A stretch of DNA of 64,000 bases, from assembly GCA_944323485.1 (NCBI GenBank), contig CALUSR010000004.1, positions 186,001 to 250,000 of the forward strand, given 5' to 3'. Positions 1 through 64,000 of the stretch are shown here, in pieces. Numbering within the stretch: the first letter of the stretch is position 1; the number at the start of each line of letters is the position of its first letter. The position numbers and the translations under genes are program-made. This stretch comes from Candidatus Gastranaerophilales bacterium. Lineage in GTDB: Bacteria > Cyanobacteriota > Vampirovibrionia > Gastranaerophilales > CAJFVJ01. The notes below the pieces were generated by a model. That model saw only the letters and a list, made by a program, of their open reading frames with translations. It was not told the origin of the DNA and made no database searches.

Positions 1-55
1 CAAATATTCTTTATAAAAAAATTATAGGACAAAACTTTTTTAAAGACAGAAAATT

Positions 56-99
56 AAGTTTACGTCATAATTAATGTTTAAGTTTATGTCATTATTAAT
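56..99. repeat. Pair of 20-bp direct repeats with TTTACG-type boxes
   Basis: Two near-identical 20-bp units lie at 56-75 and 80-99 (18 of 20 bases match, 24-bp period), each with the core TTTA(C/T)GTCAT. Weaker boxes of the same kind follow: TTTACGCATT from 117 and TTTACGTGAA from 145. The array sits directly upstream of the gene at 204. Iterated boxes before a gene whose product may bind DNA suggest an operator or iteron-like array, but the role is inferred only. Confidence 0.5.
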
Positions 100-130
100 T
101 AAAAAACTTCTTAATATTTACGCATTATTT

Positions 131-170
131 TTAACATAAAAATATTTACGTGAATATATTTTTATGTTAA
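131..170. promoter_or_regulatory. Perfect 15-bp inverted repeat before the gene at 204
   Basis: Arms 131-145 and 156-170 are perfect reverse complements, separated by 10 bp that hold the box TTTACGTGAA. The 40-bp palindrome ends 33 bp upstream of the start at 204. It could be an operator for a dimeric regulator or a stem in the 5' leader. It has no run of T in the right place, so a terminator is unlikely. Confidence 0.5.
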
Positions 171-203
171 AATTTAAACATAAAATAAGAAAGGATTTGC
201 AAA

Positions 204-803
204 ATGGATATAGAAACACAATCAATCTTAGACCCGTCAAGGCTAGAAAAACTCTTACAAGAAGCCGAAGCAGAGCTATCAAAAATCAAACCAGAAATAG
301 AATATCTGGAAGAATGCGTAAAAAAAATACATGCACTAAAAGAAAAAGAACATAAACTAAACTCTTTAATTATTAGCCTTAAAAGTATTCAAGGTTCTTT
401 TGACACAAACATAAATATAGACATAAATAATTCATATATTCAAACCCAAAATACGACTACAAAACAACTTAACAAAATAGACACAATTTATCAAAATGAA
501 CGTAAAATATTTATACCGGAAGTTGCGTTAAATGACGTCAAAAAATCACTCAGAACAAAAAATAATTTGAACTACGAAATTTATAAAGCTGTTGTATTCA
601 ACACCGGCACAGCAACAACAGAGCAGATAAAAGAATACCTGGTAAAAAATAAAATAAAACAGCCCAAAACACAAAAAGGATTTGAAAATACAGAATTGAA
701 GGAAATATCTTCAAGGGCAAATTATCTTGTGAGAAAAAATCTTCTCATATCACTTACCCCCGGAGTGTTTTCTACCGTTTACGGCTGGAGTGAAGCGGAA
801 TAA
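204..803 (+). CDS. Hypothetical coiled-coil protein with winged-helix-like C-terminus
   Basis: A 199-residue protein of unknown function. The start is supported by the Shine-Dalgarno AAGGA at 191-195. Residues 5-60 are rich in Glu, Lys and Leu and look like a coiled coil; residues 60-105 are a polar linker rich in Asn and Thr. Residues 125-195 (GTATTEQIKEYL, later SRANYLVRKNLL and TPGVFS) have the pattern of a winged-helix domain: helix, recognition helix, then a beta wing. No signal peptide or membrane segment is seen. A DNA-binding dimer acting on the boxes and palindrome just upstream is a reasonable inference, not shown. No family was recognised. Confidence 0.6.
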   Translation: MDIETQSILDPSRLEKLLQEAEAELSKIKPEIEYLEECVKKIHALKEKEHKLNSLIISLKSIQGSFDTNINIDINNSYIQTQNTTTKQLNKIDTIYQNERKIFIPEVALNDVKKSLRTKNNLNYEIYKAVVFNTGTATTEQIKEYLVKNKIKQPKTQKGFENTELKEISSRANYLVRKNLLISLTPGVFSTVYGWSEAE

Positions 804-911
804 ATCATCTCTATTGCTTTAGTGGATAATAGAAACTCTACCAATGAAAAGCCTTGTCTTAGCTTCTACAATTTTAGTGGTACATACACACAGTTAGAAG
901 AGAGAGAGACA

Positions 912-1577
912 ATGGAAGGCAAAACAAAAATTCTTATGGTCGAAGATCACAAACTTCTAAGAATGGGGCTGAAATCCATACTCGAAAAATATCCATCAAT
1001 TGAAGTTATAGGAGAAGCTGAGGATGGCGAAGAAGCCATAGAAATGGCAAAACGCCTGAAACCCGATGTAATTCTCATGGACATAGGTCTCCCAAAAATA
1101 GATGGTCTTCAGGCTACAAAAAAAATAAAAGAATCAAACCCTAATATAAAAATAATAATACTAACATCGCATACGGACAGAAAAGATGTCCTTCAAGCTA
1201 TATCTTACGGCGCAAGTGCTTATGCTGTGAAAGATATAAAAACAGACTACCTCATTATGGTAATCAATTCTGTAAAAGAGGGCGCTATATGGTTTGATCC
1301 GGCTATTGCACCTATTGTACGTTCAAAAAATATGTCAGACTCATCAGATAAAGTAAGCTCCCGTTCCGCATTCAAAGCAGAACATGCTAACCTTACAGAA
1401 AGAGAATATGAAGTCTTAAAACTCGTCGTAGACGGTCGTTCAAATGCAGAAATTGCAGATGAACTCAAAATAAGCGAACATACAGCAAAAGCCCATGTTT
1501 GCAATATTATCCAAAAACTGGTTGTGGATGACAGAACACAGGCTGCAGTTAAAGCAATAAAAGAAGGACTTGTCTAA
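912..1577 (+). CDS. NarL/FixJ-family response regulator (orphan)
   Basis: Two-domain regulator of 221 residues. The receiver domain (about 6-120) has the acidic pair E11/D12, phospho-acceptor D57 in LMDIGLP and a K in the VKD motif near residue 110. The LuxR-type HTH (about 155-220) begins LTEREYEVLKL and contains SEHTAKAHVCNII. The open frame extends upstream to a GTG at 822, but the ATG at 912 follows a purine-rich GAGAGAGA and matches the family N-terminus, so I start there. It is a close paralogue of the regulator at 61913 (same AHVCNI helix and DDRTQAA tail). No kinase lies beside it, so its partner is unknown. Confidence 0.9.
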   Translation: MEGKTKILMVEDHKLLRMGLKSILEKYPSIEVIGEAEDGEEAIEMAKRLKPDVILMDIGLPKIDGLQATKKIKESNPNIKIIILTSHTDRKDVLQAISYGASAYAVKDIKTDYLIMVINSVKEGAIWFDPAIAPIVRSKNMSDSSDKVSSRSAFKAEHANLTEREYEVLKLVVDGRSNAEIADELKISEHTAKAHVCNIIQKLVVDDRTQAAVKAIKEGLV

Positions 1578-1579
1578 CC

Positions 1580-2656
1580 CTAATCACGATCTATATCGTG
1601 AAAAGAGTGAACTTCAGGCTCATGATAATGATGCTCATGCGAGGCATCAAGAACTGAAAAGAAATTTGAAATTCGCAAAACTATTGCCATAAATATCAAC
1701 AAAAGCGCTATAACGGTAAAATATAAATTCTGTGAATGGACAAATATTGCAGCTATTGCACCTGCTGATACTGCCGTTACAACAAATACAAAAACAGTAT
1801 TGTTATGAGAAACCCCAAGGTGAATGAGTTTATGATGAATATGCTCGGAATCCGCTTTAAAGGGGTTTTTCCCTTTTAAAATTCTCCTGAGTACTGCATA
1901 TGTTATGTCTAATATAGGCACGGCAAAAATAAATATAGGAAGAAAGACGCTGAATGTAACGGTCTTCATCAACCCGACAACAGACAGAGAAGCAAGCGTA
2001 AATCCGGTAAACAACGCCCCTGAATCACCCATAAAAATCTTCGCAGGATTAAAATTGAACAAAAGAAAACCAATCATCGCTCCTGCCAAAATTACCGCCA
2101 ATAGTGCCGCAATAGGTTGAGGATGAACTGTAGAAACAGCCAGCACAGCAAGAGAAACAGCTCCGATAGCGGATACTGTTCCGGCTAAACCATCTACGCC
2201 ATCAATAAAGTTCATAGCATTGCTTAATCCGACTATCCATATTAAGGTAATAGGAATGGCAAATATTCCAAGGTGTATAACAGACCCGAAGGGATTCCAC
2301 AGCTCGTCTATCCTTACACCGAGCAAAACAGCTATCAGAGCAGCACCAAACTGAATAAATAACTTGTACTTCGGAGGTAAATCATAGATATCATCAACAA
2401 GCCCCATCAAAAAAATTATGCTTCCTCCGATGAGAATACCTGATAACCCGTTGCCATAAGGATATTTTGTGAATAGAACAATCATAAAGAATGATATAAT
2501 CGTTCCTAACCAAATTGCAACCCCGCCAAGACGCGGTATAGGCTCTTTGTGTATCTTTCTTGAATTTGGCATATCAACATAGCCTCTCGAAAGGCAAAAA
2601 GCCCGTACCTGAGGAACAATTAATACTGTAACAACAAAAGCTATTACAAAACCCAA
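1580..2656 (-). CDS. WecA/TagO/MraY-type phospho-sugar transferase
   Basis: Glycosyltransferase family 4 membrane enzyme, expected to move a HexNAc-1-phosphate from UDP-sugar to undecaprenyl phosphate and so start a lipid-linked polysaccharide. Family motifs are clear: NAMNFIDGVDGLAG (catalytic Asp cluster), FMGDSGALFTGF and the HIHHKL box, among about ten hydrophobic helices; 358 residues is normal length. It lies 38 bp behind glyA, whose stop overlaps an AGGAG. The start is uncertain: TTG at 2656 has no close ribosome site, while an in-frame ATT at 2683, about 8 nt after AGGAG, would add nine residues. MraY itself is less likely, because the sequence is closer to the WecA/TagO branch. Confidence 0.88.
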   Translation of the reverse strand: MGFVIAFVVTVLIVPQVRAFCLSRGYVDMPNSRKIHKEPIPRLGGVAIWLGTIISFFMIVLFTKYPYGNGLSGILIGGSIIFLMGLVDDIYDLPPKYKLFIQFGAALIAVLLGVRIDELWNPFGSVIHLGIFAIPITLIWIVGLSNAMNFIDGVDGLAGTVSAIGAVSLAVLAVSTVHPQPIAALLAVILAGAMIGFLLFNFNPAKIFMGDSGALFTGFTLASLSVVGLMKTVTFSVFLPIFIFAVPILDITYAVLRRILKGKNPFKADSEHIHHKLIHLGVSHNNTVFVFVVTAVSAGAIAAIFVHSQNLYFTVIALLLIFMAIVLRISNFFSVLDASHEHHYHEPEVHSFHDIDRD

Positions 2657-2694
2657 TATATGAAGTTCATTAATGTTTAAAATAGTTCTTTCTC

Positions 2695-3939
2695 CTATAA
2701 ATTCGGATATAGCGGATATTTTTTACAAAGAGACATGGAGCGCTCTTTCAATGATTTAAGAACTTCTTCATTGTCATGATTTTTGATTGCCTCGGCTATA
2801 ATTTGACCGACCTCAACCATATCATCTTCCTTAAAGCCTCTTGTCGTAACAGCAGGGGTTCCTATTCTTATTCCGCTTGTAACAAAAGGACTTTGAGGGT
2901 CATTAGGAACAGTATTCTTATTCGCGGTAATTCCTACTTTTTCAAGCATATTAGCCATATCTTTTCCTGTAAGCCCTAATTTTCTCAAATCAATTGTCAT
3001 AAGATGATTATCAGTTCCGCCGCTTACAATATCAATTCCGTTATCCATAAGCGTCTGTGCAAGAGTTTTGGCATTTTTTACAACCTGCTTTGCATAATCA
3101 GTAAATGAAGGTTCAAGAGCTTCTTTGAGCGCAACCGCTTTAGCAGCAATAATATGTTCAAGAGGACCTCCCTGAATGCCGGGGAATACAGCTTTATCAA
3201 TACCGAGTGCATGTTCTTCATCGCACATAATCATGCCGCCTCTCGGACCTCTTAGTGTCTTGTGAGTTGTTGTTGTTACAAAATGAGCATAACCGGCAGG
3301 CGATGGATGAACACCTGTTGCAACAAGAGCGGCAATATGAGCTATATCAGCCATCAAATATGCGCCAACTTTATCTGCTATCTCTCTGAATCTTTTGAAA
3401 TCAATAATTCTCGGATAATTGCTGGCACCGCAGATTATCAACTTCGGTCTATGCTCAAGCGCCATTTTTTCTACATTATCATAGTCAATATATCCGTTTT
3501 CATCAACGCCGTAGCTTACAACATTGAAATATAATCCGGAAAAATTCACCGGCGACCCGTGTGTAAGATGCCCCCCGTTTGATAAATCCATACCAAGAAT
3601 TGTATCACCGGGTTTCAATGCATAAAGAAATACCGCCATATTTGCCTGTGCCCCGCTGTGAGGCTGGACATTCACATGAGGCATATTAAAGAGCTTCTTT
3701 GCTCTTTCCTGTGCCAAAGCTTCTATTTTATCAACAACTTCGCATCCGTTATAAAAACGTTTTCCCGGTTTTCCTTCTGCATATTTATTAGTCAAAACAG
3801 TTCCTGCTGCCGCCATAACAGCTTCAGATACAATATTTTCACTGGCAATTAACTCAATTGTCGTTCTCTGTCTTTCAAGTTCATCAGATATAAGTTCTGC
3901 AACTTCTCTATCCGTATCAGCTATTTTATTTGTTTCCAT
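2695..3939 (-). CDS. glyA: Serine hydroxymethyltransferase
   Basis: PLP enzyme that interconverts serine and glycine while loading tetrahydrofolate with a one-carbon unit, in the cytosol. Motifs include [11 protein letters not shown] near the N-terminus, [15 protein letters not shown], and the PLP-lysine motif [14 protein letters not shown] (K227 from this start); length (414) fits. The frame opens at 3948, but that ATG abuts the GGAG; the ATG at 3939 sits 9 nt from it and is the better start. Followed on the same strand by the WecA/TagO-type gene. A 331-bp AT-rich gap separates it from the divergent HEAT gene. Confidence 0.96.
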
Positions 3940-4270
3940 CAACATCATCTCCGCAGGTCCTCATAATTGTGTCCTATATATATTTTCTATGAAAAAACGT
4001 TTAATGTACAAAATATGTACTTTTTTTAAGTAAAGATAAAATCTAAAAAATCTAAAAAAAAATAAATAAATATTAAAAACTCAAAAATACAATGTTTTTA
4101 CATAAGATATCTTATTGGTATATTTCTTCTAGATATATTTTCTTGTAAAGAATTTGTAAAAAAGATTTTTTTTTGCAAAAATTTTTGGAAATTTTTATTG
4201 ATATGATTTCTTTTTTAAGATAACTTTTATGTATATATGTTAACAAAAAATTATCTGATAGAGCCTGCTG
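3940..4270. other. AT-rich divergent intergenic region with palindromes
   Basis: This 331-bp gap between glyA and the HEAT-repeat gene has no credible coding frame. It must hold promoters for both. Visible symmetry: ATAAGATATCTTAT at 4102-4115 is a perfect 14-bp palindrome, and GTACA/TGTAC arms flank AAATA near 4007-4021. Long A and T runs suggest curved DNA. No glycine riboswitch core or tRNA-like fold was recognised. Confidence 0.5.
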
Positions 4271-5224
4271 ATGCCTCAATACGACAAAAAAAGTTTAAAA
4301 CACTTAGCAGATCAATTCAAAATTTCCTCTGGGCTGGATAGCGTACAGCACATAGAGCTTCTTGACCAAATTAAGCAGTATCCCCAACAGGAAGCCGTAC
4401 AAATTATTAACTACTTCGCATCTATAGAAACGAATCCTGATATCTTATACTACCTTTTGAAAAGGATTGAAGCATATAAAGATCCCTCATCAATAGATGT
4501 TCTGAGCGATTTATTACTTTCAAAAAGCGGAAACGCCCATATTGTCGAAAATATGAGCCAGTATGTAAAAATACGTTCTCTTGCCGCCAAGGTTTTAAGC
4601 TCATTCAAAGATAATAAAGCAGTACTTCCTTTGTTATACATCCTGAACAGCAAAGAAGAAGACTACAAACTCCGCCTCAACTGTGCGGAGGCACTCGGCA
4701 AACTCGGAAATAACTACGCTGTATCACCTCTTATAGATATAGTTTCTGATAAAACAGAACAATCTATCTACCTCAAAGAATCAGCTACAAAGGCTCTTGG
4801 GATGATTGGAGATATGAGAGCGGTAGAGCCGCTGGTTGCGATTCTTGAGTCAAATGAAAGTTTTATCAGCAAATTTAGTTTTCTTAAAGAAAGAATTCTT
4901 GAAACTCTAAGAAAAATAGGGTCAAAAGATGATAGAACCTTTAAAGCAATTAAAAAATCTCTTCTCGATAATTCTCCTTTTGTCAGAATTGATGCAATAG
5001 AAGCTCTCTCGGAACTTGACGATGACAGAGTTATCCCACTCATAGAAGACCGTCTGTTTGATGAGGATGAAGAAGTGGCAAAAAGTGCAGTTGTTGCATT
5101 ATATAATATTCTTGGAGAAGAATACTTATTTGAGATGAGAAGACGTCCTGATATACCGCTGTGTTGTATAGAAGAAGCTGAAGCAATATTAGATGATAAT
5201 GAAGATGAATACAATGAAGACTAA
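4271..5224 (+). CDS. HEAT-repeat (PBS-lyase-type) scaffold protein
   Basis: A 317-residue all-helical repeat protein. From about residue 100 the pattern A..LG.lgd..av.pLi.il repeats (LRLNCAEALGKLGN, LKESATKALGMIGD, VRIDAIEALSELDD, VAKSAVVALYNILG), which is the PBS-lyase HEAT family. Such proteins act as protein-binding scaffolds; the enzyme function of true phycobilin lyases is not implied. No signal peptide. First gene of an apparent operon with queC, DUF366 and the SPOR gene; its 3' end overlaps the queC start. The ribosome site is weak (GAGCC). Confidence 0.85.
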   Translation: MPQYDKKSLKHLADQFKISSGLDSVQHIELLDQIKQYPQQEAVQIINYFASIETNPDILYYLLKRIEAYKDPSSIDVLSDLLLSKSGNAHIVENMSQYVKIRSLAAKVLSSFKDNKAVLPLLYILNSKEEDYKLRLNCAEALGKLGNNYAVSPLIDIVSDKTEQSIYLKESATKALGMIGDMRAVEPLVAILESNESFISKFSFLKERILETLRKIGSKDDRTFKAIKKSLLDNSPFVRIDAIEALSELDDDRVIPLIEDRLFDEDEEVAKSAVVALYNILGEEYLFEMRRRPDIPLCCIEEAEAILDDNEDEYNED

Positions 5225-5906
5225 AAAATCAATAATCCTGCTCTCATCAGGTCTTGATTCTGCTGTGAGCCTTGCCCTTTTGAAAGAATCTTATAACATC
5301 AAACTTGCCCTGACATTTGACTACGGGCAAAAAGCCGCAAAAAAAGAGCTGGAAGCATCAAAAAAACTCTGTGACTACTATCAAACAGAGCAAAAAATCT
5401 TATCAATAAACTGGCTGAAAGATATAACAAAAACATCTCTTTTAAATGAAGAAGAAAATATTCCGGCTCCTGATATCGAAGAGATTGATAACATTGATAA
5501 GTCGGTAAAAACAGCTAAAAATGTGTGGGTGCCAAACAGAAACGGACTTTTTTTAAATATTGCAGCAAGTTTTGCTGATGCAGATAATTTTACTCATATA
5601 ATCTTCGGAGCAAACAAAGAAGAAGGAACAACATTCCCTGATAATACACAGGAGTTTATTGAGAGAATAAATAAAACATTTGAATACTCAACTCTCCAAC
5701 AGCCAAAAGTTATTGCACCTTTGATAGATTTTGATAAAACAGAAATAGTTAAAAAAGCTCTTGAAATAAACTTTCCCTTCGAGCTTATACAAAGTTGTTA
5801 TTTCTCAAAAGAAAAGCATTGCGGAAAATGTGAATCTTGTATAAGATTAAAAAGAGCATTAATAAATAATAATGCTGAAGATATTTTAGGAAAAATTTTT
5901 GAATGA
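5214..5906 (+). CDS. queC: 7-cyano-7-deazaguanine synthase
   Basis: ATP-dependent enzyme that turns 7-carboxy-7-deazaguanine into preQ0 for queuosine tRNA modification. The PP-loop SSGLDSA (residues 11-17) replaces the more usual SGGxDS with a Ser. The C-terminal zinc site is present as SCYFSKEKHCGKCESC, giving the expected Cys cluster. The frame runs back to 5193, but MKTKKS at 5214 matches the family start and lies after GAAGA; it overlaps the HEAT gene by 11 nt. It overlaps DUF366 by an ATGA. No other queuosine gene is in the window. Confidence 0.93.
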   Translation: MKTKKSIILLSSGLDSAVSLALLKESYNIKLALTFDYGQKAAKKELEASKKLCDYYQTEQKILSINWLKDITKTSLLNEEENIPAPDIEEIDNIDKSVKTAKNVWVPNRNGLFLNIAASFADADNFTHIIFGANKEEGTTFPDNTQEFIERINKTFEYSTLQQPKVIAPLIDFDKTEIVKKALEINFPFELIQSCYFSKEKHCGKCESCIRLKRALINNNAEDILGKIFE

Positions 5907-6463
5907 AGAGTGCATATATAAACAAAGAGATTACATATACAGGCGCAGAACTTGCCCCTCATTGGATATATAAAAATCATAACCTGCAGGGTGATGCTAT
6001 TGTGGCATTTGAGGGTAAATGTGATGTAGCACTCTCAGAGATGGTAGATATTGCTGATGTTATTGAAAACAGCCCTATATACAGCGAAAGAATGCTGAAT
6101 TTCATCATTGAACATTTCAATATGCCGCTTCTTGAAGGTGTCTCAAGACAAAGACTTTTTGTTTGTATAATCAAAGAACAGGTTGAAAAAGCAACAGGTT
6201 TGCATCTTGAAAGAGATGGAGATGATTTGTTTTTTAACGGTGGAAAACTCTCCGTTTCTATAGCAACAAAATCACCGACTTCAGTACTAATACATACGGC
6301 ACTGAATATTATATCGGATAACACCCCGGTTAATGCTGCAGGACTAAGCAGTGAAATGAATTTTTTCGACATAAAAGAGCTTGCATACAGTATTTTGAAT
6401 GCATACACAAAAGAACATGAAGAAATAATAATGGCGTCGACAAAAGTAAGAGGAGTTATTTAG
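5903..6463 (+). CDS. DUF366 family protein
   Basis: A 186-residue protein matching the DUF366 family by its opening KEITYTGAELAPHWIY, the motif GDAIVAFEGKCDV, and SPIYSERMLNFIIEHF; length is typical. Biochemical function is not known to me. It is soluble with no signal peptide. The start ATG overlaps the queC stop (ATGA), so the two are translationally coupled, hinting at a role near preQ0/queuosine or tRNA modification. Only 4 nt separate it from the SPOR gene. Confidence 0.82.
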   Translation: MKSAYINKEITYTGAELAPHWIYKNHNLQGDAIVAFEGKCDVALSEMVDIADVIENSPIYSERMLNFIIEHFNMPLLEGVSRQRLFVCIIKEQVEKATGLHLERDGDDLFFNGGKLSVSIATKSPTSVLIHTALNIISDNTPVNAAGLSSEMNFFDIKELAYSILNAYTKEHEEIIMASTKVRGVI

Positions 6464-6467
6464 GGAT

Positions 6468-7235
6468 ATGGTAAACTACGACGACTACGACTATGACTAC
6501 AATCAACCGCCAAAAAAGAAAAAAACAAAAAAGAAAAAAAATAACGTTGCAAAATTGTTGTTTATATTCATATCAACATTCTTTGGAGTGCTGATTATAT
6601 TTCTGCTGCTGGCAAAAATGTTAACACCCGCTGTTGATATTCCTGAAGTTGCAAGCGGCAACAATAATCTGCCTCAGCCTTCTGAGGAAGACTCTTTTAG
6701 ACAGAGAATTGATTCAAGTCTTGTTGATATTTTTAACGACGAAAAATTTCCTCAGGCACTCGTTCCTAATGAGGACCAAAGCCAAAAGCAACAGGATGAC
6801 AGCTCTGAAGATAAAACAGCAGAGCCGAATGATAATCAAACACAACCTCAAAATCCATTCGATGATGACTTTTTTAAAGATGATTATAATAAAACATCCG
6901 AAAATGCAACAGATACATCAAACACGCAAAGAGAGTCAGTTCCAATACCGCCGGCACCTGTTCCTGGTCCAAAGCAAATAGAACCGGCACAACCGCAGAA
7001 AATAATAGCGCCGACATATAAAGTATTGGTTGGTTCTTTTGCAACGCCTGAAGAAGCTAGACTTCTTGCAAAAGAAATGACTTCTGACGGTTACAGTGTT
7101 ACTCCGTTCATAAGACTAATCAACGGCAAATATGCGGTACAAGCAGGCTCATTCAACGATGTGGAAAGAGCAAGAGCAACTGCAAATACTCTAAACCACT
7201 ATTATGACGGTGTAAAAATCATCGAAGAATTCTAA
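6468..7235 (+). CDS. SPOR-domain inner-membrane protein
   Basis: A 255-residue bitopic protein: an Asp/Tyr-rich then Lys-rich cytosolic tail (1-28), one membrane helix (about 29-51), a long Pro/Gln/Asp-rich periplasmic linker, and a C-terminal SPOR domain (about 180-255) with YKVLVGSFATPEEA and YAVQAGSF. SPOR domains bind denuded septal peptidoglycan, so a place at the division site is likely. It ends the HEAT-queC-DUF366 operon. The layout resembles FtsN or DedD, but assignment to either is not supported. Confidence 0.88.
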   Translation: MVNYDDYDYDYNQPPKKKKTKKKKNNVAKLLFIFISTFFGVLIIFLLLAKMLTPAVDIPEVASGNNNLPQPSEEDSFRQRIDSSLVDIFNDEKFPQALVPNEDQSQKQQDDSSEDKTAEPNDNQTQPQNPFDDDFFKDDYNKTSENATDTSNTQRESVPIPPAPVPGPKQIEPAQPQKIIAPTYKVLVGSFATPEEARLLAKEMTSDGYSVTPFIRLINGKYAVQAGSFNDVERARATANTLNHYYDGVKIIEEF

Positions 7236-7322
7236 CAAGTTGAATATACCTCAAAACCTTATTGTGCAGAGCTTTTGACCACATGTTTACAAATAGTTCC
7301 ATTCAACTTGACACAGCACAAT
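7236..7322 (+). promoter_or_regulatory. Interlocked inverted repeats (pseudoknot-like) before the GH13 gene
   Basis: CAAGTTGAAT (7236-7245) pairs perfectly with ATTCAACTTG (7301-7310), and ATTGTGC (7261-7267) pairs perfectly with GCACAAT (7316-7322). The second pair interlocks with the first, the topology of an H-type pseudoknot. It lies between the SPOR stop and the start at 7374. No known riboswitch class was recognised; chance pairing in AT-rich DNA is possible. Confidence 0.35.
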
Positions 7323-7373
7323 TTTTTAAAAAATAATATTTAAATAACTCAAGAAAGATTGCAGGTAGAAAAT

Positions 7374-9485
7374 ATGTATAAAAAACTCTTATCTTCAATA
7401 TTGGCTACAAGTATGCTTATGAGCTACTTAGCAGCCTTCGCATCAGATGAAAACGTGAATAAAAACACATCTCAAAAAACTCATCTGAATGCAATCAAAG
7501 AAAATATTAAAAATAAACTTCCCATAAAATCATCAGAAACAGTAGCTCAAACACCTGTTGAAAATGTTCTCATTCCAAAAAAGCTAGAAGAATCGATGAA
7601 AGCTTCAATATCTCACATCTATGGAAAAGAACAGGTTGATGTAATCTATCCCAAAATAGTAAAAATAATTGAAAAAGCAAAATCTGAAAGAAATCCTGAA
7701 CTCTTACAGGATGACTTCAATAGAGCTTCTGATTGGTATAAAGATGAAGTTGTCTACATGTTCTATCCTGATCAGTTTGGTGTGGATGGCAGCGGGAAAC
7801 CTGCAACTTTCAAAACAGCAATCGGTATGCTTGATTATCTCAAAGATTTAGGGGTGACAACTATATATGTTCTCCCTTTTGCTGATTCTCCGATGAATGA
7901 CTCTGGATTTGATGTTAAAGACCCGAAAAATGTCCGTGCTGACCTTGGAGGAATGCCTGAGTTCAAAGAATTTGCACAGGCAGCAAGAAAAAAAGGCTTC
8001 AAACTTAAAGCAGACTTAATCCTGAACCACTTCTCTGACCAGCATGAATGGTTTCAGCAGGCACTTAAAGGTGATTTAGAAAAACTTCACTATTTCATAG
8101 TTCGTGAAGATATGCCTGAATACAAACAATACAAAGACCCAAAATACGGCTATATGGTCGAATATAAGGAAAAAGACGGCACTATCACAAAAAGAAGACT
8201 TATCTTCCCAGAAATCAACGACAATCATTACAGAAAAGTTACCATCAATAACAAAGACTACTATGTATACCACACATTCTACCCATTCCAGCCTGATGTA
8301 AACTGGGAAAACCCTGAAGTACTGTATTATATGTTAGATACAATATCATTCTGGGCAAATTTGGGAATTGATATATTTAGAATGGATGCTATTCCTTACT
8401 ACATCAAAGAAGAAGGAACAACTGCAGAAAACCTGCCAAAAACACATGAAATAATCCAGCTCATAAGCTCATTCCTTCAAACAATTGCTCCTCGCTCCGT
8501 AATACAGGCCGAAGCTTGCCAGCAGCCAAAGAAAATACTTCCTTATTTCGGAACCGAGAAAAAAGTAGAACATGTTATAAACAACAAACCAAAAGAAATC
8601 ACAAGAACAAATGAAGTCCAAATAGCCTATCACTTCCCTTACATGCCGGCAATATGGGCATCTTTGATTTCGGCTGATAATTCTTATTTCTGGAAAGCAT
8701 ACAAACAAACTCCCAAAATTCCTGACTCAGCAGCCTGGGGTATATTCTTGAGAGTTCATGACGAACTCACTCTCGAGATGGTGAACGAAAAAACAAGAGA
8801 ACTTATATACGAAGGTCTTGTACCCAAAGGTGCCGAATTTAGAAAAGGTTATGGCGTAAGCGGAAGACTCGCAAATTTCCTTGATAACAATCCTGAACGC
8901 ATAGGAATGGCTTTTTCTATCCTTCTATCTATGCCAGGCGTGCCTATAATCTACTACGGTGATGAAATAGGGGTGCAAAATAACTTCTATAATGCAAAAA
9001 AATCAGCAAAAATCAGAGAAGCAAAAGAAAAACAAAAAAATCAGGAAAACAAAGTCAAGATGCTCAGCTACTTTGACAGCAGGGATATAAACAGAGGTCC
9101 TATTGCACAGACAACATTCTATAATGCAATGAAAAACTCAAACTCTTATAACCACAAAGTGTATGAAAGAGTTCAAAAACTCATAAAAATCAGAAAACAA
9201 AATCCTGTTATGAGAAGAGGAACCTTTACAGAGATAAAAACTGACTCTCCTGAAGTGTTTGCCTACGTCAGAGGACTTGAGAACAATCGTGTTGTTGTAA
9301 TTAACAACCTTTCAGACAACAGAGTCAGAGCTTCCGTCAACTTCATCGATGATGATTTTGGCAAAAAAAGCAAAGACGTATTTATGCTGAACCTGCTAAC
9401 AGGAAAAATGGTAAGAGTCAAAGTCCAGAACAAAAAACTTACGGTAAGACTTAAACCTTATGATGCCCTGTGGTTGAAACTCTGA
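7374..9485 (+). CDS. Secreted GH13 enzyme, trehalose-synthase-like
   Basis: Alpha-amylase superfamily enzyme with a Sec signal peptide (MYKKLLSSILATSMLMSYLA, probable cut after AFA). The (beta/alpha)8 barrel starts at WYKDEVVYMFYPDQF. The catalytic set is intact: nucleophile D338 in IFRMDAIP, acid/base E380 in IQAEACQ, and D463 in RVHDELTLEM; region I reads DLILNHFSD. The RVHDELTLEM segment and the opening resemble trehalose synthase/maltose glucosyltransferase (TreS), but those are normally cytosolic, so here a periplasmic amylase or transglycosidase is equally possible. The frame opens at TTG 7359; ATG 7374 starts the signal peptide. It ends at a strong terminator. Confidence 0.88.
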   Translation: MYKKLLSSILATSMLMSYLAAFASDENVNKNTSQKTHLNAIKENIKNKLPIKSSETVAQTPVENVLIPKKLEESMKASISHIYGKEQVDVIYPKIVKIIEKAKSERNPELLQDDFNRASDWYKDEVVYMFYPDQFGVDGSGKPATFKTAIGMLDYLKDLGVTTIYVLPFADSPMNDSGFDVKDPKNVRADLGGMPEFKEFAQAARKKGFKLKADLILNHFSDQHEWFQQALKGDLEKLHYFIVREDMPEYKQYKDPKYGYMVEYKEKDGTITKRRLIFPEINDNHYRKVTINNKDYYVYHTFYPFQPDVNWENPEVLYYMLDTISFWANLGIDIFRMDAIPYYIKEEGTTAENLPKTHEIIQLISSFLQTIAPRSVIQAEACQQPKKILPYFGTEKKVEHVINNKPKEITRTNEVQIAYHFPYMPAIWASLISADNSYFWKAYKQTPKIPDSAAWGIFLRVHDELTLEMVNEKTRELIYEGLVPKGAEFRKGYGVSGRLANFLDNNPERIGMAFSILLSMPGVPIIYYGDEIGVQNNFYNAKKSAKIREAKEKQKNQENKVKMLSYFDSRDINRGPIAQTTFYNAMKNSNSYNHKVYERVQKLIKIRKQNPVMRRGTFTEIKTDSPEVFAYVRGLENNRVVVINNLSDNRVRASVNFIDDDFGKKSKDVFMLNLLTGKMVRVKVQNKKLTVRLKPYDALWLKL

Positions 9486-9493
9486 TATATGTT

Positions 9494-9529
9494 TAAAAAA
9501 AGAGTTCTTGAAATCCAAGAACTTTTTTT
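9494..9529. terminator. Bidirectional intrinsic terminator
   Basis: Stem AGTTCTTG with CCAAGAACT, flanked by seven A on one side and seven T on the other. It serves both converging genes (GH13 and acyltransferase). Confidence 0.85.
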
Positions 9530-9533
9530 ATTT

Positions 9534-10622
9534 CTAAACTTCAGCCTGCTTCTTAAAAAGGCTGTGAACTTTCTTTATCAAAACACCAATATATGTTGAA
9601 ACAACAACGGTTACAACAAAATAAAAATATGTATTCTGAACGGGATTATAAATCCAATAAATATCATGACTGTTTTTTTCTTCTATAGATATTCCGTTTA
9701 TCTTGAGAAAAATTACCGTAAGAATATACATAACAAGCAAATGATTTGCCATAATATGATATGTGTTTTCTCCGACCAACCGTAAAAATTTTATGTCTTT
9801 TATATATGGATATAAAAGCTTTATAACGAACAAGGAAGCCCATATCCCAGTTATGGCAGTAATAATCGGAACAATTAACTGCTGATCAAACCTTGCCCAT
9901 ACAAGAACATAACTTAACCCTATTCCCTGTACAGGAGAATAATCTCTGTTGAATAACCATAAAATTGCCTGCAAAACAATCACGGCACCTGCCCACTTCG
10001 GGGTAAAAATATCAATCTTATCTTCAACAAAATGCCTGTAATAATATCCGAGATAAACAAACAATAAAGAAAACATTGTCCTGATAACAACAAGAGCAAT
10101 AGGAGTCATTGATATTACCTTTGAGAGAGGAATTGCGCTCACTCCTACTAACCCGAAGACAATAAGATGAAAATATCTGCTGTCTTTTATTTTCTTCAAC
10201 CCACGGAATAAAAATAAAAACACCATCAAAGTCATAAACAGCTGTGTTACAAACCATAGAGGACAGGATAAATCAAACTGATGCCCGTTCAAAAAAGGTG
10301 TAATAAAAAAGTTCTTCAAAGATATATCCATACCCCAGAATTTTCCGGTAAATTTTGCAACAATAATTGTTACAACGAGGTAAAATAAGTTATATAAAAA
10401 ATAAGGAACAAGAAGGCTATTTACTCTCCTAAGAACAAATGTTCCTACATCATCAAGATATTTATCTTTGAATAAATATCCGGATATAAAGAAAAATAAA
10501 GCTATCTGGAAAGAATACGGAGTAAACATCCCCAAAAGAGAAAACTCAAGATGACCGGACACAACAAGCAATATTGCAAGCGCCTTTAACATATTTACTT
10601 TATTAGAAAATACCTCAGACAT
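9534..10622 (-). CDS. Acyltransferase family 3 membrane protein
   Basis: A 362-residue membrane enzyme of the acyltransferase-3 (OafA/WecH-like) family, which typically O-acetylates envelope sugars. The N-terminus shows the family signature KALAILLVVSGHLEF with the key His, followed by FFFISGYLFKDKY and about ten hydrophobic helices. A GGAG sits just before the start ATG. It is a single gene, with a palindromic repeat in its upstream region. The substrate cannot be told from sequence. Confidence 0.85.
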   Translation of the reverse strand: MSEVFSNKVNMLKALAILLVVSGHLEFSLLGMFTPYSFQIALFFFISGYLFKDKYLDDVGTFVLRRVNSLLVPYFLYNLFYLVVTIIVAKFTGKFWGMDISLKNFFITPFLNGHQFDLSCPLWFVTQLFMTLMVFLFLFRGLKKIKDSRYFHLIVFGLVGVSAIPLSKVISMTPIALVVIRTMFSLLFVYLGYYYRHFVEDKIDIFTPKWAGAVIVLQAILWLFNRDYSPVQGIGLSYVLVWARFDQQLIVPIITAITGIWASLFVIKLLYPYIKDIKFLRLVGENTYHIMANHLLVMYILTVIFLKINGISIEEKNSHDIYWIYNPVQNTYFYFVVTVVVSTYIGVLIKKVHSLFKKQAEV

Positions 10623-10704
10623 AACATCTCCACTACCATATCAGCTTAATCCAGAATGATATTCTTTCTCAAAAATACTTTTTTTGCAATCTTTTAGCAC
10701 TGTG

Positions 10705-10808
10705 ATTTATATAGTAAATTTCACCACAAATTTCCAAAACAACGTCATACTGAGCGTTAGCGAAATATCTAATCAAAAAGGATTCTTCGGGCTAAAGCCC
10801 TCAGAATA
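10705..10808 (+). repeat. Dispersed palindromic repeat, copy 1
   Basis: A 104-bp unit nearly identical to 44286-44390, in the same orientation. It contains two half-sites: ATACTGAGCGTTAGCG and GGATTCTTCGGGCTAAAGC. The second includes the perfect hairpin GGGCTAAAGCCC, and the two half-sites are imperfect inverted copies of each other (TACTGAG against CTCAGAATA). It lies in the gap before the acyltransferase gene. The form is that of a REP/MITE-like element with no coding capacity. Confidence 0.8.
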
Positions 10809-10837
10809 GTATATGGGAAATTTGCAATATACGGTTC

Positions 10838-11125
10838 TTAGTACTCTCTATCCGGATTTTTGGCAGCCAACCCCTTCTTCACACGCTCCTCCTGCTCAAA
10901 CAACTCTTTTATTGACCACAGGCATGTGAACCCTGTTATCGACAATAAAGAAGAAACTATATGATTTTTTATAAACAAGCATAAAACCAGACAACTTATA
11001 CCGGCAACAAGAAACACCCGCCAAATACTCTTAGAAAAATAATACTCTCCCTTCACAACAAGCGGATGAAAAACTCCTATGAGCAAAAAAGTTCCTAAAC
11101 CTATTATAATACTCTCAAAATTCAT
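10838..11125 (-). CDS. DUF4491 small membrane protein
   Basis: A 95-residue protein with three hydrophobic stretches, matching DUF4491 (MNFESIIIGLGTFLLIGVFH at the start, SIKELFEQEERVKKG near the end). The frame opens further up at 11194, but an AGGAGAG lies 6 nt before the ATG at 11125, which also begins the family sequence. It is divergent from the serB-like gene. Function unknown. Confidence 0.85.
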   Translation of the reverse strand: MNFESIIIGLGTFLLIGVFHPLVVKGEYYFSKSIWRVFLVAGISCLVLCLFIKNHIVSSLLSITGFTCLWSIKELFEQEERVKKGLAAKNPDREY

Positions 11126-11200
11126 ATTCTCTCCTGTTATATTTTGTGATAATACTTTATTATAATATTTGATATCACAAAACTTAAGAGACACTGGAAT

Positions 11201-11827
11201 ATGAAACTGGCTGTATTTGATTTTGACTCAACTCTGATGGATGGAGAAACCATCGAATTTTTGGCACAGGAACTGAATCTCAAAGAACAGGTAGCTGAAA
11301 TTACTGCAAAAGCAATGAATGGAAAACTTGACTTTTTTGAAAGCCTTACATATAGAGTAAAGCTGTTAAAAGGACTGCCTGTTTCAAAAGTAGATAAAAT
11401 ATGCCATAACCTCCCTATGATGAAAGGAGGAAAAGAAACAATATCGGAACTGAAAAAAGCCGGCCTGACAGTCCTCTGCTTCAGCGGCGGTTTCAAAAAT
11501 GCAACTGAATACGCTCAAAATATCCTCGGATATGATGCATCTTTCTCAAATATATTGCACTCAAAAGATAATACCCTCACAGGACTGGTCGGCGGTGAGA
11601 TGATGTTTTCATCAAGTAAAGGATATATGCTGAAAAAAATGCAGTCAATTCTCAAGGTAACTCCTGAAGAAACTATGGTTATAGGCGATGGCGCAAACGA
11701 TTTGAGCATGTTTGAACATGCATCGGTTAAAGTCGCATTTTGCGCCAAAGAAATTCTTCAAAAAGCGGCAACTATAAAAATTAATGAAAAAAATCTTATA
11801 AAAATCCTTGATAATATTTCTTTATAA
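11201..11827 (+). CDS. serB: Phosphoserine phosphatase-like HAD hydrolase
   Basis: A 208-residue HAD-superfamily phosphatase most like SerB, the last step of serine synthesis. Motif I is FDFDSTLMDGET (nucleophile first Asp), motif II CFSGG, and motif IV IGDGANDLSMF. The cap helices and total length match the short SerB type. A TATAAT-like box lies near 11161. With glyA in the same window a serine role is plausible, but related HAD phosphatases act on other small phosphates. Confidence 0.82.
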   Translation: MKLAVFDFDSTLMDGETIEFLAQELNLKEQVAEITAKAMNGKLDFFESLTYRVKLLKGLPVSKVDKICHNLPMMKGGKETISELKKAGLTVLCFSGGFKNATEYAQNILGYDASFSNILHSKDNTLTGLVGGEMMFSSSKGYMLKKMQSILKVTPEETMVIGDGANDLSMFEHASVKVAFCAKEILQKAATIKINEKNLIKILDNISL

Positions 11828-11862
11828 ATATTAATATTTGTAACAAAATATTTATCAATAAT

Positions 11863-11890
11863 TAAAGTTTTTGAAACTCCTTACCGATAA
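11863..11890 (+). promoter_or_regulatory. Sigma-28 (FliA)-like promoter P1
   Basis: TAAAGTTT at 11863-11870 and ACCGATAA at 11883-11890, with 16 nt between TAAA and the -10 box. The FliA consensus is TAAA-N15-GCCGATAA. The same arrangement and spacing occur before the next acidic protein gene (14836), with the shared tail ATATATAA four bases after the -10. It would give a leader of about 70 nt to the gene at 11970. Confidence 0.6.
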
Positions 11891-11969
11891 CAAACATATA
11901 TAAAAGTTTGTTAGGAATGGTGTATTTTTTTAGCTTAAGAAAAAAAATAAAAACATAAGGAGTATCAAA

Positions 11970-14759
11970 ATGGGAAACGATTACTTATCAAGTTTAGGTC
12001 AGGATTTTTTGAAAAAGCTCCAGCTTGATAAAGCAAAAGAAGCAGCAAAAGAAAAAATTAACAATGATGGCAATCTTGATTTCAACGAAACTCAAGAACT
12101 GGCAGGTTCTGTTTTTTCTATAGGTGAAGACGGAACAGTATCGGTTGAAGATTCAACAATCAACAATCTGCTTTCTGATTTGGGTGTTGATAAACAAAGC
12201 ACTGACTATGACCAGCTTGTAGAAGAAACTCGGGACGAACTCATGACTAACGTCCAGGATATTGTTTCCCAAAATGAAGAACAAATAACAACAGAAGAAG
12301 GTCTAACAGAATATGATTTGATTATTGAAAACTACGGCGAATATTTGAAATCAATCGGCGTTGATATTGATGATTACTCTGCCAATGACGAAGACTGGTC
12401 AGCTATCAGCCAGATAATCGCTGATGCAAACCCTGACTTAAATGTTGCATGGGGTGAAGAAATTCCCGCCGGTACTCAAATCAATCTTCCAAAAATTAAA
12501 ATCGATGAAAACGGAAAACTTGTTCAGGCACCTGATGAAGAAACAAGCAGCGTAGACGAAGAAACTAAAAATGAATATCTCGAGCGTATAGAAGACTTGA
12601 TGGCTGATAAAGACGGTATAAAAGGAACCGATGATGACCTCGATATGATACCGGATGACATCTCTGTCGAAATAGACGGTCAAACTTATGATAAAACAGC
12701 TATACAAGAATTGTTTGATCCGGCAAATCTCAAGAACAGTGACATTTCAGGCGAAACTATAGAAAAAATTTATAATGTACTTGCCTCAGGCGATCTTGAC
12801 GGACCTGACAATGGAGCAGACTCAATGGGAGCTCTAAAAGACGCTATCAGCTCTGTTGTATCAGAATATAACGGTGACTCTCAAAACTATGATGGTGAAG
12901 GAATAGAAGGATTTGAAAATACAACAGGATTAATAGATAACGGCGACGGTACATATTCTGTAGAAGTTCAGGAGTGGGGTTCAGATGCTCTTGATGGAAA
13001 TGAATATGCAAATGATGCTCTCTCTAGAATAATCGCCAACTACTACCCTGATGTTGAAATGTATTCTGAAGAATACGACAAAGTTCTTGAAGAAATTATG
13101 TCAAGAAACGAACAAATCACCGATCCAAACCTGATTCATACAGGTGACAAAATCGAACTGCCGGTACCTGAATACGATGAAAACGGAGCTATTACAGGTT
13201 TCAAAACCCTTGAAGAAGTACAGGGAACAACAGAATCTCAAGAAGCAGAAGAAACTGATGAAACAGTACAGGGAACAACAGAATCTCAAGAAGCAGAAGA
13301 AACTGATGAAATCGCAGGCGAAATAGATACTGATGAAACAGAAGAGGATACAACAAATCAAGGCTCTGTTGAAAACGCTGATGGCGAAGCTCAAATAAGC
13401 GATGAAGTCAAAGAAGACCTCGAAGTTCTCGGTCTTGATCCCGATAAAGTTGAAGTAGTAGGAGATGAAAATATAACTTATTATGTTCAGGGTAACATTT
13501 CAATAACCTATGATTGGGGAGATTTTATATCAAAAAATTATAATGATGAAAGCGGAAATACGTTTGCTACAGAAAACTATGACTCTGAAACAAATGAATT
13601 GACAGGCAGAACTATACTTTATAATGATGATTCATTTATTACAGAAAACTACGATGAAAACGGAAATGTAACGTCAAAATCTTATTGGATGGATAATGAA
13701 CAAATATCATCTGAATCGTTTATATACAATGAAGATGGCTCTGTCACCCATACCATAACAGACGCAAATGGAGAAGTAACAACAGAAGAACTTTCGGCTG
13801 AAGACGTTCCCCCAGCGACAGAAATTCCTGAATCTTTTGGACCGCCTCCTGCTGATGCCGCAGCAACAGCAACTGCGACCGGAACAGAAATAGCCGATGA
13901 AATTACCTCCATACTTGCAGATACCAAAGAAGGTCTTGAGATATTATCAGGAGATAATGCCAATAAAAAACTCGAATCCTCTCTTCAAAGCATAGAAGAT
14001 GCACTCAGCGCAATTAATGATATGGAAGATGAAGACGCAAAAGCTGAAGTCTTGCAAAATGTTATATCGCAACTTGGCAAATCCGGTCTTACGCAAATAA
14101 CAGACATTATGGATACTGTTACAAAAGATCACTGGATAAGAAGAGATGAAAGGGCAGGCGACGACCATAAAGAAATTATTGAAATGTTGACGACAGTAGA
14201 TTTCAACTATCCTGATAATATCAAAATGCTGAAAGAATTTTATGCAGATAGAGCTGATAACTTCTGGGGCAAAGAATCTTTTGAAGAAAATCTATACACC
14301 ATAGATGAAAACGATATAGACACTCTTGGTCAAATGCCTGTAGATACAAAAAGAGATTTGCTTGAATCGCTGTTCAATGATGATTTATTCTCTTATCATG
14401 CCGGTTTTGATAATGAACAAAAACAGTTATTCAAAGCTATAATAATGCCGAATGCAGATTATCCGCAAAGCTTTATTGATTCAAAAGCTTTAATCGATGA
14501 ATATAGAAAATCTCATAATGATACGGAAAATATGTATATGCTAAGTTTTCATATAGCCGATCATCAAGATATTCTGAATAATTTAAGCGTTGAGCAAATG
14601 GCAGAAATCATACAACTTGCAGGCGGCGGTGATACTGAAGAAGCAATTGCAAAAGGCAAAGAATGGATGGAACAATATATTTTGGACATTTATCAATATG
14701 ACGGTGGAGAAGAAATGGCAAGAGAATCTGCAGCCATGTTTACACTTACTGAATGCTAG
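11970..14759 (+). CDS. Large acidic repeat protein with LysM-like segments
   Basis: A 929-residue, strongly acidic protein of unknown function. It has no Sec signal peptide and no membrane helix. Two segments read like LysM domains, ending NPDLNVAWGEEIPAGTQINL (about residue 170) and SRNEQITDPNLIHTGDKIEL (about 390). Residues 417-448 are a 16-residue acidic unit present twice. Then come short YD/MORN-like repeats (FATENYDSETNE, FITENYDENGNV) and a helical C-terminal third. A good AAGGAG precedes the start. A sigma-28-like promoter upstream and absence of a Sec signal make a flagellar-regulon or flagellum-exported protein plausible; this is inference. Confidence 0.7.
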   Translation: MGNDYLSSLGQDFLKKLQLDKAKEAAKEKINNDGNLDFNETQELAGSVFSIGEDGTVSVEDSTINNLLSDLGVDKQSTDYDQLVEETRDELMTNVQDIVSQNEEQITTEEGLTEYDLIIENYGEYLKSIGVDIDDYSANDEDWSAISQIIADANPDLNVAWGEEIPAGTQINLPKIKIDENGKLVQAPDEETSSVDEETKNEYLERIEDLMADKDGIKGTDDDLDMIPDDISVEIDGQTYDKTAIQELFDPANLKNSDISGETIEKIYNVLASGDLDGPDNGADSMGALKDAISSVVSEYNGDSQNYDGEGIEGFENTTGLIDNGDGTYSVEVQEWGSDALDGNEYANDALSRIIANYYPDVEMYSEEYDKVLEEIMSRNEQITDPNLIHTGDKIELPVPEYDENGAITGFKTLEEVQGTTESQEAEETDETVQGTTESQEAEETDEIAGEIDTDETEEDTTNQGSVENADGEAQISDEVKEDLEVLGLDPDKVEVVGDENITYYVQGNISITYDWGDFISKNYNDESGNTFATENYDSETNELTGRTILYNDDSFITENYDENGNVTSKSYWMDNEQISSESFIYNEDGSVTHTITDANGEVTTEELSAEDVPPATEIPESFGPPPADAAATATATGTEIADEITSILADTKEGLEILSGDNANKKLESSLQSIEDALSAINDMEDEDAKAEVLQNVISQLGKSGLTQITDIMDTVTKDHWIRRDERAGDDHKEIIEMLTTVDFNYPDNIKMLKEFYADRADNFWGKESFEENLYTIDENDIDTLGQMPVDTKRDLLESLFNDDLFSYHAGFDNEQKQLFKAIIMPNADYPQSFIDSKALIDEYRKSHNDTENMYMLSFHIADHQDILNNLSVEQMAEIIQLAGGGDTEEAIAKGKEWMEQYILDIYQYDGGEEMARESAAMFTLTEC
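13218..13313 (+). repeat. 48-bp in-frame tandem duplication
   Basis: Two adjacent 48-bp copies (13218-13265, 13266-13313) encode VQGTTESQEAEETDE followed by T or I. They are almost identical at DNA level, so the duplication is recent. The copy number probably varies between strains. Confidence 0.9.
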
Positions 14760-14767
14760 AAAGTAAC

Positions 14768-14807
14768 GCATAAAAAGCAAGGGACTAACCTCCCTCGCTT
14801 TTTATGC
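14768..14807 (+). terminator. Intrinsic terminator
   Basis: A long stem from GCATAAAAAGC to GCTTTTTATGC with an inner GGGA/TCCC pair, 8 bp after the stop of the 929-residue protein. The T run lies within the stem. Confidence 0.75.
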
Positions 14808-14835
14808 AGAAATATTGCAAAATAACATTTTATCC

Positions 14836-14863
14836 TAAAGTTATAAATATTATTTACCGATAA
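14836..14863 (+). promoter_or_regulatory. Sigma-28 (FliA)-like promoter P2
   Basis: TAAAGTTA at 14836-14843 and ACCGATAA at 14856-14863 repeat the spacing of P1 exactly (TAAA-N16-ACCGATAAC), again with ATATATAA just downstream. The bases between the boxes differ, so it is the boxes that are conserved, not the whole region. Confidence 0.6.
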
Positions 14864-14898
14864 CTTGAATATATAACTAAGTTACAGGAGCAAGTATA

Positions 14899-16311
14899 AT
14901 GGCAAAATTGGATAAAATTTCCGGAAATGAATACGACGAATTTTCAACAAATGAGCTATATCTAAGACAGGAAGCAATTTTAAACGGCGGCGATCAGGAA
15001 ATAATCCTTAACAATGATGAGGGAGGAAACCGGCAGACATTATTAGAGGACACAGAACTTGTCGAAAAACTAAATGAAGAAAAAATAAGTTTATACAAGC
15101 AAAATGACAAAGACCAATATTACATAACACTGGATGATCTGCTTGCTCTCAACGAACTTGTCGAAGAACAAAACTTCGGCGGCGGAAATGTATATATGGA
15201 CGATAATCAGGTACAAATTGTTATGGATCTTGTCGATACTGCTCTTGATGGAAAAGAAACTGAGAAAAACACTGTTTACGGTACTGATAAGTTGACAGAA
15301 GAACAACGTGAAAGAGCCTCAGAATATATGGGAGACGGCGCAGATAATGTCAAAAACATGTATCTTCAAGCAGCTCAGGTTCTATATGAAGAAGGTTACT
15401 GGGGTGAGGGTGAATCCGGACAAAATTTAATAAACCAGCGAATGAAAGATATTATGTCAGGAAAACGTCTTATCGGTGAATCATTCGGGGTTATGATGGA
15501 TGAGCTGAAAGAACGTAATTTAATAGAAAACGATAAGGAAACAGGATTTAATTTTACTGACAAAGCTTCTGAAAAATACGGTTTGTCTGCTAACTCAAGC
15601 TTGAACGCATATAGCCAAGATGAAATATTAGAATATATATCTGAAGAAAACCAATCCTGGTCTGATGCTCTTGAAACAAGCTCTCAGCAAGGGCTCAGAA
15701 ACGAATTACTGAAATCAATCACAAAACTTTTATACGGTGACGACAAAGACAGCGATGAAGATGACAGAATATTTAAAGACCAATCACAGATAACAATCAC
15801 TGATAAGGATGGCAATGAAATACAAGACCTGTTAAGCAACATTCTTGATTCGGAAACTTTGCAAAAACTTGATACAGAAACTCTTCAATCACTGGAAGAA
15901 TCATTGGAAAACAGTATAATAACTCTTACAACAGGAAAAGAAATGATTGACCTAGATAACGTTGACCTGAAAGAAATCGTGAGTGAAATATACAATAAAT
16001 CTGTCGTAAACCCTGATGTTGAAGAGGATTCAGAAACCCTTTTGGAATTCCTGGAATTACAACAGACAAACTTAAGCAAAGATAATGATGCATATGATGA
16101 AGCGTATAAACTTTATAATGACTATATCGATTCTATCAAAGAGAACCCTGATATCAACCCGCAGGACGTAATAGATGAACTTGATAAAATTTTGAAAAAC
16201 TGGCAAGATTTTGAAGATTATTCAATTACGGATGAATGGGATAGTTATATAAAAAGTCTTCAAGTAGTAGAAGATACCGCCAATGTTTTGGAAGACATAG
16301 AATTTGCTTAA
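14899..16311 (+). CDS. Acidic helical protein, putative sigma-28 target
   Basis: A 470-residue, very acidic protein with no recognised family. No signal peptide or membrane segment. It is largely predicted helix with Asp/Glu/Asn-rich loops (DDKDSDEDDRIF around 288-299) and a repeated Leu pattern SETLQKLDTETLQSLEESLE at about 316-335. An ACAGGAG lies ahead of the ATG. It follows the 929-residue protein, shares its acidic make-up and its type of promoter, but the two sequences do not align clearly. A shared regulon and perhaps a shared extracellular structure are inferred. Confidence 0.65.
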   Translation: MAKLDKISGNEYDEFSTNELYLRQEAILNGGDQEIILNNDEGGNRQTLLEDTELVEKLNEEKISLYKQNDKDQYYITLDDLLALNELVEEQNFGGGNVYMDDNQVQIVMDLVDTALDGKETEKNTVYGTDKLTEEQRERASEYMGDGADNVKNMYLQAAQVLYEEGYWGEGESGQNLINQRMKDIMSGKRLIGESFGVMMDELKERNLIENDKETGFNFTDKASEKYGLSANSSLNAYSQDEILEYISEENQSWSDALETSSQQGLRNELLKSITKLLYGDDKDSDEDDRIFKDQSQITITDKDGNEIQDLLSNILDSETLQKLDTETLQSLEESLENSIITLTTGKEMIDLDNVDLKEIVSEIYNKSVVNPDVEEDSETLLEFLELQQTNLSKDNDAYDEAYKLYNDYIDSIKENPDINPQDVIDELDKILKNWQDFEDYSITDEWDSYIKSLQVVEDTANVLEDIEFA

Positions 16312-16316
16312 ACCTA

Positions 16317-16345
16317 AAAGTCCCGCTGTTATTGCGGGATTTTTC
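16317..16345 (+). terminator. Intrinsic terminator
   Basis: GTCCCGC/GCGGGAT stem around TGTTATT followed by TTTTTC, directly after the stop at 16311. Confidence 0.85.
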
Positions 16346-16355
16346 TATACTAAAA

Positions 16356-16384
16356 TTGTATCCTATCCGGCTCTTTGATATAAT
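16356..16384 (+). promoter_or_regulatory. Sigma-70-type promoter giving a leaderless mRNA
   Basis: TTGTAT (16356-16361) and TATAAT (16379-16384) are 17 bp apart. Only six bases separate the -10 box from the nnrD ATG at 16391, and no Shine-Dalgarno is present, so transcription should begin at or within a base or two of the start codon. Confidence 0.6.
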
Positions 16385-16390
16385 ATACCC

Positions 16391-17269
16391 ATGAAAAAAA
16401 TAACAAAAACTCTTGCAAAAAAACTTCTCCCAAAACGACCTGATGACTCAAATAAAGGGACCTTTGGAAAAGTACTCAACATAGCAGGCTCAATATATTA
16501 TCAGGGTGCTGCTTATCTTGCATCACTTACCCCGCTCAAAATCGGAGCAGGACTTTCGACACTTGCTTCAATTGAACCCGTAATAAACAACCTCGCATCA
16601 TCATCACCATGTGTTACTTTCCTTCCTCTAAAAGACTATCAAAAAAAATGCATATCATCGGAGGCTTTTGATGATGAACTCAAAACTTACATAAAAAATT
16701 ACAATGTTATATCAACAGGTCCGGGACTTTCTGATCATGAACAGGTAAAAATTTTTATATCAAAACTGATAGAGTTTCTCTCAGAGGAAAATAAACCTGC
16801 AATTTTTGACGCTGATGCACTAAACTGCCTCTCAAAAATCAAACCGTCAAAACTTCCTCCAAATTTTCTCATAACCCCACATCCGATGGAGCTTTCAAGA
16901 CTGATAGAAATTCCTCTCGAAGAAATTCAAGCAAACAGAGAAAAATATGCAAAATATACGGCAGAAAAACTAAACTGCAATGTCATACTCAAAGGACACA
17001 AGACTATCATCTGCACAAAATCACTCGAGCTTTACGAAAATACGACAGGAAATTCAGCACTTGCAAAAGCAGGAAGCGGCGATGTACTCACAGGCATAAT
17101 CTCAGGGCTGTGTTCTCAAAAACTGCCTCTTGAACAAGCGGCAATTCTTGGCGTATTTATACATGGACTATGCGGTGATATTGCCTCAAAAGACCTGACA
17201 AACTACAGTGTCCTCTCTTCTGACCAGATTAAATATATTCCAAAAGCTCTTAAATACATATTAACCTGA
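16391..17269 (+). CDS. nnrD: ADP-dependent NAD(P)H-hydrate dehydratase
   Basis: Repairs damaged NADHX/NADPHX in the cytosol. The ribokinase-like fold motifs are present: GTFGKVLNIAGS at the N-terminus, STGPGLS, FDADALNCL, TPHPMELSRL and AKAGSGDVLTGIISG carrying the catalytic Asp. At 292 residues it is the dehydratase domain alone; the NnrE epimerase domain often fused in bacteria is missing and not elsewhere in the window. It appears to be translated from a leaderless transcript. Confidence 0.92.
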   Translation: MKKITKTLAKKLLPKRPDDSNKGTFGKVLNIAGSIYYQGAAYLASLTPLKIGAGLSTLASIEPVINNLASSSPCVTFLPLKDYQKKCISSEAFDDELKTYIKNYNVISTGPGLSDHEQVKIFISKLIEFLSEENKPAIFDADALNCLSKIKPSKLPPNFLITPHPMELSRLIEIPLEEIQANREKYAKYTAEKLNCNVILKGHKTIICTKSLELYENTTGNSALAKAGSGDVLTGIISGLCSQKLPLEQAAILGVFIHGLCGDIASKDLTNYSVLSSDQIKYIPKALKYILT

Positions 17270-17416
17270 AATAAAAAACTCCCATATCCAACAGAATTAA
17301 TTATCTTGTTGCTACCATGAGTTGTAACAAGATGTAAACATTTATTTGTACCAGTGACAAAAAATTTTGTTTAAAGTATTTATGCTAATAGAGAGAGATT
17401 ATGAGATTTGGTTATC

Positions 17417-18133
17417 ATGACAATCAATATTCACGACTATAGAGGAAAACAACATATTTATAACTCTTTTAGACAAACTTCAGCACATCCGAAACAACTC
17501 TATAATGATTCAAGAAAATATAGATATCACAAAGAACATAAGACGGAAAAGACCACACAACTCAAGATTGCTGCAGGCTCGATTGTCGGTACACTCATTC
17601 CGATGATTTTTCTTGCGAAAAGGCAAAGTCCCAAAAAGCAACTATCATCAATCAAGGATCTTTTCAAAATAAACTACGGCGTAAAAGAAATGATAGCAAT
17701 AAGCGCAGGCAGCATTGCAGGAGGAGTGGGAACAGGTCTTATTGTTGATAAAAATGCCGATAAAAAAAGAAAACTTAACGAAGGCGTTTTTCAATTTTTG
17801 AATGCCTCGGTGCCTCCGATTTTTGTAGGCGGTCTCTTGAAAATAACTGAAAAAACAAAACACCTTAATAATATTCCCGGGAAAATCGCAGCAACAGCTA
17901 TCGGACTTCTTGGGGGCATCCCTGTTGCCACAACACTGGCAAATAAAATAAATGATCCCAAAAACCTTGAACCTGACAGAAAAGTTACTCTCAAAGACTC
18001 TATAGCAAATATAGATGACGCTCTTGGAATATTTGCCATGGCAAAATTCCCTGTAGTAGATAAAATTCCGTTTGAAAAAATTCTTCCCGCAGTATATGCT
18101 TTATGCGGATTTAGAGCGGGACAAAGCAACTAG
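17417..18133 (+). CDS. Hypothetical membrane protein
   Basis: A protein of 238 residues with a basic, polar N-terminus (1-45) and several Gly/Ala-rich hydrophobic stretches (KIAAGSIVGTLIPMIFLA, IAISAGSIAGGVGTGLIV, AATAIGLLGGIPVATTLA) that look like membrane hairpins. No family recognised. The open frame begins at TTG 17408; ATG 17417 is the first good start, though its ribosome site is poor. The purine run at 17391-17398 fits a dead-end ATG at 17401 better. The N-terminus reads HDYRG, a possible variant of the F-[RKG]-G tag in neighbouring proteins. Confidence 0.6.
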   Translation: MTINIHDYRGKQHIYNSFRQTSAHPKQLYNDSRKYRYHKEHKTEKTTQLKIAAGSIVGTLIPMIFLAKRQSPKKQLSSIKDLFKINYGVKEMIAISAGSIAGGVGTGLIVDKNADKKRKLNEGVFQFLNASVPPIFVGGLLKITEKTKHLNNIPGKIAATAIGLLGGIPVATTLANKINDPKNLEPDRKVTLKDSIANIDDALGIFAMAKFPVVDKIPFEKILPAVYALCGFRAGQSN

Positions 18134-18155
18134 CAAAAAACCGGATGTATTTTTT

Positions 18156-18926
18156 ATGATACACTCTTTAACAACATTCAAATTCAACCAGAGATCAAAC
18201 ATAGCTCAAACTCAACAACATTCGAAGATATATCATAAAACATATAAAACAGCGAATGCTTCAATATCAACGTCATCAAATTACTCTGCAAATTTGCCGC
18301 AGCAAAATTTTAGAGGAATAAAAATCTTCAACGCAAACCTCATAGATAAACTCAAAGGAAAATTCATCCCGGCAACAGCGACAAAACTTGACTTTCAAGA
18401 TGATTCAAAAGTCATGCAGAGCCTCACAAAATCCTGGGGAGATAGTAATGCCGACTATATAGACGGTATATCTGATACCTTCAAAAGACAAAAAGGCTCA
18501 TTCTCCGCTATTTCCGTTGATGATAAAACAAAACCTTTTTCAGACAACATAAAAAGCATAATAAAAACCGATATAGAAAATGACACTATGTTCATCGATT
18601 TTCTTCAGTCTGCTCCTGATATAGCAGACAACTCACAAAGTCAACTCAGAGGGGCAGGGGAACTTGCAGTATATTCAGCAGTCAAAGAGGCAAAAGAAAA
18701 AGGTCTTAAAAAAATCGAACTCACTTCAGGAAGTGCGACAAGCAACACCTTCTACGATAAAATAGGCTTCGACTGCGTATATGTATCTTATGACCCGGAC
18801 AGCAGACTTAGACATGGAAAAGGACTTGGAGATTTAATTGCAATAGGCGGCTGCTATGAGCTGCCATCAAACAAATTTGACTCATTCATCAATCGTGTAG
18901 AATCAAAATATAATATAAAAAACTGA
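18156..18926 (+). CDS. GNAT-like acetyltransferase with N-terminal NFRG tag
   Basis: A 256-residue protein. Residues 1-50 are polar and low in complexity, ending in QQNFRG (51-54). The C-terminal half resembles a GNAT fold: SQLRGAGELAVYSAVKEA is the acetyl-CoA-binding motif A pattern and YDKIGFDCVYVSY is the typical motif B strand. The frame runs back to 18072 inside the previous gene, but ATG 18156 is the first start outside it. The substrate is unknown. The lead-in matches the one on the GH77, GlgC-like, HD and M41 proteins here. Confidence 0.65.
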   Translation: MIHSLTTFKFNQRSNIAQTQQHSKIYHKTYKTANASISTSSNYSANLPQQNFRGIKIFNANLIDKLKGKFIPATATKLDFQDDSKVMQSLTKSWGDSNADYIDGISDTFKRQKGSFSAISVDDKTKPFSDNIKSIIKTDIENDTMFIDFLQSAPDIADNSQSQLRGAGELAVYSAVKEAKEKGLKKIELTSGSATSNTFYDKIGFDCVYVSYDPDSRLRHGKGLGDLIAIGGCYELPSNKFDSFINRVESKYNIKN

Positions 18927-19060
18927 TATAAAATTTTAAATATTCTTTTTAAGACTATAAATATATCCCTGAAGAAATATCTTGGGGAGGATAAAAAAAG
19001 TACTAATAAATCATATTATCATTACCTGAAACGTATAAGCATAAAAAGAAAGGTAATAAT

Positions 19061-20371
19061 ATGACTTTTAATCCTCTGAAAGAAAAAGGTATTCCGATAG
19101 AAAAACAGCTGAGAACCTGGAAAGAAATCGCAGGTAAACCATATAATAAAACCGAAATAGATTGCTATTCAAGAACAAGACAAATTCTTATGAACGGAAT
19201 AGAAATTGAAGCCTGGAATTTCAAACATCACTTTGCAAGAATATCAGATAATACGGAAGTAAATAAAATACTTGCCATTATAAGACGCATCGAAGATATG
19301 CAGCAAACAACCATAAACTGGCTTGCCCCAAAAGATCAATCCGTGCTTGAAACAACTCTCGGTTATGAACAGGTCGCTGTAGATTTAACAGCATGGTTAG
19401 CTCAAAATGAACCTGATAACTACGTCAAAGAAACTTTTGACTTTGGACTACTTGAGGATTTTGACCACCTCTACAGATACAGCCAGTGGGCTTATATGAT
19501 GGAAGGAATAAAACCTGATGCAATAGTTCAGGGACAAACTGATATTATCATAGGAAGACCGACCCAAAATCACCATAACGACAACGCTATGAGATTGAGA
19601 AAACACTACGACAAAAACACGGCAGACCCTAAAACAAAAGTAAACATCCTGACTCTCCTCTCAGGAGAACAACAAACTCATAACTACTACGCAGAACACG
19701 GATTTGCTTATGGAAATAATGTTCTCAGACAGACCTATGCGGAAATAAAGGACGTCGAAGAAGAACATGTAACCATGTATGAATCCCTTATTGATCCTAC
19801 TGAAAGTATCTATGAAAAACTACTTCTTCATGAGTTTACAGAAGTATGTAACTATTATACATGCGTAGAAGACGAAGTTGATAACAAACTGAAAACAATC
19901 TGGGAAATGTTCCTTGAATACGAAATAGAACACCTCAAAATTGCAGCCGCTCTGGTTGAAAAATACGAAAAACGTGACCCTCAGGAGATTATAGGAGATA
20001 AAGCAGTCCTCCCTTGCAGATTTAAATCTCAGAAAGAATATGTTTCAAAAGTTCTGAAAGAAGAAATAAATAAACGTCTCGACGGCAAACCTGAAATGGG
20101 GTATACAACAACAGATAAGCTTTCTCAGGATTGGGAAAGTTACAGCGTACAGGAAAAAGTAGGCAAAGATGGTTCACCGACGGAACAAACAACAAGAATA
20201 ATCACTTTACATAAAGGAAGAGATATCGTAAAAGCTGACGGTAAACTAAAAGACCTGGAAGTCGAACTATTATCAAAAGGACTGGAAGAAAAATCTCTTG
20301 CACCAAATACAGTTAAATCAAAAGAGATGGAAACAATAATTACAGACTATAACTCGAAAAAAAATAATTAA
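19061..20371 (+). CDS. Ferritin-like di-metal protein, function unknown
   Basis: A 436-residue soluble protein. Two ExxH motifs in helices (EEEHVTMYESL and EYEIEHLKIAAAL), with further Glu/His in LGYEQVAVDL and SGEQQTHNYY, give the four-helix-bundle pattern of ferritin-like di-iron proteins. The remaining 100 C-terminal residues look like a charged extension. AAAGG sits before the ATG. No specific family (rubrerythrin, ribonucleotide reductase or oxidase) is matched. It is a single gene with its own terminator. Confidence 0.6.
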   Translation: MTFNPLKEKGIPIEKQLRTWKEIAGKPYNKTEIDCYSRTRQILMNGIEIEAWNFKHHFARISDNTEVNKILAIIRRIEDMQQTTINWLAPKDQSVLETTLGYEQVAVDLTAWLAQNEPDNYVKETFDFGLLEDFDHLYRYSQWAYMMEGIKPDAIVQGQTDIIIGRPTQNHHNDNAMRLRKHYDKNTADPKTKVNILTLLSGEQQTHNYYAEHGFAYGNNVLRQTYAEIKDVEEEHVTMYESLIDPTESIYEKLLLHEFTEVCNYYTCVEDEVDNKLKTIWEMFLEYEIEHLKIAAALVEKYEKRDPQEIIGDKAVLPCRFKSQKEYVSKVLKEEINKRLDGKPEMGYTTTDKLSQDWESYSVQEKVGKDGSPTEQTTRIITLHKGRDIVKADGKLKDLEVELLSKGLEEKSLAPNTVKSKEMETIITDYNSKKNN

Positions 20372-20390
20372 AAAATAAAACTTTTCATAA

Positions 20391-20430
20391 AAAAACTCTT
20401 ATTTTTTTTATAAAAAAATGAGAGTTTTTT
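20391..20430 (+). terminator. Intrinsic terminator
   Basis: AAAACTCT with AGAGTTTT arms around a long A/T stem, followed by TT; 20 bp after the ferritin-like gene. Confidence 0.75.
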
Positions 20431-20565
20431 ATTATATTGTAAAATTTTGTTAAAATTTCATTCTTTTTTTTATACAAGCATATCAAATTATTTTATTCAG
20501 AAGTTATATAATTCAAAGAAGAACTTAGTTTATTATTAGATACATTTTTGAAAGGATTAATTATC

Positions 20566-22413
20566 ATGATTAACAAAGTAGGGATGTTTAATCAACCAAA
20601 GTCTTACTCACTAAACAACCAACCTGTGCCAACGGCACCTCAGGGCCCCGTTACAGCACCAGCACCGGCTCCTGTTGACGGACAAAAGCTATCATCAGCG
20701 CTCAAAGCTATGAATAATATATCTTTCGGTAAAGTCACAGAAGCAAAACCAAATCCGAACAATCCGGCTATAAAATATATTCAAAGCACGGAAATTCTAG
20801 TCCCTAATTTGTTTGATCTTGAAGAAAACATAGACCTTCCACGTGTTGATACCCCAAAAGAAAGCAAAAAACTCAACGCAGCAGGACTCAATATTCAAAC
20901 AGAAGATATTGAAGGCAACAAAAGAAAAGTGTCTATAAGCAATGACAGAGGTCATATTATCTTTGTCGGACAAGTTGATAAAGGCGCTGATATACCTACA
21001 GTAGAATACCGTCAGGGAAAATTCTTGCCAGAAGTAACAATCTCTGACCCGGCTCTTGAAGGTAAAAAAATAAAAATGTTCGCAGGCAGCAAAGTCGAAG
21101 GAAACGGCTTCAAATTCAGAATGCCAGGAACCTATGACTCTGTTGATACAGCCTCTGAAATGAAAAATATCAGAATAAGAAACATCGACACTGACGTTTC
21201 TTTCTCAGGAAGAGCTGTAATATCTACTCTGAATAAAGAACCAAGAACTTTGGAAGCTGTTGATAAATACAGCCAGTCAGGACTTCAGGCAGAAGCCATC
21301 CCGGGTGACTATGCTGATGAAGTCAAAGAAAACGACCCGACAATTATGGTTCCAGCAGGCGGATTCGGCGAAAGATTTTCAAATATGTCAGGAGTAGAAA
21401 ACAAACCATCTTCAAAACTTCCGACAGATGATCGTTACAGAATCATAGCAACGACTCTCAATATGGCAGCTTCAGGCGGCATTCTCGACGGTGAAAATGA
21501 CCACATATCTTATCTGAGCCAAAACAATGAAATTGAAGGCGAAAACATCTACTCGGTAAATCGCTATAAAACAGACGGCGGAGCTATTGCAGAAGGTTTG
21601 ACAAGAGATATTATTCCAAATGACAAAGATTTGGTAATTTTGAATGCAGATATATTTACAAATGCTGATATGACAAGAACTTATCACGCCCTCAAATCAT
21701 TACCTGATGCAGCTCTCGTTATACCTTATTATCCGGTTAACGGTGAAAGAGCAAAAGCTTTCGGACTTCTTGGTGTTGAACAGGATGAAAACGGTAACCT
21801 CGCAATTAAATCATTTGTAGAAAAACCATTTTATACAACGGATGCACCTCTTCCAACAGACTTTGAAATCCCTGGTGATTACGACAAAGCAATGGATACG
21901 TTTGATAAAGTCCAAACAGCACGTAACCCTGAAAATGAAGACCAGTTCCTTGCTAACCCTGGAATGTATTTCCTCAGTAAAAAAGCTGCAAAAGTTCTTA
22001 TGGCATCAGGAATAGTTGACCCGTCAAAAACAGCTTTGGGCGGTGATGTTATGCCTAAAATTGTTGAAATGTGCAACAACGGCAACCTGAAAACAAAAGA
22101 CGGAAAACCAATGAAAGTCTACACAGTTCCTCTCGAAGCTAAAGGCGGCAAACCTGCTGTTTGGGATGATATAGGAACAGCTGAAGCATACCTTGGACTT
22201 GTTAAAGACGTATCAAGAGAAACAATGCTCCATGGCACAAGCGAAGCTAACAAATACTACGGTATGCCTGAGTTTGTACTCAATGACTTCGTCAGAAATA
22301 CTGACCTTGAAAGAGGTATTGTATTCGACTCACAAGAGGCAAGAACTGCCATTCATAACTTTGAAGATAAATACGGAGCCCATATTACAGGCAATATTTA
22401 TCTCGCTGAATAA
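20566..22413 (+). CDS. GlgC-like nucleotidyltransferase with N-terminal ISFG tag
   Basis: A 615-residue protein with three parts. Residues 1-51 are a Pro/Ala-rich lead-in ending NNISFGK (52-56). Residues 60-255 are a beta-rich domain of unknown type. Residues 260-600 are a sugar-phosphate nucleotidyltransferase fold: VPAGGFGERF is the nucleotide-binding loop, VILNADIF carries the metal Asp, VEKPF the sugar site and WDDIGTAEAYLG the closing motif, as in ADP-glucose pyrophosphorylase and related enzymes. The start at 20566 follows AAAGGATTAA. The product sugar is not known; no glycogen synthase is adjacent, although a GH77 enzyme with the same tag lies at 38316. Confidence 0.75.
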   Translation: MINKVGMFNQPKSYSLNNQPVPTAPQGPVTAPAPAPVDGQKLSSALKAMNNISFGKVTEAKPNPNNPAIKYIQSTEILVPNLFDLEENIDLPRVDTPKESKKLNAAGLNIQTEDIEGNKRKVSISNDRGHIIFVGQVDKGADIPTVEYRQGKFLPEVTISDPALEGKKIKMFAGSKVEGNGFKFRMPGTYDSVDTASEMKNIRIRNIDTDVSFSGRAVISTLNKEPRTLEAVDKYSQSGLQAEAIPGDYADEVKENDPTIMVPAGGFGERFSNMSGVENKPSSKLPTDDRYRIIATTLNMAASGGILDGENDHISYLSQNNEIEGENIYSVNRYKTDGGAIAEGLTRDIIPNDKDLVILNADIFTNADMTRTYHALKSLPDAALVIPYYPVNGERAKAFGLLGVEQDENGNLAIKSFVEKPFYTTDAPLPTDFEIPGDYDKAMDTFDKVQTARNPENEDQFLANPGMYFLSKKAAKVLMASGIVDPSKTALGGDVMPKIVEMCNNGNLKTKDGKPMKVYTVPLEAKGGKPAVWDDIGTAEAYLGLVKDVSRETMLHGTSEANKYYGMPEFVLNDFVRNTDLERGIVFDSQEARTAIHNFEDKYGAHITGNIYLAE

Positions 22414-22425
22414 AAAACAAACAAT

Positions 22426-22467
22426 AAAAAACCAAAAAGCAGGATTAAAACCCTGCTTTTTGGTTTT
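22426..22467. terminator. Bidirectional intrinsic terminator
   Basis: AACCAAAAAGCAGG and CCCTGCTTTTTGGTT form a long perfect stem around ATTAAAA, with A and T runs on either side. It sits between the converging nucleotidyltransferase and XRE genes. Confidence 0.92.
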
Positions 22468-22486
22468 TCTACATAGAATATTTGTT

Positions 22487-23155
22487 TTAATCAAGCGTAA
22501 GCTCTATGCCTTCTATCATATTCTTCAGCTTCTCAAGAGCATCTTTGTTATTCAAAGACTCAACAGCCAATCTGATAAATTCTATTTTCTTAGGAAATTG
22601 TGTAAAATTTTGCAAATTTTGAGATATAACTCTCAAATCATCATCAATTTTCTTTGAGAGATTATCTTTTGCTGTTTTTATTCTTCCGTCGGGGAAATAT
22701 GTTTCTACTTTGTAAACTTCATCATCTTCAACATATCTCACAGTTACCGGCTTGTTAATGCTTTTTGAAATATTTAATGCAGATGTTTCAATATGATCAG
22801 ATTCCAAATTTTGGGTATCTTCATCGCTGAGAATATTATCATCAGCATGGTTCATATTTTCAAGACTGATTAAATTTCCTGACTTTACTGCACGAAAAAC
22901 GGCAATATTATCTGTACCGGTGAGAAGCATCTCAACATCTTCCAACTCGAAGTCAAAGAGTTGATCAAAACTAACGCCAAGTGCAAAATATAATTTTTCA
23001 AGAGTTTCTGAGGATACAAAACTCCTTCCGACTTCTATTCTCGTTAGCTGTCGTTGATTAACACCTATCATTTCGGCAAGTTTTTCCTGCGTAAGGTGTT
23101 TCTTTTTTCTTAATTTCTTTAAATTTTGGCCAAATGCTATTGTAAGCCTGTTCAT
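22487..23155 (-). CDS. XRE-family transcriptional regulator
   Basis: A 222-residue regulator. The Cro/CI-type HTH occupies residues 4-62 (FGQNLKKLRKKKHLTQEKLA, then VNQRQLTRIEVGRSFVSSET), followed by a long acidic region of unknown function. The frame opens at 23179, but the ATG at 23155 follows GGGGG by five bases and starts directly at the HTH. It is divergent from the small gene at 23397, across a gap with two short palindromes that may be its operators. Confidence 0.85.
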   Translation of the reverse strand: MNRLTIAFGQNLKKLRKKKHLTQEKLAEMIGVNQRQLTRIEVGRSFVSSETLEKLYFALGVSFDQLFDFELEDVEMLLTGTDNIAVFRAVKSGNLISLENMNHADDNILSDEDTQNLESDHIETSALNISKSINKPVTVRYVEDDEVYKVETYFPDGRIKTAKDNLSKKIDDDLRVISQNLQNFTQFPKKIEFIRLAVESLNNKDALEKLKNMIEGIELTLD

Positions 23156-23253
23156 AAAAACCCCCAGCCCCGCAATCAAATTAATTATTACATTTTCAAT
23201 TCATCTACATAAGGTCTTTATATGATGTTATTTTCAAATAAAAATCAAAACAC

Positions 23254-23306
23254 ACAACATATCATGTTGTATTTTGGCATTAAGTAGCTCTAAAAAGTTA
23301 CTTAAT
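23254..23306. promoter_or_regulatory. Two inverted repeats, candidate XRE operators
   Basis: ACAACAT and ATGTTGT arms flank ATC at 23254-23270, and ATTAAGTA and TACTTAAT arms flank 12 bp at 23279-23306. Both lie in the divergent gap between the XRE gene and the gene at 23397. Operator function is inferred from position and symmetry. Confidence 0.4.
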
Positions 23307-23396
23307 AATATTTTATTAATCTTTTTTTATTTGGCAACTTAAAATATTTTTAAACTTTATACTCTATATCCTATAATAAAAAAGAGGGTCATAAAT

Positions 23397-23738
23397 ATGG
23401 TTTTATCTGCAAATATTCAAAATATTGCATCAACTTATTCAACAACACCTGCTCCGGCACAAAAACAAAAGGCTCCGTCTATTTTTGATAAACTGAGCAC
23501 AAATATAAAAAACTCTCGAGATGTAAACGACACCGTTACTGTTCCGAGATGTATATTTAAAGGATATTTATGTTTTATGCTCGGGACATCATCTTCTTCT
23601 ATTGCATCTATTGCGAAAAATCACCTGAAAAAAACCGGTAAATATCTTTCACCTATACTGAATACCCTTGGTGTAGGTCTTAGTGCTTATGGAACTTATA
23701 ACTTTGTAAAACCTTATTTGTTCAAAAACTCAAAATAA
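23397..23738 (+). CDS. Small hypothetical protein
   Basis: A 113-residue protein of unknown function. Residues 1-48 are polar and Pro/Ser/Thr-rich, then RCIFKGYLCFML, and two moderately hydrophobic stretches follow (near 57-70 and 85-103). The lead-in plus IFKG resembles the tag in the larger enzymes here. AGAGGG precedes the ATG. It is divergent from the XRE gene and could be its target. Confidence 0.55.
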   Translation: MVLSANIQNIASTYSTTPAPAQKQKAPSIFDKLSTNIKNSRDVNDTVTVPRCIFKGYLCFMLGTSSSSIASIAKNHLKKTGKYLSPILNTLGVGLSAYGTYNFVKPYLFKNSK

Positions 23739-23886
23739 TTCTTTCATAATTCATCCATAATATGACATAAACTTATGCCATGTAATAACTCAAAACAAAT
23801 ATGTCAGCAAAACACCCTTAAAATTACGTATATGGAAAACTCAAAATTTTTGCTAAAATAAAATAAAAAAACAGAGGAAACAAAAT

Positions 23887-24594
23887 ATGAATAAGAAAAA
23901 AGCTTTCACATTTGTAGAAGTTATGATTACTCTTGCGATACTTGGAATTATTGCAGCACTCATCATTCCGACATTACTTGCAGGAATCAACGAACGAAGA
24001 TGGGTTACCGGATGCAAAAAGGCATATACAACACTATCTCAGGCGACAGATGCTGCAATTCTTGATAGGGGACCGCTGAAAGACTGGCCCGGAGCAGATG
24101 CTGACTCTGAGAAAGTTTATCGCTACTTTGCACAACACCTCAATATAACAAAAGAATGCCTGCAAAAATCAGGCTGCTGGACAAGAAACATAAAAGGTCT
24201 CAACGGCTCGACAAATGTTTCAAACTTTACAGACCAGGGTTATGGAACTCCTGCGATATCTTTTAAAACAGCGGACGGAATGAATATGGCATTTGATTTA
24301 CAGCCTGCAGATACAGTTGCGGGAGGTACATGGCAGGGGGTCAGCAGGGACTATAACATAACAAACAGAACAGATAAAAATCAGGCAATGTATACCTTCC
24401 ATGTTGACGTAAACGGCGATCAAGGTCCGAATGTAATCGGTAAAGACATCTATAACTTTGTTGTAACCCAAAAGGGACTGGTGCCTGCCGGAGATAAAAA
24501 TTCAAATGACAACGGGTGCAACAAAAATACAGATGGTATGCAATGTGCAGCAAGAGTCCTTGGAGAAGGTAAAATGTCCTACCTCCATGAATAA
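23887..24594 (+). CDS. Type IV prepilin-like protein
   Basis: A 235-residue secreted protein with a class III (prepilin) leader: short basic MNKKKA, then FTFVEVMITLAILGIIAALI, a hydrophobic helix with the Glu at position +5. The residue before the cut is Ala instead of the usual Gly. The globular part has four or more Cys (KECLQKSGCW, then NGCNKNTDGMQCA) likely to form disulfides. PilD-type processing and assembly into a pilus or pseudopilus are expected. No pilus assembly genes are nearby; stand-alone prepilins of this kind are common in the suspected clade. RBS: AGAGGA. Confidence 0.85.
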   Translation: MNKKKAFTFVEVMITLAILGIIAALIIPTLLAGINERRWVTGCKKAYTTLSQATDAAILDRGPLKDWPGADADSEKVYRYFAQHLNITKECLQKSGCWTRNIKGLNGSTNVSNFTDQGYGTPAISFKTADGMNMAFDLQPADTVAGGTWQGVSRDYNITNRTDKNQAMYTFHVDVNGDQGPNVIGKDIYNFVVTQKGLVPAGDKNSNDNGCNKNTDGMQCAARVLGEGKMSYLHE

Positions 24595-24623
24595 ACAATA
24601 AACTAAAAATTCAAAAAGCCACT

Positions 24624-24650
24624 AAAAAAGAGCCGTTAAGGCTCTTTTTT
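24624..24650 (+). terminator. Intrinsic terminator
   Basis: AAAAAGAGCC/GGCTCTTTTTT around GTTAA, after the prepilin gene and facing the tRNA on the other strand, so it can act for both. Confidence 0.9.
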
Positions 24651-24653
24651 AAT

Positions 24654-24726
24654 TGGAGCGTACGAGACTCGAACTCGTGACCCCAACACTGCCAGTGTTG
24701 TGCGCTACCAGCTGCGCTAACGCCCC
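24654..24726 (-). tRNA. tRNA-Ala(GGC)
   Basis: The minus strand folds as a full cloverleaf. The acceptor stem starts GGGGCGT and ends ACGCTCC with discriminator A (24654). D arm GCGCAGCTGGTAGCGC, anticodon arm CAACA-CTGGCAG-TGTTG giving anticodon GGC, and T arm ACGAG-TTCGAGT-CTCGT. The G3:U70 wobble pair, the key alanyl-tRNA synthetase identity element, is present. CCA is not encoded, consistent with the CCA-adding enzyme at 26220. Confidence 0.97.
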
Positions 24727-24758
24727 TTGTTGAATAAATATATCACACAAAAACTCTT

Positions 24759-25190
24759 TTATCCAGATTTTTCTTTTTTCCACTTCAAATATTTCTCATA
24801 AAGACTAATACACTCGCCTATATCAAGACATTCATCCGAAACTGCTTCGCAGATATAGTCATTTCTATATCTGAAATATGCATACACAGGCAGTTTACCG
24901 CTAAGAGGCTTGAGAGATTGCCAGATTGAATACAAGTCTTCTTTTGTTTTCTGTTTCATTTTAATATGTTTGAGCCCCCAAAAATACAAATATCCAAAAT
25001 AATAATAAACATAGCGTCTGTGATGATTAATCCAAGATACAAGTTTTTTGCCCTGTTTCACCGGTTTATAAACCGAGCCTGTCAAACTTGATACCATTTG
25101 AGCAAGCTCTAAGAGCATTTTAAACCTGTATTTCTCAGGAATTTTTATCGCAGAACGAATGGGATTTTTATCCAAAATATATAACTGCAT
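24759..25190 (-). CDS. Phage-associated-type small protein
   Basis: A 143-residue protein. The opening MQLYILDKNPIRSAI and FKMLLELAQMVSSLTG, with SWINHHRRYVYYYFGYLYFW later, resemble a small family often found in phages, whose members start MQIFxLD and carry a KM..E..QLL helix. I recall the family from general knowledge and cannot name an enzyme activity with confidence. The frame opens at 25235; ATG 25190 has GGAGAG ahead of it and matches the family start. It lies just upstream of tRNA-Ala on the same strand. Confidence 0.55.
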   Translation of the reverse strand: MQLYILDKNPIRSAIKIPEKYRFKMLLELAQMVSSLTGSVYKPVKQGKKLVSWINHHRRYVYYYFGYLYFWGLKHIKMKQKTKEDLYSIWQSLKPLSGKLPVYAYFRYRNDYICEAVSDECLDIGECISLYEKYLKWKKEKSG

Positions 25191-25364
25191 AGACTCTCCG
25201 GCATTTGTTAAGAATAGTTTACCAAATACCATCAAAAATCTAATCTATCTGTATGATTATATTTCTGATTTATATTACAAAATGATATGATGGTTGAAGC
25301 AGTGACATACGGTCTAACTCTGTTATCGGATGTCTTTTTTTGAGTCAAGGAATAGATTGGTTAT

Positions 25365-26204
25365 ATGAGTATTGTAAATAAAAAAGAAGAATATTATGTT
25401 GAAGAAACCCGTGCGGAAGTTGTAAATCTTAACCCCAGATTGGAAGCTGCAAATATTTCCGATAAAAATCTTTCTTCTTATGAATATTTGAACTCGTTCA
25501 TAAAAAAAAGAGCAGAGCTTTACGGCGGATACAAGTCTTTCGGGGAATGGCTTAAGTCGACTTATGCAAATGACAGAAGACGGTTCAGCGAATTTGAGCA
25601 CCTTTTGAAAAACAAGAGTATTCTCGATTTTAATGCGACAAACGGCGGTTTTCTTCGTCTTGCGTCTTCTGTTGCAAACAAAACTGCTGCCGTAAAATAT
25701 ACCCCTTATCTCGACAACGATTTCGAGCAGATGGGCATAGATATCTTCAGAAGCATTGACAGCATTGATGAACAATTTGATGTCATAACACTCTTCAATA
25801 TAATAGAAAATATTCCTTCTGCAGAAGATATTCTTCAAAAACTCGCATCAAAACTCAAAAGAGGAGGACTCATTCTCATCGAAACACAGAATGAACAGGA
25901 TGCGCTGCTTGAATATTATGAATCAAAATCTTTCGAAGCTTTCATAAGAATGAACTGCAGGTCAAAACTTTTCAACATAAAATCCCTAAATACAATGTTA
26001 AGAAAAGCTCACTTAAAACCATTATCAATAAGACAAATACAAAAATTTCCACTTTCAAACCATCTCCACTGGCTTTTGACAAACAGACCTGACGGTCATA
26101 AAAAGTGGGGACTGATTGATAAGATATTCCCGTCTTATTTCTACCAATCAATACTGAAAAAATACAATACTTGTGATACACTCATTTCTGTTGTGTCTGT
26201 TTAG
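25365..26204 (+). CDS. SAM-dependent methyltransferase (class I)
   Basis: A 279-residue protein with a Rossmann methyltransferase core: the first strand and loop read SILDFNATNGGFLRLAS (normally xDxGxGxG, here altered to DFNATNGG), then FDVITLFNIIENI and LKRGGLILIETQNE. A short N-terminal extension precedes it. This is the UbiE/Methyltransf_23 type; the substrate is not evident. The changed glycine loop means binding of SAM should be checked. It is convergent with the CCA-adding enzyme gene. Confidence 0.72.
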   Translation: MSIVNKKEEYYVEETRAEVVNLNPRLEAANISDKNLSSYEYLNSFIKKRAELYGGYKSFGEWLKSTYANDRRRFSEFEHLLKNKSILDFNATNGGFLRLASSVANKTAAVKYTPYLDNDFEQMGIDIFRSIDSIDEQFDVITLFNIIENIPSAEDILQKLASKLKRGGLILIETQNEQDALLEYYESKSFEAFIRMNCRSKLFNIKSLNTMLRKAHLKPLSIRQIQKFPLSNHLHWLLTNRPDGHKKWGLIDKIFPSYFYQSILKKYNTCDTLISVVSV

Positions 26205-26219
26205 GACAAATCAAACACA

Positions 26220-27824
26220 TTATCTCTTTCCGAGGACTTTATCAACAAAAATTGATTCTTCCTCGGGAGTTTTTATATTTCCGTTTATTTTCTCTTTCAA
26301 AATATCTCTCAAAATTTCACCAAACAAAGGAGACGGTGTCATATTTCTCGCAATCAAATCCCTGCCTGTTGTGTTTATTGTGATAAATTGCAGCTTGTTC
26401 AAATAAACATCAGCAAATTCACGTGCACGATTATTTTTAAACAACGAAACAGCTGCGGCAACAGACTCGTTGAAATAACACTCAAAAAACTCATAAACCT
26501 CAAACATAGTTTCAAATTTTGATATTTCTTCCTCATGTTTGACTATACTGTTTGTATACAACAGCACTTTCAACTCGACACCTGATAAATTCATTTTTTT
26601 CGAAAGCTCAAGTATTTGCTCTTTTTCAAGGGATGCACACATTACCCCGAGATAAATCAGCCATATATGCTCCCTATCTTCCAAGTAGGCGCCGTATTTC
26701 TCTATATTCTCAAATATAACCTTTCCTTCAGGCAAATTTGAAACATCAAAATCTGTACTCACAAGGCGGTATATTCCTTCACTCAAAAAACGGTCATATA
26801 CATCAGCCATATTCAAATTCAGAGCCTGTCTGAGCTCAAGTTTTATTCTGTCCGTCGCAAGATTGTCAAATATCCCGCTCTCAAGACATTCCCTCTCAAG
26901 ATACTCTGTTCTTTCATCATTGGCATAATCAAATCTTGCACTAAACTTTAGCCCTCGCAAAATTCTTGAAGGGTCATCTATAAAGCTCAAAGGATGAAGT
27001 ATCTTCAAACAGTGATTTTTCATATCCTCATACCCGCCTAGATAATCTATCAAATCGCCAAATGTCGGTTTGTTCAAAGAAACAGCCATTGCATTGATAG
27101 AAAAATCACGTCTTATAACATCAGCCTCTAAAGAACATCCTATATTCTTTACAGACGGCAGCGCTGAAGGATATGAATAAGTTTCTTCCCTCGTGCTTGC
27201 TATATCAATCTGGACATCCTCTGCACCTGTATGAAAAATCATTTTTACCGTTTTGAAATCTTCATGAATTTCTTTTATATCAACAAGCTCGCCGTATTTC
27301 TTCTTCATAAAAGATGCAAACTCAACAGCATTCTCCTCTACAGAAATATCAGTATCGACAGAAGCTTTTCCCATAATCAAATCCCTGACAACTCCGCCGA
27401 TAAGATAAACAGGCATATTTATTTCATCAGCAGCTTTTGAGCACAAACTCAGCGCATTTTTTACCGATGATGGCAAAATTTGTTCATACCTGTGTAAAAG
27501 ATTTATGTAAGGAGTCGATATAACGCTTCTGATAAACAACTTGTACTCTTCCCCGTCATAAACAAAAAACGAATGTTCCGAACTGTTTTCTACGGCCTCT
27601 ATTGAATAAATCTTTGATGGAAGTGCAATCAACGAAACAGGCTTGTTCTCAAACCCAAAAGCTATCATCTTATCAAGAGAGTCACACAAAACAAAAGAAT
27701 AAAGCTCTCTGTTTTCATCAAGAACGCCAAGTGCAACATCATGATTGCCTGCAATAACTCTGCACTCTTTTATACTCAGATTGCTGTCTACAGATAAAAT
27801 ATCTTTAATTATAAATTTATCCAT
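26220..27824 (-). CDS. CCA-adding enzyme / poly(A) polymerase family
   Basis: Class II tRNA nucleotidyltransferase family, adding or repairing the 3' CCA of tRNAs. Motifs: YLIGGVVRDLIMG with the DTDISV metal aspartates, IRRDFSINAMA, and the RNA-binding helix IDDPSRILRGLKFSARF. At 534 residues it is longer than usual because about 120 residues of unrecognised sequence precede the catalytic head. It is needed here, since the tRNA-Ala nearby has no encoded CCA. Whether it is a full CCA, an A-adding or a CC-adding enzyme cannot be read from this sequence. Confidence 0.88.
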   Translation of the reverse strand: MDKFIIKDILSVDSNLSIKECRVIAGNHDVALGVLDENRELYSFVLCDSLDKMIAFGFENKPVSLIALPSKIYSIEAVENSSEHSFFVYDGEEYKLFIRSVISTPYINLLHRYEQILPSSVKNALSLCSKAADEINMPVYLIGGVVRDLIMGKASVDTDISVEENAVEFASFMKKKYGELVDIKEIHEDFKTVKMIFHTGAEDVQIDIASTREETYSYPSALPSVKNIGCSLEADVIRRDFSINAMAVSLNKPTFGDLIDYLGGYEDMKNHCLKILHPLSFIDDPSRILRGLKFSARFDYANDERTEYLERECLESGIFDNLATDRIKLELRQALNLNMADVYDRFLSEGIYRLVSTDFDVSNLPEGKVIFENIEKYGAYLEDREHIWLIYLGVMCASLEKEQILELSKKMNLSGVELKVLLYTNSIVKHEEEISKFETMFEVYEFFECYFNESVAAAVSLFKNNRAREFADVYLNKLQFITINTTGRDLIARNMTPSPLFGEILRDILKEKINGNIKTPEEESIFVDKVLGKR

Positions 27825-27845
27825 AAAATTATTTTATCTTAAAAT

Positions 27846-28361
27846 CTATTTATTTTCACAGGAATATTTCCACAGCCTTTCACCGAAACTGCCAAATTTT
27901 ATATCTGTACACCTTATTTCCTCAAGTGACTTTTTGACCTCTTTATCCAAATCAGATGACTCCATATCAGTTTCCTTCAGAAGCTTATTATCCTTCGAAT
28001 AATCTTTTGCACAGTGAGTACAAAGTTTTTTGTTTTTGCAGTGTACATCATACTCTACAATGCTATAATACGTGTTTTTTGCAGTGTTTTCGCTTTGTTT
28101 CACATAAGCTAAACACTCTTTTTTTGATGGACCTGCCTGTTTTTCACAATAGTTTGCCATCTTTGTATAAACAATCTCATTCATTGGACTCAAATTCTGG
28201 TAATATTCATTTAATTTTTTAACTGATACTCTTTTAACTCCTTCAGAAACACTCTCAATTGACGTTCCGACCCATGTGCCAGGAACAACCTCTTTCCACT
28301 CCTGAGCCTGCGCTATATTTACAAACAATAATAAAAACAATAAAACTAAAACCTTTTTCAC
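27846..28361 (-). CDS. Secreted cysteine-containing hypothetical protein
   Basis: A 171-residue protein with a clear Sec signal peptide (MKKVLVLLFLLLFVNIAQA, cut before QEW). The mature part has seven Cys (YCEKQAG, KKECLAY, VHCKNKKLCTHC, IRCTDI, YSCENK), suggesting disulfides and a periplasmic or exported location. No family recognised. It lies 22 bp upstream of the CCA-adding enzyme gene on the same strand, so they may be co-transcribed. It is divergent from lpdA. Confidence 0.7.
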   Translation of the reverse strand: MKKVLVLLFLLLFVNIAQAQEWKEVVPGTWVGTSIESVSEGVKRVSVKKLNEYYQNLSPMNEIVYTKMANYCEKQAGPSKKECLAYVKQSENTAKNTYYSIVEYDVHCKNKKLCTHCAKDYSKDNKLLKETDMESSDLDKEVKKSLEEIRCTDIKFGSFGERLWKYSCENK

Positions 28362-28461
28362 AAAATACTCCTTATTTTATTTCTTAAAAAAATATATTAT
28401 CAAAAAAACAAATTAAGTGTAAAATGTAAAGCGTTATTGTATTTTTAATTGGGAGATATCC

Positions 28462-29787
28462 ATGTTTGACATAGCAATAATAGGCGCAGGTCCGGGAGGT
28501 TATATAGCAGCAATCAGAGCTGCCCAACTCGGAGCAAAAACTATAATCATAGAAAAAGACCAAACAGGCGGAACCTGCCTCAACAGAGGATGTATCCCGA
28601 CAAAAACCTTTCTCAATACCTCTGATAAGCTGGAAGAACTCAAAAAACTTCAAAAACTTGGCATATCAACAGGAGAAATATCTTTTGACTACTCAAAAAC
28701 ATTAAAGAGAAAAGACATCACTATCTTGAAATTGAGAAAAGGTGTAGAAAATCTTATCTCAAAAAATCAAATAACTCTCATAAAAGCCTCTGCAACTATC
28801 AGCGAAGATTATTCGCTGTTTGCAGACGAAGAAAAAATAGACTGCAAAAACCTGATTATATCAAGCGGAACAGAACCTCAAAACCTCCCGAACATCAAAC
28901 GTGACGGTGAATTTATTCTTAATTCTGATGATATTCTGAACCTGCAAGAACTTCCAAAGTCAATTCTCATAATTGGCAGCGGAGCTATCGGCATCGAATG
29001 GTCAAGAATACTCAATGCAATGGGCACTGAGGTAACAATCATCGAACTTGCTCCAAGCCTGCTTCCGACAGCTGATTTATCCGTATCTGAATTTGTAGAA
29101 AAAAATTTCAAATCGCAAAAAATCAAATTTTATACAAATACAACAATAGAAAAAATAGAAGAAAAAACAGTATTTTTATCAAACGGAGAAACCATTACTC
29201 CATCAAAAATCTTATTGGCTGCAGGAAGAAGACCTAATCTTGATTTCATCAAAGCTGATATAAAAACAGAAAAAGGATTTATATCTGTCAACACAAACCT
29301 GCAAACAAATAAAAACAATATATACGCAATAGGTGATGTAACAGGCAAACTGCAACTAGCACATGTTGCCTCACATCAAGGTATCGCAGTCGTTGAACAT
29401 ATTCTCCAAAATAAACCGGTAAACATAAACTACAATATCGTTCCGTCAATTATTTACGGAAAGCCTGAAATAGCATCAATAGGTCTTCGTGAACAGGATA
29501 TATCAGGGGAATATCAAAAGTCATATTTCCCTTTATCTATACTTGGCAAATCATTAGCTGACGATGAACCTGAGGGCTTCATAAAACTCCTCTCTCAAAA
29601 TAACATCATTAAAGGTGCTCATATCATATCAAAAGAGGCATCAGCATTGATACATAACTTCAGCCTTCCGATAAAAGACGAAATTCCCGTTGATAATCTG
29701 GAACACCTGATTTTTGCACATCCGACTTATGCAGAAGGAATATATGAAGCAATACTCGGACTGAATAACAAAGCAATACACTTATGA
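28462..29787 (+). CDS. lpdA: Dihydrolipoamide dehydrogenase
   Basis: FAD flavoprotein disulfide reductase of 441 residues that re-oxidises lipoyl groups of 2-oxoacid dehydrogenases or the glycine cleavage system. It has the FAD-binding GAGPGGYIAAIRAAQLG, the redox pair in GGTCLNRGCIPTK, the NAD-binding GSGAIGIEWS, the second FAD motif YAIGDV and the C-terminal catalytic His in FAHPTYAE. It is somewhat shorter than the usual 460-475. RBS GGGAG. It is 7 bp ahead of lipA, so the pair forms a lipoate operon; no E1/E2 or gcv gene is in the window. Confidence 0.94.
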   Translation: MFDIAIIGAGPGGYIAAIRAAQLGAKTIIIEKDQTGGTCLNRGCIPTKTFLNTSDKLEELKKLQKLGISTGEISFDYSKTLKRKDITILKLRKGVENLISKNQITLIKASATISEDYSLFADEEKIDCKNLIISSGTEPQNLPNIKRDGEFILNSDDILNLQELPKSILIIGSGAIGIEWSRILNAMGTEVTIIELAPSLLPTADLSVSEFVEKNFKSQKIKFYTNTTIEKIEEKTVFLSNGETITPSKILLAAGRRPNLDFIKADIKTEKGFISVNTNLQTNKNNIYAIGDVTGKLQLAHVASHQGIAVVEHILQNKPVNINYNIVPSIIYGKPEIASIGLREQDISGEYQKSYFPLSILGKSLADDEPEGFIKLLSQNNIIKGAHIISKEASALIHNFSLPIKDEIPVDNLEHLIFAHPTYAEGIYEAILGLNNKAIHL

Positions 29788-29794
29788 GGTAAAT

Positions 29795-30655
29795 ATGAAT
29801 CAGCGACTCCCCGAATATCTTAGAAGAGGAATCATCGACACTGATGCAACAAGAAAAGTAAGACGCCTTCTGAAAGAAAGCGGACTTACAACAGTCTGCG
29901 ACGCAGCAAGATGTCCGAACAGAAATGAATGCTATTCCTGCAATAGTGCAACTTTCATGATTCTTGGCGACAGATGCACCAGAAATTGCAGATTCTGCTC
30001 TGTTACAACAGATAAACCTCTTCCTCCAAACCCTCAAGAACCTGAACTTGTTGCAAATGCAATAAAAGAACTCGGACTGAAATACGCCGTCATCACAATG
30101 GTTTCAAGAGATGACCTGCCTGACGGTGGCGCTGAGCATATTTCAAAAACCATAAGAGAAATAAAAAAAATCAACCCGCAAATAAAGACAGAAGTCCTTA
30201 TATCAGACATGCAAGGGAATAAAGAAGCTCTAAAAACAGTTCTTGAGGCGTCCCCTGATGTTCTCAACCACAACGTCGAAACTGTCAAAGCACTCTACAA
30301 AACAGTAAGATCTCAAGCTGACTACATACGTTCTTTAGGCGTCCTTAAATTTTCAAAAGAATATGCACCGCATATAATTACCAAAACAGGCATAATGCTC
30401 GGACTTGGAGAAACGGAACCGGAAATTCTTGAACTGTTTGATGATTTGGTTTCCGTAAAATGCGACATCCTCACAGCAGGACAATATATTCAGCCAACAA
30501 AACAACATATCGAAGTAAACAGATACCTTCCCCCTGATGAATTTGAAAGCCTTCAAAAAAAAGCTCTTGAGTCAGGACTCAAACAAGCTGTCTTCGCACC
30601 GCTTGCACGCAGCTCATATAAAGCGTCAGAAGCTTTTTCCAAAATAAAATGTTAA
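29795..30655 (+). CDS. lipA: Lipoyl synthase
   Basis: Radical-SAM enzyme that inserts two sulfurs into protein-bound octanoate to give lipoyl groups. Both 4Fe-4S clusters are encoded: the auxiliary motif CDAARCPNRNEC (C-x4-C-x5-C) and the radical-SAM motif CTRNCRFC (C-x3-C-x2-C). The conserved C-terminal RSSY that ligates the auxiliary cluster is present (LARSSYKA). Length 286 is normal. AGGT precedes the start, 7 bp after lpdA. Confidence 0.96.
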   Translation: MNQRLPEYLRRGIIDTDATRKVRRLLKESGLTTVCDAARCPNRNECYSCNSATFMILGDRCTRNCRFCSVTTDKPLPPNPQEPELVANAIKELGLKYAVITMVSRDDLPDGGAEHISKTIREIKKINPQIKTEVLISDMQGNKEALKTVLEASPDVLNHNVETVKALYKTVRSQADYIRSLGVLKFSKEYAPHIITKTGIMLGLGETEPEILELFDDLVSVKCDILTAGQYIQPTKQHIEVNRYLPPDEFESLQKKALESGLKQAVFAPLARSSYKASEAFSKIKC

Positions 30656-30723
30656 GTAAAGATAAATTTTTTAAGTTTTTTTAAGAACCTTCGTTAAAAT
30701 AAAAATAATTGGAGGTGTTGTAG

Positions 30724-33336
30724 ATGTTTAATTTTGAAAAATTCACAAAATCTGCACAAAATACGATTCTTCTCTCTCAGGAGATAATGCATCGTTATCA
30801 AAACAACCAGATGGACTCTGAGCATATTATGCTCGCCTTTCTTGAGTCTGATGAAAATGTTGTAAAAGATATTTTTGAAAAACTAAAAGTAAACGAAAAT
30901 CAATTGAAAAATGATATAGAAAGAATACTCTCTCAAAAACCAAAACTGGCAAACGCATATGACAGCGGGCAGATATTTATTTCTCCTGCGCTGAAACGTG
31001 TTTTTGACAATGCAGCGGTGCAAGCTCAAAACTTCGGAGATACATTCATCGGAAACGAACATATCCTCTTGGCTATTCTCGAGGATAAATCGTCTGAAAC
31101 GACAAAAATTCTCGACTCCCTTAATGTAACTACCCAATCAGTTTTAATCGCCTTAAAAGACATCAGAGGCAACGCAAAATTGGATTCAGAAGATGCTGAA
31201 GAAAAATATAAAGTTCTTGAAAAATACAGCATTGATTTAACAAAACTTGCCCGTGAAGGCAAACTTGACCCTGTGATAGGGAGAAATACAGAAGTCAGAA
31301 GGATTATACAGGTTCTAAACAGAAGAACCAAAAATAACCCTGTCTTGATAGGTGAACCAGGAGTCGGTAAAACCGCAATCATCGAAGGTCTTGCCCAGAG
31401 AATAGTAAAAGGCGACGTTCCTGAAACACTGAAGCATAAAAGGCTTATATCAGTAGATATAGGTGCATTAATTGCGGGTGCAAAATTTAGAGGAGAATTT
31501 GAAGAAAGATTGAAAGCTCTCCTCAAAGAAGTTGAATCAAGCAACGGCGAAATTATTATGTTTATTGATGAACTCCACACTGTAGTAGGAGCAGGCGGCT
31601 CATCAGACGGTTCTATGGACGCAGGAAACCTTCTCAAACCAATGCTTGCAAGAGGTGTCCTAAAATGCATCGGTGCTACAACCATAAACGAATATAGAAA
31701 ATATATCGAAAAAGACCCGGCTCTTGAAAGACGATTCCAGCCTATTATGGTAAACGAACCGTCAATAGAAGATACAATCAGTATCTTACGTGGTCTTAAG
31801 GATAAATACGAAGTACACCACGGAATCAGAATCAAAGACTCTGCAATCATCGAAGCAGTAAAGTTATCTGACAGATACATCACTGACAGATTCCTCCCTG
31901 ATAAAGCTATAGACCTCATCGATGAAGCGGCATCATCACTGAGAATAGACATAGACAGTATGCCTGCTGAAATTGATAAACTCGTAAGAGAAAAAACTCA
32001 GCTGGAAATAGAAAGAGAAGCTCTGAAAAAAGAAACAGACGACGATTCAAAGAAAAAAGTCGGAGAATTGGATAATGAAATTTCAGAACTAAACCAAAAA
32101 GTAGATAAACTGAGCGCTCAATGGAAAAAAGAAAAAGAAGCAATTACTCAGAGTGCATCTATAAAAGAGGAAATAGAAAAAGTAAAACAGGAAATCGATG
32201 TTGCAGAAAGAAATGCTGATCTTGAAAAAGCTGCAGAACTTAAATACGGCAAACTCATTGAACTGCAAAAACAGCTGCATAAATATGAAGAAGAACTATC
32301 GGCAAGAAATGATAAAAACACTATGCTGAAAGAAGAAGTCTCAGAAGAACAAATTGCCAAAATCGTAAGTAAATGGACAGGTATCCCGGTCAATAAACTT
32401 ATCGAAAGCGAAAAACAAAAACTTCTGAATATGGAAGAATATCTGCATAAACGTGTAATCGGTCAGGATGAAGCTGTTGATGCAATTTCTGATGCGACAA
32501 GAAGAGCCTTCTCTGGGCTCAAAGACCCGAAAAGACCTATCGGTTCATTCATTTTCCTCGGTCCTACAGGTGTAGGAAAAACAGAACTCGCAAAAAGCTT
32601 ATCAGAATTTCTCTTTAATTCTGAAGACGCAATGATAAGAATCGATATGTCTGAATATATGGAAAAACACGCAGTCGCAAGATTGATAGGTGCGCCTCCA
32701 GGATATGTCGGCTATGACGAAGGCGGTCAGCTTACTGAATACGTAAGAAGAAAACCATACAGCGTAATTCTCTTTGATGAAATAGAAAAAGCTCACCCGG
32801 ACGTGTTCAACATTATGCTGCAAATCCTCGATGACGGACGGCTTACAGATTCAAAAGGAAGAACAGTTGATTTCAAAAATACTGTCATAATTATGACCAG
32901 CAACATAGGTAGTTCTCTAATCCTAGAAAATACAATGAACTCTCTATTCTCAGCTTCTGACTTTGAAAAAACAAAAGAAGAAGTTATGAATATTATGAAA
33001 TCAACCTTCAAACCGGAATTTTTGAACCGTATCGATGATATTGTATTCTTCAAAGGGTTAACACTGCCTGATTTGTCAAAAATCGTTGATATACAGCTCA
33101 ACCACCTGAAAGAACGTCTTGAAGAAAAAGACATCGAACTCTATGTCAGCGACGAAGCAAAAGAATTCATCGCAACAAGAGGCTATGATCCTGCCTATGG
33201 AGCAAGACCTCTAAAGAGAACAATAATGCAATATATAGAAAATCCTATGGCAAAAAAAATTCTTGCTAATAATGCCATAAGTAAAATTGAAATCGATGTT
33301 CACGATGATGAGCTGGATATCAAAACAGTATCCTAA
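30724..33336 (+). CDS. clpB: ATP-dependent disaggregase ClpB
   Basis: An 870-residue Hsp100 disaggregase that works with DnaK to rescue aggregated proteins. Double Clp-N repeat (1-145), AAA-1 with Walker A GEPGVGKT (210-217) and Walker B IIMFIDELHT, a long coiled-coil middle domain (about 410-525) that marks ClpB and not ClpC/ClpA, AAA-2 with GPTGVGKT, and the D2-small domain. The ClpP-binding loop of ClpC/A is not seen. A strong GGAGGTG precedes the start. No CIRCE element was found upstream. Its stop overlaps the convergent gene by 4 bp. Confidence 0.95.
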   Translation: MFNFEKFTKSAQNTILLSQEIMHRYQNNQMDSEHIMLAFLESDENVVKDIFEKLKVNENQLKNDIERILSQKPKLANAYDSGQIFISPALKRVFDNAAVQAQNFGDTFIGNEHILLAILEDKSSETTKILDSLNVTTQSVLIALKDIRGNAKLDSEDAEEKYKVLEKYSIDLTKLAREGKLDPVIGRNTEVRRIIQVLNRRTKNNPVLIGEPGVGKTAIIEGLAQRIVKGDVPETLKHKRLISVDIGALIAGAKFRGEFEERLKALLKEVESSNGEIIMFIDELHTVVGAGGSSDGSMDAGNLLKPMLARGVLKCIGATTINEYRKYIEKDPALERRFQPIMVNEPSIEDTISILRGLKDKYEVHHGIRIKDSAIIEAVKLSDRYITDRFLPDKAIDLIDEAASSLRIDIDSMPAEIDKLVREKTQLEIEREALKKETDDDSKKKVGELDNEISELNQKVDKLSAQWKKEKEAITQSASIKEEIEKVKQEIDVAERNADLEKAAELKYGKLIELQKQLHKYEEELSARNDKNTMLKEEVSEEQIAKIVSKWTGIPVNKLIESEKQKLLNMEEYLHKRVIGQDEAVDAISDATRRAFSGLKDPKRPIGSFIFLGPTGVGKTELAKSLSEFLFNSEDAMIRIDMSEYMEKHAVARLIGAPPGYVGYDEGGQLTEYVRRKPYSVILFDEIEKAHPDVFNIMLQILDDGRLTDSKGRTVDFKNTVIIMTSNIGSSLILENTMNSLFSASDFEKTKEEVMNIMKSTFKPEFLNRIDDIVFFKGLTLPDLSKIVDIQLNHLKERLEEKDIELYVSDEAKEFIATRGYDPAYGARPLKRTIMQYIENPMAKKILANNAISKIEIDVHDDELDIKTVS

Positions 33337-33668
33337 GACCAGGCTGCTGATTTTTTGACATTCTCATCAATCAATTTTTCAGTAGCTTCCATATTTTGTT
33401 GAATGGCGGAATGTTGTGTTTCAAGGACTTTCAACTCAGCCTGCAAGGCTTTCTCCTTGGCCTCAATTTCCGCCAATTTTGCATAAGCATCAGGTTGAAC
33501 GCCTTCAGTACCACCGTTTGTTGATGTCCTGCTATATTCGCTCATAAGCACAGCAGCATCTTGAGATAACATCTGTAAGTCTTCACTTATAATCATCATC
33601 TCATATTCTATATTTGCTGCCTGCTGGCTTAAGACCAAATCAGTTCCATGAGCAATGACATAACCCAT
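33333..33668 (-). CDS. Small coiled-coil hypothetical protein
   Basis: A 111-residue soluble protein. The N-terminal 45 residues (LVLSQQAANIEYEMMIISED) are amphipathic helix; residues 60-105 (KLAEIEAKEKALQAELKVLE) form a coiled coil, separated by a polar loop STNGGTEG. This layout is like small flagellar or secretion-system rod, chaperone or stalk proteins, but there is no sequence match I can name. It converges on clpB with a 4-bp overlap. A ribosome site AAGGAAAC precedes the ATG. Confidence 0.6.
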   Translation of the reverse strand: MGYVIAHGTDLVLSQQAANIEYEMMIISEDLQMLSQDAAVLMSEYSRTSTNGGTEGVQPDAYAKLAEIEAKEKALQAELKVLETQHSAIQQNMEATEKLIDENVKKSAAWS

Positions 33669-33895
33669 TTTTGTTTCCTTGTTTTACACATACATTATTC
33701 GACCACTTATATATATAAAAACGAAATATATTATATGATTTCAATGCATACTCATAATTTAACAAATCTTTACAAAAAATAATTATTCATAATATTGATA
33801 TATTAACTTTTATTACAAACTGTTATTTTTTAGCCCTGGGATAACAAGTTGATGTATTATAAAAATGTAACCGTTATAATATCAGAGGATTTGGT

Positions 33896-34582
33896 ATGGG
33901 ATTCAAAAAAATAATACTGACAATTTTGCTTTTAATATCTTTTTGCACTACTCCTGTTTTAGCTGCGTATCAGGTTGATGCACGTACTGAGAGAATACCT
34001 GCGGGAACTGTTATGAAGCTGAAATTTCAGGATATGGTAAGCACTATATCATCAGTATCCGGAGATCAATTCAACGCAACTCTTGCTGAAGATGTCATTG
34101 TAAAAAACAATGTTGTTCTTCCTGCAGGTACAATACTTAGAGGAACGGTTAAAAAAGTTAAACATACAGGAATAGCCAAAAGACCGGGGATGGTTGTCCT
34201 GAGCTTTGACCATGTGGTCACACCAATGGGGCGTCAAATTCCTATTGTTGTAAGACTGGTAAACTTTAATAATCTTACAAAAGACGGTGCTGTGAGCGGC
34301 GGCGGAAACTATTACACAAAAGTCAAAGATAACTTTGATGACAGCGTCGATTTGGTCAAATCATCAGTTGACCTCGGGTTTGACATTGGAGAATTCTGGA
34401 ACGGTTATCCTAGAATCGCAACGGTTCCTATTACGGCTGTCGGCGGCACATGTGCCTCTGTTCTTATGTTCGTCGGAAAATCAGCTGTTGATGTATTTAT
34501 GAAAGGAAATGAGGTAACTCTGAAAAAAGGAGATGTCTTCAGTGTTATGCTGATAGACTCTTTGGACGTACCTCTCAACTAA
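33896..34582 (+). CDS. Secreted beta-rich hypothetical protein
   Basis: A 228-residue exported protein. The signal peptide is MGFKKIILTILLLISFCTTP with a cut after VLA. The mature part has alternating beta-strand patterns: IPAGTVMKLKFQD, VVLPAGTILRGTVKKV and MVVLSFDHVVTPMGRQIPI. This resembles the TrbI/VirB10-type beta domain seen in stand-alone periplasmic proteins. The last strand pair KKGDVFSVMLIDSL fits. Only 2 bp separate it from cinA, so they are probably co-transcribed. Confidence 0.65.
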   Translation: MGFKKIILTILLLISFCTTPVLAAYQVDARTERIPAGTVMKLKFQDMVSTISSVSGDQFNATLAEDVIVKNNVVLPAGTILRGTVKKVKHTGIAKRPGMVVLSFDHVVTPMGRQIPIVVRLVNFNNLTKDGAVSGGGNYYTKVKDNFDDSVDLVKSSVDLGFDIGEFWNGYPRIATVPITAVGGTCASVLMFVGKSAVDVFMKGNEVTLKKGDVFSVMLIDSLDVPLN

Positions 34583-34584
34583 AT

Positions 34585-35835
34585 ATGCTTAATGCTGAAA
34601 TAATAACTATAGGCAACGAAATTATCTACGGAGATGTTCTCAATACAAACAGCAGATATATTTCGTCAATCTTAAAAAACATCGGTATAAACTGCCGTTT
34701 CCATCTGACCGTAAAAGATGACAAAGAGGATATCTCATCAGCACTCAAAACTGCGGAACAGCGTTCAGACCTGATATTTATTACCGGCGGGCTCGGACCT
34801 ACAGATGATGACATAACAATAGAATGTGCTTCATCAGCCCTCGGTCTTGATGTTGAATTTCGCTCAGACATATTTGAAAACATCAAAGATATGTTCAAGA
34901 AACGCAATATAGAAATGCCTGAGAGTAACAGAAAACAAGCTTATGTGCCGCAAGGTGCAAAGGTAATCCCGAATAAATCAGGAACTGCTCCTATGAGCAT
35001 TGTTGAAAAGAAAGGAAAATACTTCTTTTTCTTCCCAGGAGTGCCTTCAGAAGTTGAGTATTTTTTCGAAAGTCACCTGAAAAAACTCTTATCAGAGATG
35101 TCTTCTGATAAGATTATCAGCAGAATGCTCAAATTTCATAATCTATCAGAAGCATTGATGAACGAAAAATTAAAACCTCTTGAGCAGAACTCGGAAGTCG
35201 AAATAGCCTACCTGCCTAGTAGAGGAGAAGCAAGACTCAAACTAACGGCAAAGACAAATTCTTATGAAAAAGCAAAAAGACTGTTAGACGATTGCGAAAC
35301 AAGAGTTCTCAAACTGATAGGCGACTATTATTACGGGAGAGATGAGCAGGAAATAGAGGAAATACTATCAGACCTGTTGAGAAAGAATCATTTCACCGTT
35401 GCAACAGCGGAATCTTGCACAGGCGGGCTAATCAGCAAATATTTGACAGATGTTTCAGGGAGTTCATCTTATATAAAACTTGATGTTGTTACCTATTCAA
35501 ATCAAGCAAAAGAAAAAATACTCAAAGTAAACTCTCACACTCTAAGCGAAAAAGGAGCTGTAAGCGAAGAAGTAGCAAAGCAGATGGCAGAGGGAATAAA
35601 GAAACTCGCAGAAACTGATTATGCTATATCAACAACAGGAATAGCCGGTCCGACAGGCGGCAGTGAAGAGAAACCGGTCGGACTTGTATACATCGGAATC
35701 GCCGGTAAAAAAAATACTTATGTTCTCAAAAAAAATTATCCATCAGGACTTCCGAGATATGAAATCAGAGAAAGAGCAGCTTCTGATGCCATGCACTTTC
35801 TCAGAGAAACTATACTCTGTGAAATGAAATCTTAG
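34585..35835 (+). CDS. cinA: CinA: nicotinamide-nucleotide amidase / competence-damage family protein
   Basis: Two-domain CinA of 416 residues. The N-terminal COG1058 domain starts AEIITIGNEIIYGDVLNTNS and has FITGGLGPTDDD (ADP-ribose pyrophosphatase-like); the C-terminal domain (about 255-410) has ATAESCTGGLISKYLT and STTGIAGPTGG, the nicotinamide-nucleotide deamidase. It salvages NMN in the pyridine nucleotide cycle. The stop overlaps the convergent gene by 4 bp. Together with nnrD it is a second nucleotide-repair gene in the window. Confidence 0.93.
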   Translation: MLNAEIITIGNEIIYGDVLNTNSRYISSILKNIGINCRFHLTVKDDKEDISSALKTAEQRSDLIFITGGLGPTDDDITIECASSALGLDVEFRSDIFENIKDMFKKRNIEMPESNRKQAYVPQGAKVIPNKSGTAPMSIVEKKGKYFFFFPGVPSEVEYFFESHLKKLLSEMSSDKIISRMLKFHNLSEALMNEKLKPLEQNSEVEIAYLPSRGEARLKLTAKTNSYEKAKRLLDDCETRVLKLIGDYYYGRDEQEIEEILSDLLRKNHFTVATAESCTGGLISKYLTDVSGSSSYIKLDVVTYSNQAKEKILKVNSHTLSEKGAVSEEVAKQMAEGIKKLAETDYAISTTGIAGPTGGSEEKPVGLVYIGIAGKKNTYVLKKNYPSGLPRYEIRERAASDAMHFLRETILCEMKS

Positions 35836-36752
35836 GCTGCTGTCAACAGCTGGGCAAGAAGGTCTGTATTATTTTCCAAGAGTGATTCTGCAAAGACTTC
35901 AGGTTGGACAAGAGTCAAAGACTGAGTAAGCATTTCATCCGGCAATATGTTTATCATCTCTGCCATATCAGATGTTTCTAGAGCATACATACTCTGAATC
36001 ATCATATCTTTCGGAAGCATTTCGACAGTAGAAAGGAACGCCTCCTGCGGGAAGAGCTGCCATTTGTCTTTGTCTTTTTCCGTTAACTCGAGAATAACTT
36101 GCATCTTTTCTTCTTTTTCCATTGAAACAAGAGCTTTTTTGAAGTTCTGAGGATTCATCTGAGAGAGCTCAAGTACCATAGCAGCTGACTGCTCATCCTT
36201 GCTCATGGAAGGATTTACGTTCTGAGGGGGTTTGCCTGTTACTGACTGTATCATCTTCGACAGAGCCTCTGGAGGCAACCCCATCAGCGATTTTAGAAGT
36301 TCTTCTTTTTTTAATCCATCATTTGTCAAAAATTTGTCCATGTATTTCTCTGGCATCATCTTGAGCATTTCTTCAGGCGTAAAAATTTGCTGTAACATCT
36401 CAAGCAGCTTCATCTTCGGAAGCTTTTGCAGCATGGACATAAGTTTTGCAACGGTAAAAAACTGCATAATCAAAAGCATAGAACTCTTATCAAGTTCTTC
36501 AGTGAGTTTTTCAAGATAATCTCTTCCTAATAACCTCAAGAGGATATAACGGTTGTTCGGGTCATCAAGATTAAACAACTCTATTAATTTTTTCGGATCT
36601 TTGGGCAAAATTCTCAGCGCATCTTCAAGAGATAAAGATGTATCAGTTTCTCCGCTCTCTTTTGAAGACGAAGAAGAATTGACAGCAGAAGTTCCTCCGA
36701 CAAGATAAAAATTTTTCAGTTTTAATAATTCTTCTGTATCAATTCTAATCAT
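35832..36752 (-). CDS. FliG/MgtE-N-like helical repeat protein
   Basis: A 306-residue soluble protein, largely helix, with repeated LPP/LPK-type turns (LQKLPKMKLLEMLQQ, LMGLPPEALSKMI, EMLPKDMMIQSMYAL, NILPDEMLTQSL). This is the pattern of the FliG middle / MgtE N-terminal fold. It is not a canonical FliG: the charged C-terminal motor domain is absent. A sigma-28-like promoter lies 43 bp upstream, and the start has no clear Shine-Dalgarno. A flagellar role is inferred from that promoter and the fold. Confidence 0.6.
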   Translation of the reverse strand: MIRIDTEELLKLKNFYLVGGTSAVNSSSSSKESGETDTSLSLEDALRILPKDPKKLIELFNLDDPNNRYILLRLLGRDYLEKLTEELDKSSMLLIMQFFTVAKLMSMLQKLPKMKLLEMLQQIFTPEEMLKMMPEKYMDKFLTNDGLKKEELLKSLMGLPPEALSKMIQSVTGKPPQNVNPSMSKDEQSAAMVLELSQMNPQNFKKALVSMEKEEKMQVILELTEKDKDKWQLFPQEAFLSTVEMLPKDMMIQSMYALETSDMAEMINILPDEMLTQSLTLVQPEVFAESLLENNTDLLAQLLTAA

Positions 36753-36794
36753 AAGACAACGTATTTTCCGTTATATTTTAATCCTCAATAAAAT

Positions 36795-36821
36795 TTATCG
36801 GATAAAACTCAAAAATCTTTA
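36795..36821 (-). promoter_or_regulatory. Sigma-28 (FliA)-like promoter P3
   Basis: On the minus strand: TAAAGATT, 15 nt between TAAA and the -10, and TCCGATAA (36795-36802). This is the exact FliA consensus spacing with a one-base change in the -10. It reads into the FliG/MgtE-N-like gene. Confidence 0.6.
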
Positions 36822-36849
36822 TGATTAATACTAATATTGAAACATTTTG

Positions 36850-37824
36850 TTACAAAATACATTTAAGCATTTTATCAACAGAAACCCTTGAAGAATAATT
36901 TTTCTCAACAGTCTCACGCCCTGCAAGAACAATTTTGTTGTATTCAGATTCATTATACAAAAAATAATCTATCTTTTTGCATAAATCTTCAAAAGATGAA
37001 AACATCACAAAATCTTTTCCCGGAGAAAACAGCCTCTCACCATCAGCTCTATAGTCGCTCAACAGCAATTTTTCACACGCAATCACCTGATAAGTCCGAT
37101 AATTCAACGACCCTATTCCCTGAGCATTGTAATTAAACACAATCTTTGACTTGTTTATCACCTCTGACATCTTCTCTTCTGTATCAACAAACCCCCGATA
37201 ATTTTTTTTCAAAAGCTCTTTTTCTGCTTCTTTTTCAACTCTTGAAACAGCTTGCTCAAAATGCTTCTGATGAGCAAACCACCCAAAGCGCAGATGTTCA
37301 TATCTTTTCATAAGTTCTAATACAATCTTTAATCTGAAATCACTATCAAGCCGCCCTGCAAACATAAGCTCATATTCGGCTTCCAAATTCAAATTTCGAT
37401 AAACACGGGTATTAACAAAATGAGGCATATAAAAAAGATTCTTTATCTCATTTTTTTTCTTCTCACACAGCTCTCTATCCCAGTAGAAGACATAGTTATC
37501 ATCTTCCTTCAGAAAATTATAATACTCTCGCCAGTATTTCCCTGAATGCTCATCATCAACAACATCAGAAAAATAATTTATGGATGGTATTTTTAATCCG
37601 AGCTTATTTTTATATATTATCGCCATATAATCATAACTCACAACAAAATCAAAGCTATTAGCTGCGAGAAGTTCATCAAAAACATCAAAAGAATCATATA
37701 ATGTATCAAAAACAACAACCTCATGTCCAAGCAGCCTGAATCCGTCAAATAAACTTGAAGAAGTCAGACGACCTCCGATACTCTCAGGCATTATGGCAAG
37801 GACTTGCAGCTTCTTTGCCATAAA
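36850..37824 (-). CDS. CgeB/GT1-type glycosyltransferase
   Basis: A 324-residue protein with a GT-B-like arrangement. N-terminal half: KLQVLAIMPESIGGRLTSSS and VVSYDYMAIIY. C-terminal half: FAGRLDSDFRL, NYNAQGIGSLNYRTYQVIAC and SPGKDFVMFSSFEDLCKKID, the donor-binding region of CgeB-like family glycosyltransferases. The frame opens at 37881, but ATG 37824 with GGTGA just ahead is the better start, one base after the stop of the preceding DUF486 gene. The sugar and acceptor are not known. Confidence 0.78.
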   Translation of the reverse strand, partial: FMAKKLQVLAIMPESIGGRLTSSSLFDGFRLLGHEVVVFDTLYDSFDVFDELLAANSFDFVVSYDYMAIIYKNKLGLKIPSINYFSDVVDDEHSGKYWREYYNFLKEDDNYVFYWDRELCEKKKNEIKNLFYMPHFVNTRVYRNLNLEAEYELMFAGRLDSDFRLKIVLELMKRYEHLRFGWFAHQKHFEQAVSRVEKEAEKELLKKNYRGFVDTEEKMSEVINKSKIVFNYNAQGIGSLNYRTYQVIACEKLLLSDYRADGERLFSPGKDFVMFSSFEDLCKKIDYFLYNESEYNKIVLAGRETVEKNYSSRVSVDKMLKCIL

Positions 37825-37825
37825 A

Positions 37826-38167
37826 TCACCATTTTTTGAACACAAAAAACACAGACAGTATAATAAGCGCAAACCCCACAATATAATTCCATTTCAACCC
37901 CTCTTTCAAATAAAATACAGAGAAGAAGCAGAATACAACAAGAGTTATAACCTCCTGCATCGTCTTCAACTGTGCAGCTTCATAATACTGATGCCCTATC
38001 CTGTTCGCAGGAACCTGAAAACAATACTCAAAAAACGCAATCATCCAGCTCGTCAGAATAACAATCCACAATGCGGCATTCTTGTGCTTGAGATGCCCGT
38101 ACCATGCAAATGTCATGAATATATTAGATATTGTAAGTAATACAACAGGTGTAAGATGTTTAATCAT
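37826..38167 (-). CDS. DUF486 / DMT-type small membrane protein
   Basis: A 113-residue protein with four membrane helices, matching DUF486 in the drug/metabolite-transporter superfamily: SNIFMTFAWYGHLKHKNAA, FFEYCFQVPANRIG and TMQEVITLVVFCFFSVFYL. The function is unknown. It is immediately upstream of the glycosyltransferase with one base between them, so both are co-transcribed. Confidence 0.88.
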   Translation of the reverse strand: MIKHLTPVVLLTISNIFMTFAWYGHLKHKNAALWIVILTSWMIAFFEYCFQVPANRIGHQYYEAAQLKTMQEVITLVVFCFFSVFYLKEGLKWNYIVGFALIILSVFFVFKKW

Positions 38168-38315
38168 TGCTACATTTTAGTAAAAAAAAATTTCTGCTAC
38201 AATCTAAAAAAAATTTTTCAAATATGATTTGTAAATATTCTTTTACAAACTAGCAAAAAAAAATATTCATTGCATACTAATAAAATAGTAGATATTAGAG
38301 GTTTTAGTTATAAAT

Positions 38316-40181
38316 ATGGAAATTTCAAGAATTGGTACTACCACTTCTTTTGGTAGAGCATTTACTACAAAAGAAAAACAAGAGTGGAAACAACTCGAAC
38401 AACAATCAAGACAAGAACTTGGACTAGGAAGAACAACAGCTGTTGTCTTTGATTTCAATATACCATCAGAACAAGGGTATAATACGGCTATTGGAACAAC
38501 CCTCTCTGAAAACTCTCAGGGCTTTATGAATTTTGTACAGGATATGACAGGGGCAAATGCTATGTTGCTCGGTCCTCAGGGGCAAATAAGCTCATTTAAT
38601 ATCTGTCCGTATTCAGGAACGACTTTTTCCCTCGGAGAACACCTCATTGACCTGAAACTTCTCTCAGGAGATGACTACGGCAACATATTGCCGCTTGAAA
38701 GAGTACAACAATATGACAGAGATTACGACGGAGACCCGAAAAGAAGGGACAAAAAAGTTGACTACGGCTACGTAATCGGCGATGACTACGACCCAGGAGT
38801 GCAGAATCTTGCACTGAAAGAAGCTTTTGAAAACTTTCAAAAACTGCCGAAACATTCAAAACTGAAAAAAGAATTTAACCAGTTTAAAAAAGATAATACC
38901 TACTGGCTCGAAAAAGATGCACTATATGATGCACTTGCTCAAGAACACGGTATCACCGACTCAACAAAATGGCCTGAAAAAGACAGGGACTTATTCTCAG
39001 GTAAGTACTCAAAACATGATGTAAACAAAAGAGTTTCAGAGTTAAAAAACAAATACCCTGACTTGATTGAACAAAAAGAATTCAACCAGTTCCTGATTGA
39101 CAAACAACAACAAGCAGCAAAAAAACAATATAACGATAAAGGTTTCAAAACCTATGGCGATTGTCTTGTCGGTTTTTCTGACAAAGAAAGATGGGCTCAC
39201 AAATCATGCTTCAAAGATAACGAATACATGGGCTGCAAAAACTCTGATAAAACTGTTCAAACCTGGGGATTTCCGGCTCTTGATTATTCAAAACTCGGAA
39301 CACCAGACCGCCCCGGCGAAACAGGTGAACTCCTTGCCCATAAATTTGACAGTTTCTTCAAACGCTACGATGGCGTAAGAATAGACGCCGCCTGGCAAAT
39401 TGTAAATCCATATACATATACGATGAACAACGGCACCCCTGAAGAAGTAAAAAATCAACCAAAACTCAGAGACAGCGTCATAAAAATAATCGAAAAATCA
39501 GCATCAAAAGCTGGTAAACTAGATAAAGACAGCCTCCTGTTTGAACTCCTCGGAGAAAATGCACAGGAAGGAATAAAACTCACTCAAGGAAAATATCCGC
39601 ATATCCATATCACCAGATATGCTCATGGTTCCTGGGGAAGACCTGCTTATTATGAAACTCAGGGCTACAAACCGGGTGACTATACAATCGGTGTAGGCAC
39701 ACATGATGATATAACACTGAGAGAACTTGCCGCAAATAAAGAAAAAAGACAAGAACAGAGCGAATTTCTCTCAAAAGTTTTGAAACTCAATTCACATGAA
39801 CTGGTCGGTAGCGAAGAAAAATTCAGAAACGCAAAAACAGCAGAATTGTTCACAACAAAAGACCAATTCTTCACTCTTCCTGATATGTTCGGTATGTCAG
39901 AAAAAATCAACCAGCCGGGCACTCAAAATGGTATAGCTTCAAACAACTGGACTGTCAGAATTCCGACTGACTACGAATCTTTCTACTACCGGCAGCTCTC
40001 GGACGGTTACGGAATGAATATGCCTGATGCTCGTGCAAAAGCGTTGAGAGCAAAAAACAGCCATAATCAGGAATTAATAAATAAACTCCAAACAGCAGCG
40101 GCAATCTTGAGAGAAAAAGGACCGAACACTCAGGCTGAAGCTGACGCACAATATGGAGCTAATTTTTCAAAAATATCCTAA
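38316..40181 (+). CDS. malQ: GH77 4-alpha-glucanotransferase with N-terminal SFGR tag
   Basis: A 621-residue enzyme of the amylomaltase/D-enzyme family, moving alpha-1,4-glucan segments in glycogen or maltodextrin metabolism. The three acidic residues are in place: D357 in VRIDAAWQ, E410 in FELLGENA and D464 in GTHDDITL; the spacing (53 and 54) is like that of MalQ. The helical insert with TYWLEKDALYDALAQEH and a PGTQNG...NWTVRI end also match. The N-terminus MEISRIGTTTSFGRAFT carries the recurring SFGR tag. It has no signal peptide, so it is cytosolic or directed by the tag. It is a single gene with its own terminator. Confidence 0.87.
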   Translation: MEISRIGTTTSFGRAFTTKEKQEWKQLEQQSRQELGLGRTTAVVFDFNIPSEQGYNTAIGTTLSENSQGFMNFVQDMTGANAMLLGPQGQISSFNICPYSGTTFSLGEHLIDLKLLSGDDYGNILPLERVQQYDRDYDGDPKRRDKKVDYGYVIGDDYDPGVQNLALKEAFENFQKLPKHSKLKKEFNQFKKDNTYWLEKDALYDALAQEHGITDSTKWPEKDRDLFSGKYSKHDVNKRVSELKNKYPDLIEQKEFNQFLIDKQQQAAKKQYNDKGFKTYGDCLVGFSDKERWAHKSCFKDNEYMGCKNSDKTVQTWGFPALDYSKLGTPDRPGETGELLAHKFDSFFKRYDGVRIDAAWQIVNPYTYTMNNGTPEEVKNQPKLRDSVIKIIEKSASKAGKLDKDSLLFELLGENAQEGIKLTQGKYPHIHITRYAHGSWGRPAYYETQGYKPGDYTIGVGTHDDITLRELAANKEKRQEQSEFLSKVLKLNSHELVGSEEKFRNAKTAELFTTKDQFFTLPDMFGMSEKINQPGTQNGIASNNWTVRIPTDYESFYYRQLSDGYGMNMPDARAKALRAKNSHNQELINKLQTAAAILREKGPNTQAEADAQYGANFSKIS

Positions 40182-40198
40182 ACTCAAATACCTCTAAT

Positions 40199-40227
40199 AA
40201 AAAGAGAGCTTAGTGCTCTCTTTTTTC
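40199..40227. terminator. Bidirectional intrinsic terminator
   Basis: AAAGAGAGC/GCTCTCTTTT around TTAGT, followed by TTTTC; between converging GH77 and GT2 genes. Confidence 0.85.
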
Positions 40228-40233
40228 TTTTAT

Positions 40234-41016
40234 TTATTTTCTTCTGCATCTGTAGTCTTCATGATTCATCTCATATTCCCAAAGCTTCACTATAGCCATA
40301 AACTTGTAGTGCGCAGCTATGATGGCAAAGATGAAACCGTGGACACCGTCCCTGAACCCCTGTTTGATAAAATACATCTTGATGAATTCAAGAACGGAAC
40401 GGGTCACAAGAAATGCCATCGAAAAATGCTTGTTTCTCGCTGTCAATTTTTCAAGCTCAAGAGTTGTATAATAATTCCACTTGATAATAAAAGGATTCAG
40501 CTCATCAACCATAGTATGAGTGATGAACACTTCCCCATGCTCATTTGGAATATACTCTTCTCTGCCGTTTACCTCGGGGGCTCCATGGACATGAGCCTGA
40601 TAACTCACACACCCTTTTTTGAAAAATCTCAAAATGCCTCTCTTTGAATAAGAGTGCAGCACTTTGCCGAGAAGCTCGTTTTTATAAGGTATTCTAACAC
40701 CTTCTGCCGGATTTTCACGTTCAATGTAAGCTCTCAAATATTTCAACAAACCGCTTGAAGCGTACTCATCAGAATCAAGAATCAAAAAATAATCAGACGT
40801 TACCTGAGAGTTTGCAAAATTTCTGGCAGGCTCTGCATATCCGACATTCTCATGATATACAATTTTGCATTTGAATTTTTCTGCAATCTCAATTGTTCTA
40901 TCAGTGCTGTGCATATCACAGATAATTATTTCATCAGCATCTTTTACCGACTCAAGACATCTCTCAAGATATTTTTCAGAATTATATGTATGTATTACAA
41001 CAGATATAGTCTTCAT
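40234..41016 (-). CDS. Family 2 glycosyltransferase
   Basis: A 260-residue GT-A enzyme. SVVIHTYNSEKYLERCLESV is the N-terminal nucleotide-binding strand, DEIIICDMHSTD the next motif and LILDSDEYAS the metal-binding DxD region. The C-terminal part has hydrophobic stretches (GFIFAIIAAHYKFMAIVKL) that may associate with the membrane. It resembles the WaaE/KdtX branch that adds sugars to lipopolysaccharide core. The acceptor is not shown by context. Confidence 0.82.
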   Translation of the reverse strand: MKTISVVIHTYNSEKYLERCLESVKDADEIIICDMHSTDRTIEIAEKFKCKIVYHENVGYAEPARNFANSQVTSDYFLILDSDEYASSGLLKYLRAYIERENPAEGVRIPYKNELLGKVLHSYSKRGILRFFKKGCVSYQAHVHGAPEVNGREEYIPNEHGEVFITHTMVDELNPFIIKWNYYTTLELEKLTARNKHFSMAFLVTRSVLEFIKMYFIKQGFRDGVHGFIFAIIAAHYKFMAIVKLWEYEMNHEDYRCRRK

Positions 41017-41072
41017 AAAAATCGTTCCCTCTCACAACTCACATCGATTATACAGCCTATAGAACGAATCGT

Positions 41073-42896
41073 CTAGCAATTTTGTATTTTCATACAACAA
41101 CTTTTACACTCAAAAAGCAGTTTATATTTCTTACCATGAGAATCAACAAGGAAAAACGGCTCCCGATATCTGTGTTTTTTACCTTCCTTTGAGCACAACC
41201 CGAGAGAAAACTTCAAACAATGCTTCGTTGTCATCAAAATTTTTCCGCTAACATTACCTGTTTTCTCAATGGCATACTCTCTGCATATCCCGCCCCTTTT
41301 CTCATAAAACTCTTTTGCCTTTTCATTCATAATATTCACATCATAAAACAACTCTCTCTCAAAATAAGGACTGATAAATATACCTCCTGATTTTTCAACT
41401 TCATAGGAGGCAATCCTCTTTTCTTCGAGTTTTGCAAACAGCCTTCGTCTCAGCTCATTCAACTCTGATAGAGGAATAAAAGGATAAACATCAACCTCAA
41501 CTCTTGCCTCTTTGATATCAAAGCAGCTATCGCCCGCCTTTTTGAGGCACTTGATTATATTATTCCTGGCAAGCTCTTGATTTTTCGCCTTATCATAATT
41601 CTTGCCCGCCTCAACAACAACTCTCACGCCATCTTCATCAACAGCCGAAAGTTTATAGCATTGCTCCTTCTCAACAAAACAAACAGACGCCTCTATCTTT
41701 CTCTCTACTTTTGCGCTTTCTAACATCTTTGAAAACTTATGATTATAATTCCTGAATACCTCAACTCCCTTTCTTATCCCGTTCATTGACTGCGGAAAAA
41801 TTTTGTTTCCCTCTGCTTTGTTGACACTTGTTCCTACAAGCTCGCCTCTCTCATCAAAAAAACATATCCCGTCAGCATTGTTCAACTCACTCCCATCAAA
41901 GAGAAAATATTTCTCAAAAACCTCTTTCACCTTTCCCGTATATTCCCCTCTTGACTTTGGAGAGTCAAAAGAAATAATGTTTTTATTTCTGCCATGCAAA
42001 AAATATTCGCAATATCCGCGGTTAAAAGTTTTGTTTACATCCGCTTCAAACCCGAGAACGCTATACCCTGATGAGCTTCTTTCATATTCAGTGTTTTCTA
42101 TAGCGTCATCAATTTTCTTTCGATAAAAACTTACAACATTTTTTATATAATCTTCATCCTTCAACCGCCCCTCTATCTTAAAGGAGCTGACACCTGCGTC
42201 TATCAAATCTTTTATATCAGAGGAAAAATTCAAATCCCTCAAACATAAAAGATGCTTATCCGTTGCAACAACAACGCCATCAGAATCGACAAGAGAATAT
42301 TTTTTTCTGCAAGGCTGCGCACACTCGCCTCTGTTTGCACTTCTGCCGCCTATTGCATAACTCATATAACACTGCCCGCTGTATGACACGCACAAAGCAC
42401 CATGGATAAAAGTTTCTATCTCAACATCGGTATTATCTGCAATTTTTCTTATCTCATCTAAAGACAGCTCTCTTGCAAGAATAACACGGGAAAAACCTGT
42501 TTTCTCAAGAAATTTCACCTTTTCAAGAGTCGAGTTATGGCACTGCGTGCTTGCAAACAGTTTGATTGGAGGAAGCTTGCACTCAAGCAGTCCCATATCC
42601 TGAACAATAAGCGCATCAACCCCGATATCATAGAGCTGATAAATCAACTCTACTGCCTCACGCAACTCATCATCAGACATAATGGTGTTGATTGTCACAT
42701 AAACTTTTACTCTGAACTTGTGAGCGTATTCAACAACATCTTTTATATCATCAAGAGAATTTGAAGCGTTTACCCTTGCCCCGAACTTTGGAGAACCGAT
42801 ATAAACAGCATCAGCCCCGCAGTCAATTGCTGCAAAAGCTGTCTTCTTATCCTTTGCCGGAGCTAAAAGTTCTATTGTCTTCTTTTTGTTTTTCAT
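41073..42896 (-). CDS. Peptidase U32 family protein
   Basis: A 607-residue member of the U32 family. The N-terminal TIM barrel has ELLAPAKDKKTAFAAIDCGA, the conserved EIETFIHGALCVSYSGQCYM and GGRSANRGECAQPCRKKYSL. It extends into a C-terminal region ending with a Cys-rich tail, FECKSCCMKIQNC. U32 members include collagenase-like proteases and RNA-hydroxylation factors (RlhA, TrhP); the Cys cluster suggests an Fe-S enzyme of the latter kind. The gene is 15 bp downstream of the permease on the same strand. Confidence 0.87.
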   Translation of the reverse strand: MKNKKKTIELLAPAKDKKTAFAAIDCGADAVYIGSPKFGARVNASNSLDDIKDVVEYAHKFRVKVYVTINTIMSDDELREAVELIYQLYDIGVDALIVQDMGLLECKLPPIKLFASTQCHNSTLEKVKFLEKTGFSRVILARELSLDEIRKIADNTDVEIETFIHGALCVSYSGQCYMSYAIGGRSANRGECAQPCRKKYSLVDSDGVVVATDKHLLCLRDLNFSSDIKDLIDAGVSSFKIEGRLKDEDYIKNVVSFYRKKIDDAIENTEYERSSSGYSVLGFEADVNKTFNRGYCEYFLHGRNKNIISFDSPKSRGEYTGKVKEVFEKYFLFDGSELNNADGICFFDERGELVGTSVNKAEGNKIFPQSMNGIRKGVEVFRNYNHKFSKMLESAKVERKIEASVCFVEKEQCYKLSAVDEDGVRVVVEAGKNYDKAKNQELARNNIIKCLKKAGDSCFDIKEARVEVDVYPFIPLSELNELRRRLFAKLEEKRIASYEVEKSGGIFISPYFERELFYDVNIMNEKAKEFYEKRGGICREYAIEKTGNVSGKILMTTKHCLKFSLGLCSKEGKKHRYREPFFLVDSHGKKYKLLFECKSCCMKIQNC

Positions 42897-42911
42897 CTTA
42901 TGAAACTCTCA

Positions 42912-44213
42912 TTAGTAAGGATATAATACAAAAAATATTATTGATATAACACACAAAATCCAGTTTGCCGGATTTGTTTTTTCTCTCTGTCCTGAGAATA
43001 ACTTCATCAAAGGATATGCAATAAACCCTGCCGCCATACCGATACCTGCGTTGTATGTAAACACCATCAACACAATAGCAAGACATGATGGAATATATTC
43101 TGTCGGGTCAGAAAAATCAACACGTGAGATACCGCTTATCATTAAAAGCCCGACAACAATCAGTGCAGGAGCATACGCCTCAGGAGGAATTGAAGTGAAT
43201 AAAGGAGCAAAAAACAAACCGAGTAAAAATAAAACTCCGACAAACACTGTGCTTAAACCTGAACGGGCACCAGTTTGAACGCCTGTAGCAGACTCCAAAA
43301 ACACCCCGCTTGTCGTAGTTCCCAAAAGCGACGCAAAAACGGTAGTCAAAGAATCGGTAAACATAGGTTTCTTAATCTCTGGAAGATTTCCCTTTTCATC
43401 AAGAAATCCCGCTTTATAAGACACACCTATCAAAGTTCCCATTGTATCAACATAAAAAACAACAAAAATTACAAACAACACGGGCAGAAACTTCAAATCA
43501 ATAGCCCCGAGAATATCAAGCTGCCCGAGGACCGGTCTTATATCAGGAGGAGCAGACATCAAAGAAGACGGCACATCGCTAAGCCCGAAGAGAAAAGAAA
43601 TAATCGTCAAAACAATTATCCCTAAAAGCAGAGCAGCCTTCACTTTTTTTGCAAGCAGCACAACTATCAACACCACTCCGAATACGGCAAGCATAACTTT
43701 TGGTTCCTGCCAGTTTCCGATATGTACAGGAATTTCAGCATTTCCTGCCTCAACAATACCTGATTTCAAAAGCCCGAGCAGTGCAAGAAAAATTCCGAGC
43801 CCTGCCCCGAAAGACATTTTCAAACTCTCAGGCATAGAGTTCACAAGCCAGGGACGAATGTTCAAAGCAGTAAGCAAAAAAAACACAACCCCGCTCAAAA
43901 AAACAGCACCCAAGACAACCTGCCAGCTAAAACCCATCAACACAACAACAGTGTATGCAAAAAAAGCACACTCTCCGACGAGAGGAGCCACGGCAAAGGG
44001 TCTGTTTGCATATAACCCCATAATCATACACCCGATGAATGTAGTGTAGATTACGGCAGCCATAGACGCCTCAAAAGGCATCCCTGCCATTTCAAGAATT
44101 TTGGAATTTATGATAAGCATATAAGCCATCGTAATAAAAGAGGTAAATCCCCCTACAAGTTCTGTTTTGATGTCAGTCCCAAGATCTTTAAGCCTGAAAA
44201 AGTTTGAAATCAT
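42912..44213 (-). CDS. NCS2/AzgA-type purine permease
   Basis: A 433-residue transporter with about 12 membrane helices, taking up adenine, guanine or hypoxanthine. AzgA-type signature: LKDLGTDIKTELVGGFTSFI followed by TMAYMLIINSKIL at the N-terminus and TSGVFLESATGVQTGARSGL later. The open frame runs back to 44501, but that stretch overlaps the dispersed repeat and has no family match; the ATG at 44213 has TGAGGT upstream. It is divergent from adenine deaminase, consistent with a purine salvage pair. Confidence 0.9.
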   Translation of the reverse strand: MISNFFRLKDLGTDIKTELVGGFTSFITMAYMLIINSKILEMAGMPFEASMAAVIYTTFIGCMIMGLYANRPFAVAPLVGECAFFAYTVVVLMGFSWQVVLGAVFLSGVVFFLLTALNIRPWLVNSMPESLKMSFGAGLGIFLALLGLLKSGIVEAGNAEIPVHIGNWQEPKVMLAVFGVVLIVVLLAKKVKAALLLGIIVLTIISFLFGLSDVPSSLMSAPPDIRPVLGQLDILGAIDLKFLPVLFVIFVVFYVDTMGTLIGVSYKAGFLDEKGNLPEIKKPMFTDSLTTVFASLLGTTTSGVFLESATGVQTGARSGLSTVFVGVLFLLGLFFAPLFTSIPPEAYAPALIVVGLLMISGISRVDFSDPTEYIPSCLAIVLMVFTYNAGIGMAAGFIAYPLMKLFSGQREKTNPANWILCVISIIFFVLYPY

Positions 44214-44285
44214 ATTGAAAAACCTCAAAAATATTAATGTTATTATACCAGACCACCGATTATTTACATATAAAAAATGTTTGGA

Positions 44286-44390
44286 ATTTATATAGCAAAT
44301 TTCGCCCCAAATTTCCAAAACAACGTCATACTGAGCGTTAGCGGAGTATCTAAATAAAAAAGGATTCTTCGAGCTAAAGCCCTCGGAATA
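44286..44390 (+). repeat. Dispersed palindromic repeat, copy 2
   Basis: A 105-bp unit nearly identical to 10705-10808, sharing ATTTATATAG at the left end and GGATTCTTC..GCTAAAGCCCTC..GAATA at the right, with the same two-hairpin layout. Here it lies in the divergent promoter region of the purine permease and adenine deaminase genes. Confidence 0.8.
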
Positions 44391-44470
44391 ACGAACTTTT
44401 AATAGTATCTCCAAATATTTGACGCTCATATGATATAATATGAAATTATCAGTATTATAGAGTGTAATAT

Positions 44471-46183
44471 ATGAATCTCGATACAACAATAAAAGTCGCA
44501 ACAGGAGAAACTCCTGCCGATTTGGTTATAAAAAATGCAAATATAATAAATGTTTTCTCTGAAGAAGTTTATCAGGGCGATGTTGCTGTCGTGAACGGCA
44601 GAATTGCAGGTATAGGCGAAAATTATCACGGCAAGGAAGAAATTGATATCAACGGAGCGTACCTCTCTCCATCATTTATCGACGGTCATGTTCACCTTGA
44701 GAGTTCAATGCTGCTGCCGACAGAATTCACAAGAGCAGTCCTTCCATCAGGAACAACAACGGTAATTGCTGACCCGCATGAAATATCAAATGTCTTAGGG
44801 CTGCAGGGTATTAGTTTTATGAGAGAATCCACCTATGATTTGCCTCTTGATGTTTATATGATGCTGCCATCCTGTGTTCCTGCGACAGATTTAGAAACCT
44901 CAGGAGTTGACTTAAACAGTTATGATTTAGCCCTGTTGATTGACCGTCCCTGGGTTTTAGGAATTGCCGAGATGATGAATTTCCCAGGGGTTGTTAGTTG
45001 TGATAACAGTGTTTTGAGCAAAATCAAACTCGGTCTTGAAAAAGGGAAAAGAATTGACGGACATGCACCGGGATTAAGCGGAAAAAATCTTTGCGCCTAT
45101 GTCGGTGCAGGCGTAACTTCTGACCATGAATGCACAACCCCTAAAGAAGCAATGGAAAAAATGCGCCTCGGAATGTATCTTATGGTCAGAGAAGGAACTG
45201 TTGCAAAAGACTTAGATGCCTTGATACCTGTTTTAAAAGACAGAAACACAAGAAAATGCCTGTTTGTAACTGATGACAGACATCCTAACGACCTGTTTGA
45301 ACATATAAACTGTATGATAAAACACTCTGTAGAAGCAGGAGTGGATCCAATCAGCGCAATACAGATGGCAACAATCAACACGGCAGAATATTTCAAAATA
45401 ACAAATCTCGGAGCGATTGCCCCGGGGTATAAAGCTGATATGGTAGTTTTGCCGAATCTTAAAGACTTCAAACCTTCCATGGTTTTCAAAGAAGGAATGC
45501 TTGTCGCTAAAGACGGCAAGTTAATTCAAAATCTTGATTATGTCCATATTCCATCAGTCAGAGGGTCTGTAAACGTAAATCTTGATAAAAACGCATTTGA
45601 GATTAAAGCAAAATCAAATTCTGTGAAAACAATAAACGTACTGCCGAATCAGCTTATTACCAAGATGTCTGTCGAACGAATAAAAATAGATGATAACAAC
45701 CTCGCTCAATCAAATATCGCTGATGATGTCCTAAAAATAGCAGTCATAGAACGACACAGAGCAAGCGGCAACATAGGACTCGGCTTTGTAAAAGGCTTTG
45801 GTCTGACATGCGGGGCTATTGCATCAACCGTTGCGCACGATTCACACAATATGATTGTAATAGGAACAAATGACGAAGATATGTACTACGCAGCAAAAGA
45901 GCTCGTAAAATCTCAGGGCGGAAAAATCGTTGTCAATAACGGACAAACTCTTGCTCATCTGCCTCTTCCGATAGCAGGACTTATGTCTGATAGACCGCTT
46001 GAAGAAGTTATAGAAAAAGTCAATGAGCTGAATATAGCGGCAAAAGAAATCGGTTGCACAATCAATGATCCGTTTATGAGTATGGCATTTTTATCACTGT
46101 CAGTAATACCGGAGCTTAAAATCACGGATAAAGGGCTTATTGACTCAAACAAATTTGAAGTAACAGAATTATTCAATGTATGA
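44471..46183 (+). CDS. ade: Adenine deaminase
   Basis: Amidohydrolase of 570 residues that converts adenine to hypoxanthine and ammonia. Metal-site motifs: PSFIDGHVHLESSMLLPTEF, VIADPHEISNVLG, RIDGHAPGLSGK, TSDHECT and LFVTDDRHPNDL. The C-terminal third typical of Ade (GLGFVKGFGL, VAHDSHN, PLPIAGLMSD) is complete. It is divergent from the purine permease, so uptake and deamination are paired. Its stop overlaps the upstream extension of the next frame. Confidence 0.96.
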   Translation: MNLDTTIKVATGETPADLVIKNANIINVFSEEVYQGDVAVVNGRIAGIGENYHGKEEIDINGAYLSPSFIDGHVHLESSMLLPTEFTRAVLPSGTTTVIADPHEISNVLGLQGISFMRESTYDLPLDVYMMLPSCVPATDLETSGVDLNSYDLALLIDRPWVLGIAEMMNFPGVVSCDNSVLSKIKLGLEKGKRIDGHAPGLSGKNLCAYVGAGVTSDHECTTPKEAMEKMRLGMYLMVREGTVAKDLDALIPVLKDRNTRKCLFVTDDRHPNDLFEHINCMIKHSVEAGVDPISAIQMATINTAEYFKITNLGAIAPGYKADMVVLPNLKDFKPSMVFKEGMLVAKDGKLIQNLDYVHIPSVRGSVNVNLDKNAFEIKAKSNSVKTINVLPNQLITKMSVERIKIDDNNLAQSNIADDVLKIAVIERHRASGNIGLGFVKGFGLTCGAIASTVAHDSHNMIVIGTNDEDMYYAAKELVKSQGGKIVVNNGQTLAHLPLPIAGLMSDRPLEEVIEKVNELNIAAKEIGCTINDPFMSMAFLSLSVIPELKITDKGLIDSNKFEVTELFNV

Positions 46184-46209
46184 AAGAGATATTAAAGAGG
46201 TGTATTTTT

Positions 46210-47670
46210 ATGAATAAAAAAATCTTATCAGCTATACTCACAGCAGGAATGTTTTTTCTTGCTGCCTCATCAGCGTTTGCGCTGCCAACACTGTCTTTTG
46301 ATGAATATGTAAGTTTATCAAAATCAAAAAATACAACTGCCGACATTCAAAATAAGATAGATACTATCTTGAATACCCCTGTTGTTGATAACTCCTTTGG
46401 TTCTGAAGATGTTCTTCCTCATACAATGAAGGTTGTAAACTGGAACCTCGAAGGAGGAGCGCAGATTCATCAAGTATCGGCATTATTTTTAAACGGGGAT
46501 AAAGTTATCTCTCTTGCAGACGAAAAAATTCTGAAGGACAGAGAGAAAAAAATCGCACTGCAAACTCAAATAAAAAGTTTGCAAAGACCTGATATCATAT
46601 TTCTAACTGATGTCGATTGGGGGCGTCCAGAGAGCGGATACAAAAATGTTGCATATGAACTTGCTCATGCTCTCGGGTATAACTACGCATTCGGTGTGGA
46701 CTTTATAGGAACAGACCCTTACACTCTCGGCGTTCAGCCTGATTATGAAGGAAAATATAACAAAGAGATAAACAAATCCCAATACAGAGGTCTATCAGGT
46801 CATGCAATCCTCTCAAAATACCCCCTCTCTAATGTTAGAATTATCAGACTGCCTGATACTTACAACTGGTATGATGATGAAAAAGAATACGCAAAAGATA
46901 TGGCGTCAATGAAGGAGAAAAATCTCCCTGTCAAACCTGAACCTACGGATGTTAAAATAGGGGGAAGAATTGCTCTGCTGGCAGATACGACCCTTCCGGG
47001 CGATGTAAAAACAACCTTGATAGCAATCGAAACAGAAGACAGAACAAAACCAAAAAACAGAGCCATTCAGGTACAATACTTCCTTTCAAGAATTAAAGAC
47101 ATTTCAAATCCTGTCGTAATCGGAGCAAATCTCAACACAAACAATCAGGATACATCGCCTAATGACCCGAAGAGATTTTTCAGAAAAAATTTTGACGGGC
47201 AGAATATGATTAAAAATATATCAGCAAAATTTGTACAAAACGGAAGCATAATCTCTTCAGCAACAGGCGTATTCAACTCATCAAGAGTTAAAAACGACCC
47301 GACAAGCCCAAGTGTACCGATTTTTGCAAACAACAAAGAAAAAGCCACATTTGATTTGTTTCAGGATTTCAGATTTGACGATAAAGAAATTTTTGAATTC
47401 AAACGTGAACGTACTATCGGAGATAACGCAAGTTATGATAATTACCTCGGAACAACAAACGAAAGAGGTTTGAAAGGATTTGTTCCGACTTATTCAAAAA
47501 AAGCGTTGATAGGCTACGATGAATACAAACTTGACTGGTTTTTCGTAAAACCAGATGAAGTTTTATATCCTTATAATCCCAAAACGCTCGATATGTTCTC
47601 AACAGCATTCGCAAAACAAATATCTTCTCACAATCCGATGACTATCGAGCTGCATATAAAAGAAAAATAA
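46210..47670 (+). CDS. Secreted endonuclease/exonuclease/phosphatase-fold protein
   Basis: A 486-residue exported protein of the EEP (DNase I-like) fold. The signal peptide is MNKKILSAILTAGMFFLAAS with a cut after AFA. Fold motifs: VVNWNLEGG, PDIIFLTDVDWG with the metal-acid position altered to Asp, SGHAILSKYPLSN, VVIGANLNTNN (normally GDxN, here GAN) and a late DWFFVKP. The changed GDxN Asp means catalytic status should be checked. The frame opens at 46180, overlapping ade by an ATGA, but ATG 46210 has AGAGGTG upstream and begins the signal peptide. Probably co-transcribed with ade. Substrate not known. Confidence 0.75.
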   Translation: MNKKILSAILTAGMFFLAASSAFALPTLSFDEYVSLSKSKNTTADIQNKIDTILNTPVVDNSFGSEDVLPHTMKVVNWNLEGGAQIHQVSALFLNGDKVISLADEKILKDREKKIALQTQIKSLQRPDIIFLTDVDWGRPESGYKNVAYELAHALGYNYAFGVDFIGTDPYTLGVQPDYEGKYNKEINKSQYRGLSGHAILSKYPLSNVRIIRLPDTYNWYDDEKEYAKDMASMKEKNLPVKPEPTDVKIGGRIALLADTTLPGDVKTTLIAIETEDRTKPKNRAIQVQYFLSRIKDISNPVVIGANLNTNNQDTSPNDPKRFFRKNFDGQNMIKNISAKFVQNGSIISSATGVFNSSRVKNDPTSPSVPIFANNKEKATFDLFQDFRFDDKEIFEFKRERTIGDNASYDNYLGTTNERGLKGFVPTYSKKALIGYDEYKLDWFFVKPDEVLYPYNPKTLDMFSTAFAKQISSHNPMTIELHIKEK

Positions 47671-47690
47671 CAAACACTGTTTCATAAAAT

Positions 47691-47727
47691 AAAAACTGAA
47701 GAGCTTTTCTTCAGTTTTTATTTTTTA
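47691..47727. terminator. Bidirectional intrinsic terminator
   Basis: AAAAACTGAAGA/TCTTCAGTTTTT around GCTTT, then a T-rich tail; between the EEP gene and a converging small gene. Confidence 0.9.
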
Positions 47728-47761
47728 TTTATAAAAAAACGCTGTGGTTTTTGACGAAAAA

Positions 47762-48148
47762 TTAACGTCTATAATAATTATTGTCTATAATATAGTTCGC
47801 TATCGAAGTTCTAAATCTGTTAATACCTCCGAATATTTTGTTGCCTATATTCATAAGTAATTTGCCTGTTGCTTTGATACTTTTGCCTCGGGTTAAAACA
47901 CCAATAATGCCGTAAGCAACACCTGCTGCAAGTCCTATCTGTTTGTTTGTGGTCCACATAGGAGATGATGGATCCGGTGTTTCGTATTTATCAAGCGTCC
48001 GATTATCAAGAGGACGTGATGGAATATACATATCACCATAAACAGGCGTCATAAGATTTGCCCTGAATATACTGTCAGGCGTATATAACGACATAGGATT
48101 GACGTTTATTGCCTGAGCATACCTCGTATTTTTCACTCCGTTGCTCAT
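47762..48148 (-). CDS. Small hypothetical protein
   Basis: A 128-residue protein. Residues 1-65 are polar and Pro/Asn-rich (NPMSLYTPDSIF, YIPSRPLDNRTLDKY); about 68-85 (IGLAAGVAYGIIGVLTRG) is a weak membrane or amphipathic segment, followed by a basic tail ending NNYYRR. No signal peptide. AAGG precedes the ATG. It follows the M41 peptidase gene after a terminator, so it is probably a separate transcript. No family recognised. Confidence 0.55.
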   Translation of the reverse strand: MSNGVKNTRYAQAINVNPMSLYTPDSIFRANLMTPVYGDMYIPSRPLDNRTLDKYETPDPSSPMWTTNKQIGLAAGVAYGIIGVLTRGKSIKATGKLLMNIGNKIFGGINRFRTSIANYIIDNNYYRR

Positions 48149-48190
48149 AACCTTGAAGTTAACCTTTCACTATAACCCTTATATTTATAT

Positions 48191-48230
48191 AAAAACAAAC
48201 TGGCATAAAAAATTGCCAGTTTGTTTAAAA
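48191..48230 (-). terminator. Intrinsic terminator for the M41 peptidase gene
   Basis: AACAAACTGGC and GCCAGTTTGTT form an 11-bp perfect stem around ATAAAAAATT; on the minus strand it ends in GTTTTTAT. Confidence 0.9.
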
Positions 48231-48251
48231 AATTTATATTTTTTTATATTT

Positions 48252-51200
48252 TTATTCATCAACGGGAGGAAGACCGCCTTTTACCGGAGGATGTTCATTT
48301 TGGACGTAGTGTTTCTTTTCTTCTCTGATGGTATCTTTATCAATCACGATACCTTTTTTAGTTTTATCAATGACCATCAAAACATCTTGTTTTAGTTTTT
48401 CTATTTCTTTTTTCTTTGACTCAGGCTGTTTTTCTACCCAATCGTAGAGTTCTTTCTGGAATTCATCGGAAGTAACTATGCAATCGCCGGTTCCTACTCT
48501 ATCTTTGTATTTCTGTCCGAATTCTTCAAGAAATCCGTCATAAGTATTTACAATCATATCAGATATAGCATTTGCATTTTTCAACATAACATCAACATCA
48601 GATTCAATCTTATCTCTCATCTTATCAGAAATATCAAGATGTCCAGTTCTTGATGGATGAATTGAAATTCGTCCGGTTTTTGGACCCAATCCCATATATT
48701 GAACGGCCATTTTTGCAGTATTTGTTGCTTGCTGCATATCTCCAGTAATTCCCCAGCTTCCGTCCATATTGAAGAATCTCTTTTCTGCAGAGTGCCCTCC
48801 AAAATAGCAAATTAAATTGCTGAAGAGTTTTTCAAAACTATATTCATCGTTCTCAGAGTCTTTCGGATACGTAGCTCCGCCGTAGTCGCCTCTTGGGTCA
48901 AGCGTGATAAAGTTCACTTTATCAGGCACATGCCATGGTCTTTCCTGCTCTTTTGCAAGATCATACATAAACTGCAACGTCAGAGCATGACCGCCTTCAT
49001 GTTTTGTCACTAGTTCTTTCCTGTGAGCAGAATCCTTAACTGAAGAAACCCTTCCTGATGTTGTCTGCAAGAAAGCTTCCGTAAAATCAGATTTATCAAT
49101 AGCGTCATGGTCTCGTTCTTTGGCGATTATATCTGCTTTATCAAGCATATATAAAATATCAACAACAGTAAAACCGCTTGTTGTTTCGGCTGCTGATTTT
49201 ATTATAGAATTTTTTTCTTCCTCTGTATCACCTGCTATTTTGAAATTATTTTTCTCTGCATAATATTTTATAAGATCTTCTCTGTCTTTGACATCACGAG
49301 GAGAATATATTATTACCTGATCGAGAAATTTATGCGGTTTCATAATGTTTTCATCGAGAAGTTCAGGCATATCTGTAGAGCCGACGACAACAATATTCAG
49401 GTCTTCATTTTTTCTGATATTTTCCATTTCTTCCAAAAGCTGAGAGAAGGCTTTTTGTTCATAAATTGATGAAATACCATAAAGAGGATTTGACCCGAAG
49501 TTATCAAAATGTTCGATAAAAATCATTGCTGATTTATTCGGATTTGCCTCTGCCTGTGTTCTTGCACTGTTAATAATCTTTCTGATTTTTATTTCAGAGA
49601 GTCCTGCATTTTGTGACATAGCATCAATATCTTTCATTGCAAAATCACGGGCATTAATTGTTATCATAGGAATACCGGCTTCTCCTGCTATGGCTTCGGC
49701 AGTATGGCGTCTTCCACCGCCATAAGAAGAACCTGTATCAAGGAAGAAAGTCATTCCCTTTGTCCCGATTCGCTGATTTTTAATCTGATTTACTATACTT
49801 TCTGCCTCAGCTTTTGTCATAGGAGAACCAACAATATCATCAAGCGTTTTTCCGGTATTAAAAACAACTTTGAACGGTTCATCAGAGTCCGTTGTTTTTG
49901 AGAGATGTTTTGTTTCATCGATATATGTCGCAATATCTTCAGAAGTTATTTCATCTTTTTCAACGAAATATGACGCAACATTTTTCAGGAGCTTAAGTGT
50001 TTTCTCAGGATATATTCCGTCATCCGCACTTGATACCTCAACTGCAAAAGTGATTGCATCCTCAGAAACTTTTTTCTTCACTGCCTTATCAATAAACTCA
50101 GGACTTTCTATCAGCACTTTTTTGGTATCTTCTGCATTCATAATAGGAAGTGATAGTTCTCCATAGTCATCTACGGCATTTTTTATGAGAGCATTCTGAT
50201 TTGTTCCATAATAAAAATCTTTGTTTGAGAGAACCAAAAACTGAACATTTGACTCTTTATCTTTATTTTCAAGCAGTTTCAAATCTTCAAGAGTAAATAA
50301 TATCCGTCCTTCCATTCCTCTCAATCTCGATGAAGAAGCTCCTGCCGTCGCCCAATCGAGAACAAAAATATGTTTTTTATCTTTATCTTTTTTGGCATCC
50401 TCATATTTTTTTGTTATGAGTTCAAAAGTAGCTTTATCATTGAAGAACGTTATATCAACATTATCTTTATTCAAATTTTTGTATGTTTGCCCGGGTTTGT
50501 TTATGAGGTTTGCAAAACTGCGCAGGAGATATTTCGGAGCGTTTTCATTATCTTTATCAAACAGAACAAACATATTGCGTCCGAGATCAAAATTTTTCCA
50601 CAGGTTATCAGCTTTTTCGTCATAAAAATGAAGATGTATCTTCTCTTTTTGCGGAGCTTCATCAATCATCGCAGCCTCTTGCAGTCTGTTCACAAAAGAA
50701 AGCGTCTTTGAACGGGTAGATTTGCTTTCAGAAGACAGAAGAGAGGCAAGAAGAACAGAATCATCAATCAGTGAGATAGAAGATTGAGATGGAGTAGTTG
50801 CATCAAGTTTTTTGTTAAAGAAATAAATATCATTTATCAAAGAAGGCGACAGTGGCGGAGTTCCAAATCTTCGACCTCTTGGATTATTTTGAGCTTGTTG
50901 TTCTATAGATTGTTTGACATTTTTGATTTCATCTTTTATTACAGGTTGTAATTTGGCTCTTCCTTCTTTTTCTTTGAAGTACGCCGGAGCGATGTATTCT
51001 TCCAAAACAGGAACTGATCCGACATTTGAGAGAGTTTCCTCATATTTTGCACCGTTGTTCAACTCATCAATATATTTATCCAAATCAAGCAAAATCGCCA
51101 GATACATATGCTCTTGAGTAACAACAGGAGCATTTTTTGCAATACGAGTAGCAGATACAAGAATTTTCTCGGTTTTTGGAGCAAAATCTTTTTTCATTGA

Positions 51201-51404
51201 ACGAAATCGTCTGTTTTCTTCTACACCTTTGAAATTTATATCAAAATAGTTTGATGCTGATAGCGCATCAACTTTTTGTTCTGAATTTTGCAAATAATTA
51301 TAATTATTTGTTAAATCTGCGTGAGCAGATTTTTTTGAATCAAACTTTTTTTGAGATTTTTTTGCGGAAATCCCGTTTAAGTTTATTGCCTCAATAATCA
51401 TCAT
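48252..51404 (-). CDS. Soluble M41 peptidase with Clp-N-like domain and degenerate AAA modules
   Basis: A 1050-residue protein. Residues 1-55 are a polar lead-in ending FDINFKG (54-60). Residues about 65-110 resemble a Clp-N motif (APVVTQEHMYLAILLDLDKY). A first AAA-like region (about 260-500) has no P-loop. An FtsH-type AAA region (about 520-750) has lost the Walker A lysine (DTGSSYGGGRRHT at about 554-567 in place of GxPGTGKT) and reads FIEHFD at Walker B. The M41 protease keeps HEGGH (H802 onward) and the third-ligand segment TGDMQQAT. There are no membrane helices, unlike FtsH. The start is ATG 51404 after GAGTGG; a TTG at 51425 is less likely. Divergent from the HD gene, which has the same tag. 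Confidence 0.8.
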   Translation of the reverse strand: MMIIEAINLNGISAKKSQKKFDSKKSAHADLTNNYNYLQNSEQKVDALSASNYFDINFKGVEENRRFRSMKKDFAPKTEKILVSATRIAKNAPVVTQEHMYLAILLDLDKYIDELNNGAKYEETLSNVGSVPVLEEYIAPAYFKEKEGRAKLQPVIKDEIKNVKQSIEQQAQNNPRGRRFGTPPLSPSLINDIYFFNKKLDATTPSQSSISLIDDSVLLASLLSSESKSTRSKTLSFVNRLQEAAMIDEAPQKEKIHLHFYDEKADNLWKNFDLGRNMFVLFDKDNENAPKYLLRSFANLINKPGQTYKNLNKDNVDITFFNDKATFELITKKYEDAKKDKDKKHIFVLDWATAGASSSRLRGMEGRILFTLEDLKLLENKDKESNVQFLVLSNKDFYYGTNQNALIKNAVDDYGELSLPIMNAEDTKKVLIESPEFIDKAVKKKVSEDAITFAVEVSSADDGIYPEKTLKLLKNVASYFVEKDEITSEDIATYIDETKHLSKTTDSDEPFKVVFNTGKTLDDIVGSPMTKAEAESIVNQIKNQRIGTKGMTFFLDTGSSYGGGRRHTAEAIAGEAGIPMITINARDFAMKDIDAMSQNAGLSEIKIRKIINSARTQAEANPNKSAMIFIEHFDNFGSNPLYGISSIYEQKAFSQLLEEMENIRKNEDLNIVVVGSTDMPELLDENIMKPHKFLDQVIIYSPRDVKDREDLIKYYAEKNNFKIAGDTEEEKNSIIKSAAETTSGFTVVDILYMLDKADIIAKERDHDAIDKSDFTEAFLQTTSGRVSSVKDSAHRKELVTKHEGGHALTLQFMYDLAKEQERPWHVPDKVNFITLDPRGDYGGATYPKDSENDEYSFEKLFSNLICYFGGHSAEKRFFNMDGSWGITGDMQQATNTAKMAVQYMGLGPKTGRISIHPSRTGHLDISDKMRDKIESDVDVMLKNANAISDMIVNTYDGFLEEFGQKYKDRVGTGDCIVTSDEFQKELYDWVEKQPESKKKEIEKLKQDVLMVIDKTKKGIVIDKDTIREEKKHYVQNEHPPVKGGLPPVDE

Positions 51405-51583
51405 TAACCACTCTTTTTTGTCCAATCAGATGGTTTAAGTCCATGAAGATTATTTTTTGATAGAGGTGGCAAAAATATTTACAACTCTTAAATAATAAAC
51501 ATAAAAAGAAATATCAATTTATATTTATGTTCTTTTTTTATATAATCATCTTAGAGATTCATGAAAATCAGGTATCACTGAAT

Positions 51584-52312
51584 ATGGCAGTAATAAACAA
51601 AATTAATATGGCAAATAATTTTCTCTCATTTAGAGGGATAACAACTACTCAAGAAAGAAAGAGTTATATCTCTCCTACTATCAGCTTGCTAAAATCACCT
51701 GAGAGAGATTTGTTCATCCCCTCAAAACGTTCTCTTTTTTCTGACCCTGAAATAAGAGACGCTGTAATTTTTGCAATACAAAAACATGACGGAAAATATA
51801 GAAAACACCCGACAAAAAAAATACCTTATGTCACACACTGCATAAATGTAGGAGAAAAACTTCAAAAGGCAGGATTCGGAAAAGATACGGTTATTGCAGG
51901 CATATTGCATGATACCGTTGAAGATACGGATACAACTTACAAAGAGCTTGAAGACAAATTTGGTCAAAGAGTGTCCCGTCTTGTTCAAGAAGTTTCCCAT
52001 TCAAAAAAGAATGTAAGCTGGGAAGAAAAGCAGATTTCTTATCTGAAGCACATACAACATGCCTCAATCGATGCGCAAGCTATTTCGGCTTTTGATAAAA
52101 TTGATAATATGAACTCATCAATAGAATGCCTAGAAGAAGGATTAAACATTTTTGCAAATATGAAAGCCACCCCTAAAAAGCAGCTGAAAAAATGGAATAA
52201 TCTGAGAAAAGTTTATGACCAAACAAATATTCCCGATGAAATAAAACAAGAATACAGAGATACTTTTGAAAAATTGTGTGTGTTAACTGCGCAAAATCAT
52301 TTTCTTTACTAA
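51584..52312 (+). CDS. SpoT/MESH1-type HD hydrolase with N-terminal LSFRG tag
   Basis: A 242-residue single HD-domain protein. The core matches the (p)ppGpp hydrolase part of RelA/SpoT: FAIQKHDGKYRK, YVTHCINVGEKL, GILHDTVEDTD (metal HD plus the ED pair) and DKIDNMNSS. No synthetase, TGS or ACT domain follows, so it would be a stand-alone alarmone hydrolase; other nucleotide hydrolysis is possible. It begins MAVINKINMANNFLSFRG, the tag seen in other proteins here. The frame opens at 51527, but ATG 51584 follows AGGT and starts the tag. Confidence 0.8.
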   Translation: MAVINKINMANNFLSFRGITTTQERKSYISPTISLLKSPERDLFIPSKRSLFSDPEIRDAVIFAIQKHDGKYRKHPTKKIPYVTHCINVGEKLQKAGFGKDTVIAGILHDTVEDTDTTYKELEDKFGQRVSRLVQEVSHSKKNVSWEEKQISYLKHIQHASIDAQAISAFDKIDNMNSSIECLEEGLNIFANMKATPKKQLKKWNNLRKVYDQTNIPDEIKQEYRDTFEKLCVLTAQNHFLY

Positions 52313-52371
52313 AATGCATAAATATCAGATTTAGGCTATAATTAACACTATCAGCCAATCTGAGAGGTATT

Positions 52372-53955
52372 ATGAAAAAAGAACAGACAAAAAGCCTGAG
52401 AGGAAACATATTCGGAGGAATAACCGCAGGCGTAATTGCTCTTCCTCTTGCTCTTGCCTTCGGTGAAGCAAGCGGTTTAGGTGCAACGGCAGGTTTATAC
52501 GGGGCAATCATTGTCGGATTGTTTGCAACAATTTTCGGAGGCACACAAACTCAAATTTCAGGGCCCACAGGACCAATGACTGTTGTTGTGGCATCAATTG
52601 TTGCAACACACCCGGGGAATTTCAGGTTAATATTCTGGACTATATTTTTAGGCGGTTTGTTTCAAATTTTGCTTGGAATAAGTAAAATAGGCAAACTCAT
52701 CAACTATGTGCCATATCCTGTTATATCAGGTTTTATGAGCGGGATAGGCATGATTATAATCATTTTGCAGACAGGTCCTCTGCTTGGTCTTGAGTCGCAT
52801 GGGACGCCTGTTCTTGCTTTTAAAGACTTCGTAAAATCTTATCATAATCTGGATATTCAAAGCGTAATATTAGGAATTTTAACCATTTTGACGGTATTTT
52901 TCACTCCAAAGAAAATAGCACAGAAAGTACCTCCAGCACTTCTTGCTTTGATATTTATCAGCATTATCGGAATTATTTTTGAATTTGATGTGAAGACAAT
53001 CGGCGAAATTCCTTCATCATTTCCTGAATTTCAACTCGGAAAAATACCTGTTGAAACGCTTTTTGCTCTAATACCAACAGCATTCACGCTTGCTTTGCTT
53101 GGTTCTGTCGATTCTCTTCTTACATCGCTTGTTGCCGATTCGATTACAAAAACAAAACATAACTCAAACAAAGAGCTTATAGGACAGGGCATTGGAAATC
53201 TTATTTCCGGATGTTTCGGCGGATTGCCCGGTGCAGGAGCAACAATGAGAACCGTTATAAATATTAAATCAGGAGGCACAACGAGAGTATCAGGCGTTGT
53301 CCACTCTATACTTTTAATATCGGTTATAATATTCCTCGCACCGTTTGCATCAAAAATACCGTTGGCTGTATTATCAGGAATTTTGATTAAGGTAGGATTT
53401 GACATCATAGACTACAAATTCCTAAAGCTCATAAAATACATGCCCAAATATGATTTGCTTGTTATGTGTATCGTATTTTTTATTACTGTCTTCTACGATC
53501 TGATTCTTGCAGTCGGGGTAGGAATAATTCTTGCCTCACTGTTGTTTGCCGCTAAAGTAGCCTCTCAGATGAATATAGATATAAAAGATGTCGAGCACTT
53601 TGAACAGGAAGAATGTCAGGACAAAATAAAAATTCTGCATATAGACGGTATTTTCTTCTTTGGCTCTGCCTCCCACATTATTGCAAAAGCAGAAGAGCTG
53701 CTTGGTGTTGAATGTCTTATTGTTGACTGCAAAAATATCAAAACAATGGACGTTTCAGCTATTTTTGCCCTTGAAGATATAATATCAAGACTTCATGATG
53801 TAAAAGCAGAAGTTATACTGATTTTGAATAACAGGTCTTTAGCTGTTAATCTTTTGAAACTCGGACTCTCAAAATTCATAACAAAAAAAGACATAGTCTA
53901 CGACTACGAAAATGCACTAAAGAAAGCATCAGAGCGCACAAACAGTTGTTCATAA
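52372..53955 (+). CDS. SulP-family anion transporter with STAS domain
   Basis: A 527-residue inner-membrane transporter. RGNIFGGITAGVIALPLALA opens the SLC26/SulP fold of about 12-14 helices; the FGGTQTQISGPTGPMTVV binding region, GSVDSLLTSLVAD and GCFGGLPGAGATMRTVINI follow. The C-terminal STAS domain (about 415-525) includes HIDGIFFFGSASHI and IVDCKNIKTMDVSA. Substrate could be sulfate, bicarbonate or a dicarboxylate; sequence alone does not settle it. GAGAGG precedes the ATG. Confidence 0.92.
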   Translation: MKKEQTKSLRGNIFGGITAGVIALPLALAFGEASGLGATAGLYGAIIVGLFATIFGGTQTQISGPTGPMTVVVASIVATHPGNFRLIFWTIFLGGLFQILLGISKIGKLINYVPYPVISGFMSGIGMIIIILQTGPLLGLESHGTPVLAFKDFVKSYHNLDIQSVILGILTILTVFFTPKKIAQKVPPALLALIFISIIGIIFEFDVKTIGEIPSSFPEFQLGKIPVETLFALIPTAFTLALLGSVDSLLTSLVADSITKTKHNSNKELIGQGIGNLISGCFGGLPGAGATMRTVINIKSGGTTRVSGVVHSILLISVIIFLAPFASKIPLAVLSGILIKVGFDIIDYKFLKLIKYMPKYDLLVMCIVFFITVFYDLILAVGVGIILASLLFAAKVASQMNIDIKDVEHFEQEECQDKIKILHIDGIFFFGSASHIIAKAEELLGVECLIVDCKNIKTMDVSAIFALEDIISRLHDVKAEVILILNNRSLAVNLLKLGLSKFITKKDIVYDYENALKKASERTNSCS

Positions 53956-53983
53956 AAAGACCCCTCTTTTCAAGGGGTCTTTT
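53955..53983. terminator. Bidirectional intrinsic terminator
   Basis: AAAAGACCCCT/AGGGGTCTTTT stem between converging sulP and lysC genes. Confidence 0.92.
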
Positions 53984-54007
53984 CTGGTATCGATATATAA
54001 AATTTTA

Positions 54008-55252
54008 TTAGCCGTTAACAACAGCGATGTCTTCTGCTTCAAGCTCAAATTTTTTGTGAAGAGCCTGAACAGCCTCTTTAGCATAACTCTTATCAATTAC
54101 ACAGCTGATTTTGATTTCGCTTGTAGAAATCATCTTGAGGTTGATTCCCTCATCAGCAATAGCTTCAAACATATCAGCGGCAATACCCGGTCTGTCTATC
54201 ATACCTGCACCGACAATGCTGACTTTTGCAATGTTTTTGTCAATAATAACTTCGCCAAAGCCGACTTCTTTTCTGATTTCATCAAGGATTGATACGGCTT
54301 TTACATAATCAGAATCATCAACGGTAAATGATATATCTCTTTTGAGTGTTTTCTCTCCGTAAGATTGAATAATCATATCAACACTAATGTTGTGTTTTGC
54401 AAGCTGTCCGAAGATTTTTGCAGCAAATCCGGGTTCATCAGGCACATTCAAAATTGCAATCTTAACCTGAGATAAATCAGCAGCTACACCGCTTACCGGT
54501 CTGTATATTTCCATATCATTTACTCCTATAATCAAAGTTCCTTCATCATCATGTTTAAAACTGCTTCTCACCCTCATCGGAACATTAAACTGTTTTGCAG
54601 TTTCAACTGAACGAGGATGAAGAACATTTGCACCGACTCTTGCAAGTTCAAGCATTTCTTCATAAGAAATAACATCCAATCTTGAAGCTCTTGGTACAAT
54701 ACGAGGATCTGCAGTGTATACGGCATCAACATCGGTATAAATATCACAGCGTGTTGCATTCAATGCAGCAGCAAGGGCAACTGCAGATGTATCAGAACCG
54801 CCGCGACCGAGAGTAGTAATTTCTCCTTCAGGAGTTACACCCTGAAAACCTGCTACTACTACTATCATACCATTATCCAAATTCTTTTTGAGTTTTTCTG
54901 TTTCTATTTTGATAATTCTTGCCTTTGAATGAACATTCTCAGTAATAATTCCCACCTGAGAAGCATTCATACTGATTGCTTTATAACCTGCTTCATGCAA
55001 GGCCATTGTCAAAAGAGCTATTGAAACCTGCTCACCTGTAGCAAGCAGCATATCCATCTCACGGGAAGAGGGAGCCTTCGAAATTTGAGATGCCAAATCT
55101 ACGAGATAATCAGTTGTATGTCCCATTGCAGATACGACAACGACAACCTGATTGCCGTTGTTATATTCTTTAATAACAGCCTGTGCGACATTCTTAATTT
55201 TCTCCGAATCCGCAACGGAGGTTCCTCCGAATTTTTGAACAACTATACTCAT
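54008..55252 (-). CDS. lysC: Aspartate kinase
   Basis: First step of the aspartate pathway (lysine, threonine, methionine, diaminopimelate). Kinase motifs [28 protein letters not shown] and the regulatory ACT pair in the C-terminal third ([16 protein letters not shown] and [17 protein letters not shown]) give the usual single-chain, feedback-regulated form; 414 residues is normal. It is the last gene of the fliO-neuB-Maf-TPR strand, 32 bp after the TPR gene. That is an odd place for a biosynthetic gene, although it may have its own promoter. Confidence 0.96.
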
Positions 55253-55284
55253 TTTTTCTGCCTATTAACCTCATACTTATTTAC

Positions 55285-57111
55285 TTATATAAAAGTATCA
55301 AATCTATCAGGAATGTCAAGTTTTTCAAGTGCTAATTTTAAATATTTATGAATAATTTCTTTTTTTTCGGGATTTTCTTCGAGCAATCTGCGAAAAGTTG
55401 ACTCAAAATATTCCATATCGCCAAGTCTTGCTCTGGCATATGCAATATTTGAAAAATAATCAATATTATCAGGTTCATATTTAAGCAAAAATTCAAGATT
55501 ATCTATCGCTCTTGTATAAAAAGAAACATCCTTGAGTCTGTCACCTATTTCAATCAGGACTACGGCAGAAAAGAGAATAATATCACGTGATTCGGGATAT
55601 TTGCTCTGAAGATTTTTCAAAACTTCATCAGCCTCGTTATATTTACCGAGTTCGACAAGCGATTCCGCTTTGCATAAATTTGCCGGAATAAAATCAGGAT
55701 CTTTCGAAAGGATATAATCTAATTTTTCAATACCGTCAACAAATTCACCTGCTCTCATAAGTGTTTTTGCATAATCGAGAACAACTGAAAGGTCTTCTTT
55801 ATTCAGCTGATAGGCTTTTCTCATTTTCCTGATAGCTTCTTTATTATTCCCCATATAAGAATAAATCATCGAAGCATCTACATAAGACTGAATATGCTCG
55901 GGATTGTAATCAATCATTTTGTTATAATACTCAAGAGCTTTATCAAGATTTCCTTTCAACCTGTATGCTGTCGCATAGTTGTAAAAAACATGTGTACTCG
56001 TACGGCTTTTTTTGCGAACAGCATCAAAACATCTTATGGCTTTGTCATAGTCTTTACTCTGCAAAAACAATTTTCCCAAATCAGAAATCATCTTTAAATC
56101 TTTAGGATGTTTTTTCAGCGCTTTCTTCATATAGTTTATTGCATCAAAGACATTCCCCGATTTAGATAGTGCAAGAGCCATATAATACTCCATAGTCACA
56201 TCATCAGGCGAAAGTTTTTCTGCAATTTTCAATTTATCAATCGAATCAACATACATGCCTGCGTTATACAGACACTCAGCCCAGGATAAATACAGAGCGA
56301 GATTATCAGTTTCCACTTTTTCTGCCGTTTCAAAGCAGCTTAAAGCTTTTTCTGTTTCGCCCATACCTACATATGATTTTGCAAGAATAATATAAGTTTC
56401 AATTTTCTGAGGATGGAGGTTTATGCTTTGTTTTGCATTCTCCTCCGCTTCTTTGAATTTATTCATTTTTAAAAGCGATAAAGCCTTATAATAAAAAGCT
56501 TCATAATTTTCAGGTTCCAAACTCAAAGTTGCATCAAATTTTTCAATAGCTTCATCATACCTATGCAGTTCAGAGCAGACTACACCCCATAGAAAAACAG
56601 CCTGAGCGCAGGAAGAATTTATTAAATAAGCCGTTCTGAATTTATCTTCAGCTTCCTCCCTTCTGCATCGTTTTGCAAGAGAAATACCCCAGCTTATATA
56701 TGTTTCGTAATTATGTTTTGCAAGCTTTGTTGCACTTTCATAATACTGCCATGCCTCTTCATCTCTTCCCTGCTCTGCAAGAGCAGCAGCGAGAAGGGTA
56801 TATCCTTTGACATATCTTGAGTCCATCCTGATAGATTCTTTGAACTTCAAAATAGCTTCTTCATACATTCCTTTTTTTGCAAAAGCAATCCCGAGATTTG
56901 CAACAACATCAGAAGTTTTTGATGACATCTGATTTGATATTTCAAATTTTTCGATTGCTCTATCAAGGTCGCCTAATTTTGCAAGGTAAATTCCCCAGTT
57001 CATATAAGCCTTAGCAGGCAGAGACAGTGATTTACCGAGCGTAGTATATTCTTCAATAAATTTATTTATATTATTTATTTTTTCTCTTATATCCTTAAGA
57101 AGTTTTTTCAT
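55285..57111 (-). CDS. TPR-repeat protein
   Basis: A 608-residue soluble protein made of about 15 tetratricopeptide repeats from residue 30 to 600. The pattern is clear in KAYMNWGIYLAKLGDLDRAI, VVANLGIAFAKKGMYEEAI and VFYNYATAYRLKGNLDKAL. No catalytic domain was found. The gene overlaps the DUF115/Maf gene by 17 nt. TPR proteins are frequent partners in flagellin glycosylation loci, so an adaptor for Maf or for flagellin is a reasonable inference. Confidence 0.88.
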   Translation of the reverse strand: MKKLLKDIREKINNINKFIEEYTTLGKSLSLPAKAYMNWGIYLAKLGDLDRAIEKFEISNQMSSKTSDVVANLGIAFAKKGMYEEAILKFKESIRMDSRYVKGYTLLAAALAEQGRDEEAWQYYESATKLAKHNYETYISWGISLAKRCRREEAEDKFRTAYLINSSCAQAVFLWGVVCSELHRYDEAIEKFDATLSLEPENYEAFYYKALSLLKMNKFKEAEENAKQSINLHPQKIETYIILAKSYVGMGETEKALSCFETAEKVETDNLALYLSWAECLYNAGMYVDSIDKLKIAEKLSPDDVTMEYYMALALSKSGNVFDAINYMKKALKKHPKDLKMISDLGKLFLQSKDYDKAIRCFDAVRKKSRTSTHVFYNYATAYRLKGNLDKALEYYNKMIDYNPEHIQSYVDASMIYSYMGNNKEAIRKMRKAYQLNKEDLSVVLDYAKTLMRAGEFVDGIEKLDYILSKDPDFIPANLCKAESLVELGKYNEADEVLKNLQSKYPESRDIILFSAVVLIEIGDRLKDVSFYTRAIDNLEFLLKYEPDNIDYFSNIAYARARLGDMEYFESTFRRLLEENPEKKEIIHKYLKLALEKLDIPDRFDTFI

Positions 57112-58954
57112 AGTGATTGATTAACACACACTCCATAGAAGATTTCAAATCCTCGTATTTATCCATAATTTTAGCACATAATTCCAACTCTAAGGAGATA
57201 TTTTTTCTGAATATATCAATATTCTGTAAATGTTCTTTTTGATATCCCTGAACATAGTTGAGCAAATCAACCTGCATATATGACGCTAAAAAAACATTAT
57301 TCATAATATTTGTACGCAAATAAGACAAATCGTCTTTCTCATCGTCATATTTAGCCTGCAAAAAGTTCAAATCAAAATTCTCATCTTCCGAAAAATCTTT
57401 GAGTTCTTTTGTTTTTTCATACACATAGACTGTCTTTTGATAAAGCAAATCAAGAATTTCTTTCTGTGAATCAAGATATTCATAGGCTTTATTTGAAAAT
57501 GCCTCCCATTCTTTTTTTGAAGAAACAAATGACTTATTCAACACTTCATCAACAAATGGTATTTTTTCATGCAAACTACCGAGGGCTTCTTCGATTGTTT
57601 CATAAGTCATACCTCTGATAAGAGCACCTTTTTTTGCAGTTGATACAATTTTTTCACCGTTTGATAATATCTCTTCAAATTGTTTTATGAACAGGAGATA
57701 ATCTTCTCTTGTCAAAATTTCTTTACCATCAGCCGATAAAACAGGAATTAGATTCTTTTCTACCTTTATACCGTTATAGTCAGAAATAAGTTTATCTTTC
57801 GAAACGATTTCCGAAAAAGCACTCTTTGCATAAGCGGTATTATCAGTCATAGCAAGGTCAAGACCGCTGTAAATTATGTTTGTAAAACCGAGAATTCTGG
57901 CTGCATAAAAAGCCAATATGCTAACAGATAACGATGATTCATGAGTTTTGATTCCGCCTGAATAATTATTCACAAGAGCATCTGCTATCTTATCAGTATT
58001 TGAGAAATAACAAATTTTATGCTTAAAAGGACTGTCACTCAAATATCCTTGAGCCCTTCCCTCAAAAATAAGAGATATATTTTCAAGTTTTTTATCATCA
58101 ACATCTTTATACCGTGAAGTAACTGCATTTATATCAGAAGCAACGACAAAATCAGGAATTATATCCTCTTCAATCAAATAAGCAAGCGCCGATGAAACAG
58201 CAAACAGAACAAACTTATCTCTTGATTCTTTTATTTTTGCTATATCATTCTTCAAAGAAGGTCCTGCAGCAGCAATCAGAGCTGTTTTTCCTTCAAACGC
58301 TCCACTAAACAAATCTATCGCTCTGATATTTTCGAAATTGTTCATATGATGGAGAATATTTTTTACCGCAGTGGAAGTTTTGTGAACGCTCAAAGTATTC
58401 ATATCAACAGTTTTATTTTTTATTACATCAAAAATCTCTGTTGATAGTTTGACCAAAACATCCTTGAACAAAACAGCGTACGACGGCAAATAGATAAACT
58501 CGATGTTATCACCGACCAAAAAATCAGACCTCAGCTGTTTGAGCAAATCATCAGGCTCGTTGAATATAAACACCCTGTCATCAAGAATTTCTTTTGAAAA
58601 ATCAACATACTCGAGAACAAAACGAATTATCTCCAATGACGGTTCAAACAGAAAAACTTTTGACTTTGCACTGACATATGCTCTTTTGAATAAATACCCG
58701 AGCCCTAAACCAAAAACAACCTGAATATCATTATTCTTAAGTTCCTGTTTTATATTTCTGAACCATATAGACTTCGCTTCTCTTATCGGGTCTTTTGCAT
58801 CATGCAGCGGAATATTTTTATAAATTAATATATAATCGCCGTTCTCTGCCCTAGCAGCTGATATATCTTTAAGGGCATCTGGTTTTATTCCGGCTATTTT
58901 ATCTGCAAGAGCTTTGTTTTTTATTTCAAGAGCTTCAAGATTATTTTTGAACAT
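57095..58954 (-). CDS. DUF115 / Maf-type motility-associated glycosyltransferase
   Basis: A 619-residue protein of the DUF115 (MAF_flag10) family. Core motif: GKTALIAAAGPSLKNDIAKI followed by the motif FAVSSALAYLIEEDIIPDFV and VASDINAV, then ILGFTNIIYSGLDLAMTDN. Maf proteins put nonulosonic acids on flagellin in several bacteria. The neighbours (NeuB-like and KdsC-like enzymes upstream, fliO at the operon head) support that role here. AAGGAGAG precedes the start, 13 bp after the phosphatase gene. It is in the cytosol, with no signal peptide. Confidence 0.87.
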   Translation of the reverse strand: MFKNNLEALEIKNKALADKIAGIKPDALKDISAARAENGDYILIYKNIPLHDAKDPIREAKSIWFRNIKQELKNNDIQVVFGLGLGYLFKRAYVSAKSKVFLFEPSLEIIRFVLEYVDFSKEILDDRVFIFNEPDDLLKQLRSDFLVGDNIEFIYLPSYAVLFKDVLVKLSTEIFDVIKNKTVDMNTLSVHKTSTAVKNILHHMNNFENIRAIDLFSGAFEGKTALIAAAGPSLKNDIAKIKESRDKFVLFAVSSALAYLIEEDIIPDFVVASDINAVTSRYKDVDDKKLENISLIFEGRAQGYLSDSPFKHKICYFSNTDKIADALVNNYSGGIKTHESSLSVSILAFYAARILGFTNIIYSGLDLAMTDNTAYAKSAFSEIVSKDKLISDYNGIKVEKNLIPVLSADGKEILTREDYLLFIKQFEEILSNGEKIVSTAKKGALIRGMTYETIEEALGSLHEKIPFVDEVLNKSFVSSKKEWEAFSNKAYEYLDSQKEILDLLYQKTVYVYEKTKELKDFSEDENFDLNFLQAKYDDEKDDLSYLRTNIMNNVFLASYMQVDLLNYVQGYQKEHLQNIDIFRKNISLELELCAKIMDKYEDLKSSMECVLINHYEKTS

Positions 58955-58967
58955 ATTTAATCTCTCC

Positions 58968-59453
58968 TTAATAAATCAGAGAATCAACCACTTCACGGAA
59001 GGCGCCATGCCCGCCGCAAAAGTTTGAAACAATAATATTCTCTGTTTCCTTAACTTTGAAATTCGCATCAGGTACTGTGATTGCTGTTTTGACAAACTTC
59101 AAAACTTCCAAATCATTTACATCATCACCTATGTAGCAAACTTCTTCAGGAGAAAAAGAATATTTTTCAAGTATGCTCTGAAAAACAGGCAGCTTAACTC
59201 TTATCCCCTGATGTACATCTTCTATTCCGAATCGTGCCGCTATACCGTCAATAATTTTATTTTTTTCTCCTGATATAATCCCGAGTTTATACCCGTGTCT
59301 TACGGCAAGAGCCATCCCCATAAGATCCTTAAAATTCAATTTTTTGACCTGCTCTTCGCTGTGTGTCGACACATACACTCCGCCGTCGGTTAACACACCG
59401 TCAACATCCGTGATAATCATCTTTATTTTATCTTTATGCTCTAATTGCAACAT
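58968..59453 (-). CDS. KdsC-like HAD phosphatase
   Basis: A 161-residue HAD-IIIA phosphatase of the KDO-8-phosphate/acylneuraminate-9-phosphate phosphatase group. ITDVDGVLTDGGVYVS carries the DxD nucleophile pair, IGDDVNDLEVLKFV the acidic motif and CGGHGAFREVVDSLI the typical C-terminus. Next to a NeuB-like synthase it most likely removes phosphate from a nonulosonate-9-phosphate. Its start ATG lies inside the end of the NeuB gene (13-nt overlap). Confidence 0.88.
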   Translation of the reverse strand: MLQLEHKDKIKMIITDVDGVLTDGGVYVSTHSEEQVKKLNFKDLMGMALAVRHGYKLGIISGEKNKIIDGIAARFGIEDVHQGIRVKLPVFQSILEKYSFSPEEVCYIGDDVNDLEVLKFVKTAITVPDANFKVKETENIIVSNFCGGHGAFREVVDSLIY

Positions 59454-60328
59454 ATTTCGTTTTTTACCCTTCTGAGTTTTTTCATTATCGCCTTTTCACT
59501 CTCAAGCACAGTTTTATGAGGAGAGCCTAAAATAGCCGGTACATTTCTTATATCCCTTACAAGTTTAATTAAACCTGCAGGCTCTAAACTTGCAGAATGA
59601 TCGCTTCCCCACATTGTCCTATCCAAAGTTATGTGTCTTTCAACAACACATGCCCCGAGCAAAACAGCTGCTGAAGACGGCATAATTCCCTTTTCATGCC
59701 CGCTGTAGCCTATCGGTATATTATATTTTTCTCTGAATGTTTGTATAACCCTGAGATTCAGCTCCTCATTCTCTGCAGGATAAGTAGATGTACACTGAAG
59801 CAAAACAAGATTATCTTCACCGAGAATCTTTATAGCATGGTCAATTTCCTCTTCAGAACTCATGCCGGCAGCAAGAAGAATAGGTTTACCCTTTGATTTT
59901 GTATGAAGAAGAAGATTATCATCAGTCAATGATGCAGAGGCTATTTTATAGCATGGCACATCAAACTGATTAATAAAATCAACCGATTGCTCATCCCAGC
60001 AAGAAGCAAACCACATAATATCCTTCTGCCTGCAATATTCATCTATCTCTTTGTATTCATCATAACCAAATTCAAGACCTCTTTTCAAATCTCCGTTTGT
60101 TTCACCGAATGGAGATGTTCTCGGTCTTTCAAGTTCTTCTTTTGTGTAGACAACATCAACTGTTCTCTTTTGAAATTTTACGGCATCACACCCGGCAAAC
60201 TTTGCTATATCAATAAGCTGTTTTGCTTTATCAACAGAACCGTTATGATTTATGCCTATCTCAGCAATAATAAAACAATGTTGATTATCACCAACAAGTT
60301 TATTTCCTATTTGGACGGTTTTTCTCAT
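59441..60328 (-). CDS. neuB: NeuB-like nonulosonate synthase lacking the SAF domain
   Basis: Condenses phosphoenolpyruvate with a hexosamine (or its 6-phosphate) to form a sialic-acid-like sugar. FIIAEIGINHNGSVDKAKQL, VKFQKRTVDVVY, YKIASASLTD, PIGYSGHEKG and VVERHITLDRTMWGSDHSAS are all NeuB barrel motifs. It stops at 295 residues; the C-terminal antifreeze-like (SAF) domain of about 60 residues found in NeuB is absent. A phosphate-type synthase is suggested by the phosphatase partner. It overlaps fliO by 4 nt. No CMP-transferase (NeuA) is in the window. Confidence 0.9.
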   Translation of the reverse strand: MRKTVQIGNKLVGDNQHCFIIAEIGINHNGSVDKAKQLIDIAKFAGCDAVKFQKRTVDVVYTKEELERPRTSPFGETNGDLKRGLEFGYDEYKEIDEYCRQKDIMWFASCWDEQSVDFINQFDVPCYKIASASLTDDNLLLHTKSKGKPILLAAGMSSEEEIDHAIKILGEDNLVLLQCTSTYPAENEELNLRVIQTFREKYNIPIGYSGHEKGIMPSSAAVLLGACVVERHITLDRTMWGSDHSASLEPAGLIKLVRDIRNVPAILGSPHKTVLESEKAIMKKLRRVKNEICCN

Positions 60329-60762
60329 TTTGCCCCCTCTTGTTTTTCGGAGATTTCTTTCAACATAACAATATCATTTGATGTAGAAGCTATCAAAAGC
60401 TTTTGACCTTTTACTTCTATAAGATGCAAAAATTTGTTCTGTCCTATCGGAGTTGTTGTGAGAACAGATATTGAGTTTTCTTTTGCTTCTTTTATTTTTC
60501 CTGATAATAACTTCTCAGCAGATACACCGACAAATTTTTTATATACCCACGCAAATAATAGTATCAGCAAAATAACGGTAAGCAGAGAACTAATCACGGA
60601 AAGATAGTTTATATCCGTCGATGACTTTTCCCCGACTTCAAAAGCAAACTCACTGTCATTATTCTGAGAAGATGTTTCTTTTCCTGTATCAACACCGGCA
60701 TAACAAATCTGAAAACCGCATAAAAATCCGCAAATCAGAAAAAAAGCAATAAACTTTTTCAA
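60325..60762 (-). CDS. fliO: Flagellar biosynthesis protein FliO
   Basis: A 145-residue membrane protein. Signal-like MKKFIAFFLICGFLCGFQIC, a Ser/Glu/Asp-rich linker, one membrane helix (about 53-75) and a cytosolic domain with SVLTTTPIGQNKFLHLIEVK and GQKLLIASTSNDIVMLKEI. This is the FliO layout; FliO stabilises FliP in the flagellar export gate. It heads the nonulosonate/Maf operon, overlapping neuB by an ATGA. It is the clearest evidence of flagella in the window. Confidence 0.85.
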   Translation of the reverse strand: MKKFIAFFLICGFLCGFQICYAGVDTGKETSSQNNDSEFAFEVGEKSSTDINYLSVISSLLTVILLILLFAWVYKKFVGVSAEKLLSGKIKEAKENSISVLTTTPIGQNKFLHLIEVKGQKLLIASTSNDIVMLKEISEKQEGAK

Positions 60763-60797
60763 TAATCCTACCCTTGTTCTAGTCTTTTTATTTTTTT

Positions 60798-60826
60798 ATT
60801 ATAACAGCGAAAAGATATATTGTTAA
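60798..60826 (-). promoter_or_regulatory. Sigma-70-type promoter for the fliO operon
   Basis: On the minus strand TTAACA (60821-60826) and TATAAT (60798-60803) are 17 bp apart. It is a housekeeping-type promoter and not sigma-28, and it shares its -35 bases with the divergent promoter of the kinase gene. Confidence 0.7.
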
Positions 60827-60848
60827 GTTAAAATGAAACTAATATAAT
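60820..60848 (+). promoter_or_regulatory. Sigma-70-type promoter for the histidine kinase operon
   Basis: TTGTTA (60820-60825) and TATAAT (60843-60848) are 17 bp apart. The -35 box overlaps that of the opposite-strand fliO promoter, so the two probably compete for polymerase or share a regulator. Confidence 0.7.
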
Positions 60849-60875
60849 AGAATTAAGATTGCATGGAGTGACAAA

Positions 60876-61901
60876 TTGTTTTTCAAATACACTTTATTAT
60901 TGGTAATTGTATTTTTTCTTTTATCTGTTTTGTATTTTATCAAATACAGAAAACTCAAAAATGAACATATAAAACTGAAAAAATTTCTAAAAAATGTTTC
61001 AAATACAGCTAATGCAGTCAGATACGGTGATTTATCAAGACGCATCGAAAAAAGCGACGTAAAACAAACTTCAACTATTATTTCAAACATAAATAAAATG
61101 ATTGAATCAATTGAAGACAGAGAATCTATGATAAAATCCTACCGCAGCGAGCTTGAAAATGAACTGCAAAACATAAATCAAGTTCATAAAGACTTCTCAG
61201 CCACCCTTATGCATGATCTGAAAGTGCCTGTTATAGCTGAAATAAATGCAATTAACTTATTTCTCAACGGAAGCTTCGGTGAAATCTCTGATATACAAAA
61301 GCAGGCGCTTGAAACAATGCTTGTCAGCTCAGAAGAATTGTTGACACTTCTGAACAGTTTGCTAGAAACCTACAAGTACGAAGTTGAGGGATTTCATTTC
61401 CAGAAAAGCACAACCTGCATGAAGCAACTAGTCGAAGAATGCTTGAAAGAAGTTATATTTCTGATTAAACCCAAAAACCAAACAATCGAACTCTACGCAC
61501 CTCATGAATCTTATCCGATAAACTTAGATAAACTCTATTTCAAAAGAGTAATCAAAAATCTCATAAGCAACGCATCATCATATACCCCAAACAATGGCAT
61601 AATAAAAATTTCTCTCGACGAAAAAAATCACAAAATAATCCTGAAAATCGAAGACAACGGAAAAGGCATCGAACCTGAATATATAGATAAAATCTTTGAT
61701 AAATATTTTTCTACATCAAAAAAATTCAGAAAAGTAGGAACAGGACTGGGATTATATCTTACAAAAAAAATTGTTGAAAAACACAACGGAACAATCTCCG
61801 TAACAAGCAAACTTAACGAGGGAACAAAATTTTTGATAGAAATCCCACAAAATCTCTTTGCTAAAGAGAACAAAATAACTTATAATAACAAACAAGTATA
61901 G
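60876..61901 (+). CDS. Membrane-anchored sensor histidine kinase
   Basis: A 341-residue kinase. One N-terminal membrane helix (about 5-24), a coiled-coil/HAMP-like linker, then HisKA with H113 in ATLMHDLKVPV and an HATPase domain with N box NLISNASSYTPNN, G1 DNGKGIEP and G2 GTGLGLYL. No periplasmic sensor domain is present. The start is TTG at 60876 with GGAGTGA five bases before it; no ATG gives a better N-terminus. Eleven bp upstream of the response regulator at 61913, so they form a two-component pair. Confidence 0.92.
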   Translation: MFFKYTLLLVIVFFLLSVLYFIKYRKLKNEHIKLKKFLKNVSNTANAVRYGDLSRRIEKSDVKQTSTIISNINKMIESIEDRESMIKSYRSELENELQNINQVHKDFSATLMHDLKVPVIAEINAINLFLNGSFGEISDIQKQALETMLVSSEELLTLLNSLLETYKYEVEGFHFQKSTTCMKQLVEECLKEVIFLIKPKNQTIELYAPHESYPINLDKLYFKRVIKNLISNASSYTPNNGIIKISLDEKNHKIILKIEDNGKGIEPEYIDKIFDKYFSTSKKFRKVGTGLGLYLTKKIVEKHNGTISVTSKLNEGTKFLIEIPQNLFAKENKITYNNKQV

Positions 61902-61912
61902 GAATTTTTAAA

Positions 61913-62593
61913 GTGTCTGATAATAAAATAAAAATATTAATAGTAGAAGACCACGCACTGACAAGATTTGGATTAAAAACAGCATTGCAGACAGTGCCTT
62001 TTATAGAAGAAATCTTTGAAGCAGAAGATGGAGAGAGCGCAATAGAAATTGCACGGCAAAAAAATCCCGATATGATACTAATGGATTTGGGTTTATCAGG
62101 TATCGACGGAATAGAAACAACATCTAAAATCAAAGAAATTCTTCCTGATACAAAAGTAATAATACTGACATCTCACAACAACCAGTCAGAAATACTTCAG
62201 GCTCTGAGCGCAGGAGCTAAAGCATATTGCATGAAAGACATAAAACCAGATAACCTGATATCCGTCATAGAAACTGTGAAAGACGGAGCCGTATGGTTTG
62301 ACCCGTCCATATCAAATTTTATTCTCGGACAAATTACTTCAGGCTCTGACTTATCTGCACCATCACCGGTTTATGAACAAAACAATCAGGATGAAGACAA
62401 AATACAGCTGACAGACAGAGAGGCACAGGTACTGAAATTGATAGTAGACGGGTATAGCAACGCTGATATAGCAAAAAAACTCTATGTAAGCATTCATACA
62501 GCAAAAGCCCATGTCTGCAATATTCTCCAAAAATTATCGGTAGATGACCGCACTCAAGCAGCTATAAAAGCCCTCAAAGATAATCTCGTATAA
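61913..62593 (+). CDS. NarL-family response regulator
   Basis: A 226-residue receiver-LuxR regulator. Acidic pair E12/D13, phospho-acceptor D58 in LMDLGLSGIDG, and HTH segments LTDREAQVLKLIVDGYSNAD and SIHTAKAHVCNILQKLSVDD. It is a close paralogue of the orphan regulator at 912. Start is GTG at 61913 with AGGAA upstream. It pairs with the histidine kinase 11 bp ahead. Confidence 0.93.
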   Translation: MSDNKIKILIVEDHALTRFGLKTALQTVPFIEEIFEAEDGESAIEIARQKNPDMILMDLGLSGIDGIETTSKIKEILPDTKVIILTSHNNQSEILQALSAGAKAYCMKDIKPDNLISVIETVKDGAVWFDPSISNFILGQITSGSDLSAPSPVYEQNNQDEDKIQLTDREAQVLKLIVDGYSNADIAKKLYVSIHTAKAHVCNILQKLSVDDRTQAAIKALKDNLV

Positions 62594-62662
62594 TTAATTT
62601 ATTTATTTTATTCGATAAATGTCTTAAAATACAGACATGAACATATTTTTCAGGAAATAAAG

Positions 62663-63304
62663 ATGAACTCTTTAGCTAAAATTTTGATAGTAGACGACAA
62701 CCCGAAATATTTGGAAGATGTTCTTCCAATGTACGGTTATGAAGTAGAAGTAGCTACTGACGGCATAAAGGCGCTGCAGCTTATTCAACAGGCAAAACCT
62801 CAATATAATCTTGTTTTGCTTGATGTTATGATGCCGAATCTTGATGGCTGGGAAACACTCAAAAGAATTCGAGGCAACAAAAAAACAGAAAATCTTCCGG
62901 TTATTATGCTAACCGCTATAGACGAAGAACAAAAACAGGTTCTCGGACTAAGAACCGGCGCTGATGACTATATAACAAAACCTTTTGTCCTCCCAAACCT
63001 GCTTGCAAGAATAGAATCTCTTCTCAGACGCTCTCAGTGGAAAGATGCAGAAGCAAAAGCAAAGGCAAAAATTAACATTGATTTTGAATATGATGAGAGC
63101 ACAATTTCTCCTCTTACGGCAAAAGAAAAAGAAATACTCTCTCTCGTTGCAAAAGGTTCTACAAATGACGACATAAGCAAAAAATTGAACCTGCAGGAAT
63201 CAACAATCAAAACGCACCTGAACCGCGTCTTCAAAAAACTCAACGTAAAAACAAGAACTCAGGCAGTATTGCTTGCTCTACAGATGAATTTTATAGATGA
63301 CTGA
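62663..63304 (+). CDS. Response regulator with LuxR-type HTH
   Basis: A 213-residue regulator with a receiver domain (D11/D12, phospho-acceptor D54 in LLDVMMPNLDGW, KPF motif near residue 109) and a LuxR-type HTH (LTAKEKEILSLVAKGSTNDD, STIKTHLNRVFKKLNV). The receiver is of the OmpR/PhoB-like type although the output is NarL-like. CAGGAAA precedes the ATG. It follows the kinase and first regulator on the same strand and may be their second output or a separate system. Confidence 0.92.
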   Translation: MNSLAKILIVDDNPKYLEDVLPMYGYEVEVATDGIKALQLIQQAKPQYNLVLLDVMMPNLDGWETLKRIRGNKKTENLPVIMLTAIDEEQKQVLGLRTGADDYITKPFVLPNLLARIESLLRRSQWKDAEAKAKAKINIDFEYDESTISPLTAKEKEILSLVAKGSTNDDISKKLNLQESTIKTHLNRVFKKLNVKTRTQAVLLALQMNFIDD

Positions 63305-64000
63305 TACAAAAAACACACTTGCTATAGGTCTTATGTCAGGCACCTCTCTCGATGGTGTCGACGCTTGTCTTGTAGAAATATCAGAATGCTGTGACGTTAA
63401 AATAAAAGAAACATACTCTCTTGATTACGGGAAAGATATACAAACAAAACTTTTTGAGATGGCAAACAACATTGGGAGCATAAAAGACGTCTGCATAATG
63501 AATTTTATTCTCGGTGAAATTTATGCAAACTGTACGCTTGAACTGATAAAAAAAGCCGGCATAAAAACAAAAGATGTCGAATACATAGCTTCCCATGGAC
63601 AGACAATATTCCATCATCCAAAAAGTACTGACTGCTCCGGCATTCAAGCAAACAGTACCCTGCAAATAGGTGATATTTCCGTTATATCTGATAAAACAGG
63701 AATTACAACAATCGGAGATTTCAGAACAAAAGATATGTCAGCAGGCGGTCAGGGAGCACCTCTTGTACCTTTTGCCGATGAAATAATCTTCAAACGAAAC
63801 AAAACACGTGCAATACAAAATATCGGCGGTATAGGCAATGTTACCCTTCTGAGTCCTGATGTCGAAACCTTCGCATTTGATACAGGAGCCGGAAATATGA
63901 TGATTGACTACTGTACAAAAAAATTCTTCCATAAACCTTTTGATAAAGACGGTGAACTAGCTTTTTGCGGGCATGTCGACGATAACTGGCTGAGTTACCT
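63297..64000 (+). CDS. anmK: Anhydro-N-acetylmuramic acid kinase (partial, runs off the window)
   Basis: The first 234 codons of a cytosolic peptidoglycan-recycling kinase that turns 1,6-anhydro-MurNAc into MurNAc-6-phosphate. Family motifs: IGLMSGTSLDGVDACL at the start, ASHGQTIFHHP, GDFRTKDMSAGGQGAPLVPF, QNIGGIGNVT and FDTGAGNMMID. The reading frame is open to the window end. Its ATG at 63297 overlaps the preceding regulator by 8 nt, suggesting translational coupling. It implies cell-wall recycling in a Gram-negative envelope. Confidence 0.94.
   Translation, partial: MTDTKNTLAIGLMSGTSLDGVDACLVEISECCDVKIKETYSLDYGKDIQTKLFEMANNIGSIKDVCIMNFILGEIYANCTLELIKKAGIKTKDVEYIASHGQTIFHHPKSTDCSGIQANSTLQIGDISVISDKTGITTIGDFRTKDMSAGGQGAPLVPFADEIIFKRNKTRAIQNIGGIGNVTLLSPDVETFAFDTGAGNMMIDYCTKKFFHKPFDKDGELAFCGHVDDNWLSY

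Follow-up and report, generated by a model that had tools for sequence, protein, structure and literature searches.

The gene at 48252..51404 on the minus strand of the window (the whole 64,000-nucleotide stretch of DNA analysed here) encodes a soluble M41 protease with a pseudo-motor. At a probability of about 0.6, judged from its sequence and those of its relatives, we further propose that this protein is descended from FtsH and works in the cytosol as a zinc protease that needs no ATP, with its dead AAA tiers serving as scaffold, substrate receptor and gate. Counted from the ATG at 51404 the protein has 1050 residues; the frame stays open to a TTG at 51425, and the full open reading frame, 48252-51425 (-), specifies 1057 aa counted from that TTG. 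Residue numbers throughout count from the TTG, which makes the ATG residue 8. The ATG, also the start adopted in an earlier sequence-only reading of this DNA, is likely the true one, since an AAGAG resembling a ribosome site lies just 5' of it and the aligned homologues start there as well.

The peptidase and the pseudo-motor

The C-terminal part of the protein is an M41 peptidase domain (residues 795-1030, 48336..49043 (-)), recognised by Pfam and by invariant alignment columns, and carrying a C-terminal extension that is conserved among family members. Pfam Peptidase_M41 (PF01434) matches residues 800-968 at 59.4 bits, against a gathering cut-off of 29.9 (5.5e-16), and is found in 49 of the 49 members and relatives scanned. 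The zinc site HEGGH (residues 809-813, 48987..49001 (-)) keeps its H, E and H in 61/61 distinct family sequences. Asp896 of GITGDMQ (48738..48740 (-)), which aligns with the third-ligand Asp of FtsH, is invariant in the same 61, and column counts find HExxH and third ligand together in every one. The sequence-only reading had described both elements as intact in this protein, and the description extends to the whole family.

Ahead of the peptidase lies an FtsH-type AAA domain (residues 525-790, 49056..49853 (-)) whose motor motifs are lost. It is identified by Pfam AAA (residues 571-701, 51.7 bits, 1.6e-13, above the family's cut-off), by solved FtsH structures, which match at 1.4e-38, and by a table of motifs. 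Functional columns were read in an alignment of 103 proteins and then counted over the 61 distinct members, and profile alignment to the solved FtsH chains yields the same motif correspondences. In the pseudo-Walker A, GSSYGGGRRHT (49701..49733 (-)), alignment to the FtsH of the same genome and to solved FtsH structures places Arg572 (GGGRR) at the position of the Walker A Lys; this Arg stands in 61/61 sequences, inside an invariant G-x-G-R (G569, G571 and R572) of a retained glycine loop. In the pseudo-Walker B, FIEHFD (49503..49520 (-)), the DE position is E638-H639, and the catalytic Glu is absent from all 61 members, its place being taken by Asn (54/61), Lys (5/61) or His (2/61). Both conserved SRH arginines are Lys in the window protein and the sensor-1 Asn is Asp; across the dead clade the sensor-1 and arginine-finger positions vary, and the canonical set is absent. 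The earlier claims of a missing Walker A lysine and an altered Walker B were correct, the first now refined to an invariant arginine, and the homologue alignment proposed with them finds the Walker A loss conserved in every distinct sequence. As read from these columns, every member has lost the motor and retained the peptidase, and these are conserved states, not random scatter.

Selection on the AAA part points the same way. In eight pairs, dN/dS is 0.05-0.14 over the full length and 0.013-0.077 over the AAA part, which is under constraint as strong as that on the peptidase. Because the dead AAA is so constrained, though unable to hydrolyse ATP by known rules, it appears to be used structurally. 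At the same time, the conserved glycine loop and invariant Arg exceed the needs of a pure scaffold, and one might suppose that the invariant GxGR(R/K) is a pseudo-P-loop that binds a nucleotide or phosphate ligand without hydrolysis, opening or closing the protease. The fixed G-x-G-R, the low dN/dS of the AAA part and the precedent of MtaLonC, which lacks ATPase yet binds six nucleotides per hexamer (PMC3391209), all favour such a ligand switch. Nonetheless, we consider it unlikely: the Lys, the catalytic Glu, the sensor-1 Asn and both SRH arginines are all altered together, and the near-fixed Asn at the position of the Walker B Glu is explained equally well by a structural lock.

Front half, solubility and genome setting

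The front half of the protein is Clp-like. Residues 72-255 (50661..51212 (-)) form an all-helical region that resembles the N-domain of ClpC by profile and by model: a profile built from 47 sequences over residues 72-262 finds a ClpC N-domain as its best match in the PDB (2.4e-8), and its top matches are almost all N-domains of ClpC, Hsp104 or ClpB. Pfam Clp_N gives no match to the window protein at E <= 1 and weak matches in 3/49 relatives. Thus, the Clp-N-like front of the sequence-only reading stands by profile and fold, while Pfam Clp_N alone misses it, and the HMM searches proposed at that time recover M41 and not Clp_N. Residues 263-512 (49890..50639 (-)) form a ClpC-D1-like AAA block without Walker A or B, its lid recognisable, as supported by profile, AAA_lid_9 and Foldseek. 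The profile of this block (52 sequences) matches the ClpC D1 core and lid in the PDB at 1.8e-7, AAA_lid_9 is found in the relative L018 (28.4 bits against a cut-off of 22.8), and a search of the block's alignment for a P-loop found none, the P-loop portion being unrecognisable. The second AAA-like block lacking a P-loop, as noticed in the sequence-only reading, is real and matches ClpC D1 with its lid.

Structure prediction of the whole chain, which had been suggested as a check, agrees with a Clp-like front joined to an FtsH fold. The AlphaFold2 monomer (49-sequence alignment) has a mean pLDDT of 83.7 over the whole chain, and the front-half model (residues 68-510) a pLDDT of 91.9 and a pTM of 0.88. 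Foldseek retrieves FtsH, AFG3L2 and YME1 with the whole model, target TM-scores for the FtsH half being 0.73-0.86 for many chains, and ClpC, Hsp104 and ClpB with the front half, at a modest TM of ~0.3-0.5 of the query that denotes a fold-level match.

Hydropathy finds no transmembrane helix in the window protein, as had been claimed: its maximum 19-residue Kyte-Doolittle value is 1.06, versus 2.29-3.03 in 24 canonical FtsH proteins. Values above 1.6 on the same measure occur in two of the 61 members, likely through an over-long choice of start codon, and the soluble state is common to the intact-motor relatives too. The chain opens with a disordered leader (residues 8-71, 51213..51404 (-); pLDDT < 50 for model residues 1-60) that ends in F-x-G, its Phe65 being present in 58/61 family members. 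Polar leaders ending in (S/N)F(K/R/T/Q)G occur in several proteins of the host genome, mostly without Pfam domains; the carriers are those encoded at 51527-52312 (+) and 48252-51404 (-) in the window and those of L188, L199, L206, L214, L222 and L226. The motif, which was chosen post hoc, is 5-fold enriched in the first 75 residues across 0.85 Mb of the own genome. A role as a sorting or tagging motif is possible; as a general sorting tag the leader was rejected, the enrichment being non-significant in independent neighbours.

A search of 35 loci found no neighbour conserved across the family, and operon clues were rejected. Shared context is confined to sub-clades, for example an outer-membrane-efflux/HlyD/ABC set downstream in L157, L158, L161 and L178. 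In the window, the protease gene is divergent from a gene with an HD_4 domain (51527-52312 (+)), and a 128-aa orphan with no Pfam or NCBIfam match (47762-48148 (-)) lies directly downstream on the same strand; both are also adjacent in a sister genome. The gene looks to stand alone, which speaks for the ATP-independent reading. The host genome, for which whole-genome counts were taken over stretches of it, also has ordinary Clp genes, which encode two other Clp_N proteins (of 833 aa and 870 aa) and two complete ClpP, and a Clp_N match at ~30775-31170 (+) in the same window falls within an 870-aa open frame, likely ClpB.

Counting against the ATP-independent reading is the fact that canonical FtsH requires ATP for proteolysis, and the protein could instead be a motor-dead protease subunit of a mixed ring, powered by a partner with an active AAA, either canonical FtsH or a soluble FtsH-like protein. 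Potential partners are at hand: FtsH-type matches occur in all but one of the 60 genomes of the relatives panel, canonical FtsH of ~600-640 aa occurs in dead-type genomes, and an intact soluble FtsH-like protein of ~750 aa is present as well in some genomes of genus g28; moreover, FtsH paralogues form hetero-hexamers (PMC9020784). However, the only other M41 protein in the window's genome is a membrane FtsH of the normal kind (608 aa), whereas the dead type is soluble and bears a 500-residue front, and the 750 aa partner is missing from most dead-type genomes. The loss of arginine fingers would also disable the ATP sites of neighbouring subunits, and the gene shares no operon with any motor gene, so that we regard a powered mixed ring as quite improbable.

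Distribution and descent

The sample comprised 383 genomes of Gastranaerophilales (Vampirovibrionia). Matches occur in 125 of them, 8 with other types only, which leaves ~117 with the dead type or fragments of it, and the dead-motor family is spread over about twenty genera. Being patchy, and present in about a third of the order's genomes, the gene does not encode a core housekeeping enzyme. No family member was found in the class sample outside the order at 1e-40, and the phylum sample outside the order, searched at 1e-38, gave only one canonical-like FtsH and no family member. A phage or mobile origin was considered and rejected: phage records matched the ordinary FtsH part only, and none of the viral contigs searched encoded a relative. 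Among the phage collection hits H2-H10, several short records labelled as Listeria, Enterococcus, Staphylococcus or Salmonella phage match FtsH and resemble host contamination, and an ftsH is annotated in Microcystis phage MaAM05.

In the tree, the dead-motor type is one clade (100 SH-aLRT), canonical FtsH is one clade, and all soluble forms are joined on one 100-supported branch. Intact motors (GTGKT / FIDE) occur in the soluble relatives L016-L019 and L167 and in the ~750 aa group, all outside the dead clade. Homologues with intact Walker motifs, which the sequence-only reading had named as evidence against itself if they came from the same clade, are thus absent from the 61-member clade and present among soluble relatives beyond it. 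Since the dead-motor proteins form one clade beside soluble relatives, some of which have intact motors, their sequences indicate a single ancestral loss of the motor, and on this tree the dead motor is derived, having arisen within a broader set of soluble FtsH-like proteins. Adjoining the dead clade are three soluble proteins (L020, L033 and L034) that keep GSGK(T/S), have YI(D/N)DFD at Walker B and lack Arg fingers. These half-degraded proteins are possible evolutionary intermediates, and their position beside the dead clade suggests that the Walker B Glu and the Arg fingers were lost before the Walker A Lys, with a warning of long branches at this join of the tree. The ~750 aa proteins (L168-L177; e.g. 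L170:4963-7200, 746 aa) make up another soluble group descended from FtsH. Their motor is intact, their N-terminal region differs and has no recognised Pfam domain, and in genus g28 they occur in genomes that also carry the dead type.

One copy of the family (L178, G311:C2) is split into frames of 790 and 211 aa, by an assembly frameshift or as a recent pseudogene. A local pseudogene or sequencing error in the window itself is ruled out by 61 distinct dead-state sequences that form one clade under purifying selection. That the family at large represents an FtsH paralogue in decay or without function, as the loss of all motor motifs and the split copy might suggest, is very hard to credit when 61 distinct sequences are intact, purifying selection is strong and the zinc site is invariant.

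Proposed working and significance

If the protein is indeed an ATP-independent protease, its general history and mode of action can be sketched. A duplicated FtsH would have lost its membrane anchor and gained a ClpC-D1-like block; the dead lineage would also bear an N-domain of the Clp type, and inactivation of its AAA motor would have happened once, in the ancestor of the clade. The two dead AAA tiers probably still form an FtsH-like hexamer that holds six M41 sites in a closed chamber. At its entrance the Clp-N-like domains would catch substrates that are tagged or unfolded, and the invariant GxGR loop would belong to a pseudo-AAA pore that acts as a fixed gate. Such a machine would have no unfolding power, and entry and cutting would be limited to unfolded chains or peptides. 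To the more specific picture, a new class of motor-less, ATP-independent protease derived from FtsH, with an M41 chamber gated by Clp-N, two stacked pseudo-AAA rings as receptor and gate, and an invariant Arg that locks the ring or reads a ligand, we would give even odds.

With FtsH (MEROPS M41, TIGR01241) the window protein shares the order of AAA then M41, the HExxH and third-ligand Asp, and the fold, but it differs in having no membrane helices, a dead motor and a Clp-like front. Where FtsH has its motor set (Walker A Lys, Walker B Glu and the SRH arginines), the window protein has R, H, K and K, and it scores 141.3 bits against the NCBIfam FtsH equivalog TIGR01241, below the cut-off of 600. 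Its N-domain and D1 with lid resemble the front half of ClpC, ClpB and Hsp104 by profile and fold, but it has no D1 P-loop and no D2, and it is fused to an FtsH-type AAA-peptidase with no ClpP partnership. Chloroplast FtsHi and Ycf2 are, like it, degenerate FtsH-derived proteins fixed by selection. Their loss is the reverse, however, in a membrane complex, FtsHi having kept the motor and lost the protease (PMC9020784), as the sequence-only reading had rightly said, whereas the window protein is soluble and keeps HExxH. In its probable working the analogy is with MtaLonC and the Lon-like ATP-independent proteases, which also combine an AAA-protease chain, degenerate Walker motifs and a retained protease; MtaLonC, without ATPase, degrades only unfolded substrates and does so without ATP (PMC3391209). 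It is a serine-type Lon protease, however, with an unrelated peptidase and no Clp-like front. By its domain the window protein belongs to the M41 peptidase family. It falls outside the definition of FtsH, and it probably works in the manner of LonC.

A literature search, mostly of open papers, found nothing on soluble, motor-dead M41 proteins of this kind. FtsH counts as a membrane protease that depends on ATP; if our reading is true, the clade would show an energy-dependent protease turning energy-independent. The soluble relatives with intact and half-degraded motors provide a natural series for comparison. In this family a Clp/Hsp100 front and an M41 peptidase also share one chain, and the role of a pseudo-AAA ring could be tested on a model built around the invariant GxGR loop.
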